A stretch of DNA of 64,000 nt from assembly GCA_018223435.1 (NCBI GenBank), contig JAGTTO010000001.1:310001-374000 (forward strand). The letters run 5' to 3'. This document shows, one piece after another, positions 1 to 64,000 of this stretch (position 1 is its first letter; every line of letters begins with the position of its first letter). The position numbers and the translations under genes were made by a program. The notes beneath the pieces are model-generated. The model ran no database searches. It saw nothing but the letters and a program-made list of their open reading frames with translations, and was not told where the DNA came from. Source of the stretch: Lachnospiraceae bacterium Marseille-Q4251 (GTDB lineage Bacteria; Bacillota; Clostridia; Lachnospirales; Lachnospiraceae).

Positions 1-599
1 AGTGCTACCTTTGTGGTTGTCTCACACTGGTCCGATAATAGTAACGCCAGATTTGTATATAAACCGTCTTCCCCAATCAATTTGAGTGTTCGCATCTGTG
101 AAGTTCCAAGTTCAATCAACCGCTTCTGCATCTCTGCCTGAAGAGTATGAAAAGTCAATTCTTGATTCATGCTCCTACATAATTCAAAGGATCTGCCACT
201 ATTCTGAAGGATCATTTCCCGAATCCCTTCTTCCGTCATCGGTTGTGTAGAACTGCCCTTTCTTACATATACCCCGCTAGGCTTTAATCCTTTTTCCCGA
301 AGATAATATGGCCGATTTGTTCCTGTAGTCACATTAATTTCAACAACCTGCTTTCCTTCTATCTCCACCGAATTAACTCTGACAAAGGGCATTATATCCG
401 GAGCCAAAGCGTCCTTTAACGAATTTACAATCTGGAGCATCACACCATCTGGATCTTCTACACCCAAAACTTTTCCGTCTTTTCTGATGCCAACATAAAC
501 CGTACCACCTTCTGCGTTTGCAAAACCTATCACTTCTTTTCGTATGTCAGGAACATACTCTTGCTTAAACTCGATATTCTGGTTCTCAAATAATAACAT
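1..599 (-). CDS. AlbA_2 (Schlafen-type) DNA-binding domain protein, C-terminus outside window
   Basis: About 199 residues are visible and the frame runs off the left edge, so this is a 5' fragment. The N-terminus shows the pattern of the Schlafen AlbA_2 domain: ExKxE-like start (NIEFKQEYVPDI), then FANAEGGTVYVGI, a GV.D(P/D) turn and a YLREKGLKPSGVYVRKGSST block near residues 100-118. Such proteins usually continue into an ATP-binding/HATPase_c_4 or winged-helix region and are annotated as putative ATP-dependent helicases or transcriptional regulators; their function is poorly known. The start is fixed by GGAGCG a few bases upstream and by a consensus promoter at 634-662. It stands alone on the minus strand, separated from the PIN gene by a mini-gene on the other strand. 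Confidence 0.75.
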   Translation of the reverse strand, partial: MLLFENQNIEFKQEYVPDIRKEVIGFANAEGGTVYVGIRKDGKVLGVEDPDGVMLQIVNSLKDALAPDIMPFVRVNSVEIEGKQVVEINVTTGTNRPYYLREKGLKPSGVYVRKGSSTQPMTEEGIREMILQNSGRSFELCRSMNQELTFHTLQAEMQKRLIELGTSQMRTLKLIGEDGLYTNLALLLSDQCETTTKVA

Positions 600-633
600 G
601 CTACGCTCCTTTCTTTCCCATTTCTTTCTTTTT

Positions 634-662
634 ATTATAAAAAAGAAAGAAAGAAAAATCAA
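634..662 (-). promoter_or_regulatory. sigma-A promoter of the AlbA_2 gene
   Basis: On the minus strand TTGATT (657-662) and TATAAT (634-639) are separated by 17 bases of a TTTC-rich run. It sits about 35 bases upstream of the AlbA_2 start codon. Confidence 0.7.
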
Positions 663-814
663 GCCCTCTTTCTCACTTTTCACATCGCACCATCGCCATA
701 GTTTTCCAGGGTCAAAGGACTTATATTATTATTAACTCCTGACAATCAATACTATCTTTTTCTTCAAAGATTTATTATAATAAAGTAACTACAGACTTTT
801 TTGGGGGTGTGTAT

Positions 815-922
815 ATGAAGTATAGAAAAATCATCTGTATTTTTTCAGAAGACACGAATCCTTACAGCATTTCCCATATCCGCAATCTTTCCTCCATGGT
901 GTATCACTATTTAAACAACTAA
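815..922 (+). CDS. 35-residue orphan mini-gene of unknown function
   Basis: An ATG follows GGGGGTG with good spacing, and TATAAT lies at 776-781 upstream. The peptide begins MKYRKIICIFSEDTNPYS, has a short hydrophobic N-terminal patch (IICIF), one Cys, and ends VYHYLNN. A stem-loop with a T-run follows directly (934-971), so promoter, ribosome site, ORF and terminator form a self-contained unit. I do not recognise the family. It could be a small secreted or membrane-active peptide, a regulatory peptide, or the translated part of a small RNA. There is no downstream gene on this strand, so it is not an obvious leader peptide. Confidence 0.45.
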   Translation: MKYRKIICIFSEDTNPYSISHIRNLSSMVYHYLNN

Positions 923-933
923 CTTTTTATCTT

Positions 934-971
934 AAAAGCCCCGTAAGTTACTTCAATTGCGGGGCTTTTTC
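934..971 (+). terminator. intrinsic terminator after the mini-gene
   Basis: The stem GCCCCG (938-943) pairs with CGGGGC (960-965) and is followed by TTTTT. The A-run on the 5' side means it could also act for the convergent PIN gene. Confidence 0.7.
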
Positions 972-986
972 TCCGGTTTTCACCCT

Positions 987-2087
987 TTATTCTCTCACAT
1001 CTTCCGTTTCTATTAAACAATGCTCCTCCAGCACTATCTTCGTCGGAAAATCCACACACTCTTTAAGGATAACTTTCTGGTGATCTTCAACTGATGGCAG
1101 CCAGTCTGATACATCAAATGAAAGCTCCATATCAAAATCCAGAGAGTAAGTATCCTCCAACTCAACCACCGTCTGCCAGAGGTAACCTTGTTCCTCTTTA
1201 TCCCAGTAAGACTGATTTTCATCTGTAAAGTCATACCACACCTTAACTATACAGTTTACATTTACGGACACAGTGGCAATTCCACATTCAACATCAAGGA
1301 CAGAAACCTCGTACTGAATATCATCAATACTGACTACTTCCAGATCATCAATGCAGACAAATTCCTGTCTTTCTATTTCTATTTCTGCATTATCAACTAC
1401 TTCCTTCACCGCTTCGATAATTTCTTTTTCTGCCCCACCATTATCAAAAAACAATTTCAGATTTGCTGCCAGATCGTCTGTCATCGCCAGGAACTCCACA
1501 AAACTGTTTAAAGAATCATATACAATCAAGTTTTTCGGCTCTTTTGCCTTTTCTTTCACTGCTTCTCTGAAGCCCGTGTCATTTGAGATAACAACATATA
1601 ATTCCTCTTCAGACAGATTATCCATCTCCTGAATAATAGAAGCTACCGCTATTGCATCCTTGAATTCTTCCGGCTTCTTTGCTTCAAAAGGCAGCTTTTG
1701 CCCAAAATAATCCGCCATGATTGCTTCTACATTTATTCCATTGACCGATATTCTCCTACACTGACATTCCAAAAGCAATTTTTCAAATTCTTCCTTTGTT
1801 TTTTCTGCCCATTCTCCAGGATCCGGAACCTGAAGCAGTTCTTTGAAGCCTGAAATATTTTTAAATCCTGCCAGCTTTGGGTTTTTCACGGCACCGAGAA
1901 GTTCTTTTGAGGCTTTTTTCACATCCCTGACAATATGTTTCTTTACTTCCCCTTCAACTACAGAATTGATATGAAGTTCCAGTTCTTTGTTCTTTACCCT
2001 GCTCCTGATCGCAGAAAAAGCAGCATTCTGAAACGAATAATTTGCTCCGTCATATATGTTTGTGTCTATAAAAACTTTATAATGCAC
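987..2087 (-). CDS. PIN-domain protein (DUF4935-like), putative ribonuclease
   Basis: 366 residues. The N-terminus carries a PIN fold: first acidic residue in VFIDTNIYDG (D8), a central acidic helix in KDAIAVASII (about residue 145) and a third site in VISNDTGFREA (about residue 170), the usual metal-binding acidic set of PIN nucleases. The C-terminal 130 residues are acidic and look beta-rich (alternating EVSVLDVECGIATVSVNVNC), as in DUF4935 proteins. Members are predicted RNases; in vivo targets are mostly unknown. It is monocistronic with no antitoxin-like partner next to it, so a VapC-type toxin is unlikely. Domain confidence is high, cellular role unknown. Confidence 0.8.
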   Translation of the reverse strand: MHYKVFIDTNIYDGANYSFQNAAFSAIRSRVKNKELELHINSVVEGEVKKHIVRDVKKASKELLGAVKNPKLAGFKNISGFKELLQVPDPGEWAEKTKEEFEKLLLECQCRRISVNGINVEAIMADYFGQKLPFEAKKPEEFKDAIAVASIIQEMDNLSEEELYVVISNDTGFREAVKEKAKEPKNLIVYDSLNSFVEFLAMTDDLAANLKLFFDNGGAEKEIIEAVKEVVDNAEIEIERQEFVCIDDLEVVSIDDIQYEVSVLDVECGIATVSVNVNCIVKVWYDFTDENQSYWDKEEQGYLWQTVVELEDTYSLDFDMELSFDVSDWLPSVEDHQKVILKECVDFPTKIVLEEHCLIETEDVRE

Positions 2088-2183
2088 TAACTTCTCCCTC
2101 CCCTTGGCAACTTTAAACTTCCCTCAATTTTTTCTTAAAATCTTAGCAATTCACATCGTAGAACTTTTAATACTATTAAAGCG

Positions 2184-2223
2184 AGGCTGCCACTCAGCCA
2201 AAAATATTCGCTAATGCGGCAGC
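2184..2223 (-). terminator. hairpin after the UDP-FucNAc operon
   Basis: GGCTGCC and GGCAGCC form a long stem directly downstream of the last gene of the operon. The T-run on the minus strand is weak (CGCTTTAAT), so termination efficiency is uncertain. Confidence 0.4.
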
Positions 2224-2231
2224 CCCAATTT

Positions 2232-3428
2232 TTATACTTTTTCAAAAAAGGTATCCGGATGGCCCGGGTTAAAGATTTCATTACAGGTCATAACGGTTAC
2301 AAGGTCTTCGGTGTCAGAGAGATTGATAATATTATGCGTCCAGCCGGGGATCATGTAGATGGCTTCTATTTTGTCTCCGGTTACTTCAAATTCTACCAGC
2401 TCTCCTGTATTGATATTTCTTTCCTGGATCAGGCCATGGCCATGAACCACGATAAACTGCTCCCATTTAGAGTTATGCCAGTGTTGGCCTTTGGTAATGC
2501 CAGGCTTACTGATATTAATGGAAACCTGACCACAGTCTGTCGTATGTACCAGCTCAGTAAAACTTCCTCTGTCATCACAGTTCATTTTCATCGCATATTT
2601 GAACTTCTCTGCAGGGAGATAAGTCAGATAGAGTGAAAAAAGCTTCTTAGCAAAAGATCCCTCGGGCATTTTCGGCATCAAGAGACTTACCGGCTGCTGT
2701 TTGAACTCTTCCAGAAGATCTACAATTTCACCCAGAGTTGCCTTATGTGTTACCGGCACACAGCAATATCTGCCATCTTCCTTTAAAACGGTCTCCACAC
2801 CGTCAAACTCACAATGCTGTTCTTTGCCTTCCAGCAGGTCAAACATGCCTTCTACCAGATCGTCGATGTAAAGAACTTCCAGCTCTGTACTTCTGTCATT
2901 TACCGTAAAAGCTTCATCGTTGGCTACGGCCCAGCAGAATGTAGAAATCGCACTGTTATACTTTGGTCTGGAGTGGCCCATCAGATTCACAAAACGATAC
3001 ACATATACCGGTGCACCAGTCTCTTCTCCATAGGAGAAAAATAATTCTTCTCCCGCTTTTTTGCTTCTGCCATATTCACTGTTTCCAAAACGGCCAGCCA
3101 AGGTCGCCTGTACAGAAGAACTCAGCATAATACCTGCTTTGTTGTTATGCTTTTTCAAAGTATCCAGAAGCTGGGAAGCAAAGCCGAAATTTCCTTTCAT
3201 GAAATCTTCCGGATTCTCCGGACGGTTTACCCCGGCAAGGTTAAACACGAAATCTGCCTTCGCACAGTATTCATCCAGTTCCTCGTCCGTGCTGTCCAGA
3301 TCATACTCATAAATTTCATCTATGGCAATATTCGGCCTGGTTCTGTTTTTTCCATCTCTAATATTTTTCAGATTATTGCAAAGGGCGGTTCCCACCATAC
3401 CCTTTGCTCCGGTCACTAATATTTTCAT
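2232..3428 (-). CDS. capF: UDP-2-acetamido-2,6-dideoxy-hexulose reductase (CapF/WbjC/FnlB)
   Basis: 398 residues from the ATG at 3428, chosen because GGAGAAAAGG precedes it and it overlaps the stop of the upstream gene (ATGA); an ATG four codons earlier lacks a ribosome site. The N-terminal Rossmann domain starts MKILVTGAKGMVGTAL and has a YGRSKKAGE catalytic Tyr-Lys near residue 125. The C-terminal third is a cupin with a metal-site pattern (GQHWHNSKWEQFIVVHGHG). This two-domain arrangement is diagnostic of CapF, which reduces the 4-keto intermediate in UDP-N-acetyl-L-fucosamine synthesis. It is the last gene of a three-gene operon with the dehydratase and the 2-epimerase. The product would feed a surface polysaccharide. 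Confidence 0.9.
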   Translation of the reverse strand: MKILVTGAKGMVGTALCNNLKNIRDGKNRTRPNIAIDEIYEYDLDSTDEELDEYCAKADFVFNLAGVNRPENPEDFMKGNFGFASQLLDTLKKHNNKAGIMLSSSVQATLAGRFGNSEYGRSKKAGEELFFSYGEETGAPVYVYRFVNLMGHSRPKYNSAISTFCWAVANDEAFTVNDRSTELEVLYIDDLVEGMFDLLEGKEQHCEFDGVETVLKEDGRYCCVPVTHKATLGEIVDLLEEFKQQPVSLLMPKMPEGSFAKKLFSLYLTYLPAEKFKYAMKMNCDDRGSFTELVHTTDCGQVSINISKPGITKGQHWHNSKWEQFIVVHGHGLIQERNINTGELVEFEVTGDKIEAIYMIPGWTHNIINLSDTEDLVTVMTCNEIFNPGHPDTFFEKV

Positions 3429-4612
3429 CCTTTTCTCCATACCATCTTATTAACTACATTGACATAACCCTGAATGATTCTGACAACCTTCATGGATACC
3501 GTTTCATCCACATAATCCGGGCAGGGCTTTCCAAGAACACCTTTCTGCTTCATCTCAATCGCCATATCCGTCGCATTCAGAAGTTCCTTCGTGGTAATTC
3601 CGGCCAGAATAAAATCACCTGCTTCCAGTGCTTCCGGTCTCTCTGTAGAAGTACGAATGCAGACAGCTGCAATCGGATGGCCAATGCTCAGATAAAAACT
3701 GCTCTCCTCCGGCAGGGTTCCGCTGTCGCTAACAATTGCCAGCGCATTCATCTGCAGGCAGTTATAATCATTGAAACCAAGAGGCTCATTTACCCGGACA
3801 CGCGGGTCCAGCTTAAAACCACTCTTTTCCAGTCTGTTCTTGCTCCTCGGATGGCAGGAATAAAGAATCGGCATATCATACTTCTCCGCCAGTGCATTGA
3901 TTGCGGTAAAAAGGCTGGTGAAATTCTTCTCGGTATCAATATTTTCCTCTCTGTGGGCGCTGAGCAGAATGTATTTGTTTTTCTCAAGTCCCAGACGATT
4001 CAACACATCAGAAGCTTCAATTTTTTCCAGATTTCCTCGCAGTACCTCTGCCATCGGAGAACCGGTCATATAGGTTCTCTCTTTAGGAAGGCCGGTGTCT
4101 GCCAGATACTTGCGGGCAAATTCGGAATAGCATAAATTCACATCAGAAATTACATCTACAATTCTTCTGTTTGTCTCCTCAGGAAGGCACTCATCCTTGC
4201 ATCTGTTACCAGCTTCCATATGAAACAGCGGAATATGAAGCCGTTTTGCTGAAATTGCAGAAAGACAGGAATTAGTATCTCCAAGCACCAGATAACCATC
4301 CGGATTCAGCTCACTCAGGAGTTCGTAACTTCTTCCAAGAATGTTACCACAGGTCACGCCCAGGTTCTCGCCTACAACCGGCACCAGAATATCCGGACCA
4401 AACTTCCCTGCATTATTTTTCAGCTCAAAATCCTCCCAGAAAACTGTAGACAGATTTTTGTCCCAGTTCTGATTGTAGTAAATAACACAGGTATCAAAAT
4501 ACTCTCTGCATCTCTTAATCACAGCTGCCAGACGGATAATCTCCGGACGGGTTCCAAGTCCGATACACAGCTTTGTTCTTCCATTATTCTTCCAGGTAAA
4601 ATTGTGTTCCAT
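3425..4612 (-). CDS. capG: UDP-N-acetylglucosamine 2-epimerase family enzyme (CapG/WbjD/FnlC)
   Basis: 395 residues, the usual size for non-hydrolysing UDP-GlcNAc 2-epimerases. Landmarks: GLGTRPEIIRLAAVI at the N-terminus, GDTNSCLSA, FHMEAGNRCKDECLPEETNR (the conserved HxEAG..PEE.NR motif), LLSAHREENID, and VSDSGTLPEESSFY. Its position between the 4,6-dehydratase and CapF indicates the WbjD role: C2 epimerisation of the UDP-2-acetamido-2,6-dideoxy-L-talose intermediate to UDP-L-FucNAc, rather than ManNAc formation. GGAGGAAAT precedes the ATG. It overlaps the next gene by four bases, indicating translational coupling. Confidence 0.9.
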   Translation of the reverse strand: MEHNFTWKNNGRTKLCIGLGTRPEIIRLAAVIKRCREYFDTCVIYYNQNWDKNLSTVFWEDFELKNNAGKFGPDILVPVVGENLGVTCGNILGRSYELLSELNPDGYLVLGDTNSCLSAISAKRLHIPLFHMEAGNRCKDECLPEETNRRIVDVISDVNLCYSEFARKYLADTGLPKERTYMTGSPMAEVLRGNLEKIEASDVLNRLGLEKNKYILLSAHREENIDTEKNFTSLFTAINALAEKYDMPILYSCHPRSKNRLEKSGFKLDPRVRVNEPLGFNDYNCLQMNALAIVSDSGTLPEESSFYLSIGHPIAAVCIRTSTERPEALEAGDFILAGITTKELLNATDMAIEMKQKGVLGKPCPDYVDETVSMKVVRIIQGYVNVVNKMVWRKG

Positions 4613-4643
4613 TTTTCTATTTCCTCCAGCGGGATCTCCGTTC

Positions 4644-5678
4644 TCAGTCTTCTGCCAGTCTCTCCTGAATATAAGCCAGTTTGGAAATGGTCTCTTTTGT
4701 CTCTTCCAGATTCAGAAGCTTCGTATTGTTGCTGTTAAACTCAGTCAGGGTATTTCTCTTTGCATCTCCGTCCTTGAAATACTTATCATAGTTCAGACCA
4801 CGGTTGTCTGCCGGTACACGATAGAAATTACCCATATCAATTGCCTTCGCACATTCTTCATTTGTCAGTAAAGTCTCATACATCTTTTCTCCATGACGGA
4901 TACCAATTACTTTGATTTCTTCTTTCTTGCCGCCAAAGAGTTCGCATACGGCCTCTGCCTGGGTCTGAATTGTGCAGGCCGGTGCTTTCATAATCAGAAG
5001 ATCTCCATTCTGTCCATTTTCAAATGCAAAAAGAACAAGGTCAACAGCCTCATCCAGAGACATGATAAAACGGGTCATGGAAGGTTCTGTAACAGTGATC
5101 GGATTTCCAGCCTTGATCTGATCGATCCAGAGAGGAATAACGGAGCCGCGGGAACACATAACATTTCCATAACGGGTGCAGCAAATCTTTGTTTTTCCGG
5201 ACATACGGCTCTTTGCAACGGCTACTTTTTCTTCGATGGCTTTTGTAATACCCATGGCATTGATCGGATAAGCTGCTTTATCTGTAGAAAGGCAGATCAC
5301 AGCCTCCACTCCTTCTTCAATAGCTGCCGTGAGCACATTATCGGTTCCAACTACATTTGTTTTTACTGCTTCCATCGGGAAGAACTCACAGGAGGGCACC
5401 TGTTTCAGAGCAGCTGCATGAAAGATATAATCAACACCGTGCATCGCATTCTTACAAGACTGAAGATCCCGCACGTCTCCGATATAGAATTTGATCTTAT
5501 CAGCCACTTCCGGCATTTTTGCCTGATATTCATGACGCATGTCATCCTGCTTCTTCTCATCACGGGAAAAGATACGAATCTCTCCAATATCTGTTTTCAG
5601 AAAACGATTCAGAACTGCATTTCCAAAAGAACCGGTTCCTCCGGTAATCATCAGTGTTTTGTTGGTGAATAAACTCAT
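4644..5678 (-). CDS. capE: UDP-GlcNAc 4,6-dehydratase, 5-epimerising (CapE/WbjB/FnlA)
   Basis: 344 residues, an extended SDR fold. GGTGSFGNAVLNRFL near residue 13 is the nucleotide-binding glycine motif and STDKAAYPINAMGITK near residue 130 carries the active-site region, with Met-Gly-Ile-Thr-Lys in place of the usual YxxxK as in FlaA1/CapE enzymes. It performs the first step of UDP-L-FucNAc synthesis. It is the promoter-proximal gene of the operon, with an extended -10 element upstream. PseB-type dehydratases are the main alternative, but the two downstream genes decide for the FucNAc pathway. Confidence 0.9.
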   Translation of the reverse strand: MSLFTNKTLMITGGTGSFGNAVLNRFLKTDIGEIRIFSRDEKKQDDMRHEYQAKMPEVADKIKFYIGDVRDLQSCKNAMHGVDYIFHAAALKQVPSCEFFPMEAVKTNVVGTDNVLTAAIEEGVEAVICLSTDKAAYPINAMGITKAIEEKVAVAKSRMSGKTKICCTRYGNVMCSRGSVIPLWIDQIKAGNPITVTEPSMTRFIMSLDEAVDLVLFAFENGQNGDLLIMKAPACTIQTQAEAVCELFGGKKEEIKVIGIRHGEKMYETLLTNEECAKAIDMGNFYRVPADNRGLNYDKYFKDGDAKRNTLTEFNSNNTKLLNLEETKETISKLAYIQERLAED

Positions 5679-5743
5679 TTCTTTTATCTCCTTTTTCCTC
5701 TAAAAGCTGAACTTTTTCGAATCTTTCATTCTTATCGCGTACT

Positions 5744-5752
5744 ATTATAGCA
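5744..5752 (-). promoter_or_regulatory. extended -10 promoter of the UDP-FucNAc operon
   Basis: TGCTATAAT on the minus strand about 65 bases before the capE start. No good -35 lies 17 bases upstream, which fits an extended -10 promoter. Confidence 0.5.
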
Positions 5753-5807
5753 CATGTTTCGCCTGTGGGAAAGATTTCCTGGGCTTATCTTTTCATTTTT
5801 TTAATTA

Positions 5808-6305
5808 TCAATGCCATTTTCTGGCCTCTATTACCTCTCCGGCTTCTATTTTTGACAAAGTTTTTACCCTGTTTTCACCTTTTACAATGGCTCCCAGACA
5901 AATATGTACGCCCTCTTCTATGATACAGCCATGATCTACAACAGCAGCAAGGTTAATGATACATCCCTTTTCAACCACCGTATCTGTGTTAACGACTGCA
6001 TGAGGAAGAATAACTGTTCCAGGATAAATTGATGCTTTTGGGCTTATATAAGCCGTCGAATGAATCAACGTGGCCAGCCTGCCGCCTGCCTTCTCTATTC
6101 TTTTTATCCACTCCATCCGAAATTCGTTATTTCCGAAAGCCGGAATAAATTCTGTATTTTCTTCAAGATAATCCACAAATGACGCCAGAGGCCGTTCAGC
6201 AATACTGTCATCAAGAACTGTAATTGCCGTATAACCCAGCTGTTCTGCTATGTCTCTGACCGTATTTCCGTAACCGCCCGCTCCAAGGATTACTAATTTA
6301 TTCAT
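5808..6305 (-). CDS. NeuD/PglD-type sugar O/N-acyltransferase
   Basis: 165 residues, somewhat shorter than the usual 200-215. The N-terminal half is the Rossmann-like PglD domain (MNKLVILGAGGYGNTVRDIAE). The C-terminal half is a left-handed beta-helix of hexapeptide repeats (ISPKASIYPGTVILPHAVVN, then GCIINLAAVVDHGCIIEEGVHI with the catalytic-type His). The last turns of the helix are replaced by a short tail, so it may be a compact variant. Its position just upstream of the FucNAc operon, same strand, suggests sugar-nucleotide or glycan acetylation, but the substrate cannot be read from sequence. Confidence 0.75.
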   Translation of the reverse strand: MNKLVILGAGGYGNTVRDIAEQLGYTAITVLDDSIAERPLASFVDYLEENTEFIPAFGNNEFRMEWIKRIEKAGGRLATLIHSTAYISPKASIYPGTVILPHAVVNTDTVVEKGCIINLAAVVDHGCIIEEGVHICLGAIVKGENRVKTLSKIEAGEVIEARKWH

Positions 6306-6390
6306 TGTCTCTACCTCATTTCCATTTCAAAATTTAAGCCGCCCCAAAAAGGACGGCTTAATCAAAAAGTAAGGTACGGATAATTACCCG

Positions 6391-6540
6391 TTATTTAATT
6401 GCCCCTACTTTTCTCAATCTTTCTCTTGCTTTATTTATAGCGTCTGTATAATCTCCTATAGGTTTCTGTGATTTTTTTAATATTTCTTGTGCTGTTTTTC
6501 CTGATACTACCATAATGGGACTTGGCGAATTATTGTACAT
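6391..6540 (-). CDS. 49-residue partner of the GNAT protein, unknown function
   Basis: The start ATG at 6540 has a strong ribosome site (TTAGGAGG) lying inside the end of the upstream GNAT gene, and the two frames overlap by 11 bases. The peptide starts MYNNSPSPIMVVSGKTAQEI and ends in a basic helix (INKARERLRKVGAIK). A longer reading of the same frame to 6618 lacks a ribosome site. Small size, basic charge and translational coupling resemble an antitoxin or accessory subunit, although antitoxins usually precede GNAT toxins. I do not recognise a family. Confidence 0.6.
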   Translation of the reverse strand: MYNNSPSPIMVVSGKTAQEILKKSQKPIGDYTDAINKARERLRKVGAIK

Positions 6541-7195
6541 AAGCATTCCTCCTAACCACTTCAAATAATATTGATTCAACTTCTTCAAACATAAATCTAC
6601 AATCCCCTGCATAATCACAATGGAGAGCCCTTACATCTGATAGCATCGGAACAATATCTTCCGCATCATCTTTCATTGTTCTAAATCCCATTTTTCTGTA
6701 TGCTTCTATTACTTTGGGATTATTATATGCATGCAATACAAGATAAGAAAAATTTATTTGTGATGAAAGCACTGCAACAATGTCGCAAATGTATTCATAA
6801 AATATACCATTACCTATTCCTTTGTTGTTATGTCCATGATCCTCAAGCCATTTCAAATAAACATCGTTTAATGCAAAATGCTCCAGTTCTACACAAGAAA
6901 TAATTTTTTCAACATCTTTCTCCTGTGTATGTTCTGGATTTGCTTTTTCATATGGCTTAATAACCATACAAGTCGTAATCAGTGTAAAATAGCCAACTAT
7001 CATCTGAATGTCTGTATTCCAGACTATATATGGTTTTTTCTGACCATTGTAATCCCTAACAATAAAATTTTCCAGTGCTGGAACCCTGTCACACTTAAAT
7101 GCACTCATCATCTTAGATCCGGCATTTTTTCCAACATTAGCAAAAAATGAATCTATAAACTGAACTTTAATATTATCTTTTATGATACTATCCAT
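6530..7195 (-). CDS. GNAT-fold N-acetyltransferase
   Basis: 221 residues. The central to C-terminal part shows GNAT features: beta-strand VELEHFALNDVYLKW, the acetyl-CoA loop region GHNNKGIGNGIFYEYI, then FSYLVLHAYNNPKVIEAYRKMGFRTM, which is the typical strand-helix-(x)YxxxGF ending. The N-terminal 90 residues are family-specific (CDRVPALENFIVRDYNGQKK). It forms a two-gene unit with the overlapping 49-residue ORF. It could be a metabolic or tRNA-acetylating toxin; nothing in sequence alone decides. The AT-rich composition differs from the housekeeping genes to the right. Confidence 0.7.
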   Translation of the reverse strand: MDSIIKDNIKVQFIDSFFANVGKNAGSKMMSAFKCDRVPALENFIVRDYNGQKKPYIVWNTDIQMIVGYFTLITTCMVIKPYEKANPEHTQEKDVEKIISCVELEHFALNDVYLKWLEDHGHNNKGIGNGIFYEYICDIVAVLSSQINFSYLVLHAYNNPKVIEAYRKMGFRTMKDDAEDIVPMLSDVRALHCDYAGDCRFMFEEVESILFEVVRRNAYVQ

Positions 7196-7414
7196 AGCTT
7201 CTTTAGTAAATAAACTACTATTATTTGTATTTTAAGAATTTTTATTTCCTATATCTTTTCTGACTTCTATTATACTATATACTATCATATTTTGCAATCA
7301 CTTTTCCCAATATGTTCAGATTATGGTTTTCACTCTTCTCCTCACACAGAAATCACACCGGCTGCCTCCTTCAGCAAAATCCGCATTTTATAATATTCGA
7401 TGTTTGCTTCTCTC

Positions 7415-7711
7415 TCAATTTTTTAAATTCTCAGCCTCTTCTCTCAGCCTGGCATATTTTGCAAAACAGTACTTCCTGTCACTGACTTCTTTATAAGCTT
7501 CAAAACTATCATCAATTATTTCGGCGTTATACATAGCATACACAATCTTACTACCTGTATTATCTCCTATTCCTGGGATTGTATTGGTCCATAAATCTTT
7601 CTTTAATGTCTCACGCAGTATACCTATATTATAAATTCCCGCATTCACTAAAAGTCTTGCATGGTTCGCAGATATGCCAGGTAACGCACTTGGACTTTGA
7701 AATAGTGACAT
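7415..7711 (-). pseudogene. helix-hairpin-helix protein fragment truncated by IS605 insertion
   Basis: 98 codons. The start ATG and following TCA fall within the right end of the IS element, so the native 5' part is missing. What remains holds two helix-hairpin-helix-like motifs (LPGISANHARLLVNAGI and TIPGIGDNTGSKIVYAM) and a charged helical C-terminus. These are typical non-specific DNA-binding turns. The upstream flank beyond the IS (9470-9540) does not give an evident continuation, so either the 5' part was deleted or the ORF is only decorated by the IS end. Function unknown. Confidence 0.5.
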
Positions 7712-7856
7712 GCTCCCACCACTTAAATCTTACGATTTTGAAGTGGGGGCTTCCTGCTCGATTGCCTTTTAAGGCAAAGCTAAAACAGGCTATCCCCGCG
7801 TGTCCCGCGGTTTTGTTTTTTATCTTCATCCGGTTACGGATTTTTTTCTTGTGCCG
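7712..7856 (-). ncRNA. putative omega/reRNA scaffold at the IS605 right end
   Basis: The 145 bases after the tnpB stop contain several stems (for example GCCTTAAAAGGC and CCCCACTTC...GTGGTGGG) and end at the transposon boundary. By analogy with known TnpB systems the guide RNA scaffold comes from this right-end region and its 5' part overlaps the tnpB 3' end, while the guide is the flanking DNA. Inference from position and structure only. Confidence 0.45.
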
Positions 7857-8963
7857 TTAGGCACATTCTTTATAGATCCTTTTTCCTTCTTCGCGGATAT
7901 TGACTGCTGCATTCACATCCCGATCCATCCGGTTTCCACATTCACAGACATATATTCTATCCGACAATGCCAGTTCCTTTTTCTTATGTCCACATACACT
8001 GCAAATCTTGCTCGATGCAAAATAACGGTCTACCTTTATAAGATGTTTCCCGCGCTCTTCCAGTTTGTATCCCAGCATGGACAGAAACTGCCCATACCCA
8101 TTATCCTGCACGCCTTTCCCAAGATGCAGCCTTCCGGACATTCCCTGCAGGTTCAGATCTTCCACGCATACTGCATCATATCTTTCAGCAAGCTCCCTGC
8201 TTAGCTTATGCTGGAAATCTTTTCTCTGGTTCTTTATCTTTTCATGACATAAGGCTACCTTTTTCTTCTGTTTCTGATAGTTCCGGCTTCCTTTCTCACA
8301 GTGGGAAAACTTTCTCTGTTCCCTTGCAAGTTTTTTCTCTGCTTTTCTGTAAAACATAGGGTACCCGGCTCTTTCTCCTGTAGAAAATACACACATTCCC
8401 TGCATGGCAAAATCGATCCCAAGAAATCTCTCTGCCCGTCTTTTTTCCGCTGTTTGGTTCTCACAGCAGAACAAAAGACTTGCAAAATATTTCCCGGATG
8501 GCTCACGGCTTATCGTTACCGATTTCAGTTTCCACTCTGACGGGATCTGGCGGTGAAGTTTTATTTTTATGGCGGACATCTTTGGGAGCTTCAAATGGGT
8601 ATCCTGCAAAAGGATATTCCCGTTTACTGCATTGGTTGTATAAGAATTTCTTGAATGTTTTCTTGATTTATAGTGGGGAAATCCGCAGGATGGTTCCCGG
8701 AAAAACTTCCGGAACGCACTTTCCAGATGCAGCTGCGCATTCGCCAGGGCAAGGGAGTCCACCTCTTTCAGCCAGGGATATTCCTTCTTATATCCGGCCG
8801 GTGTGTTCCTGAGCATCTTTTTTTCTTTCTGGTAATAGCTGATCTTGTCCGCAAGCATCTGGTTATAGATAAAGCGGCTGCAGCCGATTGTTTTCTCTAT
8901 CTGAACGCTCTGCTCTTTATCTGGATAGATCCTTATTTTTACGGCGCGGTTCATTTTTCTCAC
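7857..8963 (-). CDS. tnpB: TnpB, RuvC-like RNA-guided nuclease of IS605
   Basis: 368 residues, full length for TnpB. RuvC acidic residues are visible: D184 in LGIDFAMQG, E268 in AVCVEDLNLQG, and D347/D349 in NRMDRDVNAAVNI. A zinc ribbon lies between them (CSVCG at 321 and CECG at 340; the second pair is CxC rather than CxxC). The N-terminal helix-turn-helix-like part begins MNRAVKIRIYP. All catalytic residues are present, so it is predicted active as an RNA-guided DNA endonuclease. The true start may be the second Met; the start region overlaps the original tnpA 3' end. Confidence 0.93.
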   Translation of the reverse strand: MRKMNRAVKIRIYPDKEQSVQIEKTIGCSRFIYNQMLADKISYYQKEKKMLRNTPAGYKKEYPWLKEVDSLALANAQLHLESAFRKFFREPSCGFPHYKSRKHSRNSYTTNAVNGNILLQDTHLKLPKMSAIKIKLHRQIPSEWKLKSVTISREPSGKYFASLLFCCENQTAEKRRAERFLGIDFAMQGMCVFSTGERAGYPMFYRKAEKKLAREQRKFSHCEKGSRNYQKQKKKVALCHEKIKNQRKDFQHKLSRELAERYDAVCVEDLNLQGMSGRLHLGKGVQDNGYGQFLSMLGYKLEERGKHLIKVDRYFASSKICSVCGHKKKELALSDRIYVCECGNRMDRDVNAAVNIREEGKRIYKECA

Positions 8964-9295
8964 CCTGGCTTTCTATATACTGCCGTATTGTTTCAATCGG
9001 CGCCCCGCCTGCACGGAGCAGACAGAAGCTTCAGCAGTCTGCTGCTGGCACTTTTACAGGCATTGATGAATTTACGGAGTTCCGTCTTTGGCTGTGCGCG
9101 GAACAGCACATGAACATGGTCTGTATCGTGATTCCATTCTTCCAGTAAGATCCCGTATCCGGGTGCGATATACTCAAAGATCTCTTTTGCTCTTTCGGAT
9201 ATTTTGCCATTCCGTACTTTTCTTCTGTATTTTATAACCATCACTAGGTGATAATATAGTAGAAATACTGAATGGGAATTATGATCTAATTCCAT
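8950..9295 (-). pseudogene. tnpA: TnpA (Y1 HUH transposase) inactivated by an internal deletion
   Basis: The reading frame starts MELDHNSHSVFLLYYHLVMVIKY-like and keeps the HUH motif (DHVHVLF, about residue 63). After ACKSASSRLLK it shifts frame and stops at codon 101. The lost C-terminus is readable in another frame as FCLLRAGGAPIETIRQYIES at about 8955-9017. The usual block of roughly 17-20 residues between these parts is missing, so a deletion of about 55-60 bases both removed sequence and shifted the frame. The catalytic Tyr (in RQYIES) is now out of frame. Confidence 0.85.
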
Positions 9296-9497
9296 TGTGT
9301 TATCACTCTTTTTCTTATATCGACTGACATGTGTTTGCGAACTAATGTTCCTTTTCAGTATACTATATCAGGGAATAGAGAACAAGTGTTTCTTTTGTAC
9401 TATAAGGACTTTTTTGAGCAGATATGCTCAGATGTGCAATTCATCTCACCACCTGAAGAGGTGGGAGAATTCTTGCTACATTTGTTAAATTTGCCCC

Positions 9498-9535
9498 GCT
9501 CTTTGAGAGAAAAAACGCTTTTTTGTCCAAAGAGC
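9498..9535. terminator. long palindrome beside the IS left end
   Basis: GCTCTTTG (9498-9505) and CAAAGAGC (9528-9535) flank an A6-CGC-T6 core. The symmetric A and T runs make it a possible bidirectional terminator or an extruding hairpin. Confidence 0.45.
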
Positions 9536-9566
9536 TAGTGTAATCAGTGCTTCTGGGCGCTATAAT

Positions 9567-9776
9567 TGACTCAAAATAGTCAAAATTGCAGTCATGATTT
9601 TTGGGAGCATAAATGACTTAAAACAGATAAAAGAGTAATTGCGGTCATGGTTTTGGAGGGGTATAGATGACCTAAAATAGAAAAAAGGCAATTGCGGTCA
9701 ATACTCCTGCCAATTTAGCATGACCTAAAACAACTAAAAGGCCGATTACAGTCAATTTTCCTGCCAGACGACCGCA
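9567..9776. repeat. array of four degenerate 53-54 bp direct repeats
   Basis: Each unit begins TGAC(Y)TAAAA and has AATTGCGGTCA or a close variant about 25-30 bases later. TGAC occurs at 9567, 9614, 9668 and 9721; GTCA ends at 9594, 9647, 9700 and 9754, giving periods of 53, 53 and 54. A fifth partial copy (TGAAACAAAAGAA) follows at 9777. Each unit is also an imperfect inverted repeat (TGAC...GTCA). No gene is seen in this 300-base gap. Confidence 0.75.
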
Positions 9777-9802
9777 TGAAACAAAAGAACTGCCAGACGA
9801 AA

Positions 9803-9839
9803 TTTTGCCCCGGGTCCATTTACTGAACCCGGGGCTTTT
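9803..9839. terminator. bidirectional hairpin after the symporter gene
   Basis: GCCCCGGGT (9807-9815) pairs with ACCCGGGGC (9827-9835), flanked by A/T runs on both sides. Confidence 0.65.
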
Positions 9840-9845
9840 GTGCTC

Positions 9846-11210
9846 CTATTTTTTTCTAAACTCCGCCGCTGCTTTCGCCACCACGCCGCTCAGTGCCAGC
9901 AAAGCAATCAGGTTCGGAATAACCATCAGGCCATTGAAGAGGTCGGAAAGATTCCAGACCAGCTCCACCTTCAGAAGAGAACCCAGGAAAACGAAGGCCA
10001 CCACAATGATGGAGAAAGGAAGCACTGCTTTGGCGCCCCAGAGATATTTCACATTCTGGCGGGCGAAGAAGTACCAGCCAATAATCGTGGAAAAGGCGAA
10101 AAACAGGAGGCAGACTGCCACAAATTTGGGGCCGAAGCCTTTAAATCCGGTGGCAAAAGCTGCCTGGGCCACGGGAGTTCCTGTGGTGCCCGCATCGATC
10201 ATCTCATCCAGGACACCGGAAGAAAGAATCACAAGAGCGGTCATGGTAAGTACCACAAAGGTATCGATGAAAACACCGATCATTGCCACTTCACCCTGTT
10301 CCTCGGGGTCTTTTACATCGGCGATGGCATGGGCATGCGGAGTGGAACCCATTCCTGCTTCATTGGAAAAGAGACCGCGTGCCACACCATAACGCATAGC
10401 CATACGGACCGTCATACCGGCTGCGGAACCTGCCAGTGCCCTGGGACAGAACGCTCCCACAAAAATGGAGGCAACCGCAGAAGGAAGATTGCCGATATTC
10501 ATGATCAGTACGATCAATGCTCCGCAAAGATACAAAGCTGCCATGACCGGAACCACTTTTTCTGTAAAGGAAGCGATACGGGAAATACCGCCAAGGAAAA
10601 TGAAGGCTGCCAGCAAAGCCACTACCAGTCCCATCGCCCATCTGGGGATCGCAAAAGCCGTATAGAAGGCATCGCTGATCGAGTTGGACTGTACCATATT
10701 TCCCATGAAGCCAAGAGCAAGAATGACTGCCACTGCAAAGAAAACAGCCAGGAAACGACCAAAGCCGCCTTTAAACACATGTGTGATATAATAGACAGGT
10801 CCGCCCACTACTTCTCCATTCTCATCTCTCTTTTTGGATTTCTGAGCGAGAACGGCTTCACCGTAGATCGTCGCCATTCCAAAAAAGGCAGCCAGCCACA
10901 TCCAGAAGATTGCTCCCGGGCCGCCGGACACCAGGGCCGTCGCACAGCCCGCGATATTTCCGGTTCCCACCTGGGCTGCAATCGCTGTGGCCAGAGCCTG
11001 GAAAGAACTCATACCGTCTTTTCCCGCTTTCTTTCCCTTTAAGGAAAAACCGCCGAACACACGCATCCAGGCCGTCTTAAAACGCCGGACCTGAACGAAC
11101 CGGGTACGGATCGTAAAAAAGATCCCCGTACCCACCAGTAAAAAAAGTAACAGGTAGTTCCAGACCACATCACTGATCTGGACAATGACATTGTTGACTG
11201 CATCCATCAT
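9846..11210 (-). CDS. alanine/glycine:cation symporter (AGCS family)
   Basis: 454 residues from the ATG at 11210, chosen for AAGGAG upstream; the longer open frame is the untranslated riboswitch leader. The protein is strongly hydrophobic with about 10-11 membrane segments. Family landmarks: WNYLLLFLLVGTGIFFTIRT at the N-terminus, SFQALATAIAAQVGTGNIAG, GGPGAIFWMW, NEAGMGSTPHAHA and GWYFFARQN. It imports small neutral amino acids with Na+ or H+. The glycine riboswitch and terminator in its leader point to glycine as a main ligand. Monocistronic, divergent from trp. Confidence 0.93.
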   Translation of the reverse strand: MMDAVNNVIVQISDVVWNYLLLFLLVGTGIFFTIRTRFVQVRRFKTAWMRVFGGFSLKGKKAGKDGMSSFQALATAIAAQVGTGNIAGCATALVSGGPGAIFWMWLAAFFGMATIYGEAVLAQKSKKRDENGEVVGGPVYYITHVFKGGFGRFLAVFFAVAVILALGFMGNMVQSNSISDAFYTAFAIPRWAMGLVVALLAAFIFLGGISRIASFTEKVVPVMAALYLCGALIVLIMNIGNLPSAVASIFVGAFCPRALAGSAAGMTVRMAMRYGVARGLFSNEAGMGSTPHAHAIADVKDPEEQGEVAMIGVFIDTFVVLTMTALVILSSGVLDEMIDAGTTGTPVAQAAFATGFKGFGPKFVAVCLLFFAFSTIIGWYFFARQNVKYLWGAKAVLPFSIIVVAFVFLGSLLKVELVWNLSDLFNGLMVIPNLIALLALSGVVAKAAAEFRKK

Positions 11211-11293
11211 GATTTTATGTCTCCTTTTCCGCCAGACGTTCCCCGTTCTTCCCATGAAAAAAACCATCCTCCCGTCCGGGGAGCATGGTCCTG

Positions 11294-11332
11294 AAAAAAT
11301 AGAAGCCGTACGAACCTGTTTTCGTACTTCTT
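11294..11332 (-). terminator. intrinsic terminator of the glycine riboswitch
   Basis: On the minus strand AGAAGTACGAA pairs with TTCGTACGGCTTCT and is followed by ATTTTTT. It lies between aptamer and gene, so it is probably the expression platform. Confidence 0.75.
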
Positions 11333-11504
11333 CTGACTCTGTCCTTTTGCCTGAGAGATTCTGCACAGCAGCTGTGCATTGCACCTTCGGCACTCATTTT
11401 CTGAGATTCTCCAGAGACCACTCCGCTTTTAGTCTCTGTTCTCCTGAAAGAACGCCTGAGAGTGTTACTCCTTCGGCTGTACGGCTCTGCACATTTCCTA
11501 AAAG
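11333..11504 (-). promoter_or_regulatory. tandem glycine riboswitch
   Basis: Two consecutive aptamers are readable. Aptamer 1 has GCCGAAGGAGTAACACTCTC followed by AGGC and GAACAGAGAC, closed by TTTAG/CTAAA. Aptamer 2 has GTGCCGAAGGTGCAA and ATCTCTCAGGCAAAAGGAC. These are the conserved glycine aptamer cores. The gene behind it is an alanine/glycine symporter. Whether glycine turns expression on or off depends on pairing with the following terminator and cannot be read safely by eye. Confidence 0.92.
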
Positions 11505-11575
11505 CTTCTTCGTCTGTATTCTTATTTTGTGCCCGTGCAGGAAAAACATCCGTCCACACCAGCAACACTTTTTGA

Positions 11576-11604
11576 ATCATACCACGTTCTTGTCTTCCAG
11601 TCAA
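11576..11604 (-). promoter_or_regulatory. promoter of the symporter transcript
   Basis: TTGACT (11599-11604) and TATGAT (11576-11581) on the minus strand with a 17-base spacer, upstream of the glycine riboswitch. Confidence 0.7.
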
Positions 11605-11649
11605 CAGAAAAATACAGAAAATACAATCTCTGTTTTTTTGAAAATATGC

Positions 11650-11678
11650 TTGACAAATCCGATTTACAGGTATAGAAT
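11650..11678 (+). promoter_or_regulatory. promoter of the trp operon
   Basis: TTGACA (11650-11655) and TAGAAT (11673-11678), 17-base spacer, about 40 bases before the T-box leader. Confidence 0.7.
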
Positions 11679-11714
11679 TTGGACAAATCAAATCAGTTGG
11701 TTAGCAATTTAAAC

Positions 11715-11994
11715 CGTTGAAGCGGAGATAAAAACTGTTATGCGCGCCCAGAGAGTCCGGGGAGGTGAGAGCCGGATCGAAATGCAGACTGTTAAATGGA
11801 CCGCCGAGGGCATGGGGAACGGCAAACGCCAAGTATTCCATGACGTGAAGGTATACGTCAGTTACCGGAGATATGCTGGTATCTCACAAAGGGTATGGTC
11901 GAAGAAGATCATAAATCAAGGTGGCACCGCGAGTGGAAAAGAAATGACACCCGTCCTTGGCAGAATCGGATATTCTGTCGGGGACGTTTTTTTA
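11715..11994 (+). promoter_or_regulatory. tRNA-Trp T-box leader with terminator
   Basis: Stem I region starts at AGAGAGTCCGGGGAGGTGAG. The probable specifier codon is TGG at 11797-11799, followed by A as usual. The T-box itself is AAGGTGGCACCGCG (11918-11931); its UGGC can pair with the 3' GCCA of tRNA-Trp. A terminator stem (about 11952-11986) with T7 follows. Uncharged tRNA-Trp is expected to stabilise the antiterminator and switch on trpEGDCFBA. Confidence 0.93.
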
Positions 11995-12058
11995 TACCCA
12001 AATCCCGGCAGATTCCGACACAGCACAAATTTTCAGGCAGAAAAAGGAGGAAAAAGTC

Positions 12059-13546
12059 ATGTTTCCCACACTGGAAGAAATGAAAAAAATAACCGAGACA
12101 ACGGACTGTCGGCGGATTCCCGCCTGCAGGGAGATCTACAGCGATGCCTTCACCCCCATTGAGGTGATGCGGACACTCAAGGCTGCCAGCCGCCACTGTT
12201 ATCTCCTGGAGAGCGCGGAGAACGATCAAAAATGGGGCCGCTACTCTTTCCTGGGCTACGCTCCCACGATGGAGCTGACCTGCATGGACGGGCAGATGAC
12301 GATCCGGCGGGGCGCTGAAGAAGAAGAACAGACGACAGAGACCTTCACGACCGAGCATCCCGGAGACACAATCCGGAAGATCCTCGCTGAATATAAGAGT
12401 CCGAAAATCAAAGGCCTGCCTCCTTTCACGGGCGGCCTGGTGGGATATTTCTCCTATGATTATCTCAAATACGCAGAGCCGACGCTCCGTTTTTCCGAGG
12501 AAGGAAGTTCCGATTTCCGGGACGTAGACCTGATGCTTTTTGACAAGGTCATCGCCTTTGATCACTATCATCAGAAGATCTGCCTCATCACAGGAGTCAG
12601 CACAGACGATCTGGCCGCTTCCTATGAAAAGGCAGAAAAAGAACTGGATGAGATGGAAGCCCTTTTAAAAAGCGGCGCGAAGGCTGTGATCCGTCCTTTG
12701 AAGCTGAAAAGCCCCCTGGCCTTCCGCTATTCCAAGGAAACCTACTGCCAGATGGTGGAAAAGGCAAAGCATTACATCCACGAAGGCGATATTTTCCAGG
12801 TGGTGCTCTCCGATCCCATGAGCGCCCCGGCAGAGGGAAGCCTCTTTGACACCTACCGGGTACTCCGGACCACCAATCCTTCCCCCTATATGTTCTATTT
12901 TTCCAGTGATGACATCGAGGTGGCAGGCGCTTCCCCGGAGACGCTGGCAAACCTGAACGACGGCACACTTCACACCTTCCCCCTGGCCGGCACCCGTCCC
13001 AGAGGAAAAAGTGAGGAGGAAGACCAGAACCTTGAGACCGAGCTTTTAAAAGACGAAAAAGAGCTGGCCGAGCACAACATGCTGGTGGATCTCGGAAGAA
13101 ACGATCTCGGAAGAATCAGCCAGATCGGCTCCGTGGTCGTTGAAGATTACATGTCCGTTCTCCGTTACTCCCACGTCATGCACATCGGCTCCACAGTCCG
13201 CGGCACGATCCGCCCGGACAAGGACGCTGTGGACGCTGTGGATGCCATCCTCCCGGCAGGCACCCTCTCCGGTGCGCCGAAGATCCGGGCCTGCCAGATC
13301 ATCCGGGAACTGGAGGGACAGAAACGGGGCATTTACGGCGGAGCCATCGGATATCTGGATTTCGGCGGAAATCTCGATACCTGTATCGCCATCCGTCTCG
13401 CCTATAAGAAAAACGGCCGCGTGGTCGTCCAGTCCGGCGCCGGCATCGTGGCCGACAGCATTCCTGAAAACGAATTTACCGAGTGCTCCAACAAAGCCCG
13501 GGCTGTGGTAGCTGCACTTCAGACAGCAGAAGGAGGCCTTCGATGA
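12059..13546 (+). CDS. trpE: anthranilate synthase component I
   Basis: 495 residues from the ATG at 12059, which has AGGAGG upstream; the open frame extending to 11957 is leader RNA. The N-terminal regulatory domain contains CYLLESAE, the LLES element that binds tryptophan for feedback inhibition. The chorismate-binding domain shows GTRPRGKSEEED, LVDLGRNDLGRI, HIGSTVRG and PAGTLSGAPKIRA. With TrpG it converts chorismate and glutamine to anthranilate. It overlaps trpG by four bases (ATGA). Confidence 0.97.
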   Translation: MFPTLEEMKKITETTDCRRIPACREIYSDAFTPIEVMRTLKAASRHCYLLESAENDQKWGRYSFLGYAPTMELTCMDGQMTIRRGAEEEEQTTETFTTEHPGDTIRKILAEYKSPKIKGLPPFTGGLVGYFSYDYLKYAEPTLRFSEEGSSDFRDVDLMLFDKVIAFDHYHQKICLITGVSTDDLAASYEKAEKELDEMEALLKSGAKAVIRPLKLKSPLAFRYSKETYCQMVEKAKHYIHEGDIFQVVLSDPMSAPAEGSLFDTYRVLRTTNPSPYMFYFSSDDIEVAGASPETLANLNDGTLHTFPLAGTRPRGKSEEEDQNLETELLKDEKELAEHNMLVDLGRNDLGRISQIGSVVVEDYMSVLRYSHVMHIGSTVRGTIRPDKDAVDAVDAILPAGTLSGAPKIRACQIIRELEGQKRGIYGGAIGYLDFGGNLDTCIAIRLAYKKNGRVVVQSGAGIVADSIPENEFTECSNKARAVVAALQTAEGGLR

Positions 13547-14136
13547 TCTTACTGATTGATAATTACGACAGTTTTTCCTATAACCTTTACCAGCTCATCG
13601 GAAGTATCGACCCGGAGATCCAGGTGGTGCGAAACGATAAAATCACGATCGACGAGATACGCTCCCTGGCTCCCAAAGCGCTGATCCTCTCCCCCGGCCC
13701 CGGAAGACCGGCGGACGCAGGCATCTGCGAGGAAGCCATCCGCGAGCTGAAAGGCGAGATTCCGATTTTCGGCGTCTGTCTGGGCCATCAGGCCATCTGT
13801 GAGGTTTTCGGTGGCACCGTAGGCTATGCGAAAGAGCTCATGCACGGAAAGAGCTCCCTGGTAAAAAAATCCCCGGACAGTCTCCTTTTCCAGAGACTTC
13901 CCGAAAAGTTCCAGGCAGCCAGGTACCATTCACTTTCCGCCGAAGCAGCTACGCTCCCGCCGGATCTCAAGGTCACCGCCATCACCGATGACGGGGAGGT
14001 CATGGCCGTGGAGCACAGCCTTTATCCCGTGTACGGCGTCCAGTTTCATCCCGAATCCGTCATGACACCGGACGGGAAAATCATCCTGGAGAACTTCCTT
14101 GAGGCCGCCGAAACATTTCAATCAAAAAAACACTGA
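13543..14136 (+). CDS. trpG: anthranilate synthase glutamine amidotransferase subunit
   Basis: 197 residues, class I glutamine amidotransferase. The nucleophile is C79 in FGVCLGHQAI, the oxyanion region is ILSPGPGRP, and the His-Glu pair is in VQFHPESVMTPDG. It is not fused to trpD, unlike enterobacteria. The start ATG overlaps the trpE stop and has AGGAGG upstream. It supplies ammonia to TrpE; no second amidotransferase (pabA) is visible nearby, so it may also serve folate synthesis. Confidence 0.95.
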   Translation: MILLIDNYDSFSYNLYQLIGSIDPEIQVVRNDKITIDEIRSLAPKALILSPGPGRPADAGICEEAIRELKGEIPIFGVCLGHQAICEVFGGTVGYAKELMHGKSSLVKKSPDSLLFQRLPEKFQAARYHSLSAEAATLPPDLKVTAITDDGEVMAVEHSLYPVYGVQFHPESVMTPDGKIILENFLEAAETFQSKKH

Positions 14137-14171
14137 CTATCATATAGAACAAACAGAAAGGATGGATCAAA

Positions 14172-15182
14172 ATGATCAAAGAGGCAATCATCAAACTTTC
14201 CAAAAGACAAGATCTGACTTATAAAGAAGCAGAACAGGTTATGAATGAGATCATGGAAAATACCGCCAGCGACGTGCAGAAGGCCGCTTATCTCACGGCT
14301 CTTTCCATGAAGGGCGAGACCATCGACGAGATCACCGCTTCCGCAGCTGCCATGAGAGCCCACGGAGAAAAACTTCTCCACAACATGGACGTTCTGGAGA
14401 TCGTAGGTACCGGCGGCGACGGCTCCAACTCCTTCAATATCTCCACCACTTCTGCTCTCGTCATTGCTTCCGGCGGCGTTCCCGTTGCCAAGCATGGCAA
14501 CCGGGCAGCCTCCTCCAAATCCGGAGCCGCTGACGTTCTCGAAGCCCTCGGCGTAAAGATCGACATTTCCCCGGAGCAGAGCAAACAGCTTCTTACCGAT
14601 ATCAATATCTGTTTCCTTTTCGCCCAGAAATATCATTTTGCCATGAAATATGTAGGTCCGGTGAGAAAAGAACTCGGCATCCGCACAATCTTCAACATCC
14701 TTGGCCCCCTCTCCAACCCGGCAGGCGCTAACATGGAGCTCATGGGTGTCTATGAGGAGGAGCTCGTGGAACCCCTGGCTCAGGTTATGGCAAAGCTCGG
14801 CGTGAAACGCGGCATGGTAGTCTTCGGTCAGGACAGGCTGGACGAGATCTCCATGAGCGCTCCCACCGCTGTCTGCGAGATTCGCGACGGCTGGTTCCAG
14901 TCCTACGAGATCACCCCGGAACAGTTCGGCTACAAGCGCTGCTCCAAGGATGACCTCACCGGCGGCACACCGGAAGAAAACGCAGCCATCACCCGTTCGA
15001 TCTTAAGCGGCGAGGAAAAAGGCCCGAAGCGCCAGGCTGTCTGCCTCAACGCCGGAGCCGCCTTCTACATCACAGGCAAGACCGAGACCATGGCAGACGG
15101 TATCCGTCTCGCAGAGAAGCTCATCGATGAGGGTGCTGCCATGAAAAAGCTTGAAGAATTTGTAAAGGAGAGCAACCGATGA
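14172..15182 (+). CDS. trpD: anthranilate phosphoribosyltransferase
   Basis: 336 residues, normal length. The phosphoribosyl-pyrophosphate site [17 protein letters not shown], then [20 protein letters not shown] and [19 protein letters not shown], are classic TrpD motifs. It transfers phosphoribose to anthranilate. GAAAGGATGG precedes the ATG, 35 bases after trpG, and its stop overlaps the trpC start. Confidence 0.96.
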
Positions 15183-15964
15183 ATATCCTGGAGGAGATCG
15201 CCGCAAAAACCACCGAGCGGATTCGGAAAGAAAAGGAAGCGATTCCTCTTTCCACCCTCCGCTCCGCTGCGGAGAAAAGGCGGGCCGGAGCCCCGGAATT
15301 TCTCTTTGAGAAAGCTTTAAAAAAGCCCGGCGTCTCCTTTATCTGCGAGGTCAAAAAGGCCTCTCCTTCCAAAGGAATCATCGCTGAAGATTTCCCCTAT
15401 CTGGACATTGCGAAAAGCTATGAAGCCGCCGGCGCCGATGCCATCTCCTGCCTCACGGAGCCCTTCTATTTTCTCGGAAGGGACGCTTACCTGGAGGAGA
15501 TCACAGCCAGCGTTTCCATCCCAGTCTTACGGAAGGATTTCACGGTGGATGAATACATGATCTATCAGGCCGCGGCCTACGGCGCTTCCGCCGTGCTTCT
15601 CATCTGCTCCATTCTGGAGGATGAAAAGCTTCTGGCCTACCGCCAGCTGGCTGACGAGCTGAAGCTCTCCGCTCTTGTGGAAGCCCATTCGGAGGAAGAA
15701 ATCTCCCGGGCTGTCAAAGCCGGAGCCCGGATCATCGGCGTCAACAACCGGAACCTCAAGAATTTCCAGGTGGATGTGAGCAACAGCTTAAAGCTCCGCT
15801 CCCTGGCCCCGAAGGACTGCCTTTTCGTCTCCGAAAGCGGCATCAAAACCCGCTCTGACATCGAAAAGCTGGAGGCCAACGGAACCGACGCCGTCCTCAT
15901 CGGAGAGACTCTCATGCGAGCCGCGGACAAAAAAGCCATGCTGGACACGCTGAGAGGATTTTGA
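15179..15964 (+). CDS. trpC: indole-3-glycerol phosphate synthase
   Basis: 261 residues, a TIM barrel. Motifs: [15 protein letters not shown] (catalytic Lys), [31 protein letters not shown] IIGVNNRNL, and [13 protein letters not shown]. It is a separate protein, not fused to TrpF. It overlaps trpD by four bases and is followed by trpF seven bases on. Confidence 0.96.
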
Positions 15965-15971
15965 AACGCCT

Positions 15972-16574
15972 ATGACAAAGATTAAAATCTGCGGCCTCAG
16001 AAGGCCTGAGGATATCGCTTACGTCAACGAAGCAAAACCGGATTTCGCCGGTTTCATCATCGACGTGCCAAAGAGCAGGAGAAATGTTCCCCGGGAAAAA
16101 GTCCGGGAGCTTACCGCTCTCCTCTCCCCTGAGATTCTTCCCGTTGGCGTCTTCGTAAACGCCCCCATGGAGACCATTCTTTCGCTGGTAACTGACGGCA
16201 CGCTGAAAGCCGTCCAGCTCCACGGACAGGAGTCCCAAAGCTATCTGGAAGAACTGAAAAAACAGGTTGCCGTTCCTCTGATCCGTGCCTTTTCCATCCG
16301 GTCCCCGGAAGATCTTACAGAAGCTGAAAAAAGCCCCGCGGACTTTGTCCTTCTGGACAACGGGGCCGGTGGCACTGGAGAAACCTTTGACTGGTCTTTG
16401 CTCTCCTCCTTTGACAGGCCATTTTTCCTGGCAGGAGGTTTGAGACTGGAAAACATAACAGAAGCAGTCAGCCGTTTTCACCCCTATGCGCTCGATCTGA
16501 GCAGCGGCGTGGAGACAGACGGCTATAAAGATAAAGAAAAAATAATCGCAGCGGTCGCTGCAGTCAGGAGATAA
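15972..16574 (+). CDS. trpF: phosphoribosylanthranilate isomerase
   Basis: 200 residues, a small TIM barrel of usual size. It opens [17 protein letters not shown] (catalytic Cys in ICGL), continues VQLHGQES, and has the acid residue in [16 protein letters not shown], with FFLAGGL and [13 protein letters not shown] at the C-terminus. It isomerises N-(5-phosphoribosyl)anthranilate. It lies between trpC and trpB, spaced only 4 bases from trpB. Confidence 0.95.
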
Positions 16575-16578
16575 ACAT

Positions 16579-17763
16579 ATGAATAATGGACGTTTCGGCA
16601 TTCATGGCGGGCAGTACATCCCGGAAACCCTCATGAACGCAGTAATCGAACTGGAAGAAGCCTACAACCACTACAAAGACGACCCGGATTTCAACCGGGA
16701 GCTCACGACTCTCTTAAATGAGTACGCCGGAAGACCCTCCCGCCTCTACTATGCAAAGCGGATGACCGAGGATCTGGGCGGAGCCAAAATTTACCTCAAG
16801 CGTGAGGACTTAAACCACACCGGAGCCCACAAGATCAACAACGTACTGGGCCAGGTGCTTCTCGCCAAGAAAATGGGCAAGACCCGTGTCATCGCTGAGA
16901 CCGGCGCAGGCCAGCACGGCGTAGCCACCGCCACAGCGGCAGCCCTGATGGATATGGAATGTGAGGTCTTCATGGGCGAGGAAGACACCAGGAGACAGGC
17001 TCTGAACGTTTACCGGATGCGCCTTCTCGGAGCCAAGGTCCACGCTGTCTCCTCCGGTACCGGAACCCTCAAAGACGCCGTTTCCGAGACCATGAGAGAA
17101 TGGACCAGCCGGATCTCCGACACCCATTACGTCTTAGGCTCCTGCATGGGCCCCCATCCCTTCCCGACCATCGTCCGTGACTTCCAGTCCGTCATCTCCA
17201 AAGAGATCAAAGAGCAGATCATGGAAAAAGAAGGACGCCTTCCGGATGCTGTGCTCGCCTGCGTGGGCGGCGGTTCCAACGCCATCGGCGCTTTCTATCA
17301 CTTCATTCCCCATCCGGAGGTACGGCTCATCGGCCTTGAGGCTGCCGGAAGAGGCATCGACACGAAGGAGACCGCAGCCACCATCGGCACTGGTTCTCTC
17401 GGCATTTTCCACGGTATGAAGTCCTACTTCTGCCAGGATGAGTACGGACAGATTGCTCCCGTTTACTCCATCTCCGCCGGTCTTGACTACCCCGGCATCG
17501 GACCGGAGCACGCCCACCTTCACGATATCGGAAGAGCCGAATATCTGGCCATCACCGACGACCAGGCCGTAGACGCCTTTGAGTACCTCTCAAGACTGGA
17601 GGGCATCATTCCCGCCATCGAGAGCGCCCATGCTGTCGCTTACGCCCGGGAGCTGGCTCCTACCATGAGAAAAGACCAGATCATTGTCATCAACATCTCC
17701 GGCAGAGGAGACAAGGACTGTGCAGCCATCGCACGCTACAGAGGGGAGGATCTTCATGAGTAA
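16579..17763 (+). CDS. trpB: tryptophan synthase beta chain
   Basis: 394 residues, TrpB1 type. [13 protein letters not shown] contains the PLP-binding Lys, [18 protein letters not shown] and [15 protein letters not shown] bind PLP and phosphate, and [18 protein letters not shown] is the conserved loop. It condenses indole with serine and works as a complex with TrpA. Its end overlaps the trpA start by eight bases. Confidence 0.97.
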
Positions 17764-18529
17764 CATCAGAAAAGCATTTGAGGGCGGCAAAGCCTTCATT
17801 CCATTCATCACCTGCGGTGATCCGTCACTGGAAATCACAGAACAGCTCGTTTACGCCATGGAAGAGGCCGGAGCGGATCTCATCGAGCTCGGCATTCCTT
17901 TTTCCGATCCCACAGCTGAGGGACCGGTGATCCAGGAAGCCAACATCCGTGCTCTCTCCGGCGGCGTCACCACCGATAAGGTCTTCGATATGGTCCGCAA
18001 GATCCGCCGGAAATCCAGCATTCCGATGGTCTTCATGACCTACGCCAATGTGGTCTTCTCCTACGGTACCGACCGTTTCATGAAGACCGCCAAAGAAGTC
18101 GGTATGGACGGCCTGATCCTTCCGGATGTGCCCTATGAGGAAAAGGAAGAGTTCGATTCCGTGGCAAAAGCTTACGGTCTGGATCTCATCTCCCTCATCG
18201 CTCCCACCTCCGAGGACCGGATTTCCATGATTGCAAAAGATGCTTCCGGCTTTGTCTACTGCGTCTCCTCTCTCGGTGTAACGGGTGTCAGAAGTTCCAT
18301 CACCACCGATATCGGAGCCATGGTAAAGCTGGTGAAAGCTGCCAAGGATATCCCCTGTGCCGTAGGCTTTGGAATCTCTACCCCGGAGCAGGCAAAAAAA
18401 ATGGCAGACCTCTCCGACGGCGCCATCGTTGGAAGTGCCATCGTCAAGATTTGCGCGAAATACGGAACAAACTGCATTCCCTATGTAAAAGAATATGTCG
18501 CATCAATGAAAAAGGCCCTCCGCTCATAA
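17756..18529 (+). CDS. trpA: tryptophan synthase alpha chain
   Basis: 257 residues from the ATG at 17756, preceded by GAGGGGAGG; the upstream open frame overlaps trpB and is not used. Catalytic Glu and Asp are in [33 protein letters not shown] and [13 protein letters not shown] are the phosphate-binding loops. It cleaves indole-3-glycerol phosphate. It is the last gene of the operon; its stop lies in the loop of the terminator. Confidence 0.96.
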
Positions 18530-18546
18530 GCGGAGGGTCTCCTCTT
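18516..18546 (+). terminator. trp operon terminator
   Basis: CCCTCCGCT and AGCGGAGGG form a perfect stem around the trpA stop codon, followed by TCTCCTCTTTTTT. It may also serve the convergent transporter operon. Confidence 0.85.
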
Positions 18547-18553
18547 TTTTCTC

Positions 18554-19552
18554 TTATCGTTCTTCCCGGAAATACGACTGTCCCAGAGAGTTGGGTGGCT
18601 GATTTTCCCGTTTATTTCTCATACTGGTGAGCACCAGAACCACCAGAGTCACCACATAAGGAATCATCTTATATAACTCCTGAAACTCCATATGATCCAT
18701 TCCTGTCGGAATGTAGAGATAAAGAATATACAGACCGCCGAAGAAGATGGATGCAAAGATTGATACCACCGGACGCCAGATTGTGAAGATAACCAGGGCA
18801 ATCGCAAGCCAGCCTCTGTCACCGAAGGCATCGTTGGACCAGACGCCGCTGGCGTAGTCCATCACATAGTAAAGGCCGCCAAGACCTGCGATCATACAGC
18901 CCGCACAGGTAGCCATGTATTTGTATTTCGTCACGTTGATGCCCGCTGCGTCTGCGGTTCCGGGGTTCTCTCCCACAGCTCTTAAGTGAAGGCCCACCCG
19001 GGTGTGCTTCAGCACATAGGCGCAGACCAGAGCGATAATGACGGCCACATAAGCCAGGAAGCCATAGGAAAGGAAGATCTTTCCGAACCAGCCTGAATTT
19101 TCCGCGAAGGGAAGGGATTTGCTGAAATAACTGCTGGTGGCAGAAAGGGCAATCGACGGCACATCACTGCCGGAAAGCTTGATGAGAGAACCTCCGAAGA
19201 AGTTTCCGAAGCCCACGCCGAAGGTCGTCATCGCAAGACCGGTCACGTTCTGATTAGCCCGCAGGGTAACAGTAAGGAAGCAATAGAGAAGTCCCATACA
19301 GAGGGAAGCCAGCAGGCAGCACACAATGGGAATCAGGATTGCCAGAAAAGCATTCATATTTGACGCGTCGCTGACAGACTGCTCATAGAAAAAGGATCCC
19401 ATAACGCCGCTGATCGCGCCTACATACATGACACCGGGGATTCCCAGGTTCAGGTTTCCGGATTTCTCCGTCATGATCTCGCCGGTACTTCCGAATAGAA
19501 GAGGAATTCCCTGTACCACGGCTCTCGGGATAAATGACACAAGATTGATCAT
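18554..19552 (-). CDS. nucleoside ABC importer permease 2 (BMP family)
   Basis: 332 residues with about 8-9 membrane segments. The N-terminus RAVVQGIPLLFGSTGEIMTEKSGNLNLGIPG is typical for NupQ/YufQ-type permeases, as is RAVGENPGTADAAGINVTKYKY near residue 200. It forms the channel with the preceding permease. Its ATG overlaps the stop of that gene by one base (TGATG). It is the last gene of the importer operon. Confidence 0.9.
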   Translation of the reverse strand: MINLVSFIPRAVVQGIPLLFGSTGEIMTEKSGNLNLGIPGVMYVGAISGVMGSFFYEQSVSDASNMNAFLAILIPIVCCLLASLCMGLLYCFLTVTLRANQNVTGLAMTTFGVGFGNFFGGSLIKLSGSDVPSIALSATSSYFSKSLPFAENSGWFGKIFLSYGFLAYVAVIIALVCAYVLKHTRVGLHLRAVGENPGTADAAGINVTKYKYMATCAGCMIAGLGGLYYVMDYASGVWSNDAFGDRGWLAIALVIFTIWRPVVSIFASIFFGGLYILYLYIPTGMDHMEFQELYKMIPYVVTLVVLVLTSMRNKRENQPPNSLGQSYFREER

Positions 19553-20658
19553 CAGTTTTCAGCTCCTTTCTCTGATTTTTTCCGGAATTGAATCTTATAG
19601 GAAATGAAGAACTCACAGCCGATGATAAAGAACAGGATGATACCTGTCAAGATATCTCCGTAGGACTGGTTCAGACCGAAGGTCGTGGAAATCTCACTGG
19701 CTCCTCTGTTCAGGAAAATAATCAGGAAGCTGGTGAAGGCCATCGTAAAGGGATTGAACTTGGCCATCCAGGAAACCATAACAGCGGTGAAGCCCTGGCC
19801 GTTGGCGATCGTGGTCGTGATCGTGTGGTTGATGCCTCCCACGAGGAGCAGACCTACCAGACCGCAGACCGCACCGGAAAGCACCATTGTACGCATGATG
19901 ACTTTTTCCACCTTGATACCGACATAGCGGGCGGTGTTCTCACTCTCTCCCACTACGGCGATCTCATAGCCGTGTTTGCTGTAGACGAAATAGACGTACA
20001 GGAGCACCATCATCACAACCGCAATGATGATCGTCAGAAGATATTTGGAACCGAAAAGGTTCGGCAGCCAGCCGATGTTGGTCTTCTGGTTGATGATACC
20101 AATCTTACCGGAACCTTTCGGCATCTCCCAGACGATCGTGAAAAAGGCAACTAGCTGGGTCGCGATGTAGTTCATCATCAGCGTGGACAGCGTCTCGTTG
20201 GTATTCCATTTTGCCTTGAAGAAAGCAGGAATCAGACCCCAGATGGCTCCTGCCGCCAGGCTGGTGACAATCATCAGAAGGATAACCAGGGCGTTGGGAA
20301 GCTTTCCTGCGAGGCAGATCATGCAGGCTGCTGCCGCAAGACCGCCGATCAGCACCTGTCCCTCACCGCCGATGTTCCAGAAGCGCATCCGGAAGGCCGG
20401 GGTCAGAGCCAGAGAGATCAGAAGCAGAATCGCCACATTCTGGAAGGTAATCCAGGTCTTTCTGGCGGTTCCGAAGGCTCCCATGAAAATGGAGACATAC
20501 ACCTGTACCGGGTTGATGCCGGTGAAGATCGTAGTCAGAATACCGCAAACCACCAGCGCCAGCAGAATGGCCAGCAGGCGGATTCTCAAGCCCCGCTGCC
20601 AGGGAAGGGCATCCCGTTTTACAATGTGAAACAGAGGTTCTTTGGCTTTACTGTTCAT
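19552..20658 (-). CDS. nucleoside ABC importer permease 1 (BMP family)
   Basis: 368 residues from the ATG at 20658, which follows GGGGGTGCGGAAA; a GTG three codons earlier is the alternative. It has 8-10 hydrophobic segments and the conserved FWNIGGEGQVLIGG block near residue 90, typical of NupP/YufP and BmpC-type permeases (branched-chain transporter superfamily). It overlaps the ATPase gene and is coupled to the second permease. Confidence 0.9.
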   Translation of the reverse strand: MNSKAKEPLFHIVKRDALPWQRGLRIRLLAILLALVVCGILTTIFTGINPVQVYVSIFMGAFGTARKTWITFQNVAILLLISLALTPAFRMRFWNIGGEGQVLIGGLAAAACMICLAGKLPNALVILLMIVTSLAAGAIWGLIPAFFKAKWNTNETLSTLMMNYIATQLVAFFTIVWEMPKGSGKIGIINQKTNIGWLPNLFGSKYLLTIIIAVVMMVLLYVYFVYSKHGYEIAVVGESENTARYVGIKVEKVIMRTMVLSGAVCGLVGLLLVGGINHTITTTIANGQGFTAVMVSWMAKFNPFTMAFTSFLIIFLNRGASEISTTFGLNQSYGDILTGIILFFIIGCEFFISYKIQFRKKSEKGAEN

Positions 20659-22180
20659 TTTCCGCACCCCCTACGCGGGTCATCATCATACCCACGGTAT
20701 TTTTATCCGTTGTTCTTCCGTCCACGATACCGCTGACCTCGCCGCCGCAGAGCACAAGAATCCGGTCGGAAAGCTCCAGGAGCACATCCAGGTCCTCACC
20801 GACGAAAATGACGGCGGTTCCTTTTTTCTTCTGCTCATTGATGAGGTTGTAGATCGTATGGGAAGAGTTGATATCCAGACCACGGACTGCATAGGCTGTC
20901 ATGAGCACGGTGGGGCTGGAAGCGATCTCACGGCCAACCAGAACCTTCTGCACGTTTCCGCCGGAAAGCCGTCTTACCGGAGTGGAAAGGCCGGGTGTCA
21001 CAACTTCGAGCTCATCCACAACGGTCTGAGCCAGTTCCTTCGGTGTCCTACGGTCGGTAAATACGGAGTGGCCCTTCTGGAAGGAACGGAGCATCATATT
21101 GTCGGTAAGGTCCATATCTCCCACAAGGCCCATGCCCAGACGGTCCTCCGGAACGAAGGAAAGGGACACGCCCATATCCATGATCTCCCGGGGGTCCCGG
21201 CCGACGAGTTCTTCTCTCGTACCGTTTTCTTCTATATAAGTGATGCTTCCCGCAGTGGTGGACTGAAGTCCCGCAATCGCTTCCAGAAGCTCCTTCTGAC
21301 CACAGCCGGAAATTCCTGCAATACCCAGGATCTCGCCGCTTCTCGCGGTAAAGGAAACGTCTTTCAGTTTCACGATGCCGTCCTCGGTCTTCACGGTCAG
21401 ACCCTTGACCTCCAGTCTCGGTTTGGGGTTCACAGGCTCCGGACGCTCAATGTTCAGCGTTACCTTGTGACCCACCATCCGGTTGGTCATATCCTCCGCG
21501 TTTGTATCCTTCGTGGCAATATCGCCCTCGAAGCAGCCATGACGCAGCACAGCCACACGGTCGGAAAGACTCTCCACCTCATGCATCTTGTGGGTGATGA
21601 TGATGATGGCTTTTCCGTCGTCTCTCATATTCCGGAGCACTTTAAAAAGCTTCTCTGTCTCCTGCGGGGTCAGTACGGCCGTGGGCTCGTCCAGAATCAG
21701 GATATCTGCTCCGCGGTAAAGCACTTTGACGATCTCCACCGTCTGTTTCTGGGAGACGGACATGTTGTAAATCTTCTGGTCCGGGTCCACCTCGAAACCA
21801 TATTTGTCGCAGATCTCTCGGATCTTCGCGGAAGCCTCCTTCAGATTTAAGCGGCCTTTCATGCCCAGAACGATGTTTTCCGCCGCCGTCAGCACATCGA
21901 TCAGTTTGAAATGCTGATGCACCATACCGATGCCGCAGGCATAAGCATCTTTCGGTGAACGGATCACCGTCTCTTTTCCATTGATAAAGATCTGTCCTTC
22001 ATCCGGAAAATAAATTCCGGAGAGCATATTCATAAGGGTTGTTTTTCCGCTGCCGTTCTCACCCAGCAGTGCAAGGATCTCACCTTTGTAAATCTCAAGG
22101 TTTACCTTGTCGCTGGCAACGACCGGACCAAATTTCTTGGTGATATTTTTCATAGTCACCGCAGCTGTTTTGCCCTTCAA
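20648..22180 (-). CDS. nucleoside ABC importer ATP-binding protein (double ABC domain)
   Basis: 510 residues with two fused nucleotide-binding domains, as in RbsA/NupO. Domain 1: Walker A GENGSGKTTLMN, atypical signature MSVSQKQTVEI, Walker B ILILDEPTAVL. Domain 2: degenerate Walker A GISGCGQKELLEA, signature RLSGGNVQKVLVG, then RGLDINSSHTIY. One site is therefore probably weak or inactive, the usual pattern for this family. The start appears to be TTG at 22180, spaced correctly from AAAGGAGG. Confidence 0.93.
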   Translation of the reverse strand: MKGKTAAVTMKNITKKFGPVVASDKVNLEIYKGEILALLGENGSGKTTLMNMLSGIYFPDEGQIFINGKETVIRSPKDAYACGIGMVHQHFKLIDVLTAAENIVLGMKGRLNLKEASAKIREICDKYGFEVDPDQKIYNMSVSQKQTVEIVKVLYRGADILILDEPTAVLTPQETEKLFKVLRNMRDDGKAIIIITHKMHEVESLSDRVAVLRHGCFEGDIATKDTNAEDMTNRMVGHKVTLNIERPEPVNPKPRLEVKGLTVKTEDGIVKLKDVSFTARSGEILGIAGISGCGQKELLEAIAGLQSTTAGSITYIEENGTREELVGRDPREIMDMGVSLSFVPEDRLGMGLVGDMDLTDNMMLRSFQKGHSVFTDRRTPKELAQTVVDELEVVTPGLSTPVRRLSGGNVQKVLVGREIASSPTVLMTAYAVRGLDINSSHTIYNLINEQKKKGTAVIFVGEDLDVLLELSDRILVLCGGEVSGIVDGRTTDKNTVGMMMTRVGGAENEQ

Positions 22181-22272
22181 TCTCTCGTCCTCCTTTCAGT
22201 TTTTTCATTGGAAACAAAAGGGCGGTGCCGCGAAAATCGCTGCACCACCCGCTTTCTTTTCTGTCAAAAGAA

Positions 22273-23475
22273 TTAGAACTGTGTATCCAGAAGGGTAATA
22301 CCGTCGATCTGAACATCGAAATACGGAGCGGAACGGAAGCCCTCTGCGGACTCATGGAAGTATCCGTCAGAAACTGCCTCGTGGTCTCCCTCGTAATCTG
22401 CATCGGTATCTACGTCAGCCATGTAGCTGTCCAGAGTCTTGCCGTCTACGGTGAAGGTGGACGTATCAAATACATGGAGAGAACCGTCTACCAGTTTTGC
22501 AGAAGCCTCATCAACAGCTTCCTGTGTGCCCTCTGCAACAGATTTACCAAAGTCAGTCAGGACAACAGAACCGGTAGCGATATCGCCGGTCCAGTCAGCG
22601 TCGATTGCTTCACCGTTCTGTACGCAGCCCATAGCATACTCGAAATACGGTGCCCAGTTGATTCTGGAAGAAACAAGGAAGGTGTTCGGGCAAGCGCTCT
22701 CGGTGCTTCCGTTGTAGGAAACATCCGGAACACCAGCGGTCTCGCAGGCGGTCGGAGCACCCATGGAATCGGCATGCTGGCTGATCAGTACGCAGCCGTC
22801 ATCGATCAGTTTGTTTGCTCCCTCTTTCTCAGCGGTCTCATCATACCAGGAACCGGTGAAGGTAACCTCCATGGTCACGCTCGGGCATACGGAACGAGCG
22901 CCCAGGAAGAAGGAAGTATATCCGGAGATAACCTCTGCATAGGTGTAAGCGCCGACATAACCCATTTTTGCCTGGTCCTCGGTGATCTCACCGTTTGCGA
23001 TCATCTCGTTGAGTTTCATACCAGCGGTGATACCAGCCAGGTAACGTCCCTCATAAATAGAAGCGAAAGCATTGTGGAAGTTGTCAAGTCCTTCCGTATG
23101 TGCTTTGGTTCCGGTTGCGTGACAGAACTGTACGTCCGGGAACTCTCTTGCGGCCTCAATGATGTAATCCTCATGGCCGAAGCTGTCTGCAAATACGAAG
23201 TTGCAGCCGGCATCTGCCAGCTCGCAGGCAGCGTCATATGCTTCCTGACCCTCGGGAATACCGGTTTTAAATACATACTCGATTCCCATTTTCTCACAGG
23301 CTTCCTTTGCGGCATTGATGAAGTTCAGGTCGTAGGTGGAATTCTCGTCATGCAGGAAAATGAAACCTGCCTTTACGGTTGTACCTTCATCCGCACTGCT
23401 GGTCACGCCGACAGATGCGCTGAGAGTAAGCATTACTGCTGCGGCTGCTGCAACCCACTTAACACTCTTTTTCAT
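22273..23475 (-). CDS. BMP-family nucleoside-binding protein
   Basis: 400 residues from the ATG at 23475 (AAAGGAGACAAAGC upstream); the frame above it is the riboswitch leader. A signal peptide is visible (MKKSVKWVAAAAAVMLTLSA), followed by the BMP fold: KAGFIFLHDENSTYDLNFIN, FADSFGHEDYI, EGRYLAGITAGMKL and MGYVGAYTYAEVISG. It should capture purine nucleosides for the three downstream importer subunits. No lipobox Cys is present, unusual for a Gram-positive BMP protein. Gene order BMP-ATPase-permease-permease matches nupNOPQ of B. subtilis. Confidence 0.92.
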   Translation of the reverse strand: MKKSVKWVAAAAAVMLTLSASVGVTSSADEGTTVKAGFIFLHDENSTYDLNFINAAKEACEKMGIEYVFKTGIPEGQEAYDAACELADAGCNFVFADSFGHEDYIIEAAREFPDVQFCHATGTKAHTEGLDNFHNAFASIYEGRYLAGITAGMKLNEMIANGEITEDQAKMGYVGAYTYAEVISGYTSFFLGARSVCPSVTMEVTFTGSWYDETAEKEGANKLIDDGCVLISQHADSMGAPTACETAGVPDVSYNGSTESACPNTFLVSSRINWAPYFEYAMGCVQNGEAIDADWTGDIATGSVVLTDFGKSVAEGTQEAVDEASAKLVDGSLHVFDTSTFTVDGKTLDSYMADVDTDADYEGDHEAVSDGYFHESAEGFRSAPYFDVQIDGITLLDTQF

Positions 23476-23551
23476 TGCTTTGTCTCCTTTACTTTCACTT
23501 TTAATAGTATTGTTGTGTAAGTACCAGAAGTGTGTGTCCAAATAGTTGCAA

Positions 23552-23588
23552 ATAAAAAGACGCAGATATACGAAGCTGTACATCTGCG
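23552..23588 (-). terminator. intrinsic terminator of the purine riboswitch
   Basis: On the minus strand CGCAGATGTAC pairs with GTATATCTGCG (23561-23588), then TCTTTTTATTT. It lies between the aptamer and the BMP gene. Confidence 0.8.
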
Positions 23589-23607
23589 GTCTGCGGTCAT
23601 TTTCTAT

Positions 23608-23682
23608 CGAACCCAATAGTCGCAACTGAACGGCGTGCGGTAGAAACGTCTGAACCTTCTTCACAGACCTATATCGGATAAC
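23608..23682 (-). promoter_or_regulatory. purine riboswitch, guanine-type, with weak P2/P3 tops
   Basis: On the minus strand: P1 CCGATA/TATTGG, J2/3 GTTTCTACC exactly as in purine aptamers, and J3/1 GACTAT. The C in GACTAT is the residue that pairs with guanine in xpt-type aptamers (U for adenine). L2 reads AAGAAGG and L3 CCGTTCA, close to the consensus AUAUGG and CCGUAAA. The closing pairs next to both loops are mismatched. With the terminator it should reduce importer expression when guanine is plentiful. Confidence 0.78.
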
Positions 23683-23694
23683 ACTACCATCTGA

Positions 23695-23723
23695 ATTTTA
23701 GCAACCTGAAACACATTTGTCAA
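23695..23723 (-). promoter_or_regulatory. promoter of the nucleoside importer operon
   Basis: TTGACA (23718-23723) and TAAAAT (23695-23700) on the minus strand, spacer 17, just upstream of the purine riboswitch. Confidence 0.8.
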
Positions 23724-23914
23724 ACAAAATAAGCAGCAAAAAAAGTTTTCAGCATATAGGTCAAAAACTTTCCCATTTTCGACGCTTTATTGGCTAATTC
23801 GACAAAGAACTTATTTTAACTATGGATGTTTGCACCGATTTATGGTACACTGAAGAGGACTGATGTTTCCGAAAAACTTCAGCCAATATTTTTTTCGACA
23901 AAAGAGGTAGCTTT

Positions 23915-24976
23915 ATGAAAGAGAGGAAAGTTGAAAAAGTCATCAGTGGAATCCTGATTGGTATTCTGATCATCCTCACCATCTTCATGATCGCAGATGT
24001 AAAAAAGCTTCAGGGAAATGCCCGGGTTGTAAACTATGCCGGTATCATCCGGGGAGCCACCCAGCGAATGGTAAAGCTGGAGGTCGTGGACGAAGGCAAC
24101 GATGAACTGATCCAGTATCTGGACGATATTTTCTCAGGTCTCATGCACGGCGGCGGAAAATACAACCTGACTCATCTGGAGGACACCGATTACAACGCAA
24201 AACTGAATCGGCTCTACAGCTATTGGGCCAAGCTGAAAGAAGAAGTAACAAAGGTCCGCAAAGAAGGCTACAAAGATACCGATATCATCAGCATGAGCGA
24301 AGAATACTTCCAGCTGGCGGACAAGATGGTGGATGCCGCAGAGAACTGCTCCCAGCGCTATGCCACTCAGATCAACCAGATTGAAAAAGCGCTGATCGTC
24401 ATTATGATCCTCATTGTCGCCCTGCTGATCAAAGAATCCGTCGAGCAGGTCGTCCTCTCCAAAAAGAACAGGGAACTGCGGAAAAAAGCTTATCTGGACC
24501 TTCATACCGGTCTTCCGAACAAAAGCCGCTGCGAGGAGCTCCTTCTGGCAAACGACAATCTGACCGAACTTACCACGGTGGCGATCTTCGACCTGAACGG
24601 TCTTAAAGAGGTCAACGATACCATTGGTCATCTGGCCGGCGATACACTGATCATGAATTTCGCCAATATTCTCCGCACTTCCATTCCCCAGCAGCATTTC
24701 GTCGGAAGATACGGTGGAGATGAGTTTATCGCGATCTTAACCGGTGTCGGCGAGGAGGAAGTGAAAAAGATCCTCCTAGACGTCCGCAAGGAAACAGGCC
24801 ACTACAATTCCTACAGCAAGCAGCTCCATCTTGAGTATGCTTACGGCTACGCAGTTTCCGATTCCTACAGTGAATGTTGCAGCATGAAGATTCTTCTGGA
24901 GCAGGCCGACCGGAACATGTACAAATGCAAGGCCGAAATGAAAGAACACCACAAAAACTCCCACGGAGAAATCTGA
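23915..24976 (+). CDS. membrane diguanylate cyclase (GGDEF)
   Basis: 353 residues. Membrane segment at about 10-27, an extracytoplasmic helical sensor at 28-157 (PilJ-like; NYAGIIRGATQRMVKLEV), second membrane segment at 158-173, and a GGDEF domain from about 190. The active-site loop YGGDEF is at 266-271, and DLHTGLPNK and DLNGLKEVND are conserved. It should make cyclic di-GMP from GTP. No RxxD inhibitory site occurs at the expected spot before GGDEF (the residues are PQQH), so product inhibition is probably absent. AAAGAGGTAG precedes the ATG. Monocistronic. Confidence 0.92.
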   Translation: MKERKVEKVISGILIGILIILTIFMIADVKKLQGNARVVNYAGIIRGATQRMVKLEVVDEGNDELIQYLDDIFSGLMHGGGKYNLTHLEDTDYNAKLNRLYSYWAKLKEEVTKVRKEGYKDTDIISMSEEYFQLADKMVDAAENCSQRYATQINQIEKALIVIMILIVALLIKESVEQVVLSKKNRELRKKAYLDLHTGLPNKSRCEELLLANDNLTELTTVAIFDLNGLKEVNDTIGHLAGDTLIMNFANILRTSIPQQHFVGRYGGDEFIAILTGVGEEEVKKILLDVRKETGHYNSYSKQLHLEYAYGYAVSDSYSECCSMKILLEQADRNMYKCKAEMKEHHKNSHGEI

Positions 24977-24987
24977 GTAACAGTTTA

Positions 24988-25020
24988 CCCCCGTTCCACG
25001 AGCTGGACGGGGGCTTTTTT
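24988..25020 (+). terminator. terminator between diguanylate cyclase and ABC-2 genes
   Basis: CCCCCGT and ACGGGGG enclose a 12-base loop, followed by CTTTTTT. It lies between convergent genes and is strongest for the plus strand. Confidence 0.8.
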
Positions 25021-25025
25021 GTCTG

Positions 25026-25919
25026 TTATTCTTTTTCCTGACGATTGGTCAGGATGAGGTAAACTACCATGAAAACGACGGTGGAAAGGACCATAATAAG
25101 CAGCATGGCTTCCGTTGTAACTTCCTTTCCCTGAAAAACGGGATTACAGTCCAGACTGTCCGAGATGCCTTTCACCACTTCTTCCGGAAAACCGCTGGCG
25201 CGCATCTCTTCAAAAACGCCCCGAAGCATATGATTTTTCAAAAGGGAGGTTCCGTAGGTGCTGGGAATAAAAGAAAGCACCTTCTGAAGGCCTGAGCCGA
25301 AATTGGCAATCGGCATATAAGCGCCGCAGAGAAAGCCGTAGCCTGCGCTGACAACGGTTCCCACGGCTGACATCTGGCCCTGGGTCTTCAAGGGATAACA
25401 GATGATGCCAGAGAGGCTGCTTCCGAAAAGGACAAGAATCACGATATCGACAAGCAGCCAGAGGACGTCCGTTCCGCTTAAATAGCAGCCCATTCCTTCC
25501 ATATAGATAAAGCAGCAAATCAGGGCCAGGCCGTTTACCATCAGGGAATTTAACACTGTAGCAAAGAAATAACCCAGGTAAAGCACCGGCCGTTTCACCG
25601 GTGATACGTTGAAATCCTTCCGGGTGCCGTTGGCCCGGTCCTGAATCATGGTCAGATTCACGCAGAAGGTCACAGTCACGCAGCTGACCGCCAGAAGACC
25701 TGCTGCCAGCTGGGCTGCCACCGCTCCGTTGATGAGCTTATCCGCGACAGCGAAAGCCGCCGGAAGGGAACTCCGAAACGAATCCTTATAGACATTGGCC
25801 AGAAAGGTTCCGTAGAGTAGAATGAGGATCAGAGGCGTGATCAGGGCAGAAATCAGCATGCCTTTGTCGCGGAAAAAGAGTTTTCGGTTTCGATTTACCA
25901 GTACAAAGAGCGTATTCAT
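25026..25919 (-). CDS. ABC-2 type exporter permease
   Basis: 297 residues with six predicted membrane segments and the ABC-2 layout: a cytosolic N-terminus (NRNRKLFFRDKGMLISALI), a first extracytoplasmic loop, and the conserved FIPSTYGTSLLKNHMLRGVF near residue 215. It pairs with the ATPase directly upstream, overlapping it by four bases. This class exports drugs, polyketides or lipids; the substrate is not evident. Confidence 0.88.
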   Translation of the reverse strand: MNTLFVLVNRNRKLFFRDKGMLISALITPLILILLYGTFLANVYKDSFRSSLPAAFAVADKLINGAVAAQLAAGLLAVSCVTVTFCVNLTMIQDRANGTRKDFNVSPVKRPVLYLGYFFATVLNSLMVNGLALICCFIYMEGMGCYLSGTDVLWLLVDIVILVLFGSSLSGIICYPLKTQGQMSAVGTVVSAGYGFLCGAYMPIANFGSGLQKVLSFIPSTYGTSLLKNHMLRGVFEEMRASGFPEEVVKGISDSLDCNPVFQGKEVTTEAMLLIMVLSTVVFMVVYLILTNRQEKE

Positions 25920-26827
25920 GCCTTTTCACCTCCCAGAGCTTTTCCTGTCACCGCCAGGAACACGTCGTCCATGCCGCCTTTAACCACCTCATAGTCCCGA
26001 AAGAGCTCCTGATGGTCCACGATAAGCTCCGTGGCCTCCGCCGTATTGGAAACCTTGATCTGATAGCCTTCGCGAATCGGCGTGTAGTCTTTTTTCAGGG
26101 AGCGGACCTCTTCCTCGGAGACACCGTAAAGGGAGATATAATCCTGCACATACCGGTTTTTCAGCTCATAGGGTGTTCCTTCCGCGGCGATTTTTCCTTT
26201 GTCCAGAATAATGACATAGCCTGCGGAGGCCGCCTCCTCCATGTAATGGGTCGTGAGGAAAACCGTCATATTTTCCGTCAGCCGGATTTTCTCGATGACG
26301 TCCCAGATCAGCTTTCTTGTCTGGGGATCAAGGCCCGTGGTGGGCTCGTCCAGAATCAAAAGCTCCGGTTTATGAAGAAGCGCCCGGGCAATATCGATTC
26401 TTCGCCGCTGACCGCCGGAGAGCTTGCCCACCGGCCGGTTTAAAAACTCCCTGAAATCCAGAAGCTCCACCAGTTCCCCGAGCCGTTTTTCAAAGGCTTT
26501 TCCCATAATTCCATAGAGCGCCGCCCGGCTTTTCAGATTTTCTTTCACCGTCAGCGGCCGGTCCAGCACGCTATCCTGAAAGACCACACCAAGGAGCCGT
26601 TTCGTCTCCTCGCCCTTTCGTTCCACATCCATCTCATGAATCCGGACGCTGCCGCTGTCTTTCTTCAGCTGCCCGCAGATGATGGAGATCGTCGTGCTTT
26701 TCCCCGCTCCATTCACCCCCAGAAAAGCGAAGAGCTCCCCTCTCTTCACCCGGAAACTGAGGTCGTCCACGGCTTTTACGTTGCCGAAGGATTTGCTTAG
26801 ATTCTGTATTGAAATTACGTTTTCCAT
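25916..26827 (-). CDS. ABC exporter ATP-binding protein (DrrA-like)
   Basis: 303 residues from the ATG at 26827, chosen for GAGAGGAAAGAG upstream. Walker A GVNGAGKSTTI, Q-loop VFQDSVLD, signature KLSGGQRRRIDIA, Walker B LLILDEPTTGLD and H-loop LTTHYMEEA are all intact. The C-terminal 80 residues are the DrrA-type extension. It is translationally coupled to the ABC-2 permease. It begins within a few bases of the end of a decayed AAA-ATPase gene. Confidence 0.92.
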   Translation of the reverse strand: MENVISIQNLSKSFGNVKAVDDLSFRVKRGELFAFLGVNGAGKSTTISIICGQLKKDSGSVRIHEMDVERKGEETKRLLGVVFQDSVLDRPLTVKENLKSRAALYGIMGKAFEKRLGELVELLDFREFLNRPVGKLSGGQRRRIDIARALLHKPELLILDEPTTGLDPQTRKLIWDVIEKIRLTENMTVFLTTHYMEEAASAGYVIILDKGKIAAEGTPYELKNRYVQDYISLYGVSEEEVRSLKKDYTPIREGYQIKVSNTAEATELIVDHQELFRDYEVVKGGMDDVFLAVTGKALGGEKA

Positions 26828-26838
26828 TCTCTTTCCTC

Positions 26839-27377
26839 TCAATCTTTTTCAAAAAGCACGCAGCATTTTTTCTTATTGCAGGTAATTCCATATTTTAAGA
26901 TTGTATGCACTCCGTCAAGCCTCATATTTTCCGCATAATTTTTCTCTTTGATTTGATTCAGCGCCTCATTTCCGCTGGTATTCAGCCAGTAGTTCTTCGG
27001 CTCTGCATTTCTGCTGTTTCTGTGCTCTTCACAGTAGCAAATCACATCCCAGGGACAATAAATGTCAACATTTCCAAACCGATATCCGTCATACCATTCT
27101 TTCACTGCTTCATAATGCTCATCCTGACCATAATAGTGAAGCATCTCTCTTACTTCCCGATCTGTAAAGCCAAAATATTCATCAAAATCGACGCTCGTCA
27201 GAGAATGTACTTTAAAATTATTCAATCCTGCAAAAATACTTTCCTTTGCCACACGAAGACAGCCGGTAAGTACATTTCTTGTAAAAGGAAATTCACGGAT
27301 TCAGGAATATAATAATAGCTGCCTTCACGAATTTCTCTAAAATCGGATATTCCTACCGGGATCTTGATTTCTCTCAT
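26839..27377 (-). pseudogene. decayed AAA-ATPase/PD-(D/E)XK (DUF1703-type) gene with internal deletions
   Basis: The native start is visible at 27377 (GGAGG upstream; MREIKIPVGISDFREIREGS). The P-loop and most of the AAA domain are missing, and the frame shifts into TRNVLTGCLRVAKESIFAGL. The text then follows the family well (DYFGFTDREV-like, WYDGYRFGNVDIYCPWDV) up to NYWLNTSGNEAL. There it jumps directly to the C-terminal end (KNYAENMRLDGVHTILKYGI), skipping the nuclease domain. Intact members have roughly 500-560 residues. A 137-codon open frame survives but is not a functional protein. Confidence 0.8.
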
Positions 27378-27537
27378 AAACTGCCTCCTAAAATACCAAC
27401 AAAGGTCCGCGATTCTTTCCTATATGATAACACACCCCAACCACCTTGTTCAATGAATTATTTTGCATTCCACGCCATCCTGAACGCAAAAACAGCCGGT
27501 ATCTCGCCGGCTGCTGCATGCAATAATCATTATCCAA

Positions 27538-27975
27538 TTATTCTTTGATATCTTTCTCCCCCAGTAAATCTTCCATGGTGTGCCAGCCGAGGACAGCGCA
27601 TTTGACACGGGCGGGCATTTTTGAGATGTCTTCCAGAGACATGGCTTCTTCGAGGGGCTCGAGTTCATCGCCGGTAGCCTCACCTTTGATCATGCGTGAG
27701 AAGAGGTCTGCAAGCTTCAGGGCATCCTCTTTGGAACGGCCGATGATAAGGTCCAGCATCATATCCACCGAGGCCTGGGAGATGGCGCAGCCGCTTCCGA
27801 CGAACGCGCCGTCCACGATGACACCGTTTTCCTCCTTGAGTTCCAGGATGATGTCATCGCCGCAGCTGGGGTTTACGCCCTCCAGCACCAGGTTCGCGTC
27901 CTCGAGTTTTTTCTTGTGGGCCGGATGCAGGTTGTGATCCGTCAAAAGTTCATTATAAAAGGTATTACTCTGCAT
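27538..27975 (-). CDS. sufU: Fe-S cluster assembly sulfur acceptor SufU
   Basis: 145 residues. The three conserved Cys are visible in VNPSCGDDI (about 38), FVGSGCAISQASVDMM (about 63) and ARVKCAVLGWHTM (about 124), with an Asp at the zinc site (CGDD). SufU takes persulfide from SufS in Gram-positive bacteria. It is the last gene of sufCBDSU and overlaps the sufS stop. Confidence 0.95.
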   Translation of the reverse strand: MQSNTFYNELLTDHNLHPAHKKKLEDANLVLEGVNPSCGDDIILELKEENGVIVDGAFVGSGCAISQASVDMMLDLIIGRSKEDALKLADLFSRMIKGEATGDELEPLEEAMSLEDISKMPARVKCAVLGWHTMEDLLGEKDIKE

Positions 27976-29176
27976 ATCCCATCATCCTCCTGATTCCTTT
28001 TACCGCCTCGGTGAAGCGGTGAATATCTTCCTCGTCATTGTAAAAAGCAATGCTGGCCCGGGTGGTCACAAAGACGCCCAGATGCTTTAAAAGAGGCTGG
28101 GCGCAGTGATGGCCTGCCCGCACATCCACGCCTGCTCCGTCCAGAATCGATGCGATATCGTGGGGATGAACGCCCTCCACGGTAAAGTTTACGATGCCGT
28201 TGTGTTCCTTCGGGTCCTGGCTTCCGATAATATTTACATAGGGGATCTTTTTCAGCTCCTCCATGGCCTGGGTGGTCAGGGCCAGTTCCCGCTCCTGCAG
28301 GGTGGCAAAGCCAAGAGAGTTGATATACTCGATGGCCGCCTTTAAGGCCCAGGCTCCGGCTCCGTTCACGGTTCCCGCCTCAAATTTGTGAGGGAGCTCC
28401 GCGAAGACGGCGCTCTCTCTTGTAACGCTCTCGATCATCTCGCCGCCGGTAAGGAAGGGAGGCATCTCATCCAGAAGCTTCTCCTTTCCGTAAAGGACGC
28501 CGATTCCCATGGGAGCCATCAGCTTGTGGCCGGAAAAAGCGAGGAAATCCACGTCCATGGCACAGACGTCGATGGGCAGATGAGGCGCGCTCTGAGCGGC
28601 GTCCACCAGCACCACGCCGCCGTTTTTGTGAACCAGGCGGATAATATCCTCCACCGGATTGACCCGGCCGATGACGTTGGAGACATGGGTGATGGCCGCA
28701 AATTTCGTGCGCTCCGTGATGACTTTTTCAATGGCCTCTTTCGTATAGCTTCCGTCCATCTCACAGTCCAGGAAAACCAGCTTTGCGCCGGTGACGCGGG
28801 CTGCCATCTGCCAGGGAAGCAGGTTGCTGTGATGGGAATCAATGCCCACCAGAAGCTCATCTCCCTCTTTCAGATTATTTAAGGCATAGCTATAAGCCAC
28901 CAGGTTGATGCTCTCCGTGGTATTCCGGGTAAAAATGATCTCCGAAGACTTTTTCGCATGGAGAAAATCCCGCACAGTTTCCCGGGCCTTCTCGTAGCAG
29001 TCCGTGGCATCCATGCCCAGCTGATAGAGGCCTCTTAAGGGGTTGGCATTGTATTTTTCATAAAATTCCCGCTCTGCCTTCAGCACCGCCTCCGGACGCT
29101 GGGCTGTCGCCGCATTGTCCAGATAGGCGATGGAGCTGTTTCGCAGAAGAGGAAAATCTTCCTTATAACTCTTCAT
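27965..29176 (-). CDS. sufS: cysteine desulfurase SufS
   Basis: 403 residues from the ATG at 29176; an upstream in-frame start would lie deep in sufD. PLP Lys in AFSGHKLMAPMGIGVLYG, persulfide Cys in VRAGHHCAQPLLKHLGV, and YLDNAATAQRPEAV at the N-terminus define a type II desulfurase. It gives sulfur for the SufBCD scaffold through SufU. It overlaps sufD by 14 bases. Confidence 0.95.
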   Translation of the reverse strand: MKSYKEDFPLLRNSSIAYLDNAATAQRPEAVLKAEREFYEKYNANPLRGLYQLGMDATDCYEKARETVRDFLHAKKSSEIIFTRNTTESINLVAYSYALNNLKEGDELLVGIDSHHSNLLPWQMAARVTGAKLVFLDCEMDGSYTKEAIEKVITERTKFAAITHVSNVIGRVNPVEDIIRLVHKNGGVVLVDAAQSAPHLPIDVCAMDVDFLAFSGHKLMAPMGIGVLYGKEKLLDEMPPFLTGGEMIESVTRESAVFAELPHKFEAGTVNGAGAWALKAAIEYINSLGFATLQERELALTTQAMEELKKIPYVNIIGSQDPKEHNGIVNFTVEGVHPHDIASILDGAGVDVRAGHHCAQPLLKHLGVFVTTRASIAFYNDEEDIHRFTEAVKGIRRMMGYAE

Positions 29177-30206
29177 GCTGTTCCTCCAGATATTTTTCCA
29201 CCTGTTCTCTGACCTCGGGAATCGGAATCTCAGCTGCAATGGCCTCCAGTCTGGCTCCGGCTATCATAGCCTCTGCTGCTTCCTTCGTAAAGCCGCGGCT
29301 CATCAGATAAAACAGCGTCTTTTCATCCAGTTCTCCGATGGAAGCTCCGTGGTTTCCTTCCACATCCTCCTCCGCACAGAGGATCAGCGGAATCGTCTGA
29401 TTCACCACGTCGTCGCCGAGAAGCAGAACGTCCTCCTTCTCATTTCCCACGGAACCAGCACAGCCTTTCACGAAATCAATGCTGCCCCGGAAAAGTTTGA
29501 AAGCATTGCCGTTTAACACGCCGTTGCTCTCCATGAGACTCTCGGTCTTCCTGCCCAGATGGCGGGCCACATAGTTCATATCGAGATGTTGGCCGGTAAA
29601 ACCCTGATAGCCGATGTGGGCGGTAAAGGAACTTCCGTCGCCCTTTAAGGTCATCAGCGCTCCGGTATATACCTTTTCCGCGCCCAGCTCCATTTTGACC
29701 AGCTCCACAGAGGCTCCTTTTTCCAGAAGGCCTCCGATATCGGTGAGATCCAGCACTTCCGTTCCCAGCATCTGAGGCATTGTAAGCTCCACATGGGAAC
29801 CTTCCTCGGCATAAATCTTTACCTGCAGGGCAAAGGGTCTGGTCTCCTCTTTTTCGGAATTGGAAAGAAAGGCGACCCTCAGGGTGCTGTCTTTCTCCGC
29901 ATGAAGGAAATAGCGGTGAAAACTTCCATCCGGCGTGAGATTTACGATCACCGGCGCAGCCGTCATATTTCCTTTCCCGGAAGCGATGACGGCTGCGGCG
30001 CTGTTTTCTCCCAGCTGATCCATATCCGGCCCCATACCGGTTTCAATCTCTCTAAAAATGTTCTGCTCTGTCTCATTTTCTTCCCGGAAAACGTTTCCCT
30101 CCGGGATCTCCTGCTGCCGGAACGGCTCTACGCTGGAAAGAACGGTCTCGTTCATTTTCAGCCAGTTCCAGGTTCTGGCCGGCAGCCGGTTTACTGTCAT
30201 ATCCAT
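29163..30206 (-). CDS. sufD: SufD, Fe-S scaffold subunit
   Basis: 347 residues from the ATG at 30206, with AAAGGAG at correct distance; an ATG seven codons earlier has none. The C-terminal SufBD core is clear: HLDMNYVARHLGRKTES, GAVLNG-like NGVLNGNAFKLFRGSIDFV, ILCAEEDVEGNHGASIGEL, and FYLMSRGFTKEAAEAMI. The N-terminus is diverged, as usual in Clostridia. It forms the SufBC2D complex with neighbours. Confidence 0.92.
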   Translation of the reverse strand: MDMTVNRLPARTWNWLKMNETVLSSVEPFRQQEIPEGNVFREENETEQNIFREIETGMGPDMDQLGENSAAAVIASGKGNMTAAPVIVNLTPDGSFHRYFLHAEKDSTLRVAFLSNSEKEETRPFALQVKIYAEEGSHVELTMPQMLGTEVLDLTDIGGLLEKGASVELVKMELGAEKVYTGALMTLKGDGSSFTAHIGYQGFTGQHLDMNYVARHLGRKTESLMESNGVLNGNAFKLFRGSIDFVKGCAGSVGNEKEDVLLLGDDVVNQTIPLILCAEEDVEGNHGASIGELDEKTLFYLMSRGFTKEAAEAMIAGARLEAIAAEIPIPEVREQVEKYLEEQHEEL

Positions 30207-30227
30207 AATCTGCTCCTTTCCCGGCAT

Positions 30228-31634
30228 TTAACCGATGCTTCCCTTCATCTCAAGCTGAATCAGGTTGTTCATTTCCACCGCATACTCCAGCGGCAGCTCC
30301 TTCGAAACATTATCCGCAAAGCCGCTGACAATCATCGCCCGGGCATCCTCCTCGGGGATTCCTCTGGACATGAGATAAAAGACCGCATCATCATTGATTT
30401 TACCGATCTTTGCCTCGTGTCCCACATCGGCGTCCTTCGTGCGGATATCCATGGCCGGGATCGTGTCAGACCGGGAAATATCATCCAGCATCAGGGACTG
30501 ACAGGAAACAGCCGCCTTGCTCTTCGGCGCCTTCTTGGTGATAACCACAGAGCTTCGGAAGGTGCTGATACCGCCGTCCTTGGAAATAGAACGGGTATTG
30601 ATATAGGAAGAAGTCTCCGGAGCCGCATGAACTACCTTGGCTCCCGTATCCAGGTTCTGGCCTTTTCCTGCAAAGGTGATACCCGTAAACTCCATCCGAG
30701 AACCTTTTCCTTTCAGAATCGTCATGGGGTACAGGTAAGAGGTGTGGGAGCCGAAGGAACCGGAAACCCACTCGATCGTGCCGCCCTCTGCAACCGTGGC
30801 CCGCTTGGTGTTCAGGTTGTACATGTTTTTAGACCAGTTCTCGATGGTGGAATAGCGAAGCTTTGCATTTTTTCCGACGAAAAGCTCCACGCAGCCGGCA
30901 TGAAGGTTGGCCACGTTATATTTCGGTGCGGAACAGCCTTCAATGAAATGAAGGCTCGCTCCCTCATCCACGATGATCAGCGTGTGCTCGAACTGGCCTG
31001 CTCCCGGCGCATTCAGCCGGAAATAGGACTGCAGCGGAATCTCCACACTGACGCCGGGCGGAACATAGACGAAAGAACCGCCGGACCAGACAGCTCCGTG
31101 AAGGGCCGCAAATTTGTGGTCGTTCGGTTTTACCAGCTTCATGAAATGGGTACGGATCATATCCGCATACTCGCCGTGCATCGCGCTCTCCAGGTCCGTG
31201 TAGACCACGCCCTGAGCCGCAACCTCCGCTTTTACATTGTGGTAAACCAGCTCGGAATCGTACTGGGCTCCCACGCCTGCCAGGGATTTCCGTTCGGCCT
31301 GGGGAATACCAAGCCGCTCAAAGGTATCCTTGATATCTTCCGGCACATCGGACCATTTGGCACTCATTTTTGTATTCGGACGGACATAAGTCACGATCTG
31401 ATCCATATTCAGGTCGTCGATGGGCGGTCCCCAGTCCGGGATCTTCATGGAATTATAGATCTGCAGGGACTGCAGGCGGAAAAGCTGCATCCAGGCAGGG
31501 TCATTTTTTTCTTTTGAGATCTGTTCTACGATCTCGGGTGTCAGCCCTTCATCTACCCGGTAGACATCCTTTTCTTCCTTGCGGAAGTCATACATGCTCC
31601 GGTCAATATCTTCCACATATGTTTTTTCTTTCAC
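30228..31634 (-). CDS. sufB: SufB, Fe-S scaffold subunit
   Basis: 468 residues with a GTG start at 31634, supported by GGAGGAGA upstream and by KTYVEDIDRSMYDFR, the usual SufB opening. Landmarks: GAQYDSELVYHNVKAE, GSFVYVPPGVSVEIPLQSYF, GCSAPKYNVANLHAGCVE and FYLMSRGIPEEDARAMIV. It is the main cluster-holding subunit. Three bases separate it from sufC. Confidence 0.95.
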   Translation of the reverse strand: MKEKTYVEDIDRSMYDFRKEEKDVYRVDEGLTPEIVEQISKEKNDPAWMQLFRLQSLQIYNSMKIPDWGPPIDDLNMDQIVTYVRPNTKMSAKWSDVPEDIKDTFERLGIPQAERKSLAGVGAQYDSELVYHNVKAEVAAQGVVYTDLESAMHGEYADMIRTHFMKLVKPNDHKFAALHGAVWSGGSFVYVPPGVSVEIPLQSYFRLNAPGAGQFEHTLIIVDEGASLHFIEGCSAPKYNVANLHAGCVELFVGKNAKLRYSTIENWSKNMYNLNTKRATVAEGGTIEWVSGSFGSHTSYLYPMTILKGKGSRMEFTGITFAGKGQNLDTGAKVVHAAPETSSYINTRSISKDGGISTFRSSVVITKKAPKSKAAVSCQSLMLDDISRSDTIPAMDIRTKDADVGHEAKIGKINDDAVFYLMSRGIPEEDARAMIVSGFADNVSKELPLEYAVEMNNLIQLEMKGSIG

Positions 31635-31636
31635 GG

Positions 31637-32401
31637 TCAGTCATCTCCTCCCGGAACACTGTTCAGAAAGCGCTCGTATCCTTTTTCGTTGATCTCTTCC
31701 ACCATGGAACCGTCGCCGGTGGCAACAATATGGCCGTTTACCATGACATGGGTGTAATCCACATGCAGGGACTCCAGTATCCTCGTGCTGTGGGTGATGA
31801 TCAGAAGCGCGCCGTCTCTGTCTTTCTGATACTCTTCCACGCCCTTGGATACCAGACGGACGGCGTCCACATCCAGGCCGGAATCGGTCTCGTCCAGGAT
31901 TGCAAGGCTCGGACGGAGCATCATCAGCTGCAGGGTCTCGATCTTCTTTTTCTCACCGCCGGAAAAGCCCACATTTAAGCTTCTCTCTGCGTAAGAGTCG
32001 TCCAGATCCAGAAATTCCAGATTTTTCTTCAGCTCTTTCTTGAAATCCCAGAGACGGACATAGCCGCCTTTTTTCTGCTGAAGGGCATTTCGGATAAAGT
32101 TGGAAACGGAAAGGCCGGGAACCTCAAGTGGCTCCTGGAAGGAAAGGAACATGCCGTCCTTCGCCCGCTTGTCCGCGCTCTCCGCTGTGATATCTTTTCC
32201 TTTAAAGGAAATGCTTCCGCCGGTGACTTCGTATTTGGGGTTGCCCATGAGCACATAGCCCAGGGTGGATTTACCGGCTCCGTTGGGGCCCATGAGCACA
32301 TGGGTTTCTCCCTTTCGCATCTCAAAATTTATATCATGGAGGATCTCTTTTTCCTCCACTCTTGCTGTCAGCTGACTGATCTTAAGAATTGGTTCTGACA
32401 T
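31637..32401 (-). CDS. sufC: SufC, Fe-S assembly ATPase
   Basis: 254 residues, an ABC-type ATPase without membrane domains. Walker A MGPNGAGKSTLGYVL, Q-loop FLSFQEPLEVPGL, signature GFSGGEKKKIETLQL, Walker B LAILDETDSGLDVDAV, and H-loop IITHSTRIL. It powers the SufBD scaffold. It is the promoter-proximal gene of the operon, with ACGGAGG before the ATG. Confidence 0.96.
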   Translation of the reverse strand: MSEPILKISQLTARVEEKEILHDINFEMRKGETHVLMGPNGAGKSTLGYVLMGNPKYEVTGGSISFKGKDITAESADKRAKDGMFLSFQEPLEVPGLSVSNFIRNALQQKKGGYVRLWDFKKELKKNLEFLDLDDSYAERSLNVGFSGGEKKKIETLQLMMLRPSLAILDETDSGLDVDAVRLVSKGVEEYQKDRDGALLIITHSTRILESLHVDYTHVMVNGHIVATGDGSMVEEINEKGYERFLNSVPGGDD

Positions 32402-32444
32402 AATTTCCTCCGTTTCTGCCGTTTCTCGGGAACAGCTTTTGAAT

Positions 32445-32463
32445 ACCTAGTAATTTAATAGGT
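32445..32463 (-). promoter_or_regulatory. palindromic operator candidate in the suf leader
   Basis: ACCTA (32445-32449) and TAGGT (32459-32463) with a 9-base AT-rich centre. It lies about 15 bases downstream of the -10, a repressor position. The spacing and symmetry resemble Rrf2-family (IscR/SufR-like) sites, but this is inference. Confidence 0.5.
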
Positions 32464-32477
32464 TTTATTCGTCTGCT

Positions 32478-32506
32478 ATTATAATGCGGTCTTTTCAATT
32501 ATGCAA
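32478..32506 (-). promoter_or_regulatory. suf operon promoter
   Basis: TTGCAT (32501-32506) and TATAAT (32478-32483) on the minus strand, spacer 17. Confidence 0.75.
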
Positions 32507-32536
32507 GACCATTTTTTCAAAAAATACATGCGGCAC

Positions 32537-32565
32537 TTGAGTTTCGATTTTTTTTGCGTTATGAT
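32537..32565 (+). promoter_or_regulatory. promoter of the patatin gene
   Basis: TTGAGT (32537-32542) and TATGAT (32560-32565), spacer 17, divergent from the suf promoter. Confidence 0.65.
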
Positions 32566-32629
32566 AGGGGCTGCCCGGGGGATTTTTCTCCGGTTTCCTG
32601 ACAAAAAGCACAAATGAGGAGTGACAGCT

Positions 32630-33544
32630 ATGAATAAAAAGAATAAAATTTTTTCCGGACTGGACCGCCTCCCGAAGGGTCTGGCATCGGAACACCTGAC
32701 GGAAGGATGTGTCGTTCTGGAGGGTGGTGCTTTCCGCGGTCTCTATACCAGCGGGGTGCTGGATGCCCTGATGGAAGCCGGCATCAACCTCTCCTGTACC
32801 GTCGGTGTCTCCGCCGGGGCCCTCAACGGCATGAACTATGTCTCCGGACAGATCGGCCGTTCCGGCCGCCTGAACCTGACTTACCGCCATGACAGCCGCT
32901 ATGTAGGTCTTAAGGCCATCCGCAAAAACCGCGGTGTCATCGGTTTTGACTTTATCCTGAAAAATGTAAATAAAGAAGATCCTTTAAATGAGGAACGTTT
33001 CTTCCGGCCAGACCGCCGTTTCATCGTGGTCGCCACGGACTGTATCACAGGCCGGCCCCGGTACTTTGAAAAAAGCGAGGGAGAAACGATCTTCCAGGCC
33101 GTCCGGGCCTCCGCTTCCATGCCCTATGTTTCAAAAATGGTCATGATCAACGGTGTTCCCTATCTGGACGGTGGCTGCAGCGACAAGGTTCCCTTCCGCT
33201 GGCCCCTGGATCAGGGCTATCAAAAGGTCATCGTGATCCGTACCCGCCCGATGGATTACCGCAAGAAAGAGAGAAGCGACCATTCTCTCACGGATCGGCT
33301 TTATCACGATTATCCCCAGTTTTCCCGGGTGCTGGACGCCAGCAACGCCAATTATAACCGCCAGTGCCGGGAGATGATCGAGCTCGCCGCCAAGAAAAAG
33401 ATCTATGTCATCGCTCCCTCGCGACCTATAGATATCAGTAGGCTGGAAGGGGATATGGAAAAGCTGGGCGGTTTGTATTTTCTCGGCTATGAGGATGCCA
33501 AAAAGCAGCTTTCAGCCATCAGAGAATACCTCGGAATCCAGTAA
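32630..33544 (+). CDS. patatin-like phospholipase
   Basis: 304 residues from the ATG at 32630, with GAGGAG upstream. Glycine-rich oxyanion loop VLEGGAFRGLYTSGV, nucleophile Ser in TVGVSAGALNG (GxSxG) and catalytic Asp in VPYLDGGCSDKVP (DGG) make a complete Ser-Asp dyad. This is the YjjU/RssA-like bacterial group, cytosolic, without signal peptide. The lipid substrate is unknown. Monocistronic with its own terminator. Confidence 0.9.
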   Translation: MNKKNKIFSGLDRLPKGLASEHLTEGCVVLEGGAFRGLYTSGVLDALMEAGINLSCTVGVSAGALNGMNYVSGQIGRSGRLNLTYRHDSRYVGLKAIRKNRGVIGFDFILKNVNKEDPLNEERFFRPDRRFIVVATDCITGRPRYFEKSEGETIFQAVRASASMPYVSKMVMINGVPYLDGGCSDKVPFRWPLDQGYQKVIVIRTRPMDYRKKERSDHSLTDRLYHDYPQFSRVLDASNANYNRQCREMIELAAKKKIYVIAPSRPIDISRLEGDMEKLGGLYFLGYEDAKKQLSAIREYLGIQ

Positions 33545-33569
33545 AAAATCATAGTTTCACGAAACGCAA

Positions 33570-33617
33570 AAAAGCCCTCCGGCAGGAATCTCTTCCAAAC
33601 CGGAGGGCTTTTCTTTC
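33570..33617 (+). terminator. terminator after the patatin gene
   Basis: AAAAGCCCTCCGG and CCGGAGGGCTTTT form a long stem between convergent genes; it can act in both directions. Confidence 0.85.
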
Positions 33618-33624
33618 TTCTCAA

Positions 33625-35496
33625 TCAGTCTTTGTCAATTTTCAGCGCACGCATGGAGTTCAGGATTGCAATAACGGAAACTCCTACATCGGCGAAAACA
33701 GCTTCCCACATGTTTGCCATACCGAGAGCGCCCAGAATCAGGACCAGAGCCTTGACAGCCAGAGCAAAAACGATATTCTGGCGGACGATGCGGAGGGTCT
33801 TTCTGGAAATCTTCACGATGGAGGCAATCTTGGTGATATCGTCATCCATCAGAACTATGTCTGCTGCCTCGATGGCCGCATCGGAACCCATACTTCCCAT
33901 GGCGATACCGATATCGGCACGGCTCAGAACCGGAGCGTCGTTGATACCGTCGCCGACGAAAGCCAGGCGCTCTTTGTCACTCTCTTTATTCAGAAGCTCT
34001 TCCACTTTTGCTACCTTGTCGCCGGGAAGAAGCTCTGCATGAACTTCATCGATACCGATCTCGGAGGCCACCTGCTCTGCGGCCTCTTTCCGGTCACCTG
34101 TGAGCATGACGCAGCGTTTCACACCGATCTTCTTCATGCTGGCGATGGCCTCCCTGGCTCCCTCTTTGATCCGGTCAGAGATCACGATGGAACCGGCGAA
34201 GTTGCCGTTCACAGCCACATAGATCACAGTACCGCGGCTCTTGCAGGTTGTGTAGGAAATGTTCTGCTGTTTCATGAGTTTCTCGTTTCCGAGAAGAACT
34301 CTCTTTCCGTCCACCGCTACGGATACGCCGTGACCGGCTACCTCCTCCGCGTCAGAGACACGGTTCATATCGATTGTCTTTCCATAAGCCTCCCGGATGG
34401 AGTGTGCAATCGGGTGGTTGGAATAGCCCTCGCCCAAAGCTGCTAGCTCAAGAAGCTCTGCCTCGGTGCCTTTTTCCGGATGGATCTCAGTTACACGGAA
34501 CTCACCGCGGGTCAGGGTACCGGTTTTATCAAAAACGATCGTGGTCATCTCAGCCACAGCTTCCAGATAGTTGCTGCCCTTTACCAGAACGCCGACCTTG
34601 GAAGCAGCTCCGATTCCTCCGAAGAAGCCCATCGGAACAGAAATCACAAGAGCACAGGGGCAGGAAATTACCAGGAAAATGCAGGCTCTCTGGATCCACT
34701 CAGCCCAGCCTCCGCCGAGGATCAGGGGTGGAAGGATTGCCAGGATCACAGCGCCGATGGTAACAACCGGCGTATAGTATTTGGCAAATTTGGTGATGAA
34801 GTTCTCAACCTTCGCTTTCTTGGAGCTTGCGTTTTCCACCAGCTCAAGGATCTTGGCAACGGTGGAATCGTCAAACTCTTTGGTGGTGCGGACTTTCAGG
34901 GTACCACTTCCATTGACACAGCCGCTGATGATCTCATCTCCCACAACGGCCTTTCTCGGTACGGACTCTCCGGTGAGGGCTGCGGTATCGATGAGGGACT
35001 CTCCTTCTACAACCACGCCATCCAGGGGGATTCTCTCGCCGGGTTTCACTACAATGATGGTTCCCACTTCCACATCATCCGGATCTACCTGAACCAGCTT
35101 GCCGTCGGACTCAATGTTCGCATATTCCGGACAGATATCCATCATAGCTGCGATGGACTGACGGGATTTTCCCACGGCGTAGCTCTGAAAAAGCTCACCC
35201 ACCTGATAGAACAGCATAACGGCTACGGCCTCGGAGAACTCTCTCACGCCAAAGGCTCCGACGGTGGCTACCATCATCAGAAAGTTCTCATCGAATACCT
35301 GGCCATGGGAGATATTTTTCACTGCCTTCAGGATAATGTCATAGCCAATAATGAGATAAGGAACCAGATAAATAATAAGGAGAACAAAAGTATTTACATT
35401 CTCCAGCTTTCCCATGTGTTCCAGGACAAAGAGAACCGCGAATATCGCAAAGGTTACAAGAATACGCGTCAGCGTTTTTTTCTGTTTGTCGGTCAT
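33625..35496 (-). CDS. P1B-type heavy-metal ATPase (Zn/Cd/Pb class)
   Basis: 623 residues. VISCPCALVISVP contains the CPC transport motif, VFDKTGTLTRGEF the phosphorylated Asp, GHGVSVAVDGKRV the HP region, and MLTGDRKEAAEQVA and GDGINDAPVLSRADIGIAMG complete the ATPase domains. There is no N-terminal metal-binding domain; that role is likely taken by the small HMA protein encoded just upstream. The motif set and the operator suggest Zn/Cd/Pb export (ZntA/CadA-like) rather than copper, whose pumps normally carry CPC with different flanking TM residues. Confidence 0.92.
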   Translation of the reverse strand: MTDKQKKTLTRILVTFAIFAVLFVLEHMGKLENVNTFVLLIIYLVPYLIIGYDIILKAVKNISHGQVFDENFLMMVATVGAFGVREFSEAVAVMLFYQVGELFQSYAVGKSRQSIAAMMDICPEYANIESDGKLVQVDPDDVEVGTIIVVKPGERIPLDGVVVEGESLIDTAALTGESVPRKAVVGDEIISGCVNGSGTLKVRTTKEFDDSTVAKILELVENASSKKAKVENFITKFAKYYTPVVTIGAVILAILPPLILGGGWAEWIQRACIFLVISCPCALVISVPMGFFGGIGAASKVGVLVKGSNYLEAVAEMTTIVFDKTGTLTRGEFRVTEIHPEKGTEAELLELAALGEGYSNHPIAHSIREAYGKTIDMNRVSDAEEVAGHGVSVAVDGKRVLLGNEKLMKQQNISYTTCKSRGTVIYVAVNGNFAGSIVISDRIKEGAREAIASMKKIGVKRCVMLTGDRKEAAEQVASEIGIDEVHAELLPGDKVAKVEELLNKESDKERLAFVGDGINDAPVLSRADIGIAMGSMGSDAAIEAADIVLMDDDITKIASIVKISRKTLRIVRQNIVFALAVKALVLILGALGMANMWEAVFADVGVSVIAILNSMRALKIDKD

Positions 35497-35563
35497 TGTT
35501 TCAACCTTCCTTTCGTGTATGTTTGAAAGAAAGACCCGGGTCAGCTGCCCGGGTCAATACTGA

Positions 35564-35782
35564 TTACAGAAGAATTTTGCAGTCCGGCTCAACCTTGGCG
35601 CAGACAGTAACGACTTCCTTCATGATATCATCGAACTTGCTGTCATCTGCATCGATGGTCATTTTCTGCATCATGAAATTCACGCTTGCATCGTTGACAC
35701 CGTCGATTTTCTTGATTGCCTCTTCCATTTTTGCTGCACAGTTTGCGCAGTCGAGATCCTGTAATTTGAATTTTTTCTTCAT
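35564..35782 (-). CDS. HMA-domain metallochaperone
   Basis: 72 residues, a single heavy-metal-associated domain with the site LDCANCAAKMEEAI (CxxC at about 12-15), followed by GVNDASVNFMMQKMTI. The DCANCA form is common in Zn/Cd chaperones, with Asp beside the first Cys. A strong AAGGAGG precedes the ATG. It is the first gene of a two-gene operon with the P-type ATPase, effectively a detached N-terminal domain of the pump. Confidence 0.92.
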   Translation of the reverse strand: MKKKFKLQDLDCANCAAKMEEAIKKIDGVNDASVNFMMQKMTIDADDSKFDDIMKEVVTVCAKVEPDCKILL

Positions 35783-35855
35783 GAGATATGTCCTCCTTAT
35801 ATTTTACTCCGACACCTGCGAATTGCTCCGCTTATATTTGAAGCCCTGGCGTCTC

Positions 35856-35875
35856 ATATGAACAACTATTCATAT
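35856..35875 (-). promoter_or_regulatory. SmtB/ArsR-like metal-responsive operator
   Basis: The near-palindrome ATATGAATAGTTGTTCATAT (minus strand) overlaps the expected transcription start. It is very close to the SmtB/CzrA core TGAAYARTTRTTCA. No ArsR-family gene is in the window. Confidence 0.65.
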
Positions 35876-35879
35876 ATTC

Positions 35880-35908
35880 ATAATATGCCGCATATAAGGA
35901 TTTGTCAA
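35880..35908 (-). promoter_or_regulatory. promoter of the HMA/P-ATPase operon
   Basis: TTGACA (35903-35908) and TATTAT (35880-35885) on the minus strand, spacer 17. Confidence 0.75.
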
Positions 35909-35989
35909 CAGGAAAATATAGAAATACAAAATGTTTTTAAATTCCCTGTATTATCAGATATTTTCACTCCAAAAATCTATTTTTTTCAC

Positions 35990-36029
35990 AAAAACCCCGG
36001 TACAGCAGTTCAAATCCTGCCACACCGGG
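35990..36029 (-). terminator. terminator after pflA
   Basis: CCCCGGTGTGGCAG and CTGCTGTACCGGGG pair around an 8-base loop, then TTTTTGTG on the minus strand. Confidence 0.8.
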
Positions 36030-36046
36030 GCCTGTTATTTCTTATT

Positions 36047-36784
36047 CTATTTTCTGATCCCGAGGATCCGCTCGGCATTTTCCACCCGCTCTTTTGTGGG
36101 AGGTTTGATTCCTTCCAGAGCGTAGGGAATACCCAGAGTCTCCCATTTGAAAACTCCCAAGGTATGATACGGCAGGACCTCCACTTTCTCCACATTTTTC
36201 AGGGTGTGGATAAAGTCTGCCAGCCGATGAAGATATTCATCTTTATCGCTTCTCTCCGGCACCAGTACATGACGGATCCAGACAGGCTTGCCCATATCGG
36301 AGAGGACTTCCGCCATCCGAAGGATGTTCCGGTTCGTCCTTCCTGTGAGGATCTTATGCTGCTCATCGTCGATCTGCTTGATATCCAGCATCACGAGGTC
36401 CGTGTACTTCATGAGCTCTTTCCACTTTTCAAACCAGCTTCCTTCCTCCGTAAAGGGAGCGCCGCTGGTATCGAGCGTCGTATGAACTCCTTTTTCCTTA
36501 GCCTTTCTGAAAAGCTCCGTGAGAAAATCAATCTGCATCAGCGGTTCTCCGCCGCTGACTGTGATTCCGCCTTTATCCCCCCAGTAATTCCGGTAACGGA
36601 GAGCCTTCTCAAGAAGGTCGTCCGCACTGTAAAGGGTTCCCTTTTTCATTTCCCAGGTATCAGGATTATGGCAGAACTGGCAGCGCATGGGACAGCCGCT
36701 CAGGAAGATCACATAACGGACTCCCGGGCCGTCCACAGAGCCAAAGCTTTCCAGAGAATGAACATACCCCATATGGTTTTCCAT
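36047..36784 (-). CDS. pflA: pyruvate formate-lyase activating enzyme
   Basis: 245 residues from the ATG at 36784; a longer frame reaches into pflB. Radical SAM motif CPMRCQFC (CxxxCxxC), then the PflA-typical GGITVSGGEPLMQIDFL and HTTLDTSGAPF. It uses S-adenosylmethionine to create the glycyl radical on PflB. It sits 10 bases after pflB in the usual pflBA order. Confidence 0.95.
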   Translation of the reverse strand: MENHMGYVHSLESFGSVDGPGVRYVIFLSGCPMRCQFCHNPDTWEMKKGTLYSADDLLEKALRYRNYWGDKGGITVSGGEPLMQIDFLTELFRKAKEKGVHTTLDTSGAPFTEEGSWFEKWKELMKYTDLVMLDIKQIDDEQHKILTGRTNRNILRMAEVLSDMGKPVWIRHVLVPERSDKDEYLHRLADFIHTLKNVEKVEVLPYHTLGVFKWETLGIPYALEGIKPPTKERVENAERILGIRK

Positions 36785-36794
36785 GGATCGCACC

Positions 36795-39047
36795 TTACAT
36801 TCTGTCGTGGCAGGTTCTGGAAATAACATCCATCTGCTGCTCTCTGGTCAGGTCGATGAATTTTACAGCGTAACCAGATACACGGATGGTGAAGTTTGCG
36901 TACTCCGGTTTCTCCGGATGCTCCATAGCGTCGATGAGCTTCTCGGTACCGAATACGTTTACGTTCAGATGATGAGCACCCTGATTGAAGTAGCCGTCCA
37001 GAACGTGAGTCAGGTTGAGAGTACGCTCTTCGTCATCATGGCCCAGTGCGCCCGGGTTGATGGTCTGGGTATTGGAAATACCGTCCAGAGCCAGCTCATA
37101 CGGCAGTTTTGCAACAGAGTTCAGGGAAGCCAGAAGACCGGTCTTCTCTGCTCCGTAGGAGGGGTTAGCTCCCGGAGAAAGGGGCTCGCCTGCTTTTCTT
37201 CCGTCCGGAAGAGAACCGGTAGCTTTTCCGTATACCACGTTGGAGGTGATAGTCAGGATAGAAGTTGTCGGCTCAGAATCACGGTAGGTATGGCAGTATC
37301 TCAGCTTATCCATGAAAGTGGAAAGAAGTTTTACTGCGATATCGTCTGCACGGTCATCATCGTTTCCGTAACGCGGGAAATCGCCAACGGTCTCGAAATC
37401 AACTACCATGCCCTTCTCATCGCGGATGGTCTTTACTTTTGCGTATTTGATTGCGCTTAAGGAGTCAACCACATGAGAGAAGCCTGCGATACCGGTAGCA
37501 AAAGTACGACGTACATCGGTATCGATGAGGGCCATCTCTGCTGCCTCGTAGTAGTACTTGTCATGCATATAATGGATCATGTTCAGGGTACCTACATAGA
37601 GGTGAGCCAGCCAGTCCATCATAGCGTCGTATTTCTCAACGACCTCATCATAATCCAGATACTCGGAAGTGATCGGCTGATATTTCGGTCCTACCTGATC
37701 GCCGGTCTTCTCATCAACACCGCCGTTGATTGCGTAGAGCAGGCATTTTGCCAGGTTTGCACGGGCACCGAAGAACTGCATCTCTTTACCGGTCTGAGTT
37801 GCGGATACGCAGCAGCAGATGGAGTAGTCGTCACCCCATACCGGACGCATTACATCGTCGTTCTCGTACTGGATGGAGCTGGTCTTCACAGAAATATAAG
37901 CAGCAAATTTCTTGAAGTTCTCCGGCAGGTGAGAAGAATAGAGAACGGTCAGGTTCGGCTCCGGAGACGGTCCCATGTTTACGAGAGTATGCAGGAAACG
38001 ATAGTCGCTCTTTGTTACCATGGAACGGCCGTCCATGCCAAGACCTGCTACTTCCAGGGTTGCCCATACCGGGTCGCCGGAGAACAGCTGGTTGTAGGAC
38101 TCGATTCTTGCAAATTTAACCATACGGAATTTCATTACCAGATGGTCAACAAGCTCCTGAGCCTCTTTCTCAGTCAGGGTTCCGTTAGCAAGGTCTCTGC
38201 TGATGTAGATATCCAGGAAAGTGGAGATACGGCCAACGCTCATAGCTGCACCGTTCTGGGTCTTGATGGCTGCCAGGTAGCCGAAGTACAGCCACTGAAC
38301 TGCCTCTTTGGCATTCTTTGCCGGCTTGGAAATATCGAAGCCGTAAGCCGCTGCCATTTCTTTCATTGCCTTCAGGGCTCTTATCTGTTCCGCAATCTCC
38401 TCACGAAGCTGGAAATCACCACGACGCATACCCTGACGGTTGGTGTCATGGAAATCTTTCTGCTTGGACTCGATCAGATAATCAATTCCGTAAAGGGCAA
38501 CTCTTCTGTAATCGCCTACGATTCTTCCGCGTCCGTAGGTATCCGGAAGACCTGTCAGAATCTTGTTGTGACGGGCTTTCATCATTTCCGGTGTGTAAAT
38601 ATCAAATACAGCCTGATTGTGAGTTTTGTGATACTTAGTGAAGATCTCGTGAAGCTTCGGGCTGGGTTTGTAGCCGTACATCTCACAGGATTTCTCCGCC
38701 ATCTTGATTCCACCGTAGGGCATGAACGCACGTTTTAAGGGTTTATCTGTCTGAAGACCAACAACCTGCTCCAGATCTTTCATGCTCTCGTCAATATATG
38801 CCGGGCCATATGCTGTGATACCGCTGACAACTTCTGTCTCCATATCAAGCACTCCGCCTTTGGCCCTCTCCTCCTTCTGCAACTCCTGAAGTTTTCCCCA
38901 CAGACGATTTGTTGCGTCCGTCGGTCCTTCCAGGAAGGACTCATCCCCATCGTACGGGGTGTAGTTGTTCTGGATAAAGTCGCGAACATTCACGCCCTCT
39001 TTCCACAGTCTTCCAGAAAAACCACTCCACTGTTCAAAATTTGTCAT
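36795..39047 (-). CDS. pflB: formate C-acetyltransferase (pyruvate formate-lyase)
   Basis: 750 residues, full length. The active-site Cys pair is in [14 protein letters not shown], with three Cys in a row, and the radical Gly is in [12 protein letters not shown] near the C-terminus. It splits pyruvate with CoA into acetyl-CoA and formate, the central fermentative step in an anaerobe. Ends [13 protein letters not shown] as in the family. Own promoter at 39098-39126. Confidence 0.96.
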
Positions 39048-39097
39048 AACAGTCTTACATCCTTTCTTTTTTGCATTTGTTTGTTGAGTACGGGCTT

Positions 39098-39126
39098 ACT
39101 ATAACAAATACAAAAATTTTCTGCAA
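39098..39126 (-). promoter_or_regulatory. pfl promoter
   Basis: TTGCAG (39121-39126) and TATAGT (39098-39103) on the minus strand, spacer 17, about 50 bases before pflB. Confidence 0.65.
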
Positions 39127-39129
39127 CAA

Positions 39130-39440
39130 ATTATCGAAAAAAAAACATTGTATCCAGAATTATACAGCTTCCAGCCCGTAGTTTCCTTCTTACCGCCCAC
39201 AAAAATAGACCCCAAACGTTTTCTCTCCTGCCAGCAGCAAAACAATGATCTTCGCCGCTGCAAAACAGGGCACGATTCCTCCTGCTGATTAGTGTCTGCT
39301 AACCTTATTCCATAGGAGGCATCCAGTAACAGACGAAATCCCTCGATCTGTTTTACATTTCTTTATCCTCATTCATAACAGTGTTTCATAACGTTGTTTC
39401 AAATATATACATACCTTCGGCATCCATTTGTCAAGTCCGT
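39130..39440. other. non-coding gap between purC and pfl
   Basis: About 310 bases without a convincing ORF, RNA motif or repeat. Upstream regulatory sites for pfl (for example Rex) could lie here, but I see no clear palindrome. Confidence 0.5.
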
Positions 39441-39444
39441 ACTC

Positions 39445-39487
39445 AAAAAAGACCTCCGCATCCTGTTTTTCACAAGATACGGAGGTC
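39445..39487 (-). terminator. purC terminator
   Basis: GACCTCCGTATCTTGT pairs with ACAGGATGCGGAGGTC (39451-39487), then TTTTTTG on the minus strand. Confidence 0.88.
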
Positions 39488-39502
39488 TCTCCTTTTGCTT
39501 TC

Positions 39503-40375
39503 TTATGCGAGCTTCTCGCCGGTGAGCATCTCATAGCCCTGCAGGTATTTCTCAATGGTCTTGTCCACGATCTCCTGCGGCAGGGTCCAGTTGTTGTCCG
39601 GGTTGATTTTCAGCCAGTCGCGGGCGAACTGTTTGTCAAAGGAGGGCTGGCTGTGGCCCGGCTCATAGCCGTCTGCCGGCCAGAAACGGGAGCTGTCCGG
39701 AGTCAGCATCTCATCGCCCAGGGTGATGTTTCCGTTCTCATCCAGGCCAAACTCAAATTTGGTGTCTGCGATGATGATGCCTTTGCTCAGAGCGTACTCG
39801 GCGCATTTTTTATAGAGGGCAATGGTGTAGTCTTTCAGCTTCTCAGCGTACTCTTTTCCTCTGCCCGGATAATATTTTTCCAGATGATCGATGCTCTGCT
39901 CATAGGAAATATTCTCATCATGATCGCCGATCTCCGCTTTCGTGGAGGGGGTGTAGATCGGCTCAGGCAGCTTGTCAGACTCTTTCAGGCCTTCCGGCAG
40001 GCGGATGCCGCAGACGGTTCCGTTCTCCTTGTAGCTGGCCCAGCCGCTTCCTGTGATGTAACCGCGGACGATACACTCCAGCGGAAGCATTTTCAGTTTC
40101 CGGCACATCATGCTGTTGCCGTCGAATTTCTCCTGCTGGAAAAATTCCGGCATATCCTTGACATCGGTGGAAATCATATGATTCGGAAGAATGTCCTTCG
40201 TCATATTAAACCAGAATTTGGACATCTGGGTAAGCACGGTGCCCTTCTTGGTCACCACATTGTTCAGAATCACATCGAAGCAGCTGATGCGGTCGGTTGC
40301 CACCATGATCAGGCTGTCTCCATTGTCGTAAATCTCTCGTACCTTACCTTCTTTGATCGGTTTCATTTCCTGCAT
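39503..40375 (-). CDS. purC: SAICAR synthetase
   Basis: 290 residues from the ATG at 40375 (GAGGTG upstream); the longer frame has no ribosome site. KEGKVREIYDNGDSLIMVATD is the ATP-binding opening, VRGYITGSGWASYKENG and ADTKFEFGLDENG are conserved purC blocks, and DEMLTPDSSRFW binds substrate. It makes SAICAR in purine synthesis. It stands alone here, away from other pur genes, and closely follows a tRNA gene. Confidence 0.95.
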   Translation of the reverse strand: MQEMKPIKEGKVREIYDNGDSLIMVATDRISCFDVILNNVVTKKGTVLTQMSKFWFNMTKDILPNHMISTDVKDMPEFFQQEKFDGNSMMCRKLKMLPLECIVRGYITGSGWASYKENGTVCGIRLPEGLKESDKLPEPIYTPSTKAEIGDHDENISYEQSIDHLEKYYPGRGKEYAEKLKDYTIALYKKCAEYALSKGIIIADTKFEFGLDENGNITLGDEMLTPDSSRFWPADGYEPGHSQPSFDKQFARDWLKINPDNNWTLPQEIVDKTIEKYLQGYEMLTGEKLA

Positions 40376-40481
40376 GCTTTTACACCTCATCTGTATGATA
40401 TTGTGATTGTATTTTTCAACGGCTTTACCGTACCACCAGATCGGTAGTGTTGTCAAGAAGTTTCTCAATGTGGAGATAAAA

Positions 40482-40513
40482 GAAAAACCTGTAAGGAACT
40501 TGTCCTCACAGGT
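40482..40513 (-). terminator. terminator after tRNA-Met
   Basis: ACCTGTGAGGAC and TCCTTACAGGT form the stem, then TTTTTC on the minus strand. Confidence 0.8.
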
Positions 40514-40524
40514 CTTCGATGCAG

Positions 40525-40598
40525 TAGCGGAAGGGAGATTTGAACTCTCGACACCACGGGTATGAACCGTGTGCTCTAGCCAACTGAGCTATTCCGCC
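40525..40598 (-). tRNA. tRNA-Met (CAU)
   Basis: 74 bases fold into a standard cloverleaf: acceptor GGCGGAA/TTCCGCT, D-arm AGCTCAGTTGGCTAGAGC, anticodon arm with loop TTCATAC (anticodon CAT) and T-arm GAGAGTTCAAATCTC. The discriminator is A and CCA is not encoded. The 1-72 pair is G-U and the anticodon stem lacks the three G-C pairs of the initiator, so elongator Met is likely; a tRNA-Ile2 (lysidine) is the alternative. Confidence 0.93.
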
Positions 40599-40610
40599 TC
40601 AACACTGAAG

Positions 40611-40639
40611 ATTATATCTGATGCTGCGGAATTTGTCAA
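40611..40639 (-). promoter_or_regulatory. tRNA-Met promoter
   Basis: TTGACA (40634-40639) and TATAAT (40611-40616) on the minus strand, spacer 17: a perfect consensus, as expected for a stable RNA. Confidence 0.88.
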
Positions 40640-40688
40640 GAAGTTTTTTCAAAATTTTTTTATTTGGAATTTTTCAAATATTTTCTAC

Positions 40689-40803
40689 ACTTGGCTCGTT
40701 ACTCGCGAATGTCACATACCCCGTTGCAGACAACGGGGCATGTGACTCTCGCGGTAGTCGCCAAATATCCATGCAAGCATGGCTACTTGGCTCGTTACTC
40801 GCG
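40689..40803. repeat. 115-bp element: 19-bp direct repeats around two hairpins
   Basis: ACTTGGCTCGTTACTCGCG occurs at 40689-40707 and 40785-40803. Between the copies are a 16-bp-arm hairpin (GTCACATACCCCGTTG / CAACGGGGCATGTGAC, 40711-40746) and a perfect CCATGCAAGCATGG palindrome (40769-40782). The second repeat contains the stop codon of the glycosidase gene. It looks like an interspersed palindromic repeat. Confidence 0.75.
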
Positions 40804-42180
40804 GAAATACAGGAAATCTGCTACCGGGCGCTCGCTTCCGTCGGAGGGGTTGTTCAGCACTCTTCCGCGGTAGGCCAGGGTGGCAGAACCGCCGCCATCC
40901 ATCTGGTAGGCGTAGACACAGCCGTAGCGCTGGAAAATATTACAGAGTTGATAATGGTCAAGACCTCTGGAGCCTGTGGAGACTTTGCCGGGTCCGTCGG
41001 CCACCAGAAGGACGTACTCTCCCCGGCGGATCATGCCAACGGCGCTTCTGGGATAGGGGTTGTTCTGATACTCCTCAAAAGGAGAGATAATATCCTGATT
41101 TCTGCCGTTCATGATGAAGGCCGGGCCAAAATCAAAGGTATCATAGACACCATCCGCCACGAGCTGTTCCGCGGAAAGTCCCTGCTTCGGGGTGTACATC
41201 GTGCCGTCCCGCTTGATGGCCATGAGGGAATAACTGGTTCCCAGGGCATGATTGTAGATCCGGCCCTTCCGGATCAGCACGGCGTTGAAGGCCGGACGGC
41301 CGCTGGCGTCATACCGGCTTCCGTTGATGCCGATAATGCCGTTGTTCCGGGTAAGAGCCGCAGAAGTGGTTTCCAGCGCTCCGCCGTAGGTTCCGTAAGC
41401 CATGGAGCTTCTAAGCTGGTCCGTATTTTTCACCTTGATATGGGCTGTCCAGTAGTTCGTACCATACTCCCAGCTCTTTTTGAGATCAACGAAGATCGTA
41501 GAGCTCTTATAGACGATCCGGGTAGCCGTGGAAGGATCTTTCGTATTGTAGCCCTCTCTCATATCCACGACACCGTTTTCTCCGGCCCGGTAATAAAGGC
41601 CGTTTCGTTTCACCCAGGTACTTTTCTGAAGGATACCATTCTTGTTAAACTGGTAATTCTTCTTATTGATCGTCGTAAACTGAGTGATACGGATGCCGTT
41701 CTTGTCCAGGTAATAGCGCTGATTCCTGTAGGTGATCCAGCCCGTCCGCTTCCGGCCCGCGGCGGTATAGTAATACCATTTTCCCTTAATTTTCCGCCAG
41801 CCGCCCTTAAAGCCCTTAATCCAGCGGCCGTCCTCGCCGACAAACTTCTTACCGATCCATTGATTGGTGACAAGCGCGCCGTCCTTTCCCACATAACAGT
41901 TCTGCCCGATCCAACTGCTTGTAACCATCCGGCCTCTGCTCTGAAAATAATAGTATTTTCCCTTGTAGAGGAGCCACCGGTTTTTCAGAAGGGTACCATC
42001 TTCTTTCTTGAAATAATAGGTATGGGAACCGATCTTCTTCAATCCCTTCACCCTGGTTCCCTTCACATAATAAACGGAGCCTCCGGACTCGCTTCTCCAT
42101 CCGTTCTTTTCCGCCGCCATGGAATGGTCGGAAAAGAGGAGGCAGAAAGCCAAAGCTGCCAGCACCAGTTGTTTCTTCAT
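40795..42180 (-). CDS. secreted cell-wall-associated phosphodiester glycosidase (DUF2233/NAGPA-like)
   Basis: 461 residues from the ATG at 42180; the much longer frame above it overlaps the upstream gene and is not used. Signal peptide MKKQLVLAALAFCLLFSDHS. Residues about 25-215 are cell-wall/choline-binding-type repeats rich in W, Y and G (WLLYKGKYYYFQSRGRM, GWRKIKGKWYYYTAAGRKR). The C-terminal 230 residues are the NAGPA fold (GIIGINGSRYDASGRPAFNAV, YAYQMDGGGSATLAYRG, NNPSDGSERPVADFL). It probably removes a phosphodiester-linked sugar from a wall polymer or glycan. The last codons lie in a repeat element. Confidence 0.88.
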   Translation of the reverse strand: MKKQLVLAALAFCLLFSDHSMAAEKNGWRSESGGSVYYVKGTRVKGLKKIGSHTYYFKKEDGTLLKNRWLLYKGKYYYFQSRGRMVTSSWIGQNCYVGKDGALVTNQWIGKKFVGEDGRWIKGFKGGWRKIKGKWYYYTAAGRKRTGWITYRNQRYYLDKNGIRITQFTTINKKNYQFNKNGILQKSTWVKRNGLYYRAGENGVVDMREGYNTKDPSTATRIVYKSSTIFVDLKKSWEYGTNYWTAHIKVKNTDQLRSSMAYGTYGGALETTSAALTRNNGIIGINGSRYDASGRPAFNAVLIRKGRIYNHALGTSYSLMAIKRDGTMYTPKQGLSAEQLVADGVYDTFDFGPAFIMNGRNQDIISPFEEYQNNPYPRSAVGMIRRGEYVLLVADGPGKVSTGSRGLDHYQLCNIFQRYGCVYAYQMDGGGSATLAYRGRVLNNPSDGSERPVADFLYFRE

Positions 42181-42191
42181 TCTCTTTTTCC

Positions 42192-42521
42192 TCACTTTTT
42201 CATATCTTCTGTCGTTTCCTGAAGGAGCACTCCCGAACTTATGGTTTCCTGGAGCTCTTCCGGGGAAAGGCCGAAAACAGACCGGTTCTCCCTTCGTAAA
42301 AAAAGAAGTCCCAGAAAAATCAGAAGACAGAGGACGGTGCGAAAATAAAAGCTCCCGCTCCCCGGCATCGTGGCCGGCTCCCGTTCCTCCGCCTCCTCTC
42401 TTTCTGCCACCCGGCCCAGCTCGTACCGGCTCTCCAGGCTTTCTCTGTTTTCTCTTGCCGTTTCCCGCATGGAAGAAAGCAGCTCCTCCAGCTTTTTTTC
42501 CTGATCGCTCTCCTGCTGCAT
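42192..42521 (-). CDS. small single-pass membrane protein, unknown
   Basis: 109 residues. The first half is charged and likely a coiled coil (ESDQEKKLEELLSSMRETAR), then one membrane helix (about 60-77, FRTVLCLLIFLGLLFL), and an acidic C-terminus. GAGAGGAG precedes the ATG. It lies 11 bases before the secreted glycosidase gene and is probably cotranscribed. No family recognised. Confidence 0.7.
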   Translation of the reverse strand: MQQESDQEKKLEELLSSMRETARENRESLESRYELGRVAEREEAEEREPATMPGSGSFYFRTVLCLLIFLGLLFLRRENRSVFGLSPEELQETISSGVLLQETTEDMKK

Positions 42522-42580
42522 GCAAAAATCTCCTCTCAGACGGACTTGCTTATGCTTATGCAGCCGAAAATCGCCTTATG

Positions 42581-42612
42581 CAAAACAGCCGCCGAAAACT
42601 TTCCGGCGGCTG
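42581..42612 (-). terminator. his operon terminator
   Basis: CAGCCGCCG and CGGCGGCTG (42586-42612) form a perfect stem, followed by TTTTG on the minus strand. Confidence 0.8.
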
Positions 42613-42627
42613 CCAACTATGTACCTT

Positions 42628-43914
42628 TTATCTTCTGTGAGCCAGTTCCTCTGTGATATCCTCCCAGGTGACTCCTTTTTCAGCCATGAGCACCATGCAG
42701 TGATAGAGGAAATCGGCGATCTCGTACTTGATCTCCTCGGGATTCGGATTCTTCGCCGCGATGACGATCTCGGTACACTCCTCGCCCACTTTTTTCAGGA
42801 TCTTATCAATACCTTTCTCAAAGAGGTAGTTGGTGTAGGAGCCCTCCTTCGGATGAAGCTTCCGGTCCTCGATGACGCCGTAGACCTCCTCCAGAACCTT
42901 TAAGGGGTTCACATGGGGAGATTCCTTCTCCACCAGAGTCCGGTAGAAGCAGCTCCGATTGCCGGTGTGGCAGGCAGCTCCTGTCTGAGCTACCTGAGCC
43001 AGCAGGGTGTCATTATCACAGTCGATCATGAGCTTCTTCACATACTGGAAATGGCCGGAAGTCAGTCCCTTAGTCCAGAGTTCCTGACGGCTGCGGCTGT
43101 AATAAGTCATACGCCCCGTTGCCAGAGTCTCCCCGAAAGCTTCCTGATTCATGTAAGCCACCATGAGAACCTCGAGATTCTTGTGATCCTGAACAACTAC
43201 GGGAAGGAGGCCGTCCTCGTTGAGCTTCATATCCTCCCATTTCAGGGGGCTTTCAAAGGTATTGACGGAAATGCCCATCTTCTTGGCTTCCTGTTTTACC
43301 CTCAGGAAAAGCTCAGCGGGCTCAGCCACGGGTTTTCCCATGATGCCGTCGATGAGGATATCGGAAAGCTCCGGAAGAAGCTCGCCTACCTCTTTCTCAA
43401 AATCGCAGAGAACCACCTCGGAAGACAGCGGGGACTTCATCAGTCCGGCTGCTCCCGGAAGGAGAAGAAGCTCGGAGGTGTACTCAGCAATCAGCTCATT
43501 GTTCTGCATATATTCCTGAGGCTTGTCGATGGAGATTCCGATTTTGTTTTTGCCGAAGCGTTTGGAAACCTCCTCGGTGAGAGCGATGTTGCTCTCCTTG
43601 GAGAAATTTAAAACGGCTTTCTGGCAGCCGGCGTAGAGAAGTTTCTTTACATCCTCCACCCGATTTACATTTCCGCAGCCCATAATCGGAATATCCACCC
43701 GACGCTGGATGGCACGGATCATATTTAAGGCTTTCTCGTGTTCCTCGTCTCCCTCAGAGAGGTCAAAGATCACCAGCTCGTCCGCTCCCGCGTGATCGTA
43801 TTCCTCGGCCAGAATCACCGGAGAGGTCTCAGTGAGAAAGGTCTTACCGGAAAAATCCGTCACTGCTCTGCCGTCTTTCAAAAAAATACATGCTGCTATT
43901 TTTTTCTGTGTCAT
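42628..43914 (-). CDS. hisIE: HisIE with a degenerate HisF-like N-terminal domain
   Basis: 428 residues in three parts. Residues 1 to about 215 look like a HisA/HisF barrel ([46 protein letters not shown]). The catalytic Asp of HisF (D11) is Phe here, while D130 is kept. Residues 225-330 are HisI, phosphoribosyl-AMP cyclohydrolase ([13 protein letters not shown] with the Mg Asp ladder and zinc Cys in [11 protein letters not shown]). Residues 339-428 are HisE, phosphoribosyl-ATP pyrophosphatase ([28 protein letters not shown]). It catalyses steps 2 and 3 of histidine synthesis. The HisF-like part is probably structural or regulatory. Confidence 0.92.
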
Positions 43915-43916
43915 AA

Positions 43917-44504
43917 TTATAAACTCCCTTTCGTGGAAAGAACTTCTGTTGTCCGGCTTTCCGGGCTCACAGCCATATCCAGGGCCTTTCCAAAGGCCTT
44001 AAACATTGCTTCCATCATATGATGATTGTTGCCCGGTGTCAAGACCTTCAGGTGGAGATTCATGGCCGCGGCGTAGGAAACCGCATAGAAAAATTCCTTC
44101 GCCATCTCGGTGTCCATGTCCCCGAGGCGCGGCACCGTAAACTCCGCATCCCAGGAAAGATAGGGCCTGCCGCAGAGATCCACGGCGGAGAGCACCAGAC
44201 ACTCGTCCATCGGGAGCAGGAAATGACCATAACGCTTAATTCCGGCCTTGTCTCCCAGAGCCTCGGCGATCGCTTTTCCGAGGACAATTCCGGTGTCCTC
44301 GATTGTGTGATGGCAGTCCACCTCGAGATCTCCTGTGACTTTGAGTTTCAGATCAAAAAAGCCGTGTCTTGCAAAGCCGGAAAGCATATGGTCGAAAAAG
44401 CCGATGCCCGTATCGATCTCATACTTGCCACTTCCGTCCAGACTCAGTTCCAGGGCAATATCCGTCTCCCTGGTCTTTCGATTTACAACCGCTCTTCTCT
44501 CCAT
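43917..44504 (-). CDS. hisB: imidazoleglycerol-phosphate dehydratase
   Basis: 195 residues, the monofunctional form without the phosphatase. [31 protein letters not shown] and [19 protein letters not shown] contain the Mn-binding His residues. It dehydrates imidazoleglycerol phosphate. It is two bases from the HisIE start and three from hisD. Confidence 0.96.
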
Positions 44505-44507
44505 GAT

Positions 44508-45812
44508 CTATTCCTCGTCCTTCTTCTCAAAACGAACCGCGATGGAATTGGCGTGAGCCGTCAGCTGTTCTGCCTTCGCAAAGCGGATGATATCCTCGTG
44601 TACGGCTTCCAGGGCCTCCTTGGAATAATAAACGATGCTGGAACGCTTGATGAAATCATCCACACCTAAGGGTGAGAAGAAACGGGCGGTTCCATTGGTG
44701 GGAAGCACATGGTTCGGGCCTGCGAAATAATCGCCCAGAGGCTCGCTGGCGTACTCGCCCAGGAAGATCGCTCCGGCATTTTTCACCTTGGTCATAAGTT
44801 CAAAAGGATTCTTTGTCACAATCTCCAGATGCTCGGAAGCAATAGCATTGACCGTGTCTATAGCGTCGTCCATATTGTCGGCGATGAGGATGTGGCCGTA
44901 ATTTTCCAGGGATTTTTCGAGAATCGCCCTTCTGGAAAGCTCCTTTAAGAAGCCGTCCACCTCCTCGGAAACCTTCGCTGCCAGCTCCTCGCTGGTGGTG
45001 ATGAGAATCGCGGAAGCCAGCTCGTCATGCTCTGCCTGGGACAGAAGATCCGCAGCCACAAAACGGGGATTCGCAGTCTCGTCCGCCAGCACCAGGATCT
45101 CGCTGGGGCCTGCGATGGAGTCGATGCTCACGAAACCGTAAACGGCCTTTTTCGCAAGAGCCACATAGATATTTCCGGGGCCCACGATCTTGTCCACCTT
45201 CGGGACAGATTCCGTACCGAAAGCCATGGCGGCGATGGCCTGAGCGCCGCCGGCCTTGTAGATCTCATCAACACCGGCCTCCCTTGCGGCCACCAGAGTG
45301 GAGGCGCAGACCTTTCCTTCCGGGGAACAGGGGGTGCACATGATGATTTTTTCCACACCGGCTACCTTGGCGGGAACGATGTTCATGAGAACGGAGGAGG
45401 GATAGACGGCCTTTCCGCCGGGAACATAGACGCCGACCGTGGCCAGGGCCTGTACCTTCTGGCCCAGAATGATGCCGGAGGGCTGGCTCTCAAACCAGCT
45501 CTGTTTCAGCTGTTTCTCATGGTAGGAACGGATGTTGACCAGAGCCTTCCGGATGACGGATAAAAGCTCCGGATCCACTTCCTCGTAGGCCGTCTTGATC
45601 TCATCCTCAGTCACACGGATGTTCTCCACCGTGATCTTTGCCCTGTCGAAACGCTCGGTGTAGTCGAACAGCGCCTTGTCGCCCTCTGCCCGGACCGTGT
45701 TGACAATCTCCGTCACCCGGCCTTCGTATTCCCCGTAGCAGTTTGGGCTTCTCTTCAGTAATTTCTCCAGAAGGTCTTTTCTGGTTTCCTCGGTAAGCTT
45801 TATGGTACGCAT
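44508..45812 (-). CDS. hisD: histidinol dehydrogenase
   Basis: 434 residues, full length. PGGKAVYPSSVLMNIVPA, VDKIVGPGNIYVALAKK, SIAGPSEILVLADE (substrate and zinc residues), LLSQAEHDELASAILIT and GPNHVLPTNGTARF are family blocks. It oxidises histidinol to histidine in two NAD-dependent steps, the last in the pathway. GGAGGAAAA precedes the ATG. Confidence 0.97.
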   Translation of the reverse strand: MRTIKLTEETRKDLLEKLLKRSPNCYGEYEGRVTEIVNTVRAEGDKALFDYTERFDRAKITVENIRVTEDEIKTAYEEVDPELLSVIRKALVNIRSYHEKQLKQSWFESQPSGIILGQKVQALATVGVYVPGGKAVYPSSVLMNIVPAKVAGVEKIIMCTPCSPEGKVCASTLVAAREAGVDEIYKAGGAQAIAAMAFGTESVPKVDKIVGPGNIYVALAKKAVYGFVSIDSIAGPSEILVLADETANPRFVAADLLSQAEHDELASAILITTSEELAAKVSEEVDGFLKELSRRAILEKSLENYGHILIADNMDDAIDTVNAIASEHLEIVTKNPFELMTKVKNAGAIFLGEYASEPLGDYFAGPNHVLPTNGTARFFSPLGVDDFIKRSSIVYYSKEALEAVHEDIIRFAKAEQLTAHANSIAVRFEKKDEE

Positions 45813-45824
45813 GGCATTTTCCTC

Positions 45825-46460
45825 CTATAATACAGCCTTGATCTCTTTTAACAGCTGGGTGATCCGCTCATTTTCCATCCGCATGCTCACGGGGTTGACC
45901 ACAACCCGGGCAGACAGGGGGCAGACCTCCTCCAGCACCTGAAGACCATTCTCCCGTAAGGTGGAACCGGTCTCCACGATGTCCACGATGACCTCGGTGA
46001 GCCCCACGATGGGAGCCAGCTCGATGGAACCGTTCAGTTTGATGATCTCGACGGTCTGATGTTTCTTATTATAGAAAAAGTCTCTGGCGATGTTGGGGTA
46101 CTTCGTGGCAACCCGGATGAACTCCTGATGCTTTAAAAGCTCCTCGTTCTCTTTGGGGCCGCAGACGCACATCCGGCATTTTCCGAAGCCCAAGTCCAAC
46201 ACCTCGTAAATTTTCCGCTGTTCCTCGAGGATCGTATCCTCGCCAACGATGCCGATATCGGCAGCTCCGTACTCCACATAGGTGGGCACATCCGGCCCTT
46301 TGGCCAGGAAAAATTTGAGCTTGTGTTTCTCGTCGGTAAAAATCAGTTTTCTGGAAGCGGGATCCTTCATCTCCTCGCAAGTGATGCCGGTCTTCTCCAG
46401 AAGCTCCAGTGTCCTTTTCGCAAGACGCCCTTTCGTCAGGGCAATGGTCAGATATCTCAT
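45825..46460 (-). CDS. hisG: ATP phosphoribosyltransferase, short form
   Basis: 211 residues, the short HisG without the regulatory ACT-like domain, so it needs HisZ for activity and feedback control. [34 protein letters not shown] and [19 protein letters not shown] (PRPP loop) are visible. It makes the first step of the pathway. hisZ is directly upstream, as expected. Confidence 0.96.
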
Positions 46461-46475
46461 GTTCTCCGCTCCTCC

Positions 46476-47675
46476 TTACATAGCCAGGCTGTCAGAAGCA
46501 TCGAATTTTCTGACTGCGTAAAAACCGTTTCTCTTTCCGTAGGCCTCGTAGGCTTCCATCGTGTCCTTCTTTTCCATCAGGACCACGCTGCAGCCCTGTT
46601 TCCGGAGGTTGTTGGCCTCCATCATGGCAGAAGTGCGGTCTTTTTTCTCATAGATCAGAAGAGTCGGACCCTGCTCCACAGGAACGGCGATTTTCTGTCT
46701 TCCAAGGGCGGACAGAAGCTGATCCACCACCACGGCAAAACCGATGGAGGGAGAAGGCTTTCCGAAACGGGCCAGAAGATGGTCGTAGCGGCCGCCCTTT
46801 ACCACGGCGTCGCCGGTGCCGTAGGTGTAACCCCGGAAAATCACGCCGGTGTAATACTGATATTTATTCAGCATACCGAAATCAAAGGAAATGTATTTCT
46901 CCACGCCGTAAATTTTCAGGAGATCGTAGATCTCCTTCAGGCGTTTGACCGCTGCCAGGGCCTCCTCATTGTCCGTCAGGCTCTCCGCCCGGTCCAGCAC
47001 CTCGCTACTGCCGAACATCTCCGGAAGGGTGATGAGAGCCTTTTTCAGCTTCTCATTGAGAGAAAAGCTTTCGAGAAACTCCTCGACTCCGAAGAAGTTT
47101 TTCATCGTGATGAGGGAACGGATCTTTGCCTCGTCCTCCTCAGAAAAACCGGCCTCCTTCATCAGGCTCTTGAAAAAACCTACATGGCCCACACTCACCT
47201 GAAACTCCTGAAGACCGGCTTTTTTGAGAAGCTCCACGCTCATGGCAATGAGCTCGGCATCCGCCTCGGGACTCTCATCTCCTAGAAGCTCAGCTCCCAT
47301 CTGGGTGGTCTCCTTTAAATGGCCCTGGTAATTGCCGCCGTTAATAAAGGTGTTTCCCTGGTAGCAGAGGCGGACGGCCTTGTCCTCCTCCCGGAAATAT
47401 TTGGAAGCGGCCCGGGCGATGGAGGGGGTGAAATCCGGCCGGAGCACGAGGGTATTTCCTTCCCGGTCAAAAAATTTATAGAGTTCCTGGGAAGGTGTGG
47501 TTCCCACTTCCCTGCCGAAGACGTCAAAAAATTCAAAGGTAGGTGTCTCCAGATCCCGGTACCCGAAGGAAACCAGCACTTTATGAAGCTCCCGCTCCAG
47601 AGACTGTTTTTTCTGACATTCGTCGTTCAGTGTGTCGCGGACACCATCCGGGGTATGAAGTAAGCGATCTATCAT
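46476..47675 (-). CDS. hisZ: ATP phosphoribosyltransferase regulatory subunit
   Basis: 399 residues from the ATG at 47675 with AAAGGAG upstream; the ATG seven codons earlier has no site. A histidyl-tRNA synthetase paralog with motif-2-like LVLRPDFTPSIARAASKYF and the tail GRYDHLLARFGKPSPSIGFA, lacking the anticodon-binding function. It completes the HisG8Z4 enzyme and gives histidine feedback. First gene of hisZGDB(IE). Confidence 0.95.
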   Translation of the reverse strand: MIDRLLHTPDGVRDTLNDECQKKQSLERELHKVLVSFGYRDLETPTFEFFDVFGREVGTTPSQELYKFFDREGNTLVLRPDFTPSIARAASKYFREEDKAVRLCYQGNTFINGGNYQGHLKETTQMGAELLGDESPEADAELIAMSVELLKKAGLQEFQVSVGHVGFFKSLMKEAGFSEEDEAKIRSLITMKNFFGVEEFLESFSLNEKLKKALITLPEMFGSSEVLDRAESLTDNEEALAAVKRLKEIYDLLKIYGVEKYISFDFGMLNKYQYYTGVIFRGYTYGTGDAVVKGGRYDHLLARFGKPSPSIGFAVVVDQLLSALGRQKIAVPVEQGPTLLIYEKKDRTSAMMEANNLRKQGCSVVLMEKKDTMEAYEAYGKRNGFYAVRKFDASDSLAM

Positions 47676-47708
47676 TGGAAATTCTCCTTTTTGCATTTTG
47701 CTTTCACA

Positions 47709-47724
47709 TGGTAAATTGCTACCA
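47709..47724 (-). promoter_or_regulatory. palindrome in the his operon leader
   Basis: TGGTA and TACCA arms separated by six bases, about 18 bases downstream of the his -10. A possible repressor site; the factor is unknown. Confidence 0.35.
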
Positions 47725-47741
47725 CGTTAAAATCTGTGGCT

Positions 47742-47770
47742 ATTATACGACCGTTCGTGAGAAAAGTCAA
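47742..47770 (-). promoter_or_regulatory. his operon promoter
   Basis: TTGACT (47765-47770) and TATAAT (47742-47747) on the minus strand, spacer 17. The -35 overlaps the stop of recU. No T-box fits in the short leader. Confidence 0.75.
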
Positions 47771-48309
47771 TCCCCCGCATCCCGGTCATCAAGATCCTGC
47801 TGAATCGCATCCAGATAGGGCACGAGAAAGCCGCCGTGCTGTTTCACCGGATAGCTCACGGCGATCTCCTCAAAACGGAAGCTTTTCCTGCCGCCATTGG
47901 CCCCCCGGTCCCAGAAGCGGCGCACTTCCCGGTAGGGAAGATAGATGATCTCATTTTTCCCGGTATAAAAAATCAGGAGGAACGAAATTCCTCCCTGATG
48001 CTCAAATTCTTCCATGAACGCCACCTGATGGGCGTGGATGTTCTGAAGAGCAAAGGTCTCCGAAGCGCACTCCTTGGCGTCGAAGCAGACCGGAATCCCC
48101 TGGACCGCCCCGATGTAGTCTACGGTACTCTTCTGCTCAAAATAGGCCAGCGTGATATGACGATGCTCCTTGTCGATCTTGATGGGAGTGATCGGGGTCG
48201 GCACTTTCTGAATCAGCGCCAGCCCCTTTTCCCTGTACATTTCATTTGTCCGGTTGATGAGGTCCTCAAGGACCGAACCTCTTAAGCCTCTGGAGTTCCA
48301 TGTGGGCAT
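47767..48309 (-). CDS. recU: Holliday junction resolvase RecU
   Basis: 180 residues. NSRGLRGSVLEDLINRTNE at the N-terminus, STVDYIGAVQGIPVCFDAKE (catalytic Asp-Glu-Lys) and HAHQVAFMEEFEHQGGISFLL mark RecU, the Firmicute resolvase. It overlaps the upstream pseudouridine synthase by 28 bases. It is usually next to a penicillin-binding protein; here it is not. Confidence 0.92.
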   Translation of the reverse strand: MPTWNSRGLRGSVLEDLINRTNEMYREKGLALIQKVPTPITPIKIDKEHRHITLAYFEQKSTVDYIGAVQGIPVCFDAKECASETFALQNIHAHQVAFMEEFEHQGGISFLLIFYTGKNEIIYLPYREVRRFWDRGANGGRKSFRFEEIAVSYPVKQHGGFLVPYLDAIQQDLDDRDAGD

Positions 48310-49277
48310 ATGCTCATCTCCCTTTTCTCCAGAATCCGCGCAAACTTCTTCGGCAGCGGCGCCGTGAAGGTACGGCCGGAGAGATAACTCAATTCCCCGG
48401 TAAGCTCCGGAAACGTGAGGATCGCCGCGTGAAGAAGCTGGTGCGTCAGGTGGTACTCCTCCTTTGCCCGGCCATTCAGGACGGGATCTCCGTACTTATG
48501 GTCCCCCAGAATCGGATGGCCGATAGAGGAGAGATGGGCGCGGATCTGATGGGTCCGGCCCGTCACCAGCAGGACTTTGAGAAGGGTCAGTTCCCCGTCG
48601 CTGTCCACCGGCGTGTATTCCGTCTCGATGGGCAGAGAATCTTTGCCAATCGGCTCTTTTTCCACAGTGACGCGGTTGGTGGCCTCATTTTTCACGAGAT
48701 AGCCCTTGATCCTGGCTTTCTCCTTCACCTGGCCTTTGACCAAGCAGTAATAATATTTATGTAAGGACCGCTCCTTGAAAAGGCGGCTCAGCTCCTGGGC
48801 CCCCGCCAGGTCTTTTCCCACAGCCAGAATGCCGCTCGTGTTCCGGTCCAGCCGGTTTACCACCGACGGGCGGAAGGTTCGGAGGGATTCCTCCGTTACG
48901 GCTCCGTTGTTCAGCAGATAGCGCTGGGCCTCCTCCACCATGGAGATATCGTCGGCCTCGGCTTTCTGGGAGAGAATCCCCTCGGGCTTGTTCACCAGAA
49001 GGATATGCTCGTCCTCGTAAATCACAGAGAGCTTTCCCTGGGCCTTCGGAAGCTGGAGCTCGGAAAATTTCTCGATGGTCTCATCGGAGAAAAAGAGCTT
49101 GATCTCATCCCCGGAAACCAGCTTTTCGCTGCCGGCGGCCTTCTTGCCGTTGAGGGTGATGTTCTTTTTCCGCATCATTTTATAGAGAAAACTCTTCGGC
49201 GCCTTGTTGAGATACTTTCCCAGGAACTTGTCCAGCCGCTGACCGGCCTCCGCCTGGGTCACGGTAAACTGTTTCAT
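48282..49277 (-). CDS. RluA-family 23S rRNA pseudouridine synthase
   Basis: 331 residues. An N-terminal S4 domain (QRLDKFLGKYLNKAPKSFLYKMMRKKN) and a catalytic domain with Asp in VVNRLDRNTSGIL and the block TGRTHQIRAHLSSIGHPILG. This is the RluC-like branch. Which uridines are modified cannot be told from sequence. Confidence 0.93.
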   Translation of the reverse strand: MKQFTVTQAEAGQRLDKFLGKYLNKAPKSFLYKMMRKKNITLNGKKAAGSEKLVSGDEIKLFFSDETIEKFSELQLPKAQGKLSVIYEDEHILLVNKPEGILSQKAEADDISMVEEAQRYLLNNGAVTEESLRTFRPSVVNRLDRNTSGILAVGKDLAGAQELSRLFKERSLHKYYYCLVKGQVKEKARIKGYLVKNEATNRVTVEKEPIGKDSLPIETEYTPVDSDGELTLLKVLLVTGRTHQIRAHLSSIGHPILGDHKYGDPVLNGRAKEEYHLTHQLLHAAILTFPELTGELSYLSGRTFTAPLPKKFARILEKREMSICPHGTPEA

Positions 49278-49297
49278 GCTGCTTCCTCCCTCATTTT

Positions 49298-49867
49298 TTA
49301 CAGAGCTATGGCTTTTAAGACATCCACAGCCTTCTCGTTCTTTCGCTTCTCGTCTCCGGCAGACTCGGAAGCCGCCATCTCTTTCACCCGGGTCTCAAAT
49401 TTCCGATAATCCTTAAAAATCTTCACAGTACGTTTTACGTTGTTTCCCTGAAGGATTTCCGTCAGATGCTTCTCGATGTATTCCGGGTTGGTCTTCGGGT
49501 TGGATGAATAGCCGATGACACTTCCCTGGCCCAGCACCAGAGCGTCCACGGAAGTCGTCTTCTCATAGGCCGTAAACACGCAGTCATAGAGGGCGGGAAG
49601 CTCTCCCGCTGCCTTTCTGGTCTTCTCGTAAACGGCCGGGTCCGTCTCCTTCTGAAGAAGCATCATAATCATGCCCACGGCATAGCGGCAGCCCGGCAGG
49701 CAGCCCATGATGGCCACAAAAGTAAACATGTTTTCCCGCTTGTGATAGATCGCCAGGCCGATGAAAAAGATCACCACCGGGATCAGAAGCAGAATAAAGG
49801 TGATGAGAGAACGGCAGATCTTCTGGGAATGAATGTAGCCGTACTCTCCTTTCTGTACTTTTTTCAT
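49298..49867 (-). CDS. conserved membrane protein of unknown function
   Basis: 189 residues. Two adjacent membrane helices (about 19-41 and 46-69), then a soluble 115-residue C-terminus with TSVDALVLGQGSVIGYSSN near residue 105. The C-terminal part may be cytosolic. Located between the pseudouridine synthase and ygiQ genes, same strand, close spacing. No family function known to me. Confidence 0.72.
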   Translation of the reverse strand: MKKVQKGEYGYIHSQKICRSLITFILLLIPVVIFFIGLAIYHKRENMFTFVAIMGCLPGCRYAVGMIMMLLQKETDPAVYEKTRKAAGELPALYDCVFTAYEKTTSVDALVLGQGSVIGYSSNPKTNPEYIEKHLTEILQGNNVKRTVKIFKDYRKFETRVKEMAASESAGDEKRKNEKAVDVLKAIAL

Positions 49868-49873
49868 CTGTTG

Positions 49874-51832
49874 TTACTTCCCTTTCTTTTTCTGGGTATT
49901 CCGGATCGGGCTGCGGTGCCCTTTTGCTCCGGAACTGTTCTTTCCCTTCGCTCCTCTGAAATCGCCGCCTCCCTGCTGTTTCCCACCGGTTCTTTTTCCA
50001 CTGGAACCGGAAGAAGCTTTGGCCGGGCGCTCGGAAGGTTTCTCCGGGCGGATCAGACAATGTTTATCGTAACCGATGAGGTCTGTCCGGTGGGCCTTGA
50101 TCAGGGCTTCTTTTACCAGATCGTAGTTTTTCGGGTTCCGGTACTGGATCAGCGCCCGCTGCATGGCTTTTTCATGGGGGTTCGTCGGCACATAGACCTG
50201 TTCCATGGTCCGGGGATCCAGCCCCGTATAGTACATGCAGGTCGAGATCGTGGAGGGCGTCGGGTAGAAATCCTGCACCTGCTCCGGCATGTACCCCAGG
50301 TCTCTCAAGTATTCCGCCAGCTTCACGGCCTCCTTCATCGTACAGCCCGGATGGGAGGACATGAGATAGGGCACAAGGAACTGGTTCATGCCGTACTTTT
50401 CGTTGAGTTTTTTGTATTTTTCCGTAAATTGCATAAATACCGCGTGCTCCGGCTTGCCCATATAGTGAAGCACCTGGTCGCTCACATGCTCCGGAGCGAC
50501 TTTCAGCTGGCCGCTGATATGATACTGAACCAGCTCCCGGAAAAAGGTATCGTCTGGATCCGCCAGCACATAGTCGAAACGGATACCGGAACGAATGAAG
50601 ACTTTTTTCACCTTCGGAAGCTCCCGGAGCTTGTGGAGCAGCTCCAGATAATCCTCATGATTGGCCCGAAGGTTCTTGCAGGGCTTGGGAAACAGGCACT
50701 GCCGGTTGGGGCAGACGCCCCTCGTCTCCTGTTTCTGGCAGGCCCGGACCCGAAAATCCGCCGTAGGCCCGCCCACATCGTGGATATAACCCTTGAAATC
50801 CGGCTCCTGGGTGAGAAGCTTCGCCTCCTCCACGATGGATTCGTGGCTTCTGGTCTGAATAATCCGCCCCTGATGGAAGGTCAGCGCACAGAAACTGCAT
50901 CCTCCAAAGCAGCCACGGTTGCTCACGAGAGAAAATTTTATCTCGGAGATCGCCGGAACGCCGCCCAGTTTCTCATAGGAGGGGTGATAGGTCCGCATGT
51001 AAGGATAAGCATAAACCTCGTCCATCTCCTCCTGGCTCAAGGGCGCGGCGGGCGGGTTCTGTACCACATAGATCTTGTTGGGATAGGGCTCCACCAGCCG
51101 TTTTCCTGTGATGGAATCCGTGTTGCAGTACTGGACATAAAAGCTTTTCGCATAGTTGGTCTTGTCTGCCTGGAGCACCTCAAAGGAGGGCAGAAGCTTG
51201 TAATCATAGACGTTTTCCAGGTGCTGGGTCTTATAGACCGTGCCCGGAATGAAACCGATATCGGAGACCGCGATCCCCGCGTCCAGAGCCTCGGCGATGG
51301 CCAGAATGCTCCTCTCTCCCATTCCGTAGGAAAGGATATCCGCCCCGGAATCTAGAAGCACAGACCGTTTCAGGCTGTTGCTCCAGTAATCGTAATGAGC
51401 CAGACGCCGCAGGCTCGCTTCGATGCCGCCGAGGATGATCGGCGTCTTTTTGTAGGTCCGACGGATCAGGTTGCTGTAGACCGTCAGCGCCCGGTCCGGC
51501 CGTTTTCCCATGACGCCGCCCGGCGTATAGGCATCGGTCTGCCGCCGCTTTTTCGAGACGGAATAATGATTCACCATCGAATCCATATTTCCCGCCGACA
51601 CGAGGAAGCCGAGCCTCGGCTCCCCGAAAATCGCAATGCTCTCATCGTTTTTCCAGTCGGGCTGGGAGATGATCCCCACGCTGTAGCCATGGGACTCCAG
51701 AAGCCGGCTGATAATGGCGTGGCCGAAGGAAGGATGATCCACATAGGCATCCCCGATAACATAGACAAAATCAAACTGGGTGATGCCCCGCTCTCTCATT
51801 TCTTTTTTCGTAATCGGTAAAAATCCACTCAT
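49874..51832 (-). CDS. YgiQ family radical SAM protein
   Basis: 652 residues. Radical SAM Cys in SNRGCFGGCSFCALTFHQG (CxxxCxxC) near residue 310, an N-terminal part beginning FLPITKKEMRERGI as in YgiQ, and a basic low-complexity tail (KASSGSSGKRTGGKQQGGG). The function is unresolved although the family is widely conserved; RNA binding by the tail is a guess. Confidence 0.9.
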   Translation of the reverse strand: MSGFLPITKKEMRERGITQFDFVYVIGDAYVDHPSFGHAIISRLLESHGYSVGIISQPDWKNDESIAIFGEPRLGFLVSAGNMDSMVNHYSVSKKRRQTDAYTPGGVMGKRPDRALTVYSNLIRRTYKKTPIILGGIEASLRRLAHYDYWSNSLKRSVLLDSGADILSYGMGERSILAIAEALDAGIAVSDIGFIPGTVYKTQHLENVYDYKLLPSFEVLQADKTNYAKSFYVQYCNTDSITGKRLVEPYPNKIYVVQNPPAAPLSQEEMDEVYAYPYMRTYHPSYEKLGGVPAISEIKFSLVSNRGCFGGCSFCALTFHQGRIIQTRSHESIVEEAKLLTQEPDFKGYIHDVGGPTADFRVRACQKQETRGVCPNRQCLFPKPCKNLRANHEDYLELLHKLRELPKVKKVFIRSGIRFDYVLADPDDTFFRELVQYHISGQLKVAPEHVSDQVLHYMGKPEHAVFMQFTEKYKKLNEKYGMNQFLVPYLMSSHPGCTMKEAVKLAEYLRDLGYMPEQVQDFYPTPSTISTCMYYTGLDPRTMEQVYVPTNPHEKAMQRALIQYRNPKNYDLVKEALIKAHRTDLIGYDKHCLIRPEKPSERPAKASSGSSGKRTGGKQQGGGDFRGAKGKNSSGAKGHRSPIRNTQKKKGK

Positions 51833-51833
51833 A

Positions 51834-52571
51834 TTATCCTTCTTTCATGCCTGCCTGTGTTTTCAGAAACTGCACTTCCTCTTCTGTCAGAGGACGGTAC
51901 CCTCCTTTTTCCAGAGTCCCGTCCAACGGAAGCCCTCCAAAGGAGATTCTCTTCAGGTAAGTGACTTCCGCTCCTGCGGCCTCCACCATCCGTTTCACCT
52001 GATGGAAACGGCCTTCTCTTAAAGTCAGGAGAAGCTCGACCTCGTTCCCCTCCTGCTTTAAAATCTCCAGTTTTGCGGGAAGGGTGGGCTTGTCGTCCCC
52101 GATATCCAGCCCCTCCAGAAAACGCTTTTCCGCCTCCGGAAAAAGTGTCCCCTCCGCCTTCGCGTAATAAGTCTTCTCCACATGACGGCCGGGAGCCAGC
52201 AGAAAATGATTCAGCGGGCCGTCGTTGGTGATGAGAAGAAAGCCTTCCGTATCCTTGTCCAGCCGTCCCACGGGAGCCAGCTCCTTCTCCGGAGCCTCCG
52301 CGAAATAATCCATGACGGTCTCGGTCCGGCCGTTTCTCGCTGCCGTGATGCAGCCCGCCGGCTTGTGGAACATATACCAGGCAAGGCCCGGCCGGCTCAA
52401 GATTTCGCCGTCAAAGCTCACCTCGTCGGTTTCCTCCGAGATCCTGGTCTCCGGTTTTTTCACCGGTTCTCCGTTGACCCGGACCCGTCCTTTTTTCAAA
52501 TATTCTTTTACCTGGCTTCGCGTTCCCACTCCCGCGTCCGCCAGCCATTTATCCAGTCTTATCTGGCTCAT
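51834..52571 (-). CDS. RsuA-family pseudouridine synthase
   Basis: 245 residues from the ATG at 52571 (GGATGGAGGC upstream). S4 domain MSQIRLDKWLADAGVGTRSQ, catalytic Asp in APVGRLDKDTEGFLLITNDG, and LREGRFHQVKRMVEAAG. It acts on rRNA, probably 16S. Its start overlaps the stop of the methyltransferase gene by four bases. Confidence 0.93.
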   Translation of the reverse strand: MSQIRLDKWLADAGVGTRSQVKEYLKKGRVRVNGEPVKKPETRISEETDEVSFDGEILSRPGLAWYMFHKPAGCITAARNGRTETVMDYFAEAPEKELAPVGRLDKDTEGFLLITNDGPLNHFLLAPGRHVEKTYYAKAEGTLFPEAEKRFLEGLDIGDDKPTLPAKLEILKQEGNEVELLLTLREGRFHQVKRMVEAAGAEVTYLKRISFGGLPLDGTLEKGGYRPLTEEEVQFLKTQAGMKEG

Positions 52572-53914
52572 AAAAGCCTCCATCCGGTACAGTATTTGTT
52601 TTTCAGTGTTCCTCTGTTCAGTTTTCCGAAGCCCAGAGGATAGCCGTCGTTCAGCACCAGGGTCCAGCCGGAAAAATCGGCCTCTTCCTCTGACACCTCC
52701 AGGGTCTCTCCTTTGAGATAACGGATCAGCCGCTCATCCCCGGAGGAAAGATCCAGCTCCTGCCTGAAATCTCCTTTTTTGAGATACATGGCCAGGGCCT
52801 GGGAAGGCTCAAAACGCTTCTTTTTCAGTTCTCCCACGGAAAGGCCCGTACGAAGGAACCGTAACCCCTTCACCTCTGGAAAATCCTCAGGCAGAAGGTA
52901 AATGTTTTCTTTCCGCACATCCAGCCTGCCCTGGCTTAAAACCGGGCGCTGAAAAAGAGAGGCAAACTCCGAGAGTCCCTCGGGAAGAACGGTGGTACGC
53001 CGTCGGTCCTTTTGAGTGTGCTCCGGGGCTTGTCCTTTTTTCCGGAGCAGCGCCGTGAAATGGCCTTCTCCACGGATATCCTGAGGCCAGATCCGAAGCG
53101 TTCCCGGGATCAGCCCCTCGCGGAACCACTCCCCCGTGGAAAGCGGAAGGATCTCAAGCTCCTGCTCCGCCTCAAGAAGCTTCTTTAAATTCTCCTCGTT
53201 TTCCAGAGGAGAAAAGGTGCAGGTGGAATAGAGGAGCAGCCCTCCCGGTCGGAGCATTTTCACCGCTGTACGAAGAATCTCCTGCTGAATCGGCGCATAG
53301 TATTCCGGCCCATGCTCCATCCAGCTTTTTACCATATCTTTGTCTTTCCGGAACATGCCTTCCCCTGAACAGGGAGCGTCCACGAGGATCTTATCGAAAA
53401 AGCCCTCGAAGTTCCCAAGAAGGCTCTCCGGCGTCTCGCTCGTGACGAGAATATTTCCGGCTCCGAAAAGCTCCAGGTTCTTCAAAAGGCCCTGCGCTCT
53501 GGAACGGCTGATATCGTTTGACACCAGAAGCCCCGTCCCCCGAAGCCTTGCAGCCAGCTCCGTGGATTTTCCACCGGGAGCCGCGCAGAGGTCCAGCACC
53601 CGGTCTCCCTCCTCGATGGGGAGGCGGGAGGCCGGAACCATGGCGCTGGGCTCCTGGATATAGTAAAGCCCCGCGTAATAATCCGGATGCTTCGTCACGC
53701 CCTCCTCCGGATCATAATAAAATCCATTTTCCACCCAGGGAACCGGTGTCAGATGAAAGGGTGTCCGTTTTAAAAATGTTTCCACGGAAATCTTTCCCGT
53801 GTTGACCCGAAGGCCGTAAGTTCTGGGCGCGTCAAAACAGTCCAGATAGTTCTGCAGTTCCTCTTCCCCGAGGAGCTGCCGCATGGATTCTATGTAGTCT
53901 TCCGGAAGCTTCAC
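52568..53914 (-). CDS. rRNA m5C methyltransferase (RsmF/NOL1-NOP2-Sun)
   Basis: 448 residues. SAM site VLDLCAAPGGKSTELA, catalytic Cys pair in LVDAPCSGEGMFRKD (PCxGEG) and LLYSTCTFSPLENE (TCT), then an RsmF-type C-terminal region with a PUA-like fold. It methylates cytosine in rRNA. The order with the RsuA enzyme suggests a ribosome-maturation pair. Confidence 0.92.
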   Translation of the reverse strand: MKLPEDYIESMRQLLGEEELQNYLDCFDAPRTYGLRVNTGKISVETFLKRTPFHLTPVPWVENGFYYDPEEGVTKHPDYYAGLYYIQEPSAMVPASRLPIEEGDRVLDLCAAPGGKSTELAARLRGTGLLVSNDISRSRAQGLLKNLELFGAGNILVTSETPESLLGNFEGFFDKILVDAPCSGEGMFRKDKDMVKSWMEHGPEYYAPIQQEILRTAVKMLRPGGLLLYSTCTFSPLENEENLKKLLEAEQELEILPLSTGEWFREGLIPGTLRIWPQDIRGEGHFTALLRKKGQAPEHTQKDRRRTTVLPEGLSEFASLFQRPVLSQGRLDVRKENIYLLPEDFPEVKGLRFLRTGLSVGELKKKRFEPSQALAMYLKKGDFRQELDLSSGDERLIRYLKGETLEVSEEEADFSGWTLVLNDGYPLGFGKLNRGTLKNKYCTGWRLL

Positions 53915-53936
53915 TTCGTACTCTCCTTTGTATTCA

Positions 53937-54737
53937 TTAACAGGACTGGGCCCGATAGCCCTCTGCGATCACATCCAGCTGTTTCTGGAACCGCCGCAGC
54001 TGATCCAGATCCTCGGCCTTGTAGATACGGTAAAATTCATCCTGAATCTTGGCGATCTCCCGCTTGTTTGCCAGCTGATAGAGGTTCTGGATCGTATTTA
54101 AAATATCCGCCACCAGATTTGCCTGGATCTGGAACGCATTCTGGGCATCCATAATCTCGCTACGCACCTGGGACATCTCCTGATCCAGAACAATGATAGC
54201 ATCCGCCGCACTGCTCAGTTTTTCCCGGATATGATCCGGAATGTTCTTCTTATATTTATACTGGAGAGAATGTTCGATCGTGGCCCAGAAATTCATGGCC
54301 AGAGTCCGGATCTGGATCTCCGCATGAATGCATTTGGGCCCGTTCATGGTCTCCACATTGTACTCGATAATCATATGATAACTGCGGTAGCCGCTGTTTT
54401 TCATGTTGTTGACATAGTCTTTTTCTTCGATGACTTTCATATCCGTCCGGGAGCGGATGATCTCCACCACCTTCTGGATGTCTTCCACAAACTGGCAGAT
54501 AATCCGGATGCCCGCGATATCCTCCAGTTTTTCTTCTATCTCATTGATAGGAATATTCTTTTTCTGCGCTTTATCCAGAATGCTGGAAATCGTCTTGACC
54601 CTTCCATGCACCTGCTCGATCGGGGAATACAGCCCCTGCTGACGATGTTCCTGAATCAGATGTTCAAATTTCACAGTGAGCTCTTTCACTGCCAAATCAT
54701 AAGGATTCAGGATCTCTCTCCATAATTGTATTTCCAT
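53937..54737 (-). CDS. small alarmone synthetase (RelA/SpoT-type (p)ppGpp synthetase)
   Basis: 266 residues. Only a synthetase domain: ISSILDKAQKKNIPINEIEE, DIAGIRIICQFVEDI, NMKNSGYRSYHMIIEYN and CIHAEIQIRTLAMNFWATIEH. There is no HD hydrolase, TGS or ACT domain, so it is a SAS such as RelQ/YjbM. A C-terminal helix probably mediates oligomerisation. AGGAGGAT precedes the ATG. Confidence 0.93.
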   Translation of the reverse strand: MEIQLWREILNPYDLAVKELTVKFEHLIQEHRQQGLYSPIEQVHGRVKTISSILDKAQKKNIPINEIEEKLEDIAGIRIICQFVEDIQKVVEIIRSRTDMKVIEEKDYVNNMKNSGYRSYHMIIEYNVETMNGPKCIHAEIQIRTLAMNFWATIEHSLQYKYKKNIPDHIREKLSSAADAIIVLDQEMSQVRSEIMDAQNAFQIQANLVADILNTIQNLYQLANKREIAKIQDEFYRIYKAEDLDQLRRFQKQLDVIAEGYRAQSC

Positions 54738-54827
54738 ATAATCCTCCTTATGTTTGAGAGATGGTTCTCCGGCATTTCCTTGTCATATGCCGAACATGTT
54801 CAATATACCATATTTTTCATGATAAAT

Positions 54828-55649
54828 CTATTCTTTTCCTGTTTCTTCCAGATACCGGAGAGGCCAGTAAGGATTCACACTGATCTCCTCCTGATTCTTT
54901 CCTTCTATGTAGATTCCGACGTGCAGATGCACATCGAATTTTTCTGTCGTTCCTTCCGGGCCGTAGCCACTGTCTCCCATATAGCCTAAAAGACCGCCGG
55001 CCGATACCAGATCTCCTTCCTGAAAATCCCGGGCGTAGGAAGAGAGATGGGCATAGTAAAAATACCCGCCGCGGAAACTGCGGATTCCGATGCGCCAGCC
55101 CCCCAGAGTCAGCCAGCCGATCTTTTCCACCACGCCGTCCGTCATACTGCGGACCGGATAAAAATCCCGCCGGTTCTCCGGCGGCATGAGATCGCAGCCC
55201 TCGTGATGCCTCTCCCCTCCGAAGCTCCGCTCAAAAAGCCAGGAATCCTCGTAGGTAGGCTCGCAGCTTACCGGAAACTCCTCCAGGTCATCCCAGACCG
55301 CGGAAAGGGCATTCTGAAAATCTTTCAATTCCAGCGGCCGGTAAGTCTGAAACGCCTCCGCCGCCTTAAGATAGGTCTCCCGATCCCAGACGGTCTTTGG
55401 CGGGACCCGGAAATCTCTCCAGGGAAGGAGCACAGAGAGAAGCCGCCCTGGCTCATATCCATCCTCCATGAGCGCATCCAGTGAGGCCAATGCCTCCGGG
55501 GAGAATTCCATCTCCCGGAACACGCTGCTTTCCCTTAAGCTTCCGGACAGGTTCATCAGCCGGGCATGGCGAAACAGCTGTCCCCGGAAAATCCCGCAAA
55601 AAAACACGAGCGTCAGCAGAAGAACTGCCTGCTTTCCATTTTTTTCCAC
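54828..55649 (-). CDS. M23 metallopeptidase, membrane-anchored
   Basis: 273 residues with an N-terminal membrane anchor or signal (KQAVLLLTLVFFCGIFRG). Zinc ligands are visible in RHHEGCDLM (HxxxD) and VHLHVGIYI (HxH). GDLVSAGGLLGYMGDSGYG is the LytM signature. It should act on peptidoglycan. The start seems to be GTG at 55649. Its divergent partner is ylbJ. Confidence 0.88.
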   Translation of the reverse strand: MEKNGKQAVLLLTLVFFCGIFRGQLFRHARLMNLSGSLRESSVFREMEFSPEALASLDALMEDGYEPGRLLSVLLPWRDFRVPPKTVWDRETYLKAAEAFQTYRPLELKDFQNALSAVWDDLEEFPVSCEPTYEDSWLFERSFGGERHHEGCDLMPPENRRDFYPVRSMTDGVVEKIGWLTLGGWRIGIRSFRGGYFYYAHLSSYARDFQEGDLVSAGGLLGYMGDSGYGPEGTTEKFDVHLHVGIYIEGKNQEEISVNPYWPLRYLEETGKE

Positions 55650-55763
55650 AAACTTCCGCCCTTCTCTGCCCTCAGACCAGTTTATGCGGCAACTTCATAA
55701 AAAAGAACCTTCTTTTTTCCGCTGCTCCCACATAGGCTGTAAAAAAACGGAAGAGCTTTTTCT

Positions 55764-56687
55764 ATGAAAAAATGGCTTCTGGTGTTTCTCCTTCTTGCCA
55801 CCCTTCTCTTTCTGCTGCTTTTTCCCGTCCCGGCTCTCGCTGCCTCCAGGCGGGGCTTAAATCTCTGGTTCGGCACCCTCGTTCCCACCCTGCTGCCTTT
55901 TCTGATTCTCTCCGGTTTTCTGATCCACACCGGTCTGGTACATATTCCGGCTTCTCTTCTGGCCCCGGTTTTCGGGCGGCTTTTTGGCGTCTCGCCTTTG
56001 GGAAGCTATGCCTGCTTCATCGGTTTCCTCTGCGGCTTTCCCATGGGGGCCAAGGTGCTGGCGGATCTCACGCGAAACGGGCGGATGGACCCTGAGGAAG
56101 CCTCTTATCTTCTGGGCTTTATTAACAACGTGAGCCCTTCCTTCGTCATCACCTTTCTGGTGACGGAGAGTCTTGAGAGACCGGACCTTCTTCTGCCCAC
56201 ACTGCTTCTTCTCTACGGAACGGCCATCCTCTACGGCCTTTTCACGAGACCCGGACTTTTTCACAGAAAAACTCCCGCCTTTTCAGGCATAAAAAATGCA
56301 TCCGTTGTCCAAATCCGTTTTGAACTTCTGGATGCCTGTATCTATGACGCGGTAAACACCCTCCTGAAGCTGGGTGGCTATGTGGTTCTCTTTTCCGTGC
56401 TGGCAGAAATGACCGCCTGTCTTCCTTTTCTCCCGGAAAAAACAGCGGCTCTTCTCGGCGGAATGCTGGAGATCACCTCAGGGATCTCCGGTGTCGTAAA
56501 GGCTTTTCCCCTGAAAACTGCTTATCAGTTTCTCATTCCTCTGACAGCCTTCGGAGGCCTGAGCGCTATGGCCCAGACCTCAAGTGTTCTCAAGGGTTCC
56601 GGTCTCTCCCTGAAAAAGTATGTGTTCTCCAAGGTTGTGACTGCCGCCCTGACTTTTCTCTTTGTCAGCTTTTTCCTCTGGTCTTAG
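55764..56687 (+). CDS. ylbJ: sporulation integral membrane protein YlbJ
   Basis: 307 residues, about eight membrane helices. ASRRGLNLWFGTLVPTLLPFLILSGFLI, FLCGFPMGAKVLADL and FINNVSPSFVITFLV match the YlbJ/nucleoside-recognition family. In B. subtilis it is sigma-E controlled and needed for spore cortex. Neighbours coaD and rsmD match that locus (ylbH-coaD-ylbJ), though here ylbJ is convergent. This supports an endospore-former. Confidence 0.9.
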   Translation: MKKWLLVFLLLATLLFLLLFPVPALAASRRGLNLWFGTLVPTLLPFLILSGFLIHTGLVHIPASLLAPVFGRLFGVSPLGSYACFIGFLCGFPMGAKVLADLTRNGRMDPEEASYLLGFINNVSPSFVITFLVTESLERPDLLLPTLLLLYGTAILYGLFTRPGLFHRKTPAFSGIKNASVVQIRFELLDACIYDAVNTLLKLGGYVVLFSVLAEMTACLPFLPEKTAALLGGMLEITSGISGVVKAFPLKTAYQFLIPLTAFGGLSAMAQTSSVLKGSGLSLKKYVFSKVVTAALTFLFVSFFLWS

Positions 56688-57304
56688 TTTTCCTCGGGCT
56701 GCTGCTCGTCGTAAGCGGGAGCTTCTGACTCTTCGGTCTCCGGTGCGCCGTAGTTGGTAGGTGCTGCCTGGGGAGAAAGCTCGCTGCGGTTCTTGCTTAC
56801 GATATCATAGCAGGACTGGATGGCATTGATGAAGTTGCTGTACTTCGCGCCAGCGCCATCAATCGTGTGGCTCATGATCTTCTCCAGGTTTGCCAGCATA
56901 TCGTCTGTGTACTGGAGAGCACCCATACGAATGTTGTTGGCGTCGTTGGTGGCATTATCCAGGATCTCCTGAGCCTGCTGGTTTGTACGCTCCAGAAGGT
57001 CATTGGCCTGCTCAGTGGCTTCCCGCATGATCTCGCTCTCCGTTACCATGCTCTGGGTCTTCTCTCTGGCCTCGGCAACGATAGCGTCTGCCTTGGACTG
57101 AGCGTCGGCAAGGATCGCATCCTTGTTGCTGATGATTTTCTGGTAACGTTTGATCTCGTCGGGAGTCTTCATGCGGAGCTCACGGAGAAGCTCCTCCAGT
57201 TCTTCCTTATTTACAACGATCTTGGTGGAAGACAGGGGCTGAAATTTACAGCTGTCCACATATTCTTCAATTTCTTCGATGATCTGCTCAATTCTGCTGC
57301 TCAT
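56684..57304 (-). CDS. coiled-coil protein (DivIVA/ATPase subunit-H-like), unknown
   Basis: 206 residues. A long central coiled coil (about 55-135; KDAILADAQSKADAIVAEA, ATEQANDLLERTNQQAQE) between a charged N-terminus (MSSRIEQIIEEIEEYVDSCK) and an acidic Pro-rich tail (APETEESEAPAYDEQQPEEN). Heptad style resembles DivIVA-like proteins or V-ATPase subunit H. Position next to coaD is typical in Lachnospiraceae. The end overlaps the convergent ylbJ by four bases. Function unknown. Confidence 0.8.
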   Translation of the reverse strand: MSSRIEQIIEEIEEYVDSCKFQPLSSTKIVVNKEELEELLRELRMKTPDEIKRYQKIISNKDAILADAQSKADAIVAEAREKTQSMVTESEIMREATEQANDLLERTNQQAQEILDNATNDANNIRMGALQYTDDMLANLEKIMSHTIDGAGAKYSNFINAIQSCYDIVSKNRSELSPQAAPTNYGAPETEESEAPAYDEQQPEEN

Positions 57305-57319
57305 GGCGATATTCTCTCC

Positions 57320-57814
57320 TTACTTCTGGTTTTTCTTCGACCATATTTTATTATAGATTTTATCAACAACAAAAGGCGGTACAAACTTTGACACGTCTCC
57401 GCCGTAAGAAGCTACTTCTTTCACTGTGGAAGAGCTCAAGTATGCGTATTCCAGGCTCGTCGCCAGAAACAGAGTGTCCACCTCTGCGTTCATGATACGG
57501 TTGGTCTGGGCCAGCTGAAGCTCATAATCAAAATCGGTAATTGCCCGAAGCCCCCGGACGATAAACCGGGCGCCGCAGTTCTTTGCAAAATCCACAGACA
57601 GGCCGGAAAAAGACTCGACCCGTACATTTGGAATATCCTTTGTGGCTTCCAATAGTATATTAACACGTTCTTCCACGGAAAACAACGGTGTTTTGCTGGA
57701 GTTATTCAGCACTCCCACCACCAGCTCATCCACCAGAGTGGCGGATCTTCGGATGATGTCCAGATGGCCGAACGTAACCGGGTCAAAACTGCCCGGGTAA
57801 ACTGCTCGTCTCAT
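57320..57814 (-). CDS. coaD: phosphopantetheine adenylyltransferase
   Basis: 164 residues. [18 protein letters not shown] (HxGH-type site), [20 protein letters not shown] and [23 protein letters not shown] are family motifs. It adenylates 4'-phosphopantetheine in CoA synthesis. It overlaps rsmD by four bases. Confidence 0.97.
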
Positions 57815-58380
57815 GTATCTGCTCCTTTTGCCCTCTGCAAAAACAGATGGACATTTGTCTTGTATTCTTTTCTCTTTAATACTTCATAGCCAAATTCCTC
57901 CAGATAGGAGAAATCTGTCTCCAGAGAAGCCTCCACGATCAGCAGCGTCTCCTCCGTCACAAGCGGGGAATCTTTCAGTCTGGAAAGAACTTCTTTTTCC
58001 AGGTCCCGGTTATAGGGCGGATCCATAAAAATCACAGAAAAGCTCTCTCCCCGAACAGCCAGCAGATCCAGCGCTCGGAAAACGTCCATGACAAGGACTT
58101 CCCCGTCGGAGGCCAGCCGGGTGAACTTTAAATTTTCCTGGATGCAGGCGGCAGCTTTTCGGCTGCTCTCCACAAAAACGGCTTTCCGCGCTCCGCGGCT
58201 CAAGGCCTCGATGCCGATGCCGCCGCTCCCGGAAAAAAGATCCAGAAAGGAAGCACCGTACAGTTCGTCGTTTATCATATTAAATAAGGTCTCCTTGATC
58301 CGGTCTGTAGTCGGGCGCGTGTCCAGGCCTTCGATGGTTTTCAGGTGGAGGCTCCGCGCTTTTCCGGCGATCACTCTCAT
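57811..58380 (-). CDS. rsmD: 16S rRNA (guanine-966-N2) methyltransferase RsmD
   Basis: 189 residues. [52 protein letters not shown] (SAM site) and [17 protein letters not shown] (DPPY catalytic motif). First gene of the rsmD-coaD-coiled-coil unit, with its own promoter. Confidence 0.96.
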
Positions 58381-58419
58381 TGGTTCTATTATCCCCTTTG
58401 TTAATTTTTCGTTCGCTTT

Positions 58420-58448
58420 ATTATAATGGTTTTTCTATAAACCGTCAA
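58420..58448 (-). promoter_or_regulatory. rsmD-coaD promoter
   Basis: TTGACG (58443-58448) and TATAAT (58420-58425) on the minus strand, spacer 17. Confidence 0.78.
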
Positions 58449-58482
58449 GCTTTTTGAAAATTCTACAGAAAAGACTGTACAA

Positions 58483-58528
58483 AAAATAAGACAGAAACAG
58501 GCGTTTTTTCTCCGTCTCTGTCTTATTG
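58483..58528 (-). terminator. terminator after the ABC exporter operon
   Basis: AATAAGACAGA and TCTGTCTTATT-type arms form a long stem, then TTTTTTG on the minus strand. Confidence 0.78.
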
Positions 58529-58537
58529 ATGTTTTCT

Positions 58538-60361
58538 TTAGTCGAGGATCTTCTGGGATTCCTCTTCAGTAAACTGCCGACGTACCAGCTGGTAATAATA
58601 ACCTTTCTGCTCCAGAAGCTCGAGATGTTTTCCCTGCTCGATGATCTTTCCGTCCTTCACCACAAGGATAAGGTCCGCATTGCGGATTGTGGAAAGACGA
58701 TGGGCGATCAGGAAAGAAGTTCTTCCTTTGAGAATCTTATCTGTAGCCTTCTGAATCAGCTGCTCGGTCTGGGTATCAATGGAGGAAGTGGCCTCATCCA
58801 GAACGAAAATTCTGGGGTCTGCCAGAACTGCTCTTGCAAAGGAGATCAGCTGTTTTTCTCCGGTTGAGAGCCGGTCGCCGCCCTCTCCCACATCACTCTG
58901 ATAGCCAAGATCCATCTTTTCCACCACCTGATCCGCATGAACGGCTTTCGCGGCCGCGATGACCTCCTCATCGGTGGCATCCAGTCGTCCGTAGCGGATA
59001 TTCTCCATGACGCTTCCCGAGAACAGGTGCGGATTCTGAAGCACATAGCCCAGACTGCTGTGGAGCCAGAGCTGGCTCCGCTCCCGGTAATCCTTTCCGT
59101 CGATGAGAATCTGGCCTCCTGTCGGCTCAAAGAAGCGGCAGGCCAGGTTTACCAGCGTACTTTTTCCGGCTCCGGTCTCGCCGACAATGGCCACATTGGT
59201 TCCTGCCGGAATCTTCAGATTAAAGTGGCTTAAGATTTCCTCCTTGCCGTCGGGATAATGGAAGCTCACATCGCGGAACTCGATATCGCCTTTGATGGGC
59301 TCCCAGTTTTCCTTTTTCGGGAAAAAGCTGTCTCCGTACTTCTCGATGACCTCCGGGGAATCCACCACCTGGGGCTCTTCGTCCAGAAGGCCGGTGACAC
59401 GCTCGATGTTGGCCTGGGCGGAAATGAACTCCGCCAGGTTCCTCGCCATCTGCTGAATCGGCTCGAAGATGCCCACTGCATAAGTCGTAAAGGCAGAGAG
59501 CGTACCGATCAGCATGACATTCTCAAAGACCTGAATGCCGCCTCTCGCGAGGACGATGGCCGTCGCCAGAGAGCCGCAGAAAAGCACCAGTGGCAGATAA
59601 ACGGCGTTGAGCCTTGCCGCCCGTACTGAGGCGCTTCTCATCTCCCCGGTGATCTCCTGAAATTCGCCGTAGGTTTTCTCCTCCACCACCAGAGATTTGG
59701 CAGTCTTGGCTCCCATGATACCCTCGTTGTAGGCACTGGTGATTTTTGAATTGATCTTACGCACCTGCCGGTTCCATTTGAGAATCCGGTTCTGGAAGTA
59801 AAAAGTCAGAAGGGCGATGGCAGGTACCACCAGCATGATGACCAGCGCCAGTTTCCAGTTCAGGAAAAGCATAGCCACAAAAACACCCAGCACATAGGTG
59901 AGAGCCCAGAGAAGATCCACGAAGTTCCAGGCGATGAGACCTGAGATCTTGCCGGTATCGTTCATGACTCTGGAAAGCATATAGCCCACGGGAGTCACAT
60001 TGTAATAGGAGAAGGACAAGGTCTGCAGGTGGACGAAAAGCGCCCGCTTCAGATCCTTTCCAAGGCCCATCTCGATCCGCATGCTGCCCCGGGTAAAAGC
60101 GATAACCGCCGCACCCTGAAGCGCGATGACCACAATATAAAGCACGGTAAAAAAGCCGATGCCCGTAAGTGTGTTTCCCTCAATAAAATGGTTGATGGCA
60201 TACCGCTGAAACAACGGAAGGATGATATCCACCAGGGAGCAGAACAGGTTCATAACCAGGATCATAATTACCGTTTTTTTGTAGGGTTTGAGAAACGGAA
60301 AGATCCGTTTCCAGATGGAGTAATCAAAGGATTTTGTGTATTCTTTTTCTTCCAGTCTCAT
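58538..60361 (-). CDS. heterodimeric ABC exporter, subunit with catalytic Glu
   Basis: 607 residues: six-helix membrane domain (about 20-310) and nucleotide-binding domain. Walker A GETGAGKSTLVNL, non-canonical signature RLSTGEKQLISFARAV, Walker B IFVLDEATSSIDTQTE with the catalytic Glu. The degenerate signature and the partner with Asp in Walker B are the two halves of one degenerate ATP site, as in BmrCD or TM287/288. It overlaps its partner by four bases (ATGA). Likely a drug or lipid exporter. Confidence 0.93.
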   Translation of the reverse strand: MRLEEKEYTKSFDYSIWKRIFPFLKPYKKTVIMILVMNLFCSLVDIILPLFQRYAINHFIEGNTLTGIGFFTVLYIVVIALQGAAVIAFTRGSMRIEMGLGKDLKRALFVHLQTLSFSYYNVTPVGYMLSRVMNDTGKISGLIAWNFVDLLWALTYVLGVFVAMLFLNWKLALVIMLVVPAIALLTFYFQNRILKWNRQVRKINSKITSAYNEGIMGAKTAKSLVVEEKTYGEFQEITGEMRSASVRAARLNAVYLPLVLFCGSLATAIVLARGGIQVFENVMLIGTLSAFTTYAVGIFEPIQQMARNLAEFISAQANIERVTGLLDEEPQVVDSPEVIEKYGDSFFPKKENWEPIKGDIEFRDVSFHYPDGKEEILSHFNLKIPAGTNVAIVGETGAGKSTLVNLACRFFEPTGGQILIDGKDYRERSQLWLHSSLGYVLQNPHLFSGSVMENIRYGRLDATDEEVIAAAKAVHADQVVEKMDLGYQSDVGEGGDRLSTGEKQLISFARAVLADPRIFVLDEATSSIDTQTEQLIQKATDKILKGRTSFLIAHRLSTIRNADLILVVKDGKIIEQGKHLELLEQKGYYYQLVRRQFTEEESQKILD

Positions 60362-62142
60362 GCCTTTTTCCCTCCTTCCATGACACGGATGTCGCTGTTC
60401 ATCTGAATCTCATAAATATCTTTGTAAATGCCTTCCTGTGAAATCAGCTCCTCATGGGTTCCAAGCTCACAGATCTTTCCTTTATCCATAACCAGAATGA
60501 GATCGGCCTGCTTTAACGAGTTGATCCGGTGGGAAATAAGAAGCACCGTGGCTTTCTCCATCTCCGCTTTCAGCGCGTGACGGATCTTCGCGTCGGTCTC
60601 CGCATCCACAGCGGAAAGGGAATCGTCGAAAACCAGAATCGGCGCTTTCATCATCAGAGTCCGGGCAATGGCCACACGCTGTTTCTGGCCGCCGGACAGA
60701 GTCACGCCCCGCTCTCCCACAATCGTGTTGTAGCCGTCTGTGAAATGCTCGATGGCCTCATCCACGCAGGCAATCTCTGCTGCATGGCGAATCCGCTCCT
60801 CATGGGGCGTTTCCTCTGTGATGGAGATATTTTCCCCGATGCTCCTGGAGAACAGGAAGGGCTCCTGAAGCACCATACCGATATGGGCTCTCAGATACTC
60901 TCTCTTAATATCCCGGATATCCACGCCTCCGATCGTGATCCTTCCGTTACCGGGCGGCAGATCATAGAGGCGGTTCAGAAGATGCATCAGCGTCGATTTT
61001 CCGCTGCCGGTGCTTCCCAGGATTCCAAAGGTGCTTCCCGCCGGAATTGTAAAACTCATATCCTCCAGAATCGGATGCTCTTCATCATAGGCGAAGGTTA
61101 CATGCTCAAAGCAGATATCTCCGTCAAGAGGCGGCTGAAGGGCTTTGCCCTCCTCTTTTTCCTCCTCCGCGTCGAGGATATAGGCCACACGCTCCACGGA
61201 AACTCCCGCCTTACTCATATCTGAGAGGATTCTTCCCAGACTTCGGATCGGCCAGGTCAGAGAGGAGTTGTAGGAAACAAAGGCCAGAAACTCGCCCAGC
61301 GTCAGCTCCTGATGAACAACCAGTACGGTTCCGGTAACTAAGACCGTCAGGATCTGAATGCCGGTGATAAAATCGCCGGTGGCCCAGTAGGCACTCATGA
61401 TTCCGCCGAGTTTGATCCAAAGCCCCGCGAATCGCTCGTTTCTCTCATCAAAACGGTCAATCTCAAATTTTTCTCTTCCGAAGGCCCGGACAACCCGGAC
61501 GCCTGTGAGGTTCTCCTGCACAGTGCTGGAGAGAGCTCCCTCCGCCTCATCGGCCTTCATGAACCGGTCTCCGATCTTGGAATAAAAGAAACCGGAATAA
61601 CCCACGATGACCGGGATAAAAGCAGCCGCCACCAGAGAGAGTTTCACGTTCATGGAAAACATGATTCCCAGGTACAGAACCATCAGGAAAACGATTCGGA
61701 ACACATCTGGCATCTGGTTGCAGACGAAGTTTCGGATCACCTCCACGTCTGAGGTACAGCGTTGGATGATCTCTCCGGTCTGATGACGCACATGCCAGGC
61801 GAAGGGCAGCTTCTCGATGTGGTGGAACAGGGTATCACGGATGTTCTTCATGAAATTCTCGGAACCCTTTGCCAGTGTCATCTTGCTGAAATAGTTGAAG
61901 ATTCCTGACAAAATCGCCGCCACAAGAACGGCCCCTGCCGCCAGAAACAAAAGATGTCTCCCGTAACTGTCTCCGACTCCTGTCAGAATATGATCCACGG
62001 CATAGCGGATGATCTGCGGGGTCAGGGCATTACAGGCTGTGAAAAGCACGGAAAACACGAGGCTCAGCACAAACAGATAGAAGCTGCCTTTCAGAAATCG
62101 AAAGATCACCTGAAATTTTCCCGGCTTTTTCTCAGTATTCAT
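60358..62142 (-). CDS. heterodimeric ABC exporter, subunit with degenerate Walker B
   Basis: 594 residues from the ATG at 62142 (AAAGGAGG upstream), chosen over an upstream frame that has no ribosome site. Walker A GSTGSGKSTLMHL, canonical signature TLSGGQKQRVAIARTL, Walker B ILVFDDSLSAVDAETD in which Asp replaces the catalytic Glu. Membrane domain at about 15-315. It is BmrC-like in this respect. First gene of the exporter operon, behind a leader ORF and a terminator (62214-62535). Confidence 0.93.
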   Translation of the reverse strand: MNTEKKPGKFQVIFRFLKGSFYLFVLSLVFSVLFTACNALTPQIIRYAVDHILTGVGDSYGRHLLFLAAGAVLVAAILSGIFNYFSKMTLAKGSENFMKNIRDTLFHHIEKLPFAWHVRHQTGEIIQRCTSDVEVIRNFVCNQMPDVFRIVFLMVLYLGIMFSMNVKLSLVAAAFIPVIVGYSGFFYSKIGDRFMKADEAEGALSSTVQENLTGVRVVRAFGREKFEIDRFDERNERFAGLWIKLGGIMSAYWATGDFITGIQILTVLVTGTVLVVHQELTLGEFLAFVSYNSSLTWPIRSLGRILSDMSKAGVSVERVAYILDAEEEKEEGKALQPPLDGDICFEHVTFAYDEEHPILEDMSFTIPAGSTFGILGSTGSGKSTLMHLLNRLYDLPPGNGRITIGGVDIRDIKREYLRAHIGMVLQEPFLFSRSIGENISITEETPHEERIRHAAEIACVDEAIEHFTDGYNTIVGERGVTLSGGQKQRVAIARTLMMKAPILVFDDSLSAVDAETDAKIRHALKAEMEKATVLLISHRINSLKQADLILVMDKGKICELGTHEELISQEGIYKDIYEIQMNSDIRVMEGGKKA

Positions 62143-62213
62143 ATCACACTTCCTCCTTTTCTCTTTCTTTTTTGATTTTCCGACTGCAATATTTTTGACA
62201 TGCGTATGCACAT

Positions 62214-62236
62214 AGAATCCTGCTTTGCAGGATTCT
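62214..62236 (-). promoter_or_regulatory. perfect hairpin in the exporter leader
   Basis: AGAATCCTGC and GCAGGATTCT pair fully around AAA. There is no T-run, so it is not a simple terminator; it may protect mRNA or take part in leader folding. Confidence 0.5.
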
Positions 62237-62306
62237 CCGCCGCAGTGCGATCCTGCCCGGAGGGCTTTTTGTGCGACAGGTAATTACAACGGAATTTCCT
62301 GTTACA

Positions 62307-62338
62307 CAAAAAAGGCACCCCCGAAAGTTCAGGGATGC
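62307..62338 (-). terminator. intrinsic terminator between leader ORF and ABC exporter
   Basis: GCATCCC and GGGGGTGC pair (62315-62338), followed by CTTTTTTG on the minus strand. It lies 30 bases after the leader ORF stop and about 165 bases before the exporter start. Confidence 0.75.
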
Positions 62339-62367
62339 TCTTTGCACTGCTTATTTTGTACGCAATG

Positions 62368-62472
62368 TCATACGAACGCCGAAAAAGAAAGCGGCAGTCG
62401 GAAAATCCTTGAATCCAAGTTGTTGTTACTCGTGATGCTGTTGTTGTAAATCTTTGTAAAGTAATTTCTCAT
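62368..62472 (-). CDS. 34-residue leader peptide candidate upstream of the ABC exporter
   Basis: The ATG at 62472 has a perfect AAGGAGG site, and a consensus promoter lies 35 bases upstream. The peptide starts MRNYFTKIYNNSITSNNNLD, with six Asn in residues 10-18, and ends LSFSAFV. A second reading frame stays open across its stop for about 20 codons (FPTAAFFFGVRM). A terminator follows, then the exporter genes. The layout matches a translated attenuator such as bmrB before bmrCD. A stand-alone small protein remains possible. Confidence 0.6.
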   Translation of the reverse strand: MRNYFTKIYNNSITSNNNLDSRIFRLPLSFSAFV

Positions 62473-62506
62473 GGTACTGCCTCCTTTCTTTTTTATTCTG
62501 TTATTC

Positions 62507-62535
62507 AGTATATGGGCAATTACTTTGTCTGTCAA
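62507..62535 (-). promoter_or_regulatory. promoter of the leader ORF and exporter
   Basis: TTGACA (62530-62535) and TATACT (62507-62512) on the minus strand, spacer 17. Confidence 0.82.
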
Positions 62536-62556
62536 GCTATTTTTCAGACAAATTTT

Positions 62557-64000
62557 CTACTCTTCTGATATTACATAGCCGGCCAGGTTATAAGCATGGT
62601 CAGAAATACGCTCCAGATTGCTGATGATATCCAGGAAGACCACACCGTTGGTGGGCTTGCAGAGCTGCTTGGACAGACGCTCGATGTGCTGTTCACGAAG
62701 CTCCTCTTCCATGTTATCAACCATATCTTCGTATTTTACTACTTTCTTCGCATCCGAGATATCGGAATGTTCTCTGGCTGACATCGCATAGGCGAAGGAG
62801 TTGGTTACGAGACCCATGATGGATTTGAGATCCTGCAGAGCCTGCTCGGAAAATTCGATCTTATCGACTCCCTCTTTTACATCCACCAGCTCGGCGATAT
62901 TTTCCACATGGTCGCCCACTCGCTCGATGTCGCTGACAGAGTAGAACAGGTTGCTGACCACCACATGCTGATCCTCGGTGAGAGGAAGATTGCTGAGCTT
63001 GACGAGATACTCGGTGATGAGTTTTTCCATATTGTTGATGGTTTTCTCCACCTCATAGACCTTGTCGATCTTCTCTTTATCATATGAGAGTGCAGCCTCA
63101 AAAGCCCGGTCCATATTTTCTCGGGTGATCCGTCCCATATGGGCAACCTCATGAATGGCATTCTCGATTGCGAAGGCCGGCTCCTTGAAGATACGGGAAT
63201 CCAGATGCTGCAGAGTAACGGTCTCCTCGTCCTTCTCTTCTTTCTCCTTCTCTGGCTCGTCCTTGATGAAGAAACCGGAAAGCTTTACCAGATAATCGGC
63301 AAAGGGGAACATGAGGATTGTCAGCACCACCTTAAATCCGGTGTGGAAGGTAGCGATACCGGCACTGTTGATGCCGTGGGATGCAACCTCCGGGAACATC
63401 TTAAACAGGATTGTGAAGATCACGGAAAAGACTGTTACACCGATGACGTTGAACAAAAGGTGAATCATAGCTGCTCTCTTCGCCGTACGGTTGGTACCGA
63501 TACTGGAAAGAAGGGCTGTGGAACAGGAACCGATATCAGAACCAAAACTGATAAATACGGCTGCACTGATGCCGACCGCTCCGCTTGATGCAGCCAGGGT
63601 CTGAAGAATACCAACTGCTGCAGAGGAGCTCTGCATGATAACGGTTACGATAAAACCAAGGCCGATACCCAGAAGCGGGTTCGCACCAAAGAGGGCAAAC
63701 AGATCCTTGAAGGCCGGAAGCGTCGTGTAGGATTTGGCCGCATCTCCCATGAAATCCAGACCGATAAACAGAAGTCCAAGACCGATGCAGATCTCACCGA
63801 TGGTCTGCTTTCTTTCCTTCTTGGAAAACATGATAAGAAAAGAACCGATAGCCACGATCAGGGGCGCATACAGGGACGGGGACAGGGTTTTAAAAGTGTC
63901 TCCCAGCTGGCCTAAGGATACGATCCAGGCGGTGATACAGGTACCGATGTTGGCTCCCATGATGGGACCGACTGCCTGGCTTAAGTTCATGAGACCGGCA
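62557..64000 (-). CDS. Na/Pi cotransporter with PhoU-like domain, N-terminus outside window
   Basis: About 480 residues are visible and the frame is open to the right edge (AGLMNLSQAVGPIMG). Membrane part to about residue 240 holds the repeated Na/Pi motif (GPIMGANIGTCITAWIVSLG and VIMQSSSAAVGILQTLA), with QSSS as the substrate site. The C-terminal 200 residues are PhoU-like helices (YSVSDIERVGDHVENIAELV and SNLERISDHAYNLAGYV, ExxD metal motifs). It should take up phosphate with sodium, or regulate phosphate uptake, in the NptA/YjbB family. Confidence 0.93.
   Translation of the reverse strand, partial: AGLMNLSQAVGPIMGANIGTCITAWIVSLGQLGDTFKTLSPSLYAPLIVAIGSFLIMFSKKERKQTIGEICIGLGLLFIGLDFMGDAAKSYTTLPAFKDLFALFGANPLLGIGLGFIVTVIMQSSSAAVGILQTLAASSGAVGISAAVFISFGSDIGSCSTALLSSIGTNRTAKRAAMIHLLFNVIGVTVFSVIFTILFKMFPEVASHGINSAGIATFHTGFKVVLTILMFPFADYLVKLSGFFIKDEPEKEKEEKDEETVTLQHLDSRIFKEPAFAIENAIHEVAHMGRITRENMDRAFEAALSYDKEKIDKVYEVEKTINNMEKLITEYLVKLSNLPLTEDQHVVVSNLFYSVSDIERVGDHVENIAELVDVKEGVDKIEFSEQALQDLKSIMGLVTNSFAYAMSAREHSDISDAKKVVKYEDMVDNMEEELREQHIERLSKQLCKPTNGVVFLDIISNLERISDHAYNLAGYVISEE

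Follow-up and report, generated by a model that had tools for sequence, protein, structure and literature searches.

A candidate ribosome-sensing transcription attenuator built on competing RNA helices before a putative heterodimeric ABC exporter of gut Clostridia

Results

The DNA considered here (64,000 nucleotides from Lachnospiraceae bacterium Marseille-Q4251, referred to as the window) contains two adjacent ABC half-exporter genes on the minus strand, following a leader as an earlier note on this DNA had described. Half-transporter A (60358..62142) starts with an ATG at 62142 behind a Shine-Dalgarno sequence (SD) at 62159-62152 and has FDD in its Walker B motif; half-transporter B (58538..60361) has the canonical LDE. 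In a heterodimeric exporter with one degenerate site one altered Walker B is expected, and we take the FDD of half-transporter A to be that site. Both subunits match the chains of TmrAB and of BmrC/BmrD in a PDB sequence search, where the TmrAB chains score slightly above those of BmrC/BmrD. With its adjacent halves and one degenerate Walker B, the pair can be classed from sequence as a putative heterodimeric ABC exporter of the BmrCD/TmrAB kind. Models of Na/Pi cotransporters and of PhoU match the gene upstream of the leader; this gene ends at 62557, which places the leader promoter between it and the leader.

The leader, on the same strand, opens with a sigma-70-type promoter (62507..62535, TTGACA-17-TATACT, 11/12 consensus matches). 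Judged by count this promoter is weak, as 2 promoter-like sites are found in the 1.1-kb region and 1.8 are expected in shuffles, while by match and position it is a good candidate. The SD region follows (62476..62492, with AAGGAGG at 62486-62480), and then an ORF of 34 codons from ATG to TGA (62368..62472) that encodes MRNYFTKIYNNSITSNNNLDSRIFRLPLSFSAFV; its translation is a prediction from the ATG and the 7/7 match of the SD. An intrinsic terminator (62308..62338), made of a hairpin at 62338-62315 and a T run, begins 29 nt past the stop codon of the ORF. Further down is a perfect 10-bp hairpin with a loop of 3 (62214..62236, arms 62236-62227/62223-62214). The earlier note had described all of these elements, with the terminator some 30 bases past the stop, and each of them is found on the minus strand. 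Between the terminator and the perfect hairpin there is another hairpin (62266..62312), with 20-nt arms that are 85% complementary, overlapping the terminator T run. In total about 165 nt with more hairpins separate the terminator from the exporter genes. A separate promoter in this stretch that carried all expression would tell against the attenuator idea of that note; consensus matching, the only method used for this, finds nothing promoter-like on the minus strand that reaches the scan threshold.

The 371-nt leader has a fold with a z of -5.9, and 0/100 shuffles are equally stable. No Rfam family reaches its gathering score at the window leader, and a search in E-value mode over 62130-62560 returns 5 matches, all far under the gathering scores. 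Elsewhere in the window, on the minus strand, there are a Glycine riboswitch aptamer (11329-11424, 65.8 bits) and a Purine riboswitch aptamer (23597-23696, 44.6 bits). Among 17 relatives searched with Rfam, a T-box leader appears in locus L002 only (1604-1816, minus strand, 105.9 bits), and it is not at the exporter leader.

We turn to the relatives of exporter A. A search of genome contigs with exporter A gives six loci, two of which are orthologues. The same protein was sought in 299 genomes of the family of G001 (E 1e-170 reached in 32), in 397 genomes of the family of G181, a set that overlaps the first (22 at 1e-205), and in 300 genomes of the family of G002, Oscillospiraceae (28 at 1e-200). 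The search also took in 3 genomes from the genus of G095 and a single genome from each of those of G181 and G252. Exporters of 84-89% identity (P0003, P0004) are of metagenomic origin. For 65 orthologues one script inspected the upstream DNA, to at most 600 bases, and 63 were evaluable. The layout is defined as an SD-led ORF of 20-44 codons that begins with ATG, a duplex of the SD with the end of the ORF at or below -17 kcal/mol, and a terminator after it. Loci L015 and L055, whose upstream DNA is cut off, are not counted, nor are L001 and L008 (duplicates of L007 and L002) or L003-L006, L009 and L010 (unrelated or paralogues); the weaker orthologues of G269 and G251 were given no locus.

The layout precedes 23 of the 63 evaluable orthologues, in two families, which makes 24 leaders with the window. 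It is found before 20/24 of the orthologues with at least 57% identity and before 3/39 of those below, a line that was drawn after the table had been seen; L007, L019, L044 and L047 lack it at or above this identity. The conservation of ORF and terminator among relatives, which the earlier note had asked for, is thus present as a layout, but the peptide is largely different.

A quick tree was made of 68 rows. In it every one of the 24 leader rows belongs to a single clade of 31 (SH-aLRT 98), which also holds 5 leaderless rows and 2 of unassigned state. The leader label needs 3 changes on this tree versus 19.7 in shuffles. The 3 changes correspond to a gain in each family and a loss in L007; had the leader been gained once, four losses would be required. 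The layout may accordingly stem from two origins or from transfer as well as from a common origin. Whether by one origin, two, or transfer, it is the same layout before the same exporter. The leaderless L007 (G001, 71% identity) is the sister of the window in the tree; its exporter A is directly preceded by another gene and a hairpin. In L047 (G474) a promoter-like sequence and a terminator can be seen by eye some 50-160 bases before exporter A, with no SD-led short ORF; a covariance model of the leaders (R1, described below) scores 15.1 bits there (E 0.27), and the locus is possibly a decayed or a different variant.

A feature that the earlier note had not described is the complementarity between the end of the ORF and its own SD. 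We name the parts in their order along the RNA: segment 1 is the SD region (62476..62492), segment 2a lies within the ORF (62401..62412), segment 2b is the anti-SD in the final codons of the ORF (62382..62398), and segment 3 is the 5' arm of the terminator with two further bases (62329..62340). In the window, AAAAGAAAGGAGGCAGT (62492-62476) stands opposite ACTGCCGCTTTCTTTTT (62398-62382), with 76% complementarity over 17 nt. In the relatives the two partners change jointly: GGAGGCAGGCAAAATG/CATTTTGCCTGCC in L012, GGAGGCGGACAGTATG/CATACTGTCTGCC in L014, GGTGCGCAAA/TTTGCGCGCC in L002 and GGCGTACAGG/CCTGTATGCC in L050. The permutation and shuffle tests use 22 leaders, the near-copies L041 and L042 being left out. 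The contiguous helices of 1:2 stand out against dinucleotide shuffles (Fisher p 4e-21), and an anti-SD pairs better with the SD of its own leader than with those of other species (p 1e-5). In 22/22 leaders the best anti-SD, sought from codon 9 of the ORF onward, has its end 2-28 nt ahead of the last base of the stop codon.

Alignments point the same way. In an alignment of nine Oscillospiraceae-side leaders (A3), the helices of 1:2 and of the terminator are paired in 95.8% of cells, and slid versions give 30-66%; changes on both sides occur in 8/16 pairs, the structure having been chosen from the same sequences. Four of five measures are reached by 0/500 shuffles and the fifth by 4. From an alignment of 12 leaders (A2), RNAalifold returns the 1:2 helix as its sole structure, with double changes in 4/6 pairs. 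The window taken alone is modest evidence: its contiguous helix has p 0.075, and an SD-to-end duplex at or below -20 kcal/mol is found in 5/26 of the SD-led short ORFs of the window, the leader included. The case therefore rests on the family of leaders, over which 1:2 qualifies as a predicted anti-antiterminator that overlaps the candidate antiterminator.

The covariance model R1 was made from A3, with the window left out, and run over the window and 36 loci (37/79 sources). Its sole match in the window at E up to 5 is the leader (62491-62307, 20.1 bits, E 0.023). Among leaders outside the model, L057, L002, L012, L049, L050, L054, L011 and L014 are matched at E up to 0.003 and L041, L043, L042 and L022 at E 0.6-0.9 only; L013 and L040 (which by eye differ by 6 nt in leader length, with the frame kept) are not found. 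The leaderless L047 (0.27) and L070 (0.56) score on a par with the weak leaders. At E 0.05, R1 gives 25 matches in 23 of 300 Oscillospiraceae-side genomes: the 9 seeds, 4 further exporter leaders (G462, G002, G536, G596) and 12 matches elsewhere, the best of which (G450, L090, E 5.6e-6) overlaps, by eye, the start of a long gene. Above 43 bits only exporter leaders are found, and the model is too narrow to confine the layout to exporters. One match at 32 bits (L091 of G473, 1501-1640) lies directly before a gene that by eye resembles an O-acetylhomoserine sulfhydrylase, and may be chance or another attenuator. A pattern for the Lachnospiraceae-side leaders hits 5/397 genomes, one of them with the known G069 leader, and its reversed control 2; it is a narrow pattern that misses the other known leaders of those genomes.

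The next question is whether the leader has an antiterminator. The earlier note had seen none by eye. We can now propose a candidate, 2:3, in which the RNA directly 5' of the anti-SD pairs with the 5' arm of the terminator, although it is weak in the window itself. There, TCA-A-GGAT-T-TTC (62412-62401) would meet GAG-C-ATCC-C-TGA (62340-62329) with 3+4+3 pairs and two mismatches, among the weakest of the leaders, and five pairs in a row do not occur in 2a:3 (p 0.80). Uninterrupted pairs number 12 in L014, 9 in L053 and 8 in L048. Following the order 1, 2a, 2b, 3 along the RNA, 1:2b and 2a:3 cross and are mutually exclusive in a nested fold.

Own-species pairing of 2:3 exceeds cross-species pairing over the 22 leaders (p 2e-5). 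This signal stems from the 14 leaders of the Oscillospiraceae side (p 4e-5); on the Lachnospiraceae side, where the window is one of 8 leaders, p is 0.12. A cruder test made at first gave p 0.013, and the contiguous-helix shuffles reach a Fisher p of 0.006 only, far weaker than for 1:2. When segment 2 is defined from the anti-SD, the whole segment has p 2e-5, 2a alone 0.026 and 2b alone 0.0009. With a second anti-SD definition, seven windows for 2a give p 0.26, 0.79, 0.003, 0.001, 2e-5, 1e-5 and 2e-5, the first two of them lying farther upstream and having no own-species advantage. The 3' arm of the terminator, taken as a control, gives p 0.02 and 0.025 under the first definition and 0.18 and 0.0099 under the second; these controls are not wholly flat, and the 2:3 signal may therefore be partly compositional. 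The antiterminator is thus a candidate, species-specific over all leaders and not significant in the kin of the window. Two other kinds of pairing were tried and rejected: the SD with the 5' arm of the terminator (1:3) as an antiterminator (own versus cross-species p 0.19), and pairings of the ORF middle, the gap and the post-terminator RNA (p 0.20-0.99).

Given this imbalance, one may ask whether 1:2 alone accounts for the leader, limiting its translation to the first ribosome before a terminator that is constitutive and leaky, with no antitermination. The support for 1:2 does far exceed that for 2:3, which lacks significance in the kin of the window, and a terminator recurs across leaders. 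Such translational feedback, however, leaves the species-specific 2:3 complementarity over all leaders without a role, and gives no evident purpose to a terminator that recurs behind a recurrent leader ORF. We regard it as unlikely, if the most serious of the alternatives, and keep to the reading in which 2:3 would act as an antiterminator in competition with 1:2.

This competition can be modeled by folding transcripts that end in the terminator loop under ribosome-sized masks. Averaged over the 24 leaders, the share of the terminator 5' arm that is paired with segment 2 is 0.08 in naked RNA, 0.49 with a ribosome on the SD, 0.50 with a mask from the SD to nt +27, 0.00 with a ribosome over segment 2 and 0.08 with one at the stop. 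The window follows this behavior (naked 0.00, ribosome on the SD 0.65, at the stop 0.00). With the SD covered, 17/24 leaders reach 0.4, and L011, L013, L022, L040, L041, L042 and L056 stay below; L051 and L060 already show antitermination as naked RNA. When terminators are swapped between species the mean falls from 0.52 (own) to 0.34 (p 3e-5, 22 leaders), with 46% of the swapped leaders still reaching 0.4.

Moving a single ribosome along the window leader gives an antitermination share of 0.65 with its P site at codon 1, 0.64 at codon 2, 0.20 at codon 3 and 0.00 at codons 4-28. With a second ribosome placed on the start, the share is 0.63-0.70 while the leading ribosome stands at codons 11-16, 0.33 at codon 17, 0.01 at codon 18 (the last Asn), 0.18-0.43 at codons 28-32 and 0.66 at codons 33-34. 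Antitermination is accordingly a prediction of the folding model for a ribosome on the start and not for a lone one in the Asn run. The 0.66 at codons 33-34 implies that frequent re-initiation in normal translation would also antiterminate, so that the off state needs rare initiation, with 1:2 shutting the start after the first ribosome has passed.

These results bear on the Asn-rich peptide, by which the earlier note had explained the leader. It had counted six Asn in nine codons and supposed that slowing of the ribosome there allows read-through. Codons 10-18 hold five, the sixth being codon 3, and a lone ribosome on codons 10-18, the fold that the note had suggested making, leaves the off fold intact, the share staying at 0.00 throughout codons 4-18. 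Taken together, the single- and two-ribosome results make the Asn run alone a poor stalling place. Counted over the richest nine codons, the window has 5 Asn and L012 has 4; each of the remaining 22 leaders has 0-3, and 8/24 leader peptides lack Asn altogether. The Asn codons as a sensor are rejected on both counts: few leaders are Asn-rich, and a ribosome on the run gives no antitermination in folding. With 47% A and 9% G, the run looks like an A-rich, G-poor unstructured loop or spacer; the G-poor loop has 4-20% G in Lachnospiraceae-side leaders versus 15-35% in the others. An amino-acid-rich leader peptide need not be a sensor, and the Asn run of the window is a warning example.

A more general alternative is that a specific nascent chain, made by the Asn-rich run or by the C-terminal codons, stalls ribosomes as in erm-type leaders. 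A translatable leader with a biased peptide would suit this arrest-peptide scheme, for which bmrB-bmrCD, as reported in PMC4191407, is a precedent, and there are recurring residues to consider, [FIVL][CR][LA]P in 8/24 peptides and ILRA in 3/24. These always stand at the anti-SD codons, where the bases that encode them are complementary to the SD, so that RNA pairing can explain them. Otherwise the peptides differ widely across relatives, for example MKNTSKLYAASAAGLLSNRIAFKKLEIQRTFCLPV, MTRTINITITNRTISHINPIRELDGRVICAPHGLFNC and MASAVSCSKFSFPGAAGPVCL, and no motif is common to all 24. That of L012 (MRNFRFIKTLLNERIAINNKLNNQRTFCLPFQ) is window-like at both ends, with 6 Asn, 4 of them in nine codons; QRTFCLP is shared by L011 and L012, and the peptides of L014 and L043 have similar beginnings. 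Most leaders lack an Asn run, and the RLR arrest motif, as described for hflXr in PMC6310831, is seen by eye in 1/24 peptides (L052) and is absent from the window. In the folding, moreover, a leading ribosome at Asn 18 prevents the antiterminator, also when another ribosome is queued behind it. An arrest peptide is on this evidence quite improbable, even if the peptide may have some role in these leaders, and we continue with occupancy of the start as the event that would be sensed.

The window has one further feature of its own. At 62174..62187, some 15 bases ahead of the SD of the exporter, there is a 14-nt perfect complement of 62407-62394 in segment 2, and the two arms (62407-62394/62187-62174) enclose nested shorter helices. 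This pairing might free the leader start again once the polymerase has read through, or the sequence may be a recent inverted repeat. The repeat might even be the main feature of the leader, as the remnant of a mobile element or by influencing, once read-through has occurred, how the exporter is translated or how stable the RNA is, considering that its complementarity is perfect over 14 nt and that the minimum-energy fold has many helices (z -5.9). But the pairing of segment 2 with post-terminator RNA has no general counterpart in the relatives (p 0.90), and the recurrent 1:2 helix and the SD lie partly outside the repeat. We consider such an account very unlikely beside competing leader helices. 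The arm is found exactly at only two places in the window and with two mismatches at four further ones, versus 0.93 expected in all, and a mobile element is rejected on this count.

Discussion

Combining the anatomy of the leader, its recurrence in two families, the covariation of 1:2 and the species-specific complementarity of 2:3 over all leaders, all read from the sequences, we favor reading the exporter's 5' leader as a transcription attenuator that senses ribosomes through RNA helices that exclude one another. The probability that we assign to this reading is roughly 60%, lowered by the split of the 2:3 signal between the families and by the result of the two-ribosome folding. Of the attenuator proposed in the earlier note, the ribosome-dependent part is retained, on the basis of anatomy and recurrence, and the part specific to Asn is given up.

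The mechanism that we propose is as follows. In the off state, the nascent RNA would pair the leader SD and start (segment 1) with the final codons of the ORF (2b). This anti-antiterminator would occupy segment 2, the terminator (3:4) would form, and the polymerase would stop before the exporter. A lone, freely translating ribosome would cover segment 2 and likewise leave the terminator free. The on state would be triggered by a ribosome held at the start or the first codons, or by a queue behind a stalled ribosome that occupies the start; with 1:2 blocked, segment 2 would pair with the 5' arm of the terminator (2:3) and transcription would read through into the exporter. In the cell, then, both helices would have to form as drawn, and ribosome-targeting drugs would presumably induce the exporter to the benefit of the bacterium. 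The signal would be occupancy of the start, whatever the peptide or its amino acids, so induction is to be expected from translation inhibitors of several kinds.

A wider proposal, which we put forward tentatively and at somewhat less than even odds, is that these leaders are largely peptide-independent sensors of start occupancy in gut Clostridia of two families, in each of which the final codons of the ORF would mask its start. If true, the sensor would respond to a block of initiation or early elongation of any cause, and the ORF would be kept mainly as a stretch of translatable RNA. The attenuator proposed above would provide a concrete, testable mechanism for the induction of an efflux pump by ribosome-targeting drugs in uncultured gut Clostridia. 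The layout itself (an SD paired with the end of its own ORF, an antiterminator and a terminator) offers a search target that does not depend on a conserved peptide.

How does this leader compare with known systems? Among the matches listed in our literature search, which had subscription journals and preprints outside its scope, no title names it. The patAB attenuator of Streptococcus pneumoniae, as described in PMC4319486, is induced by fluoroquinolones or DNA damage, and the terms 'leader peptide' and 'open reading frame' are absent from the main text of that report. For tlrB, the account in PMC6851288 notes for one species that the leader SD lies in a weak hairpin. The bmrB-bmrCD system (as presented in PMC4191407) has in common with our locus a translated leader, ribosome-mediated attenuation and a heterodimeric ABC exporter, all of which are predicted here from sequence, and an anti-anti-terminator has been predicted for bmrB as well. 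According to the same report the bmrB terminator is inside the bmrB coding sequence, whereas the terminator of the window lies 29 nt past the stop and not within the leader ORF.

Two further systems resemble the leader in their helices. In hflXr (rli80) of Listeria, following the description in PMC6310831, a short ORF spans the anti-anti-terminator, and an anti-terminator and a terminator are present; that ORF, however, makes a 14-aa peptide with an RLR motif, and the product under control is a ribosome-splitting factor, not an exporter. In vmlR of Bacillus subtilis, as PMC9226507 describes it, stalling on a uORF prevents the anti-antiterminator, and uORF variants from other Bacilli were tested. 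Like our leaders, vmlR combines a uORF, an anti-antiterminator, an antiterminator and an intrinsic terminator. The vmlR uORF, by that account, is a tripeptide in the bulge of the first stem-loop, with a predicted SD described as single-stranded before the stem, whereas in leaders of the window type the anti-antiterminator would be made by the SD itself and the final codons of an ORF of 20-44 codons; the target of vmlR is an ABC-F protein, and here it is a putative heterodimeric exporter. A vmlR-like way of working seems likelier than membership of any named family, and the leader apparently adds a variant to the known class of anti-antiterminator, antiterminator and terminator systems to which vmlR, hflXr and bmrB belong.
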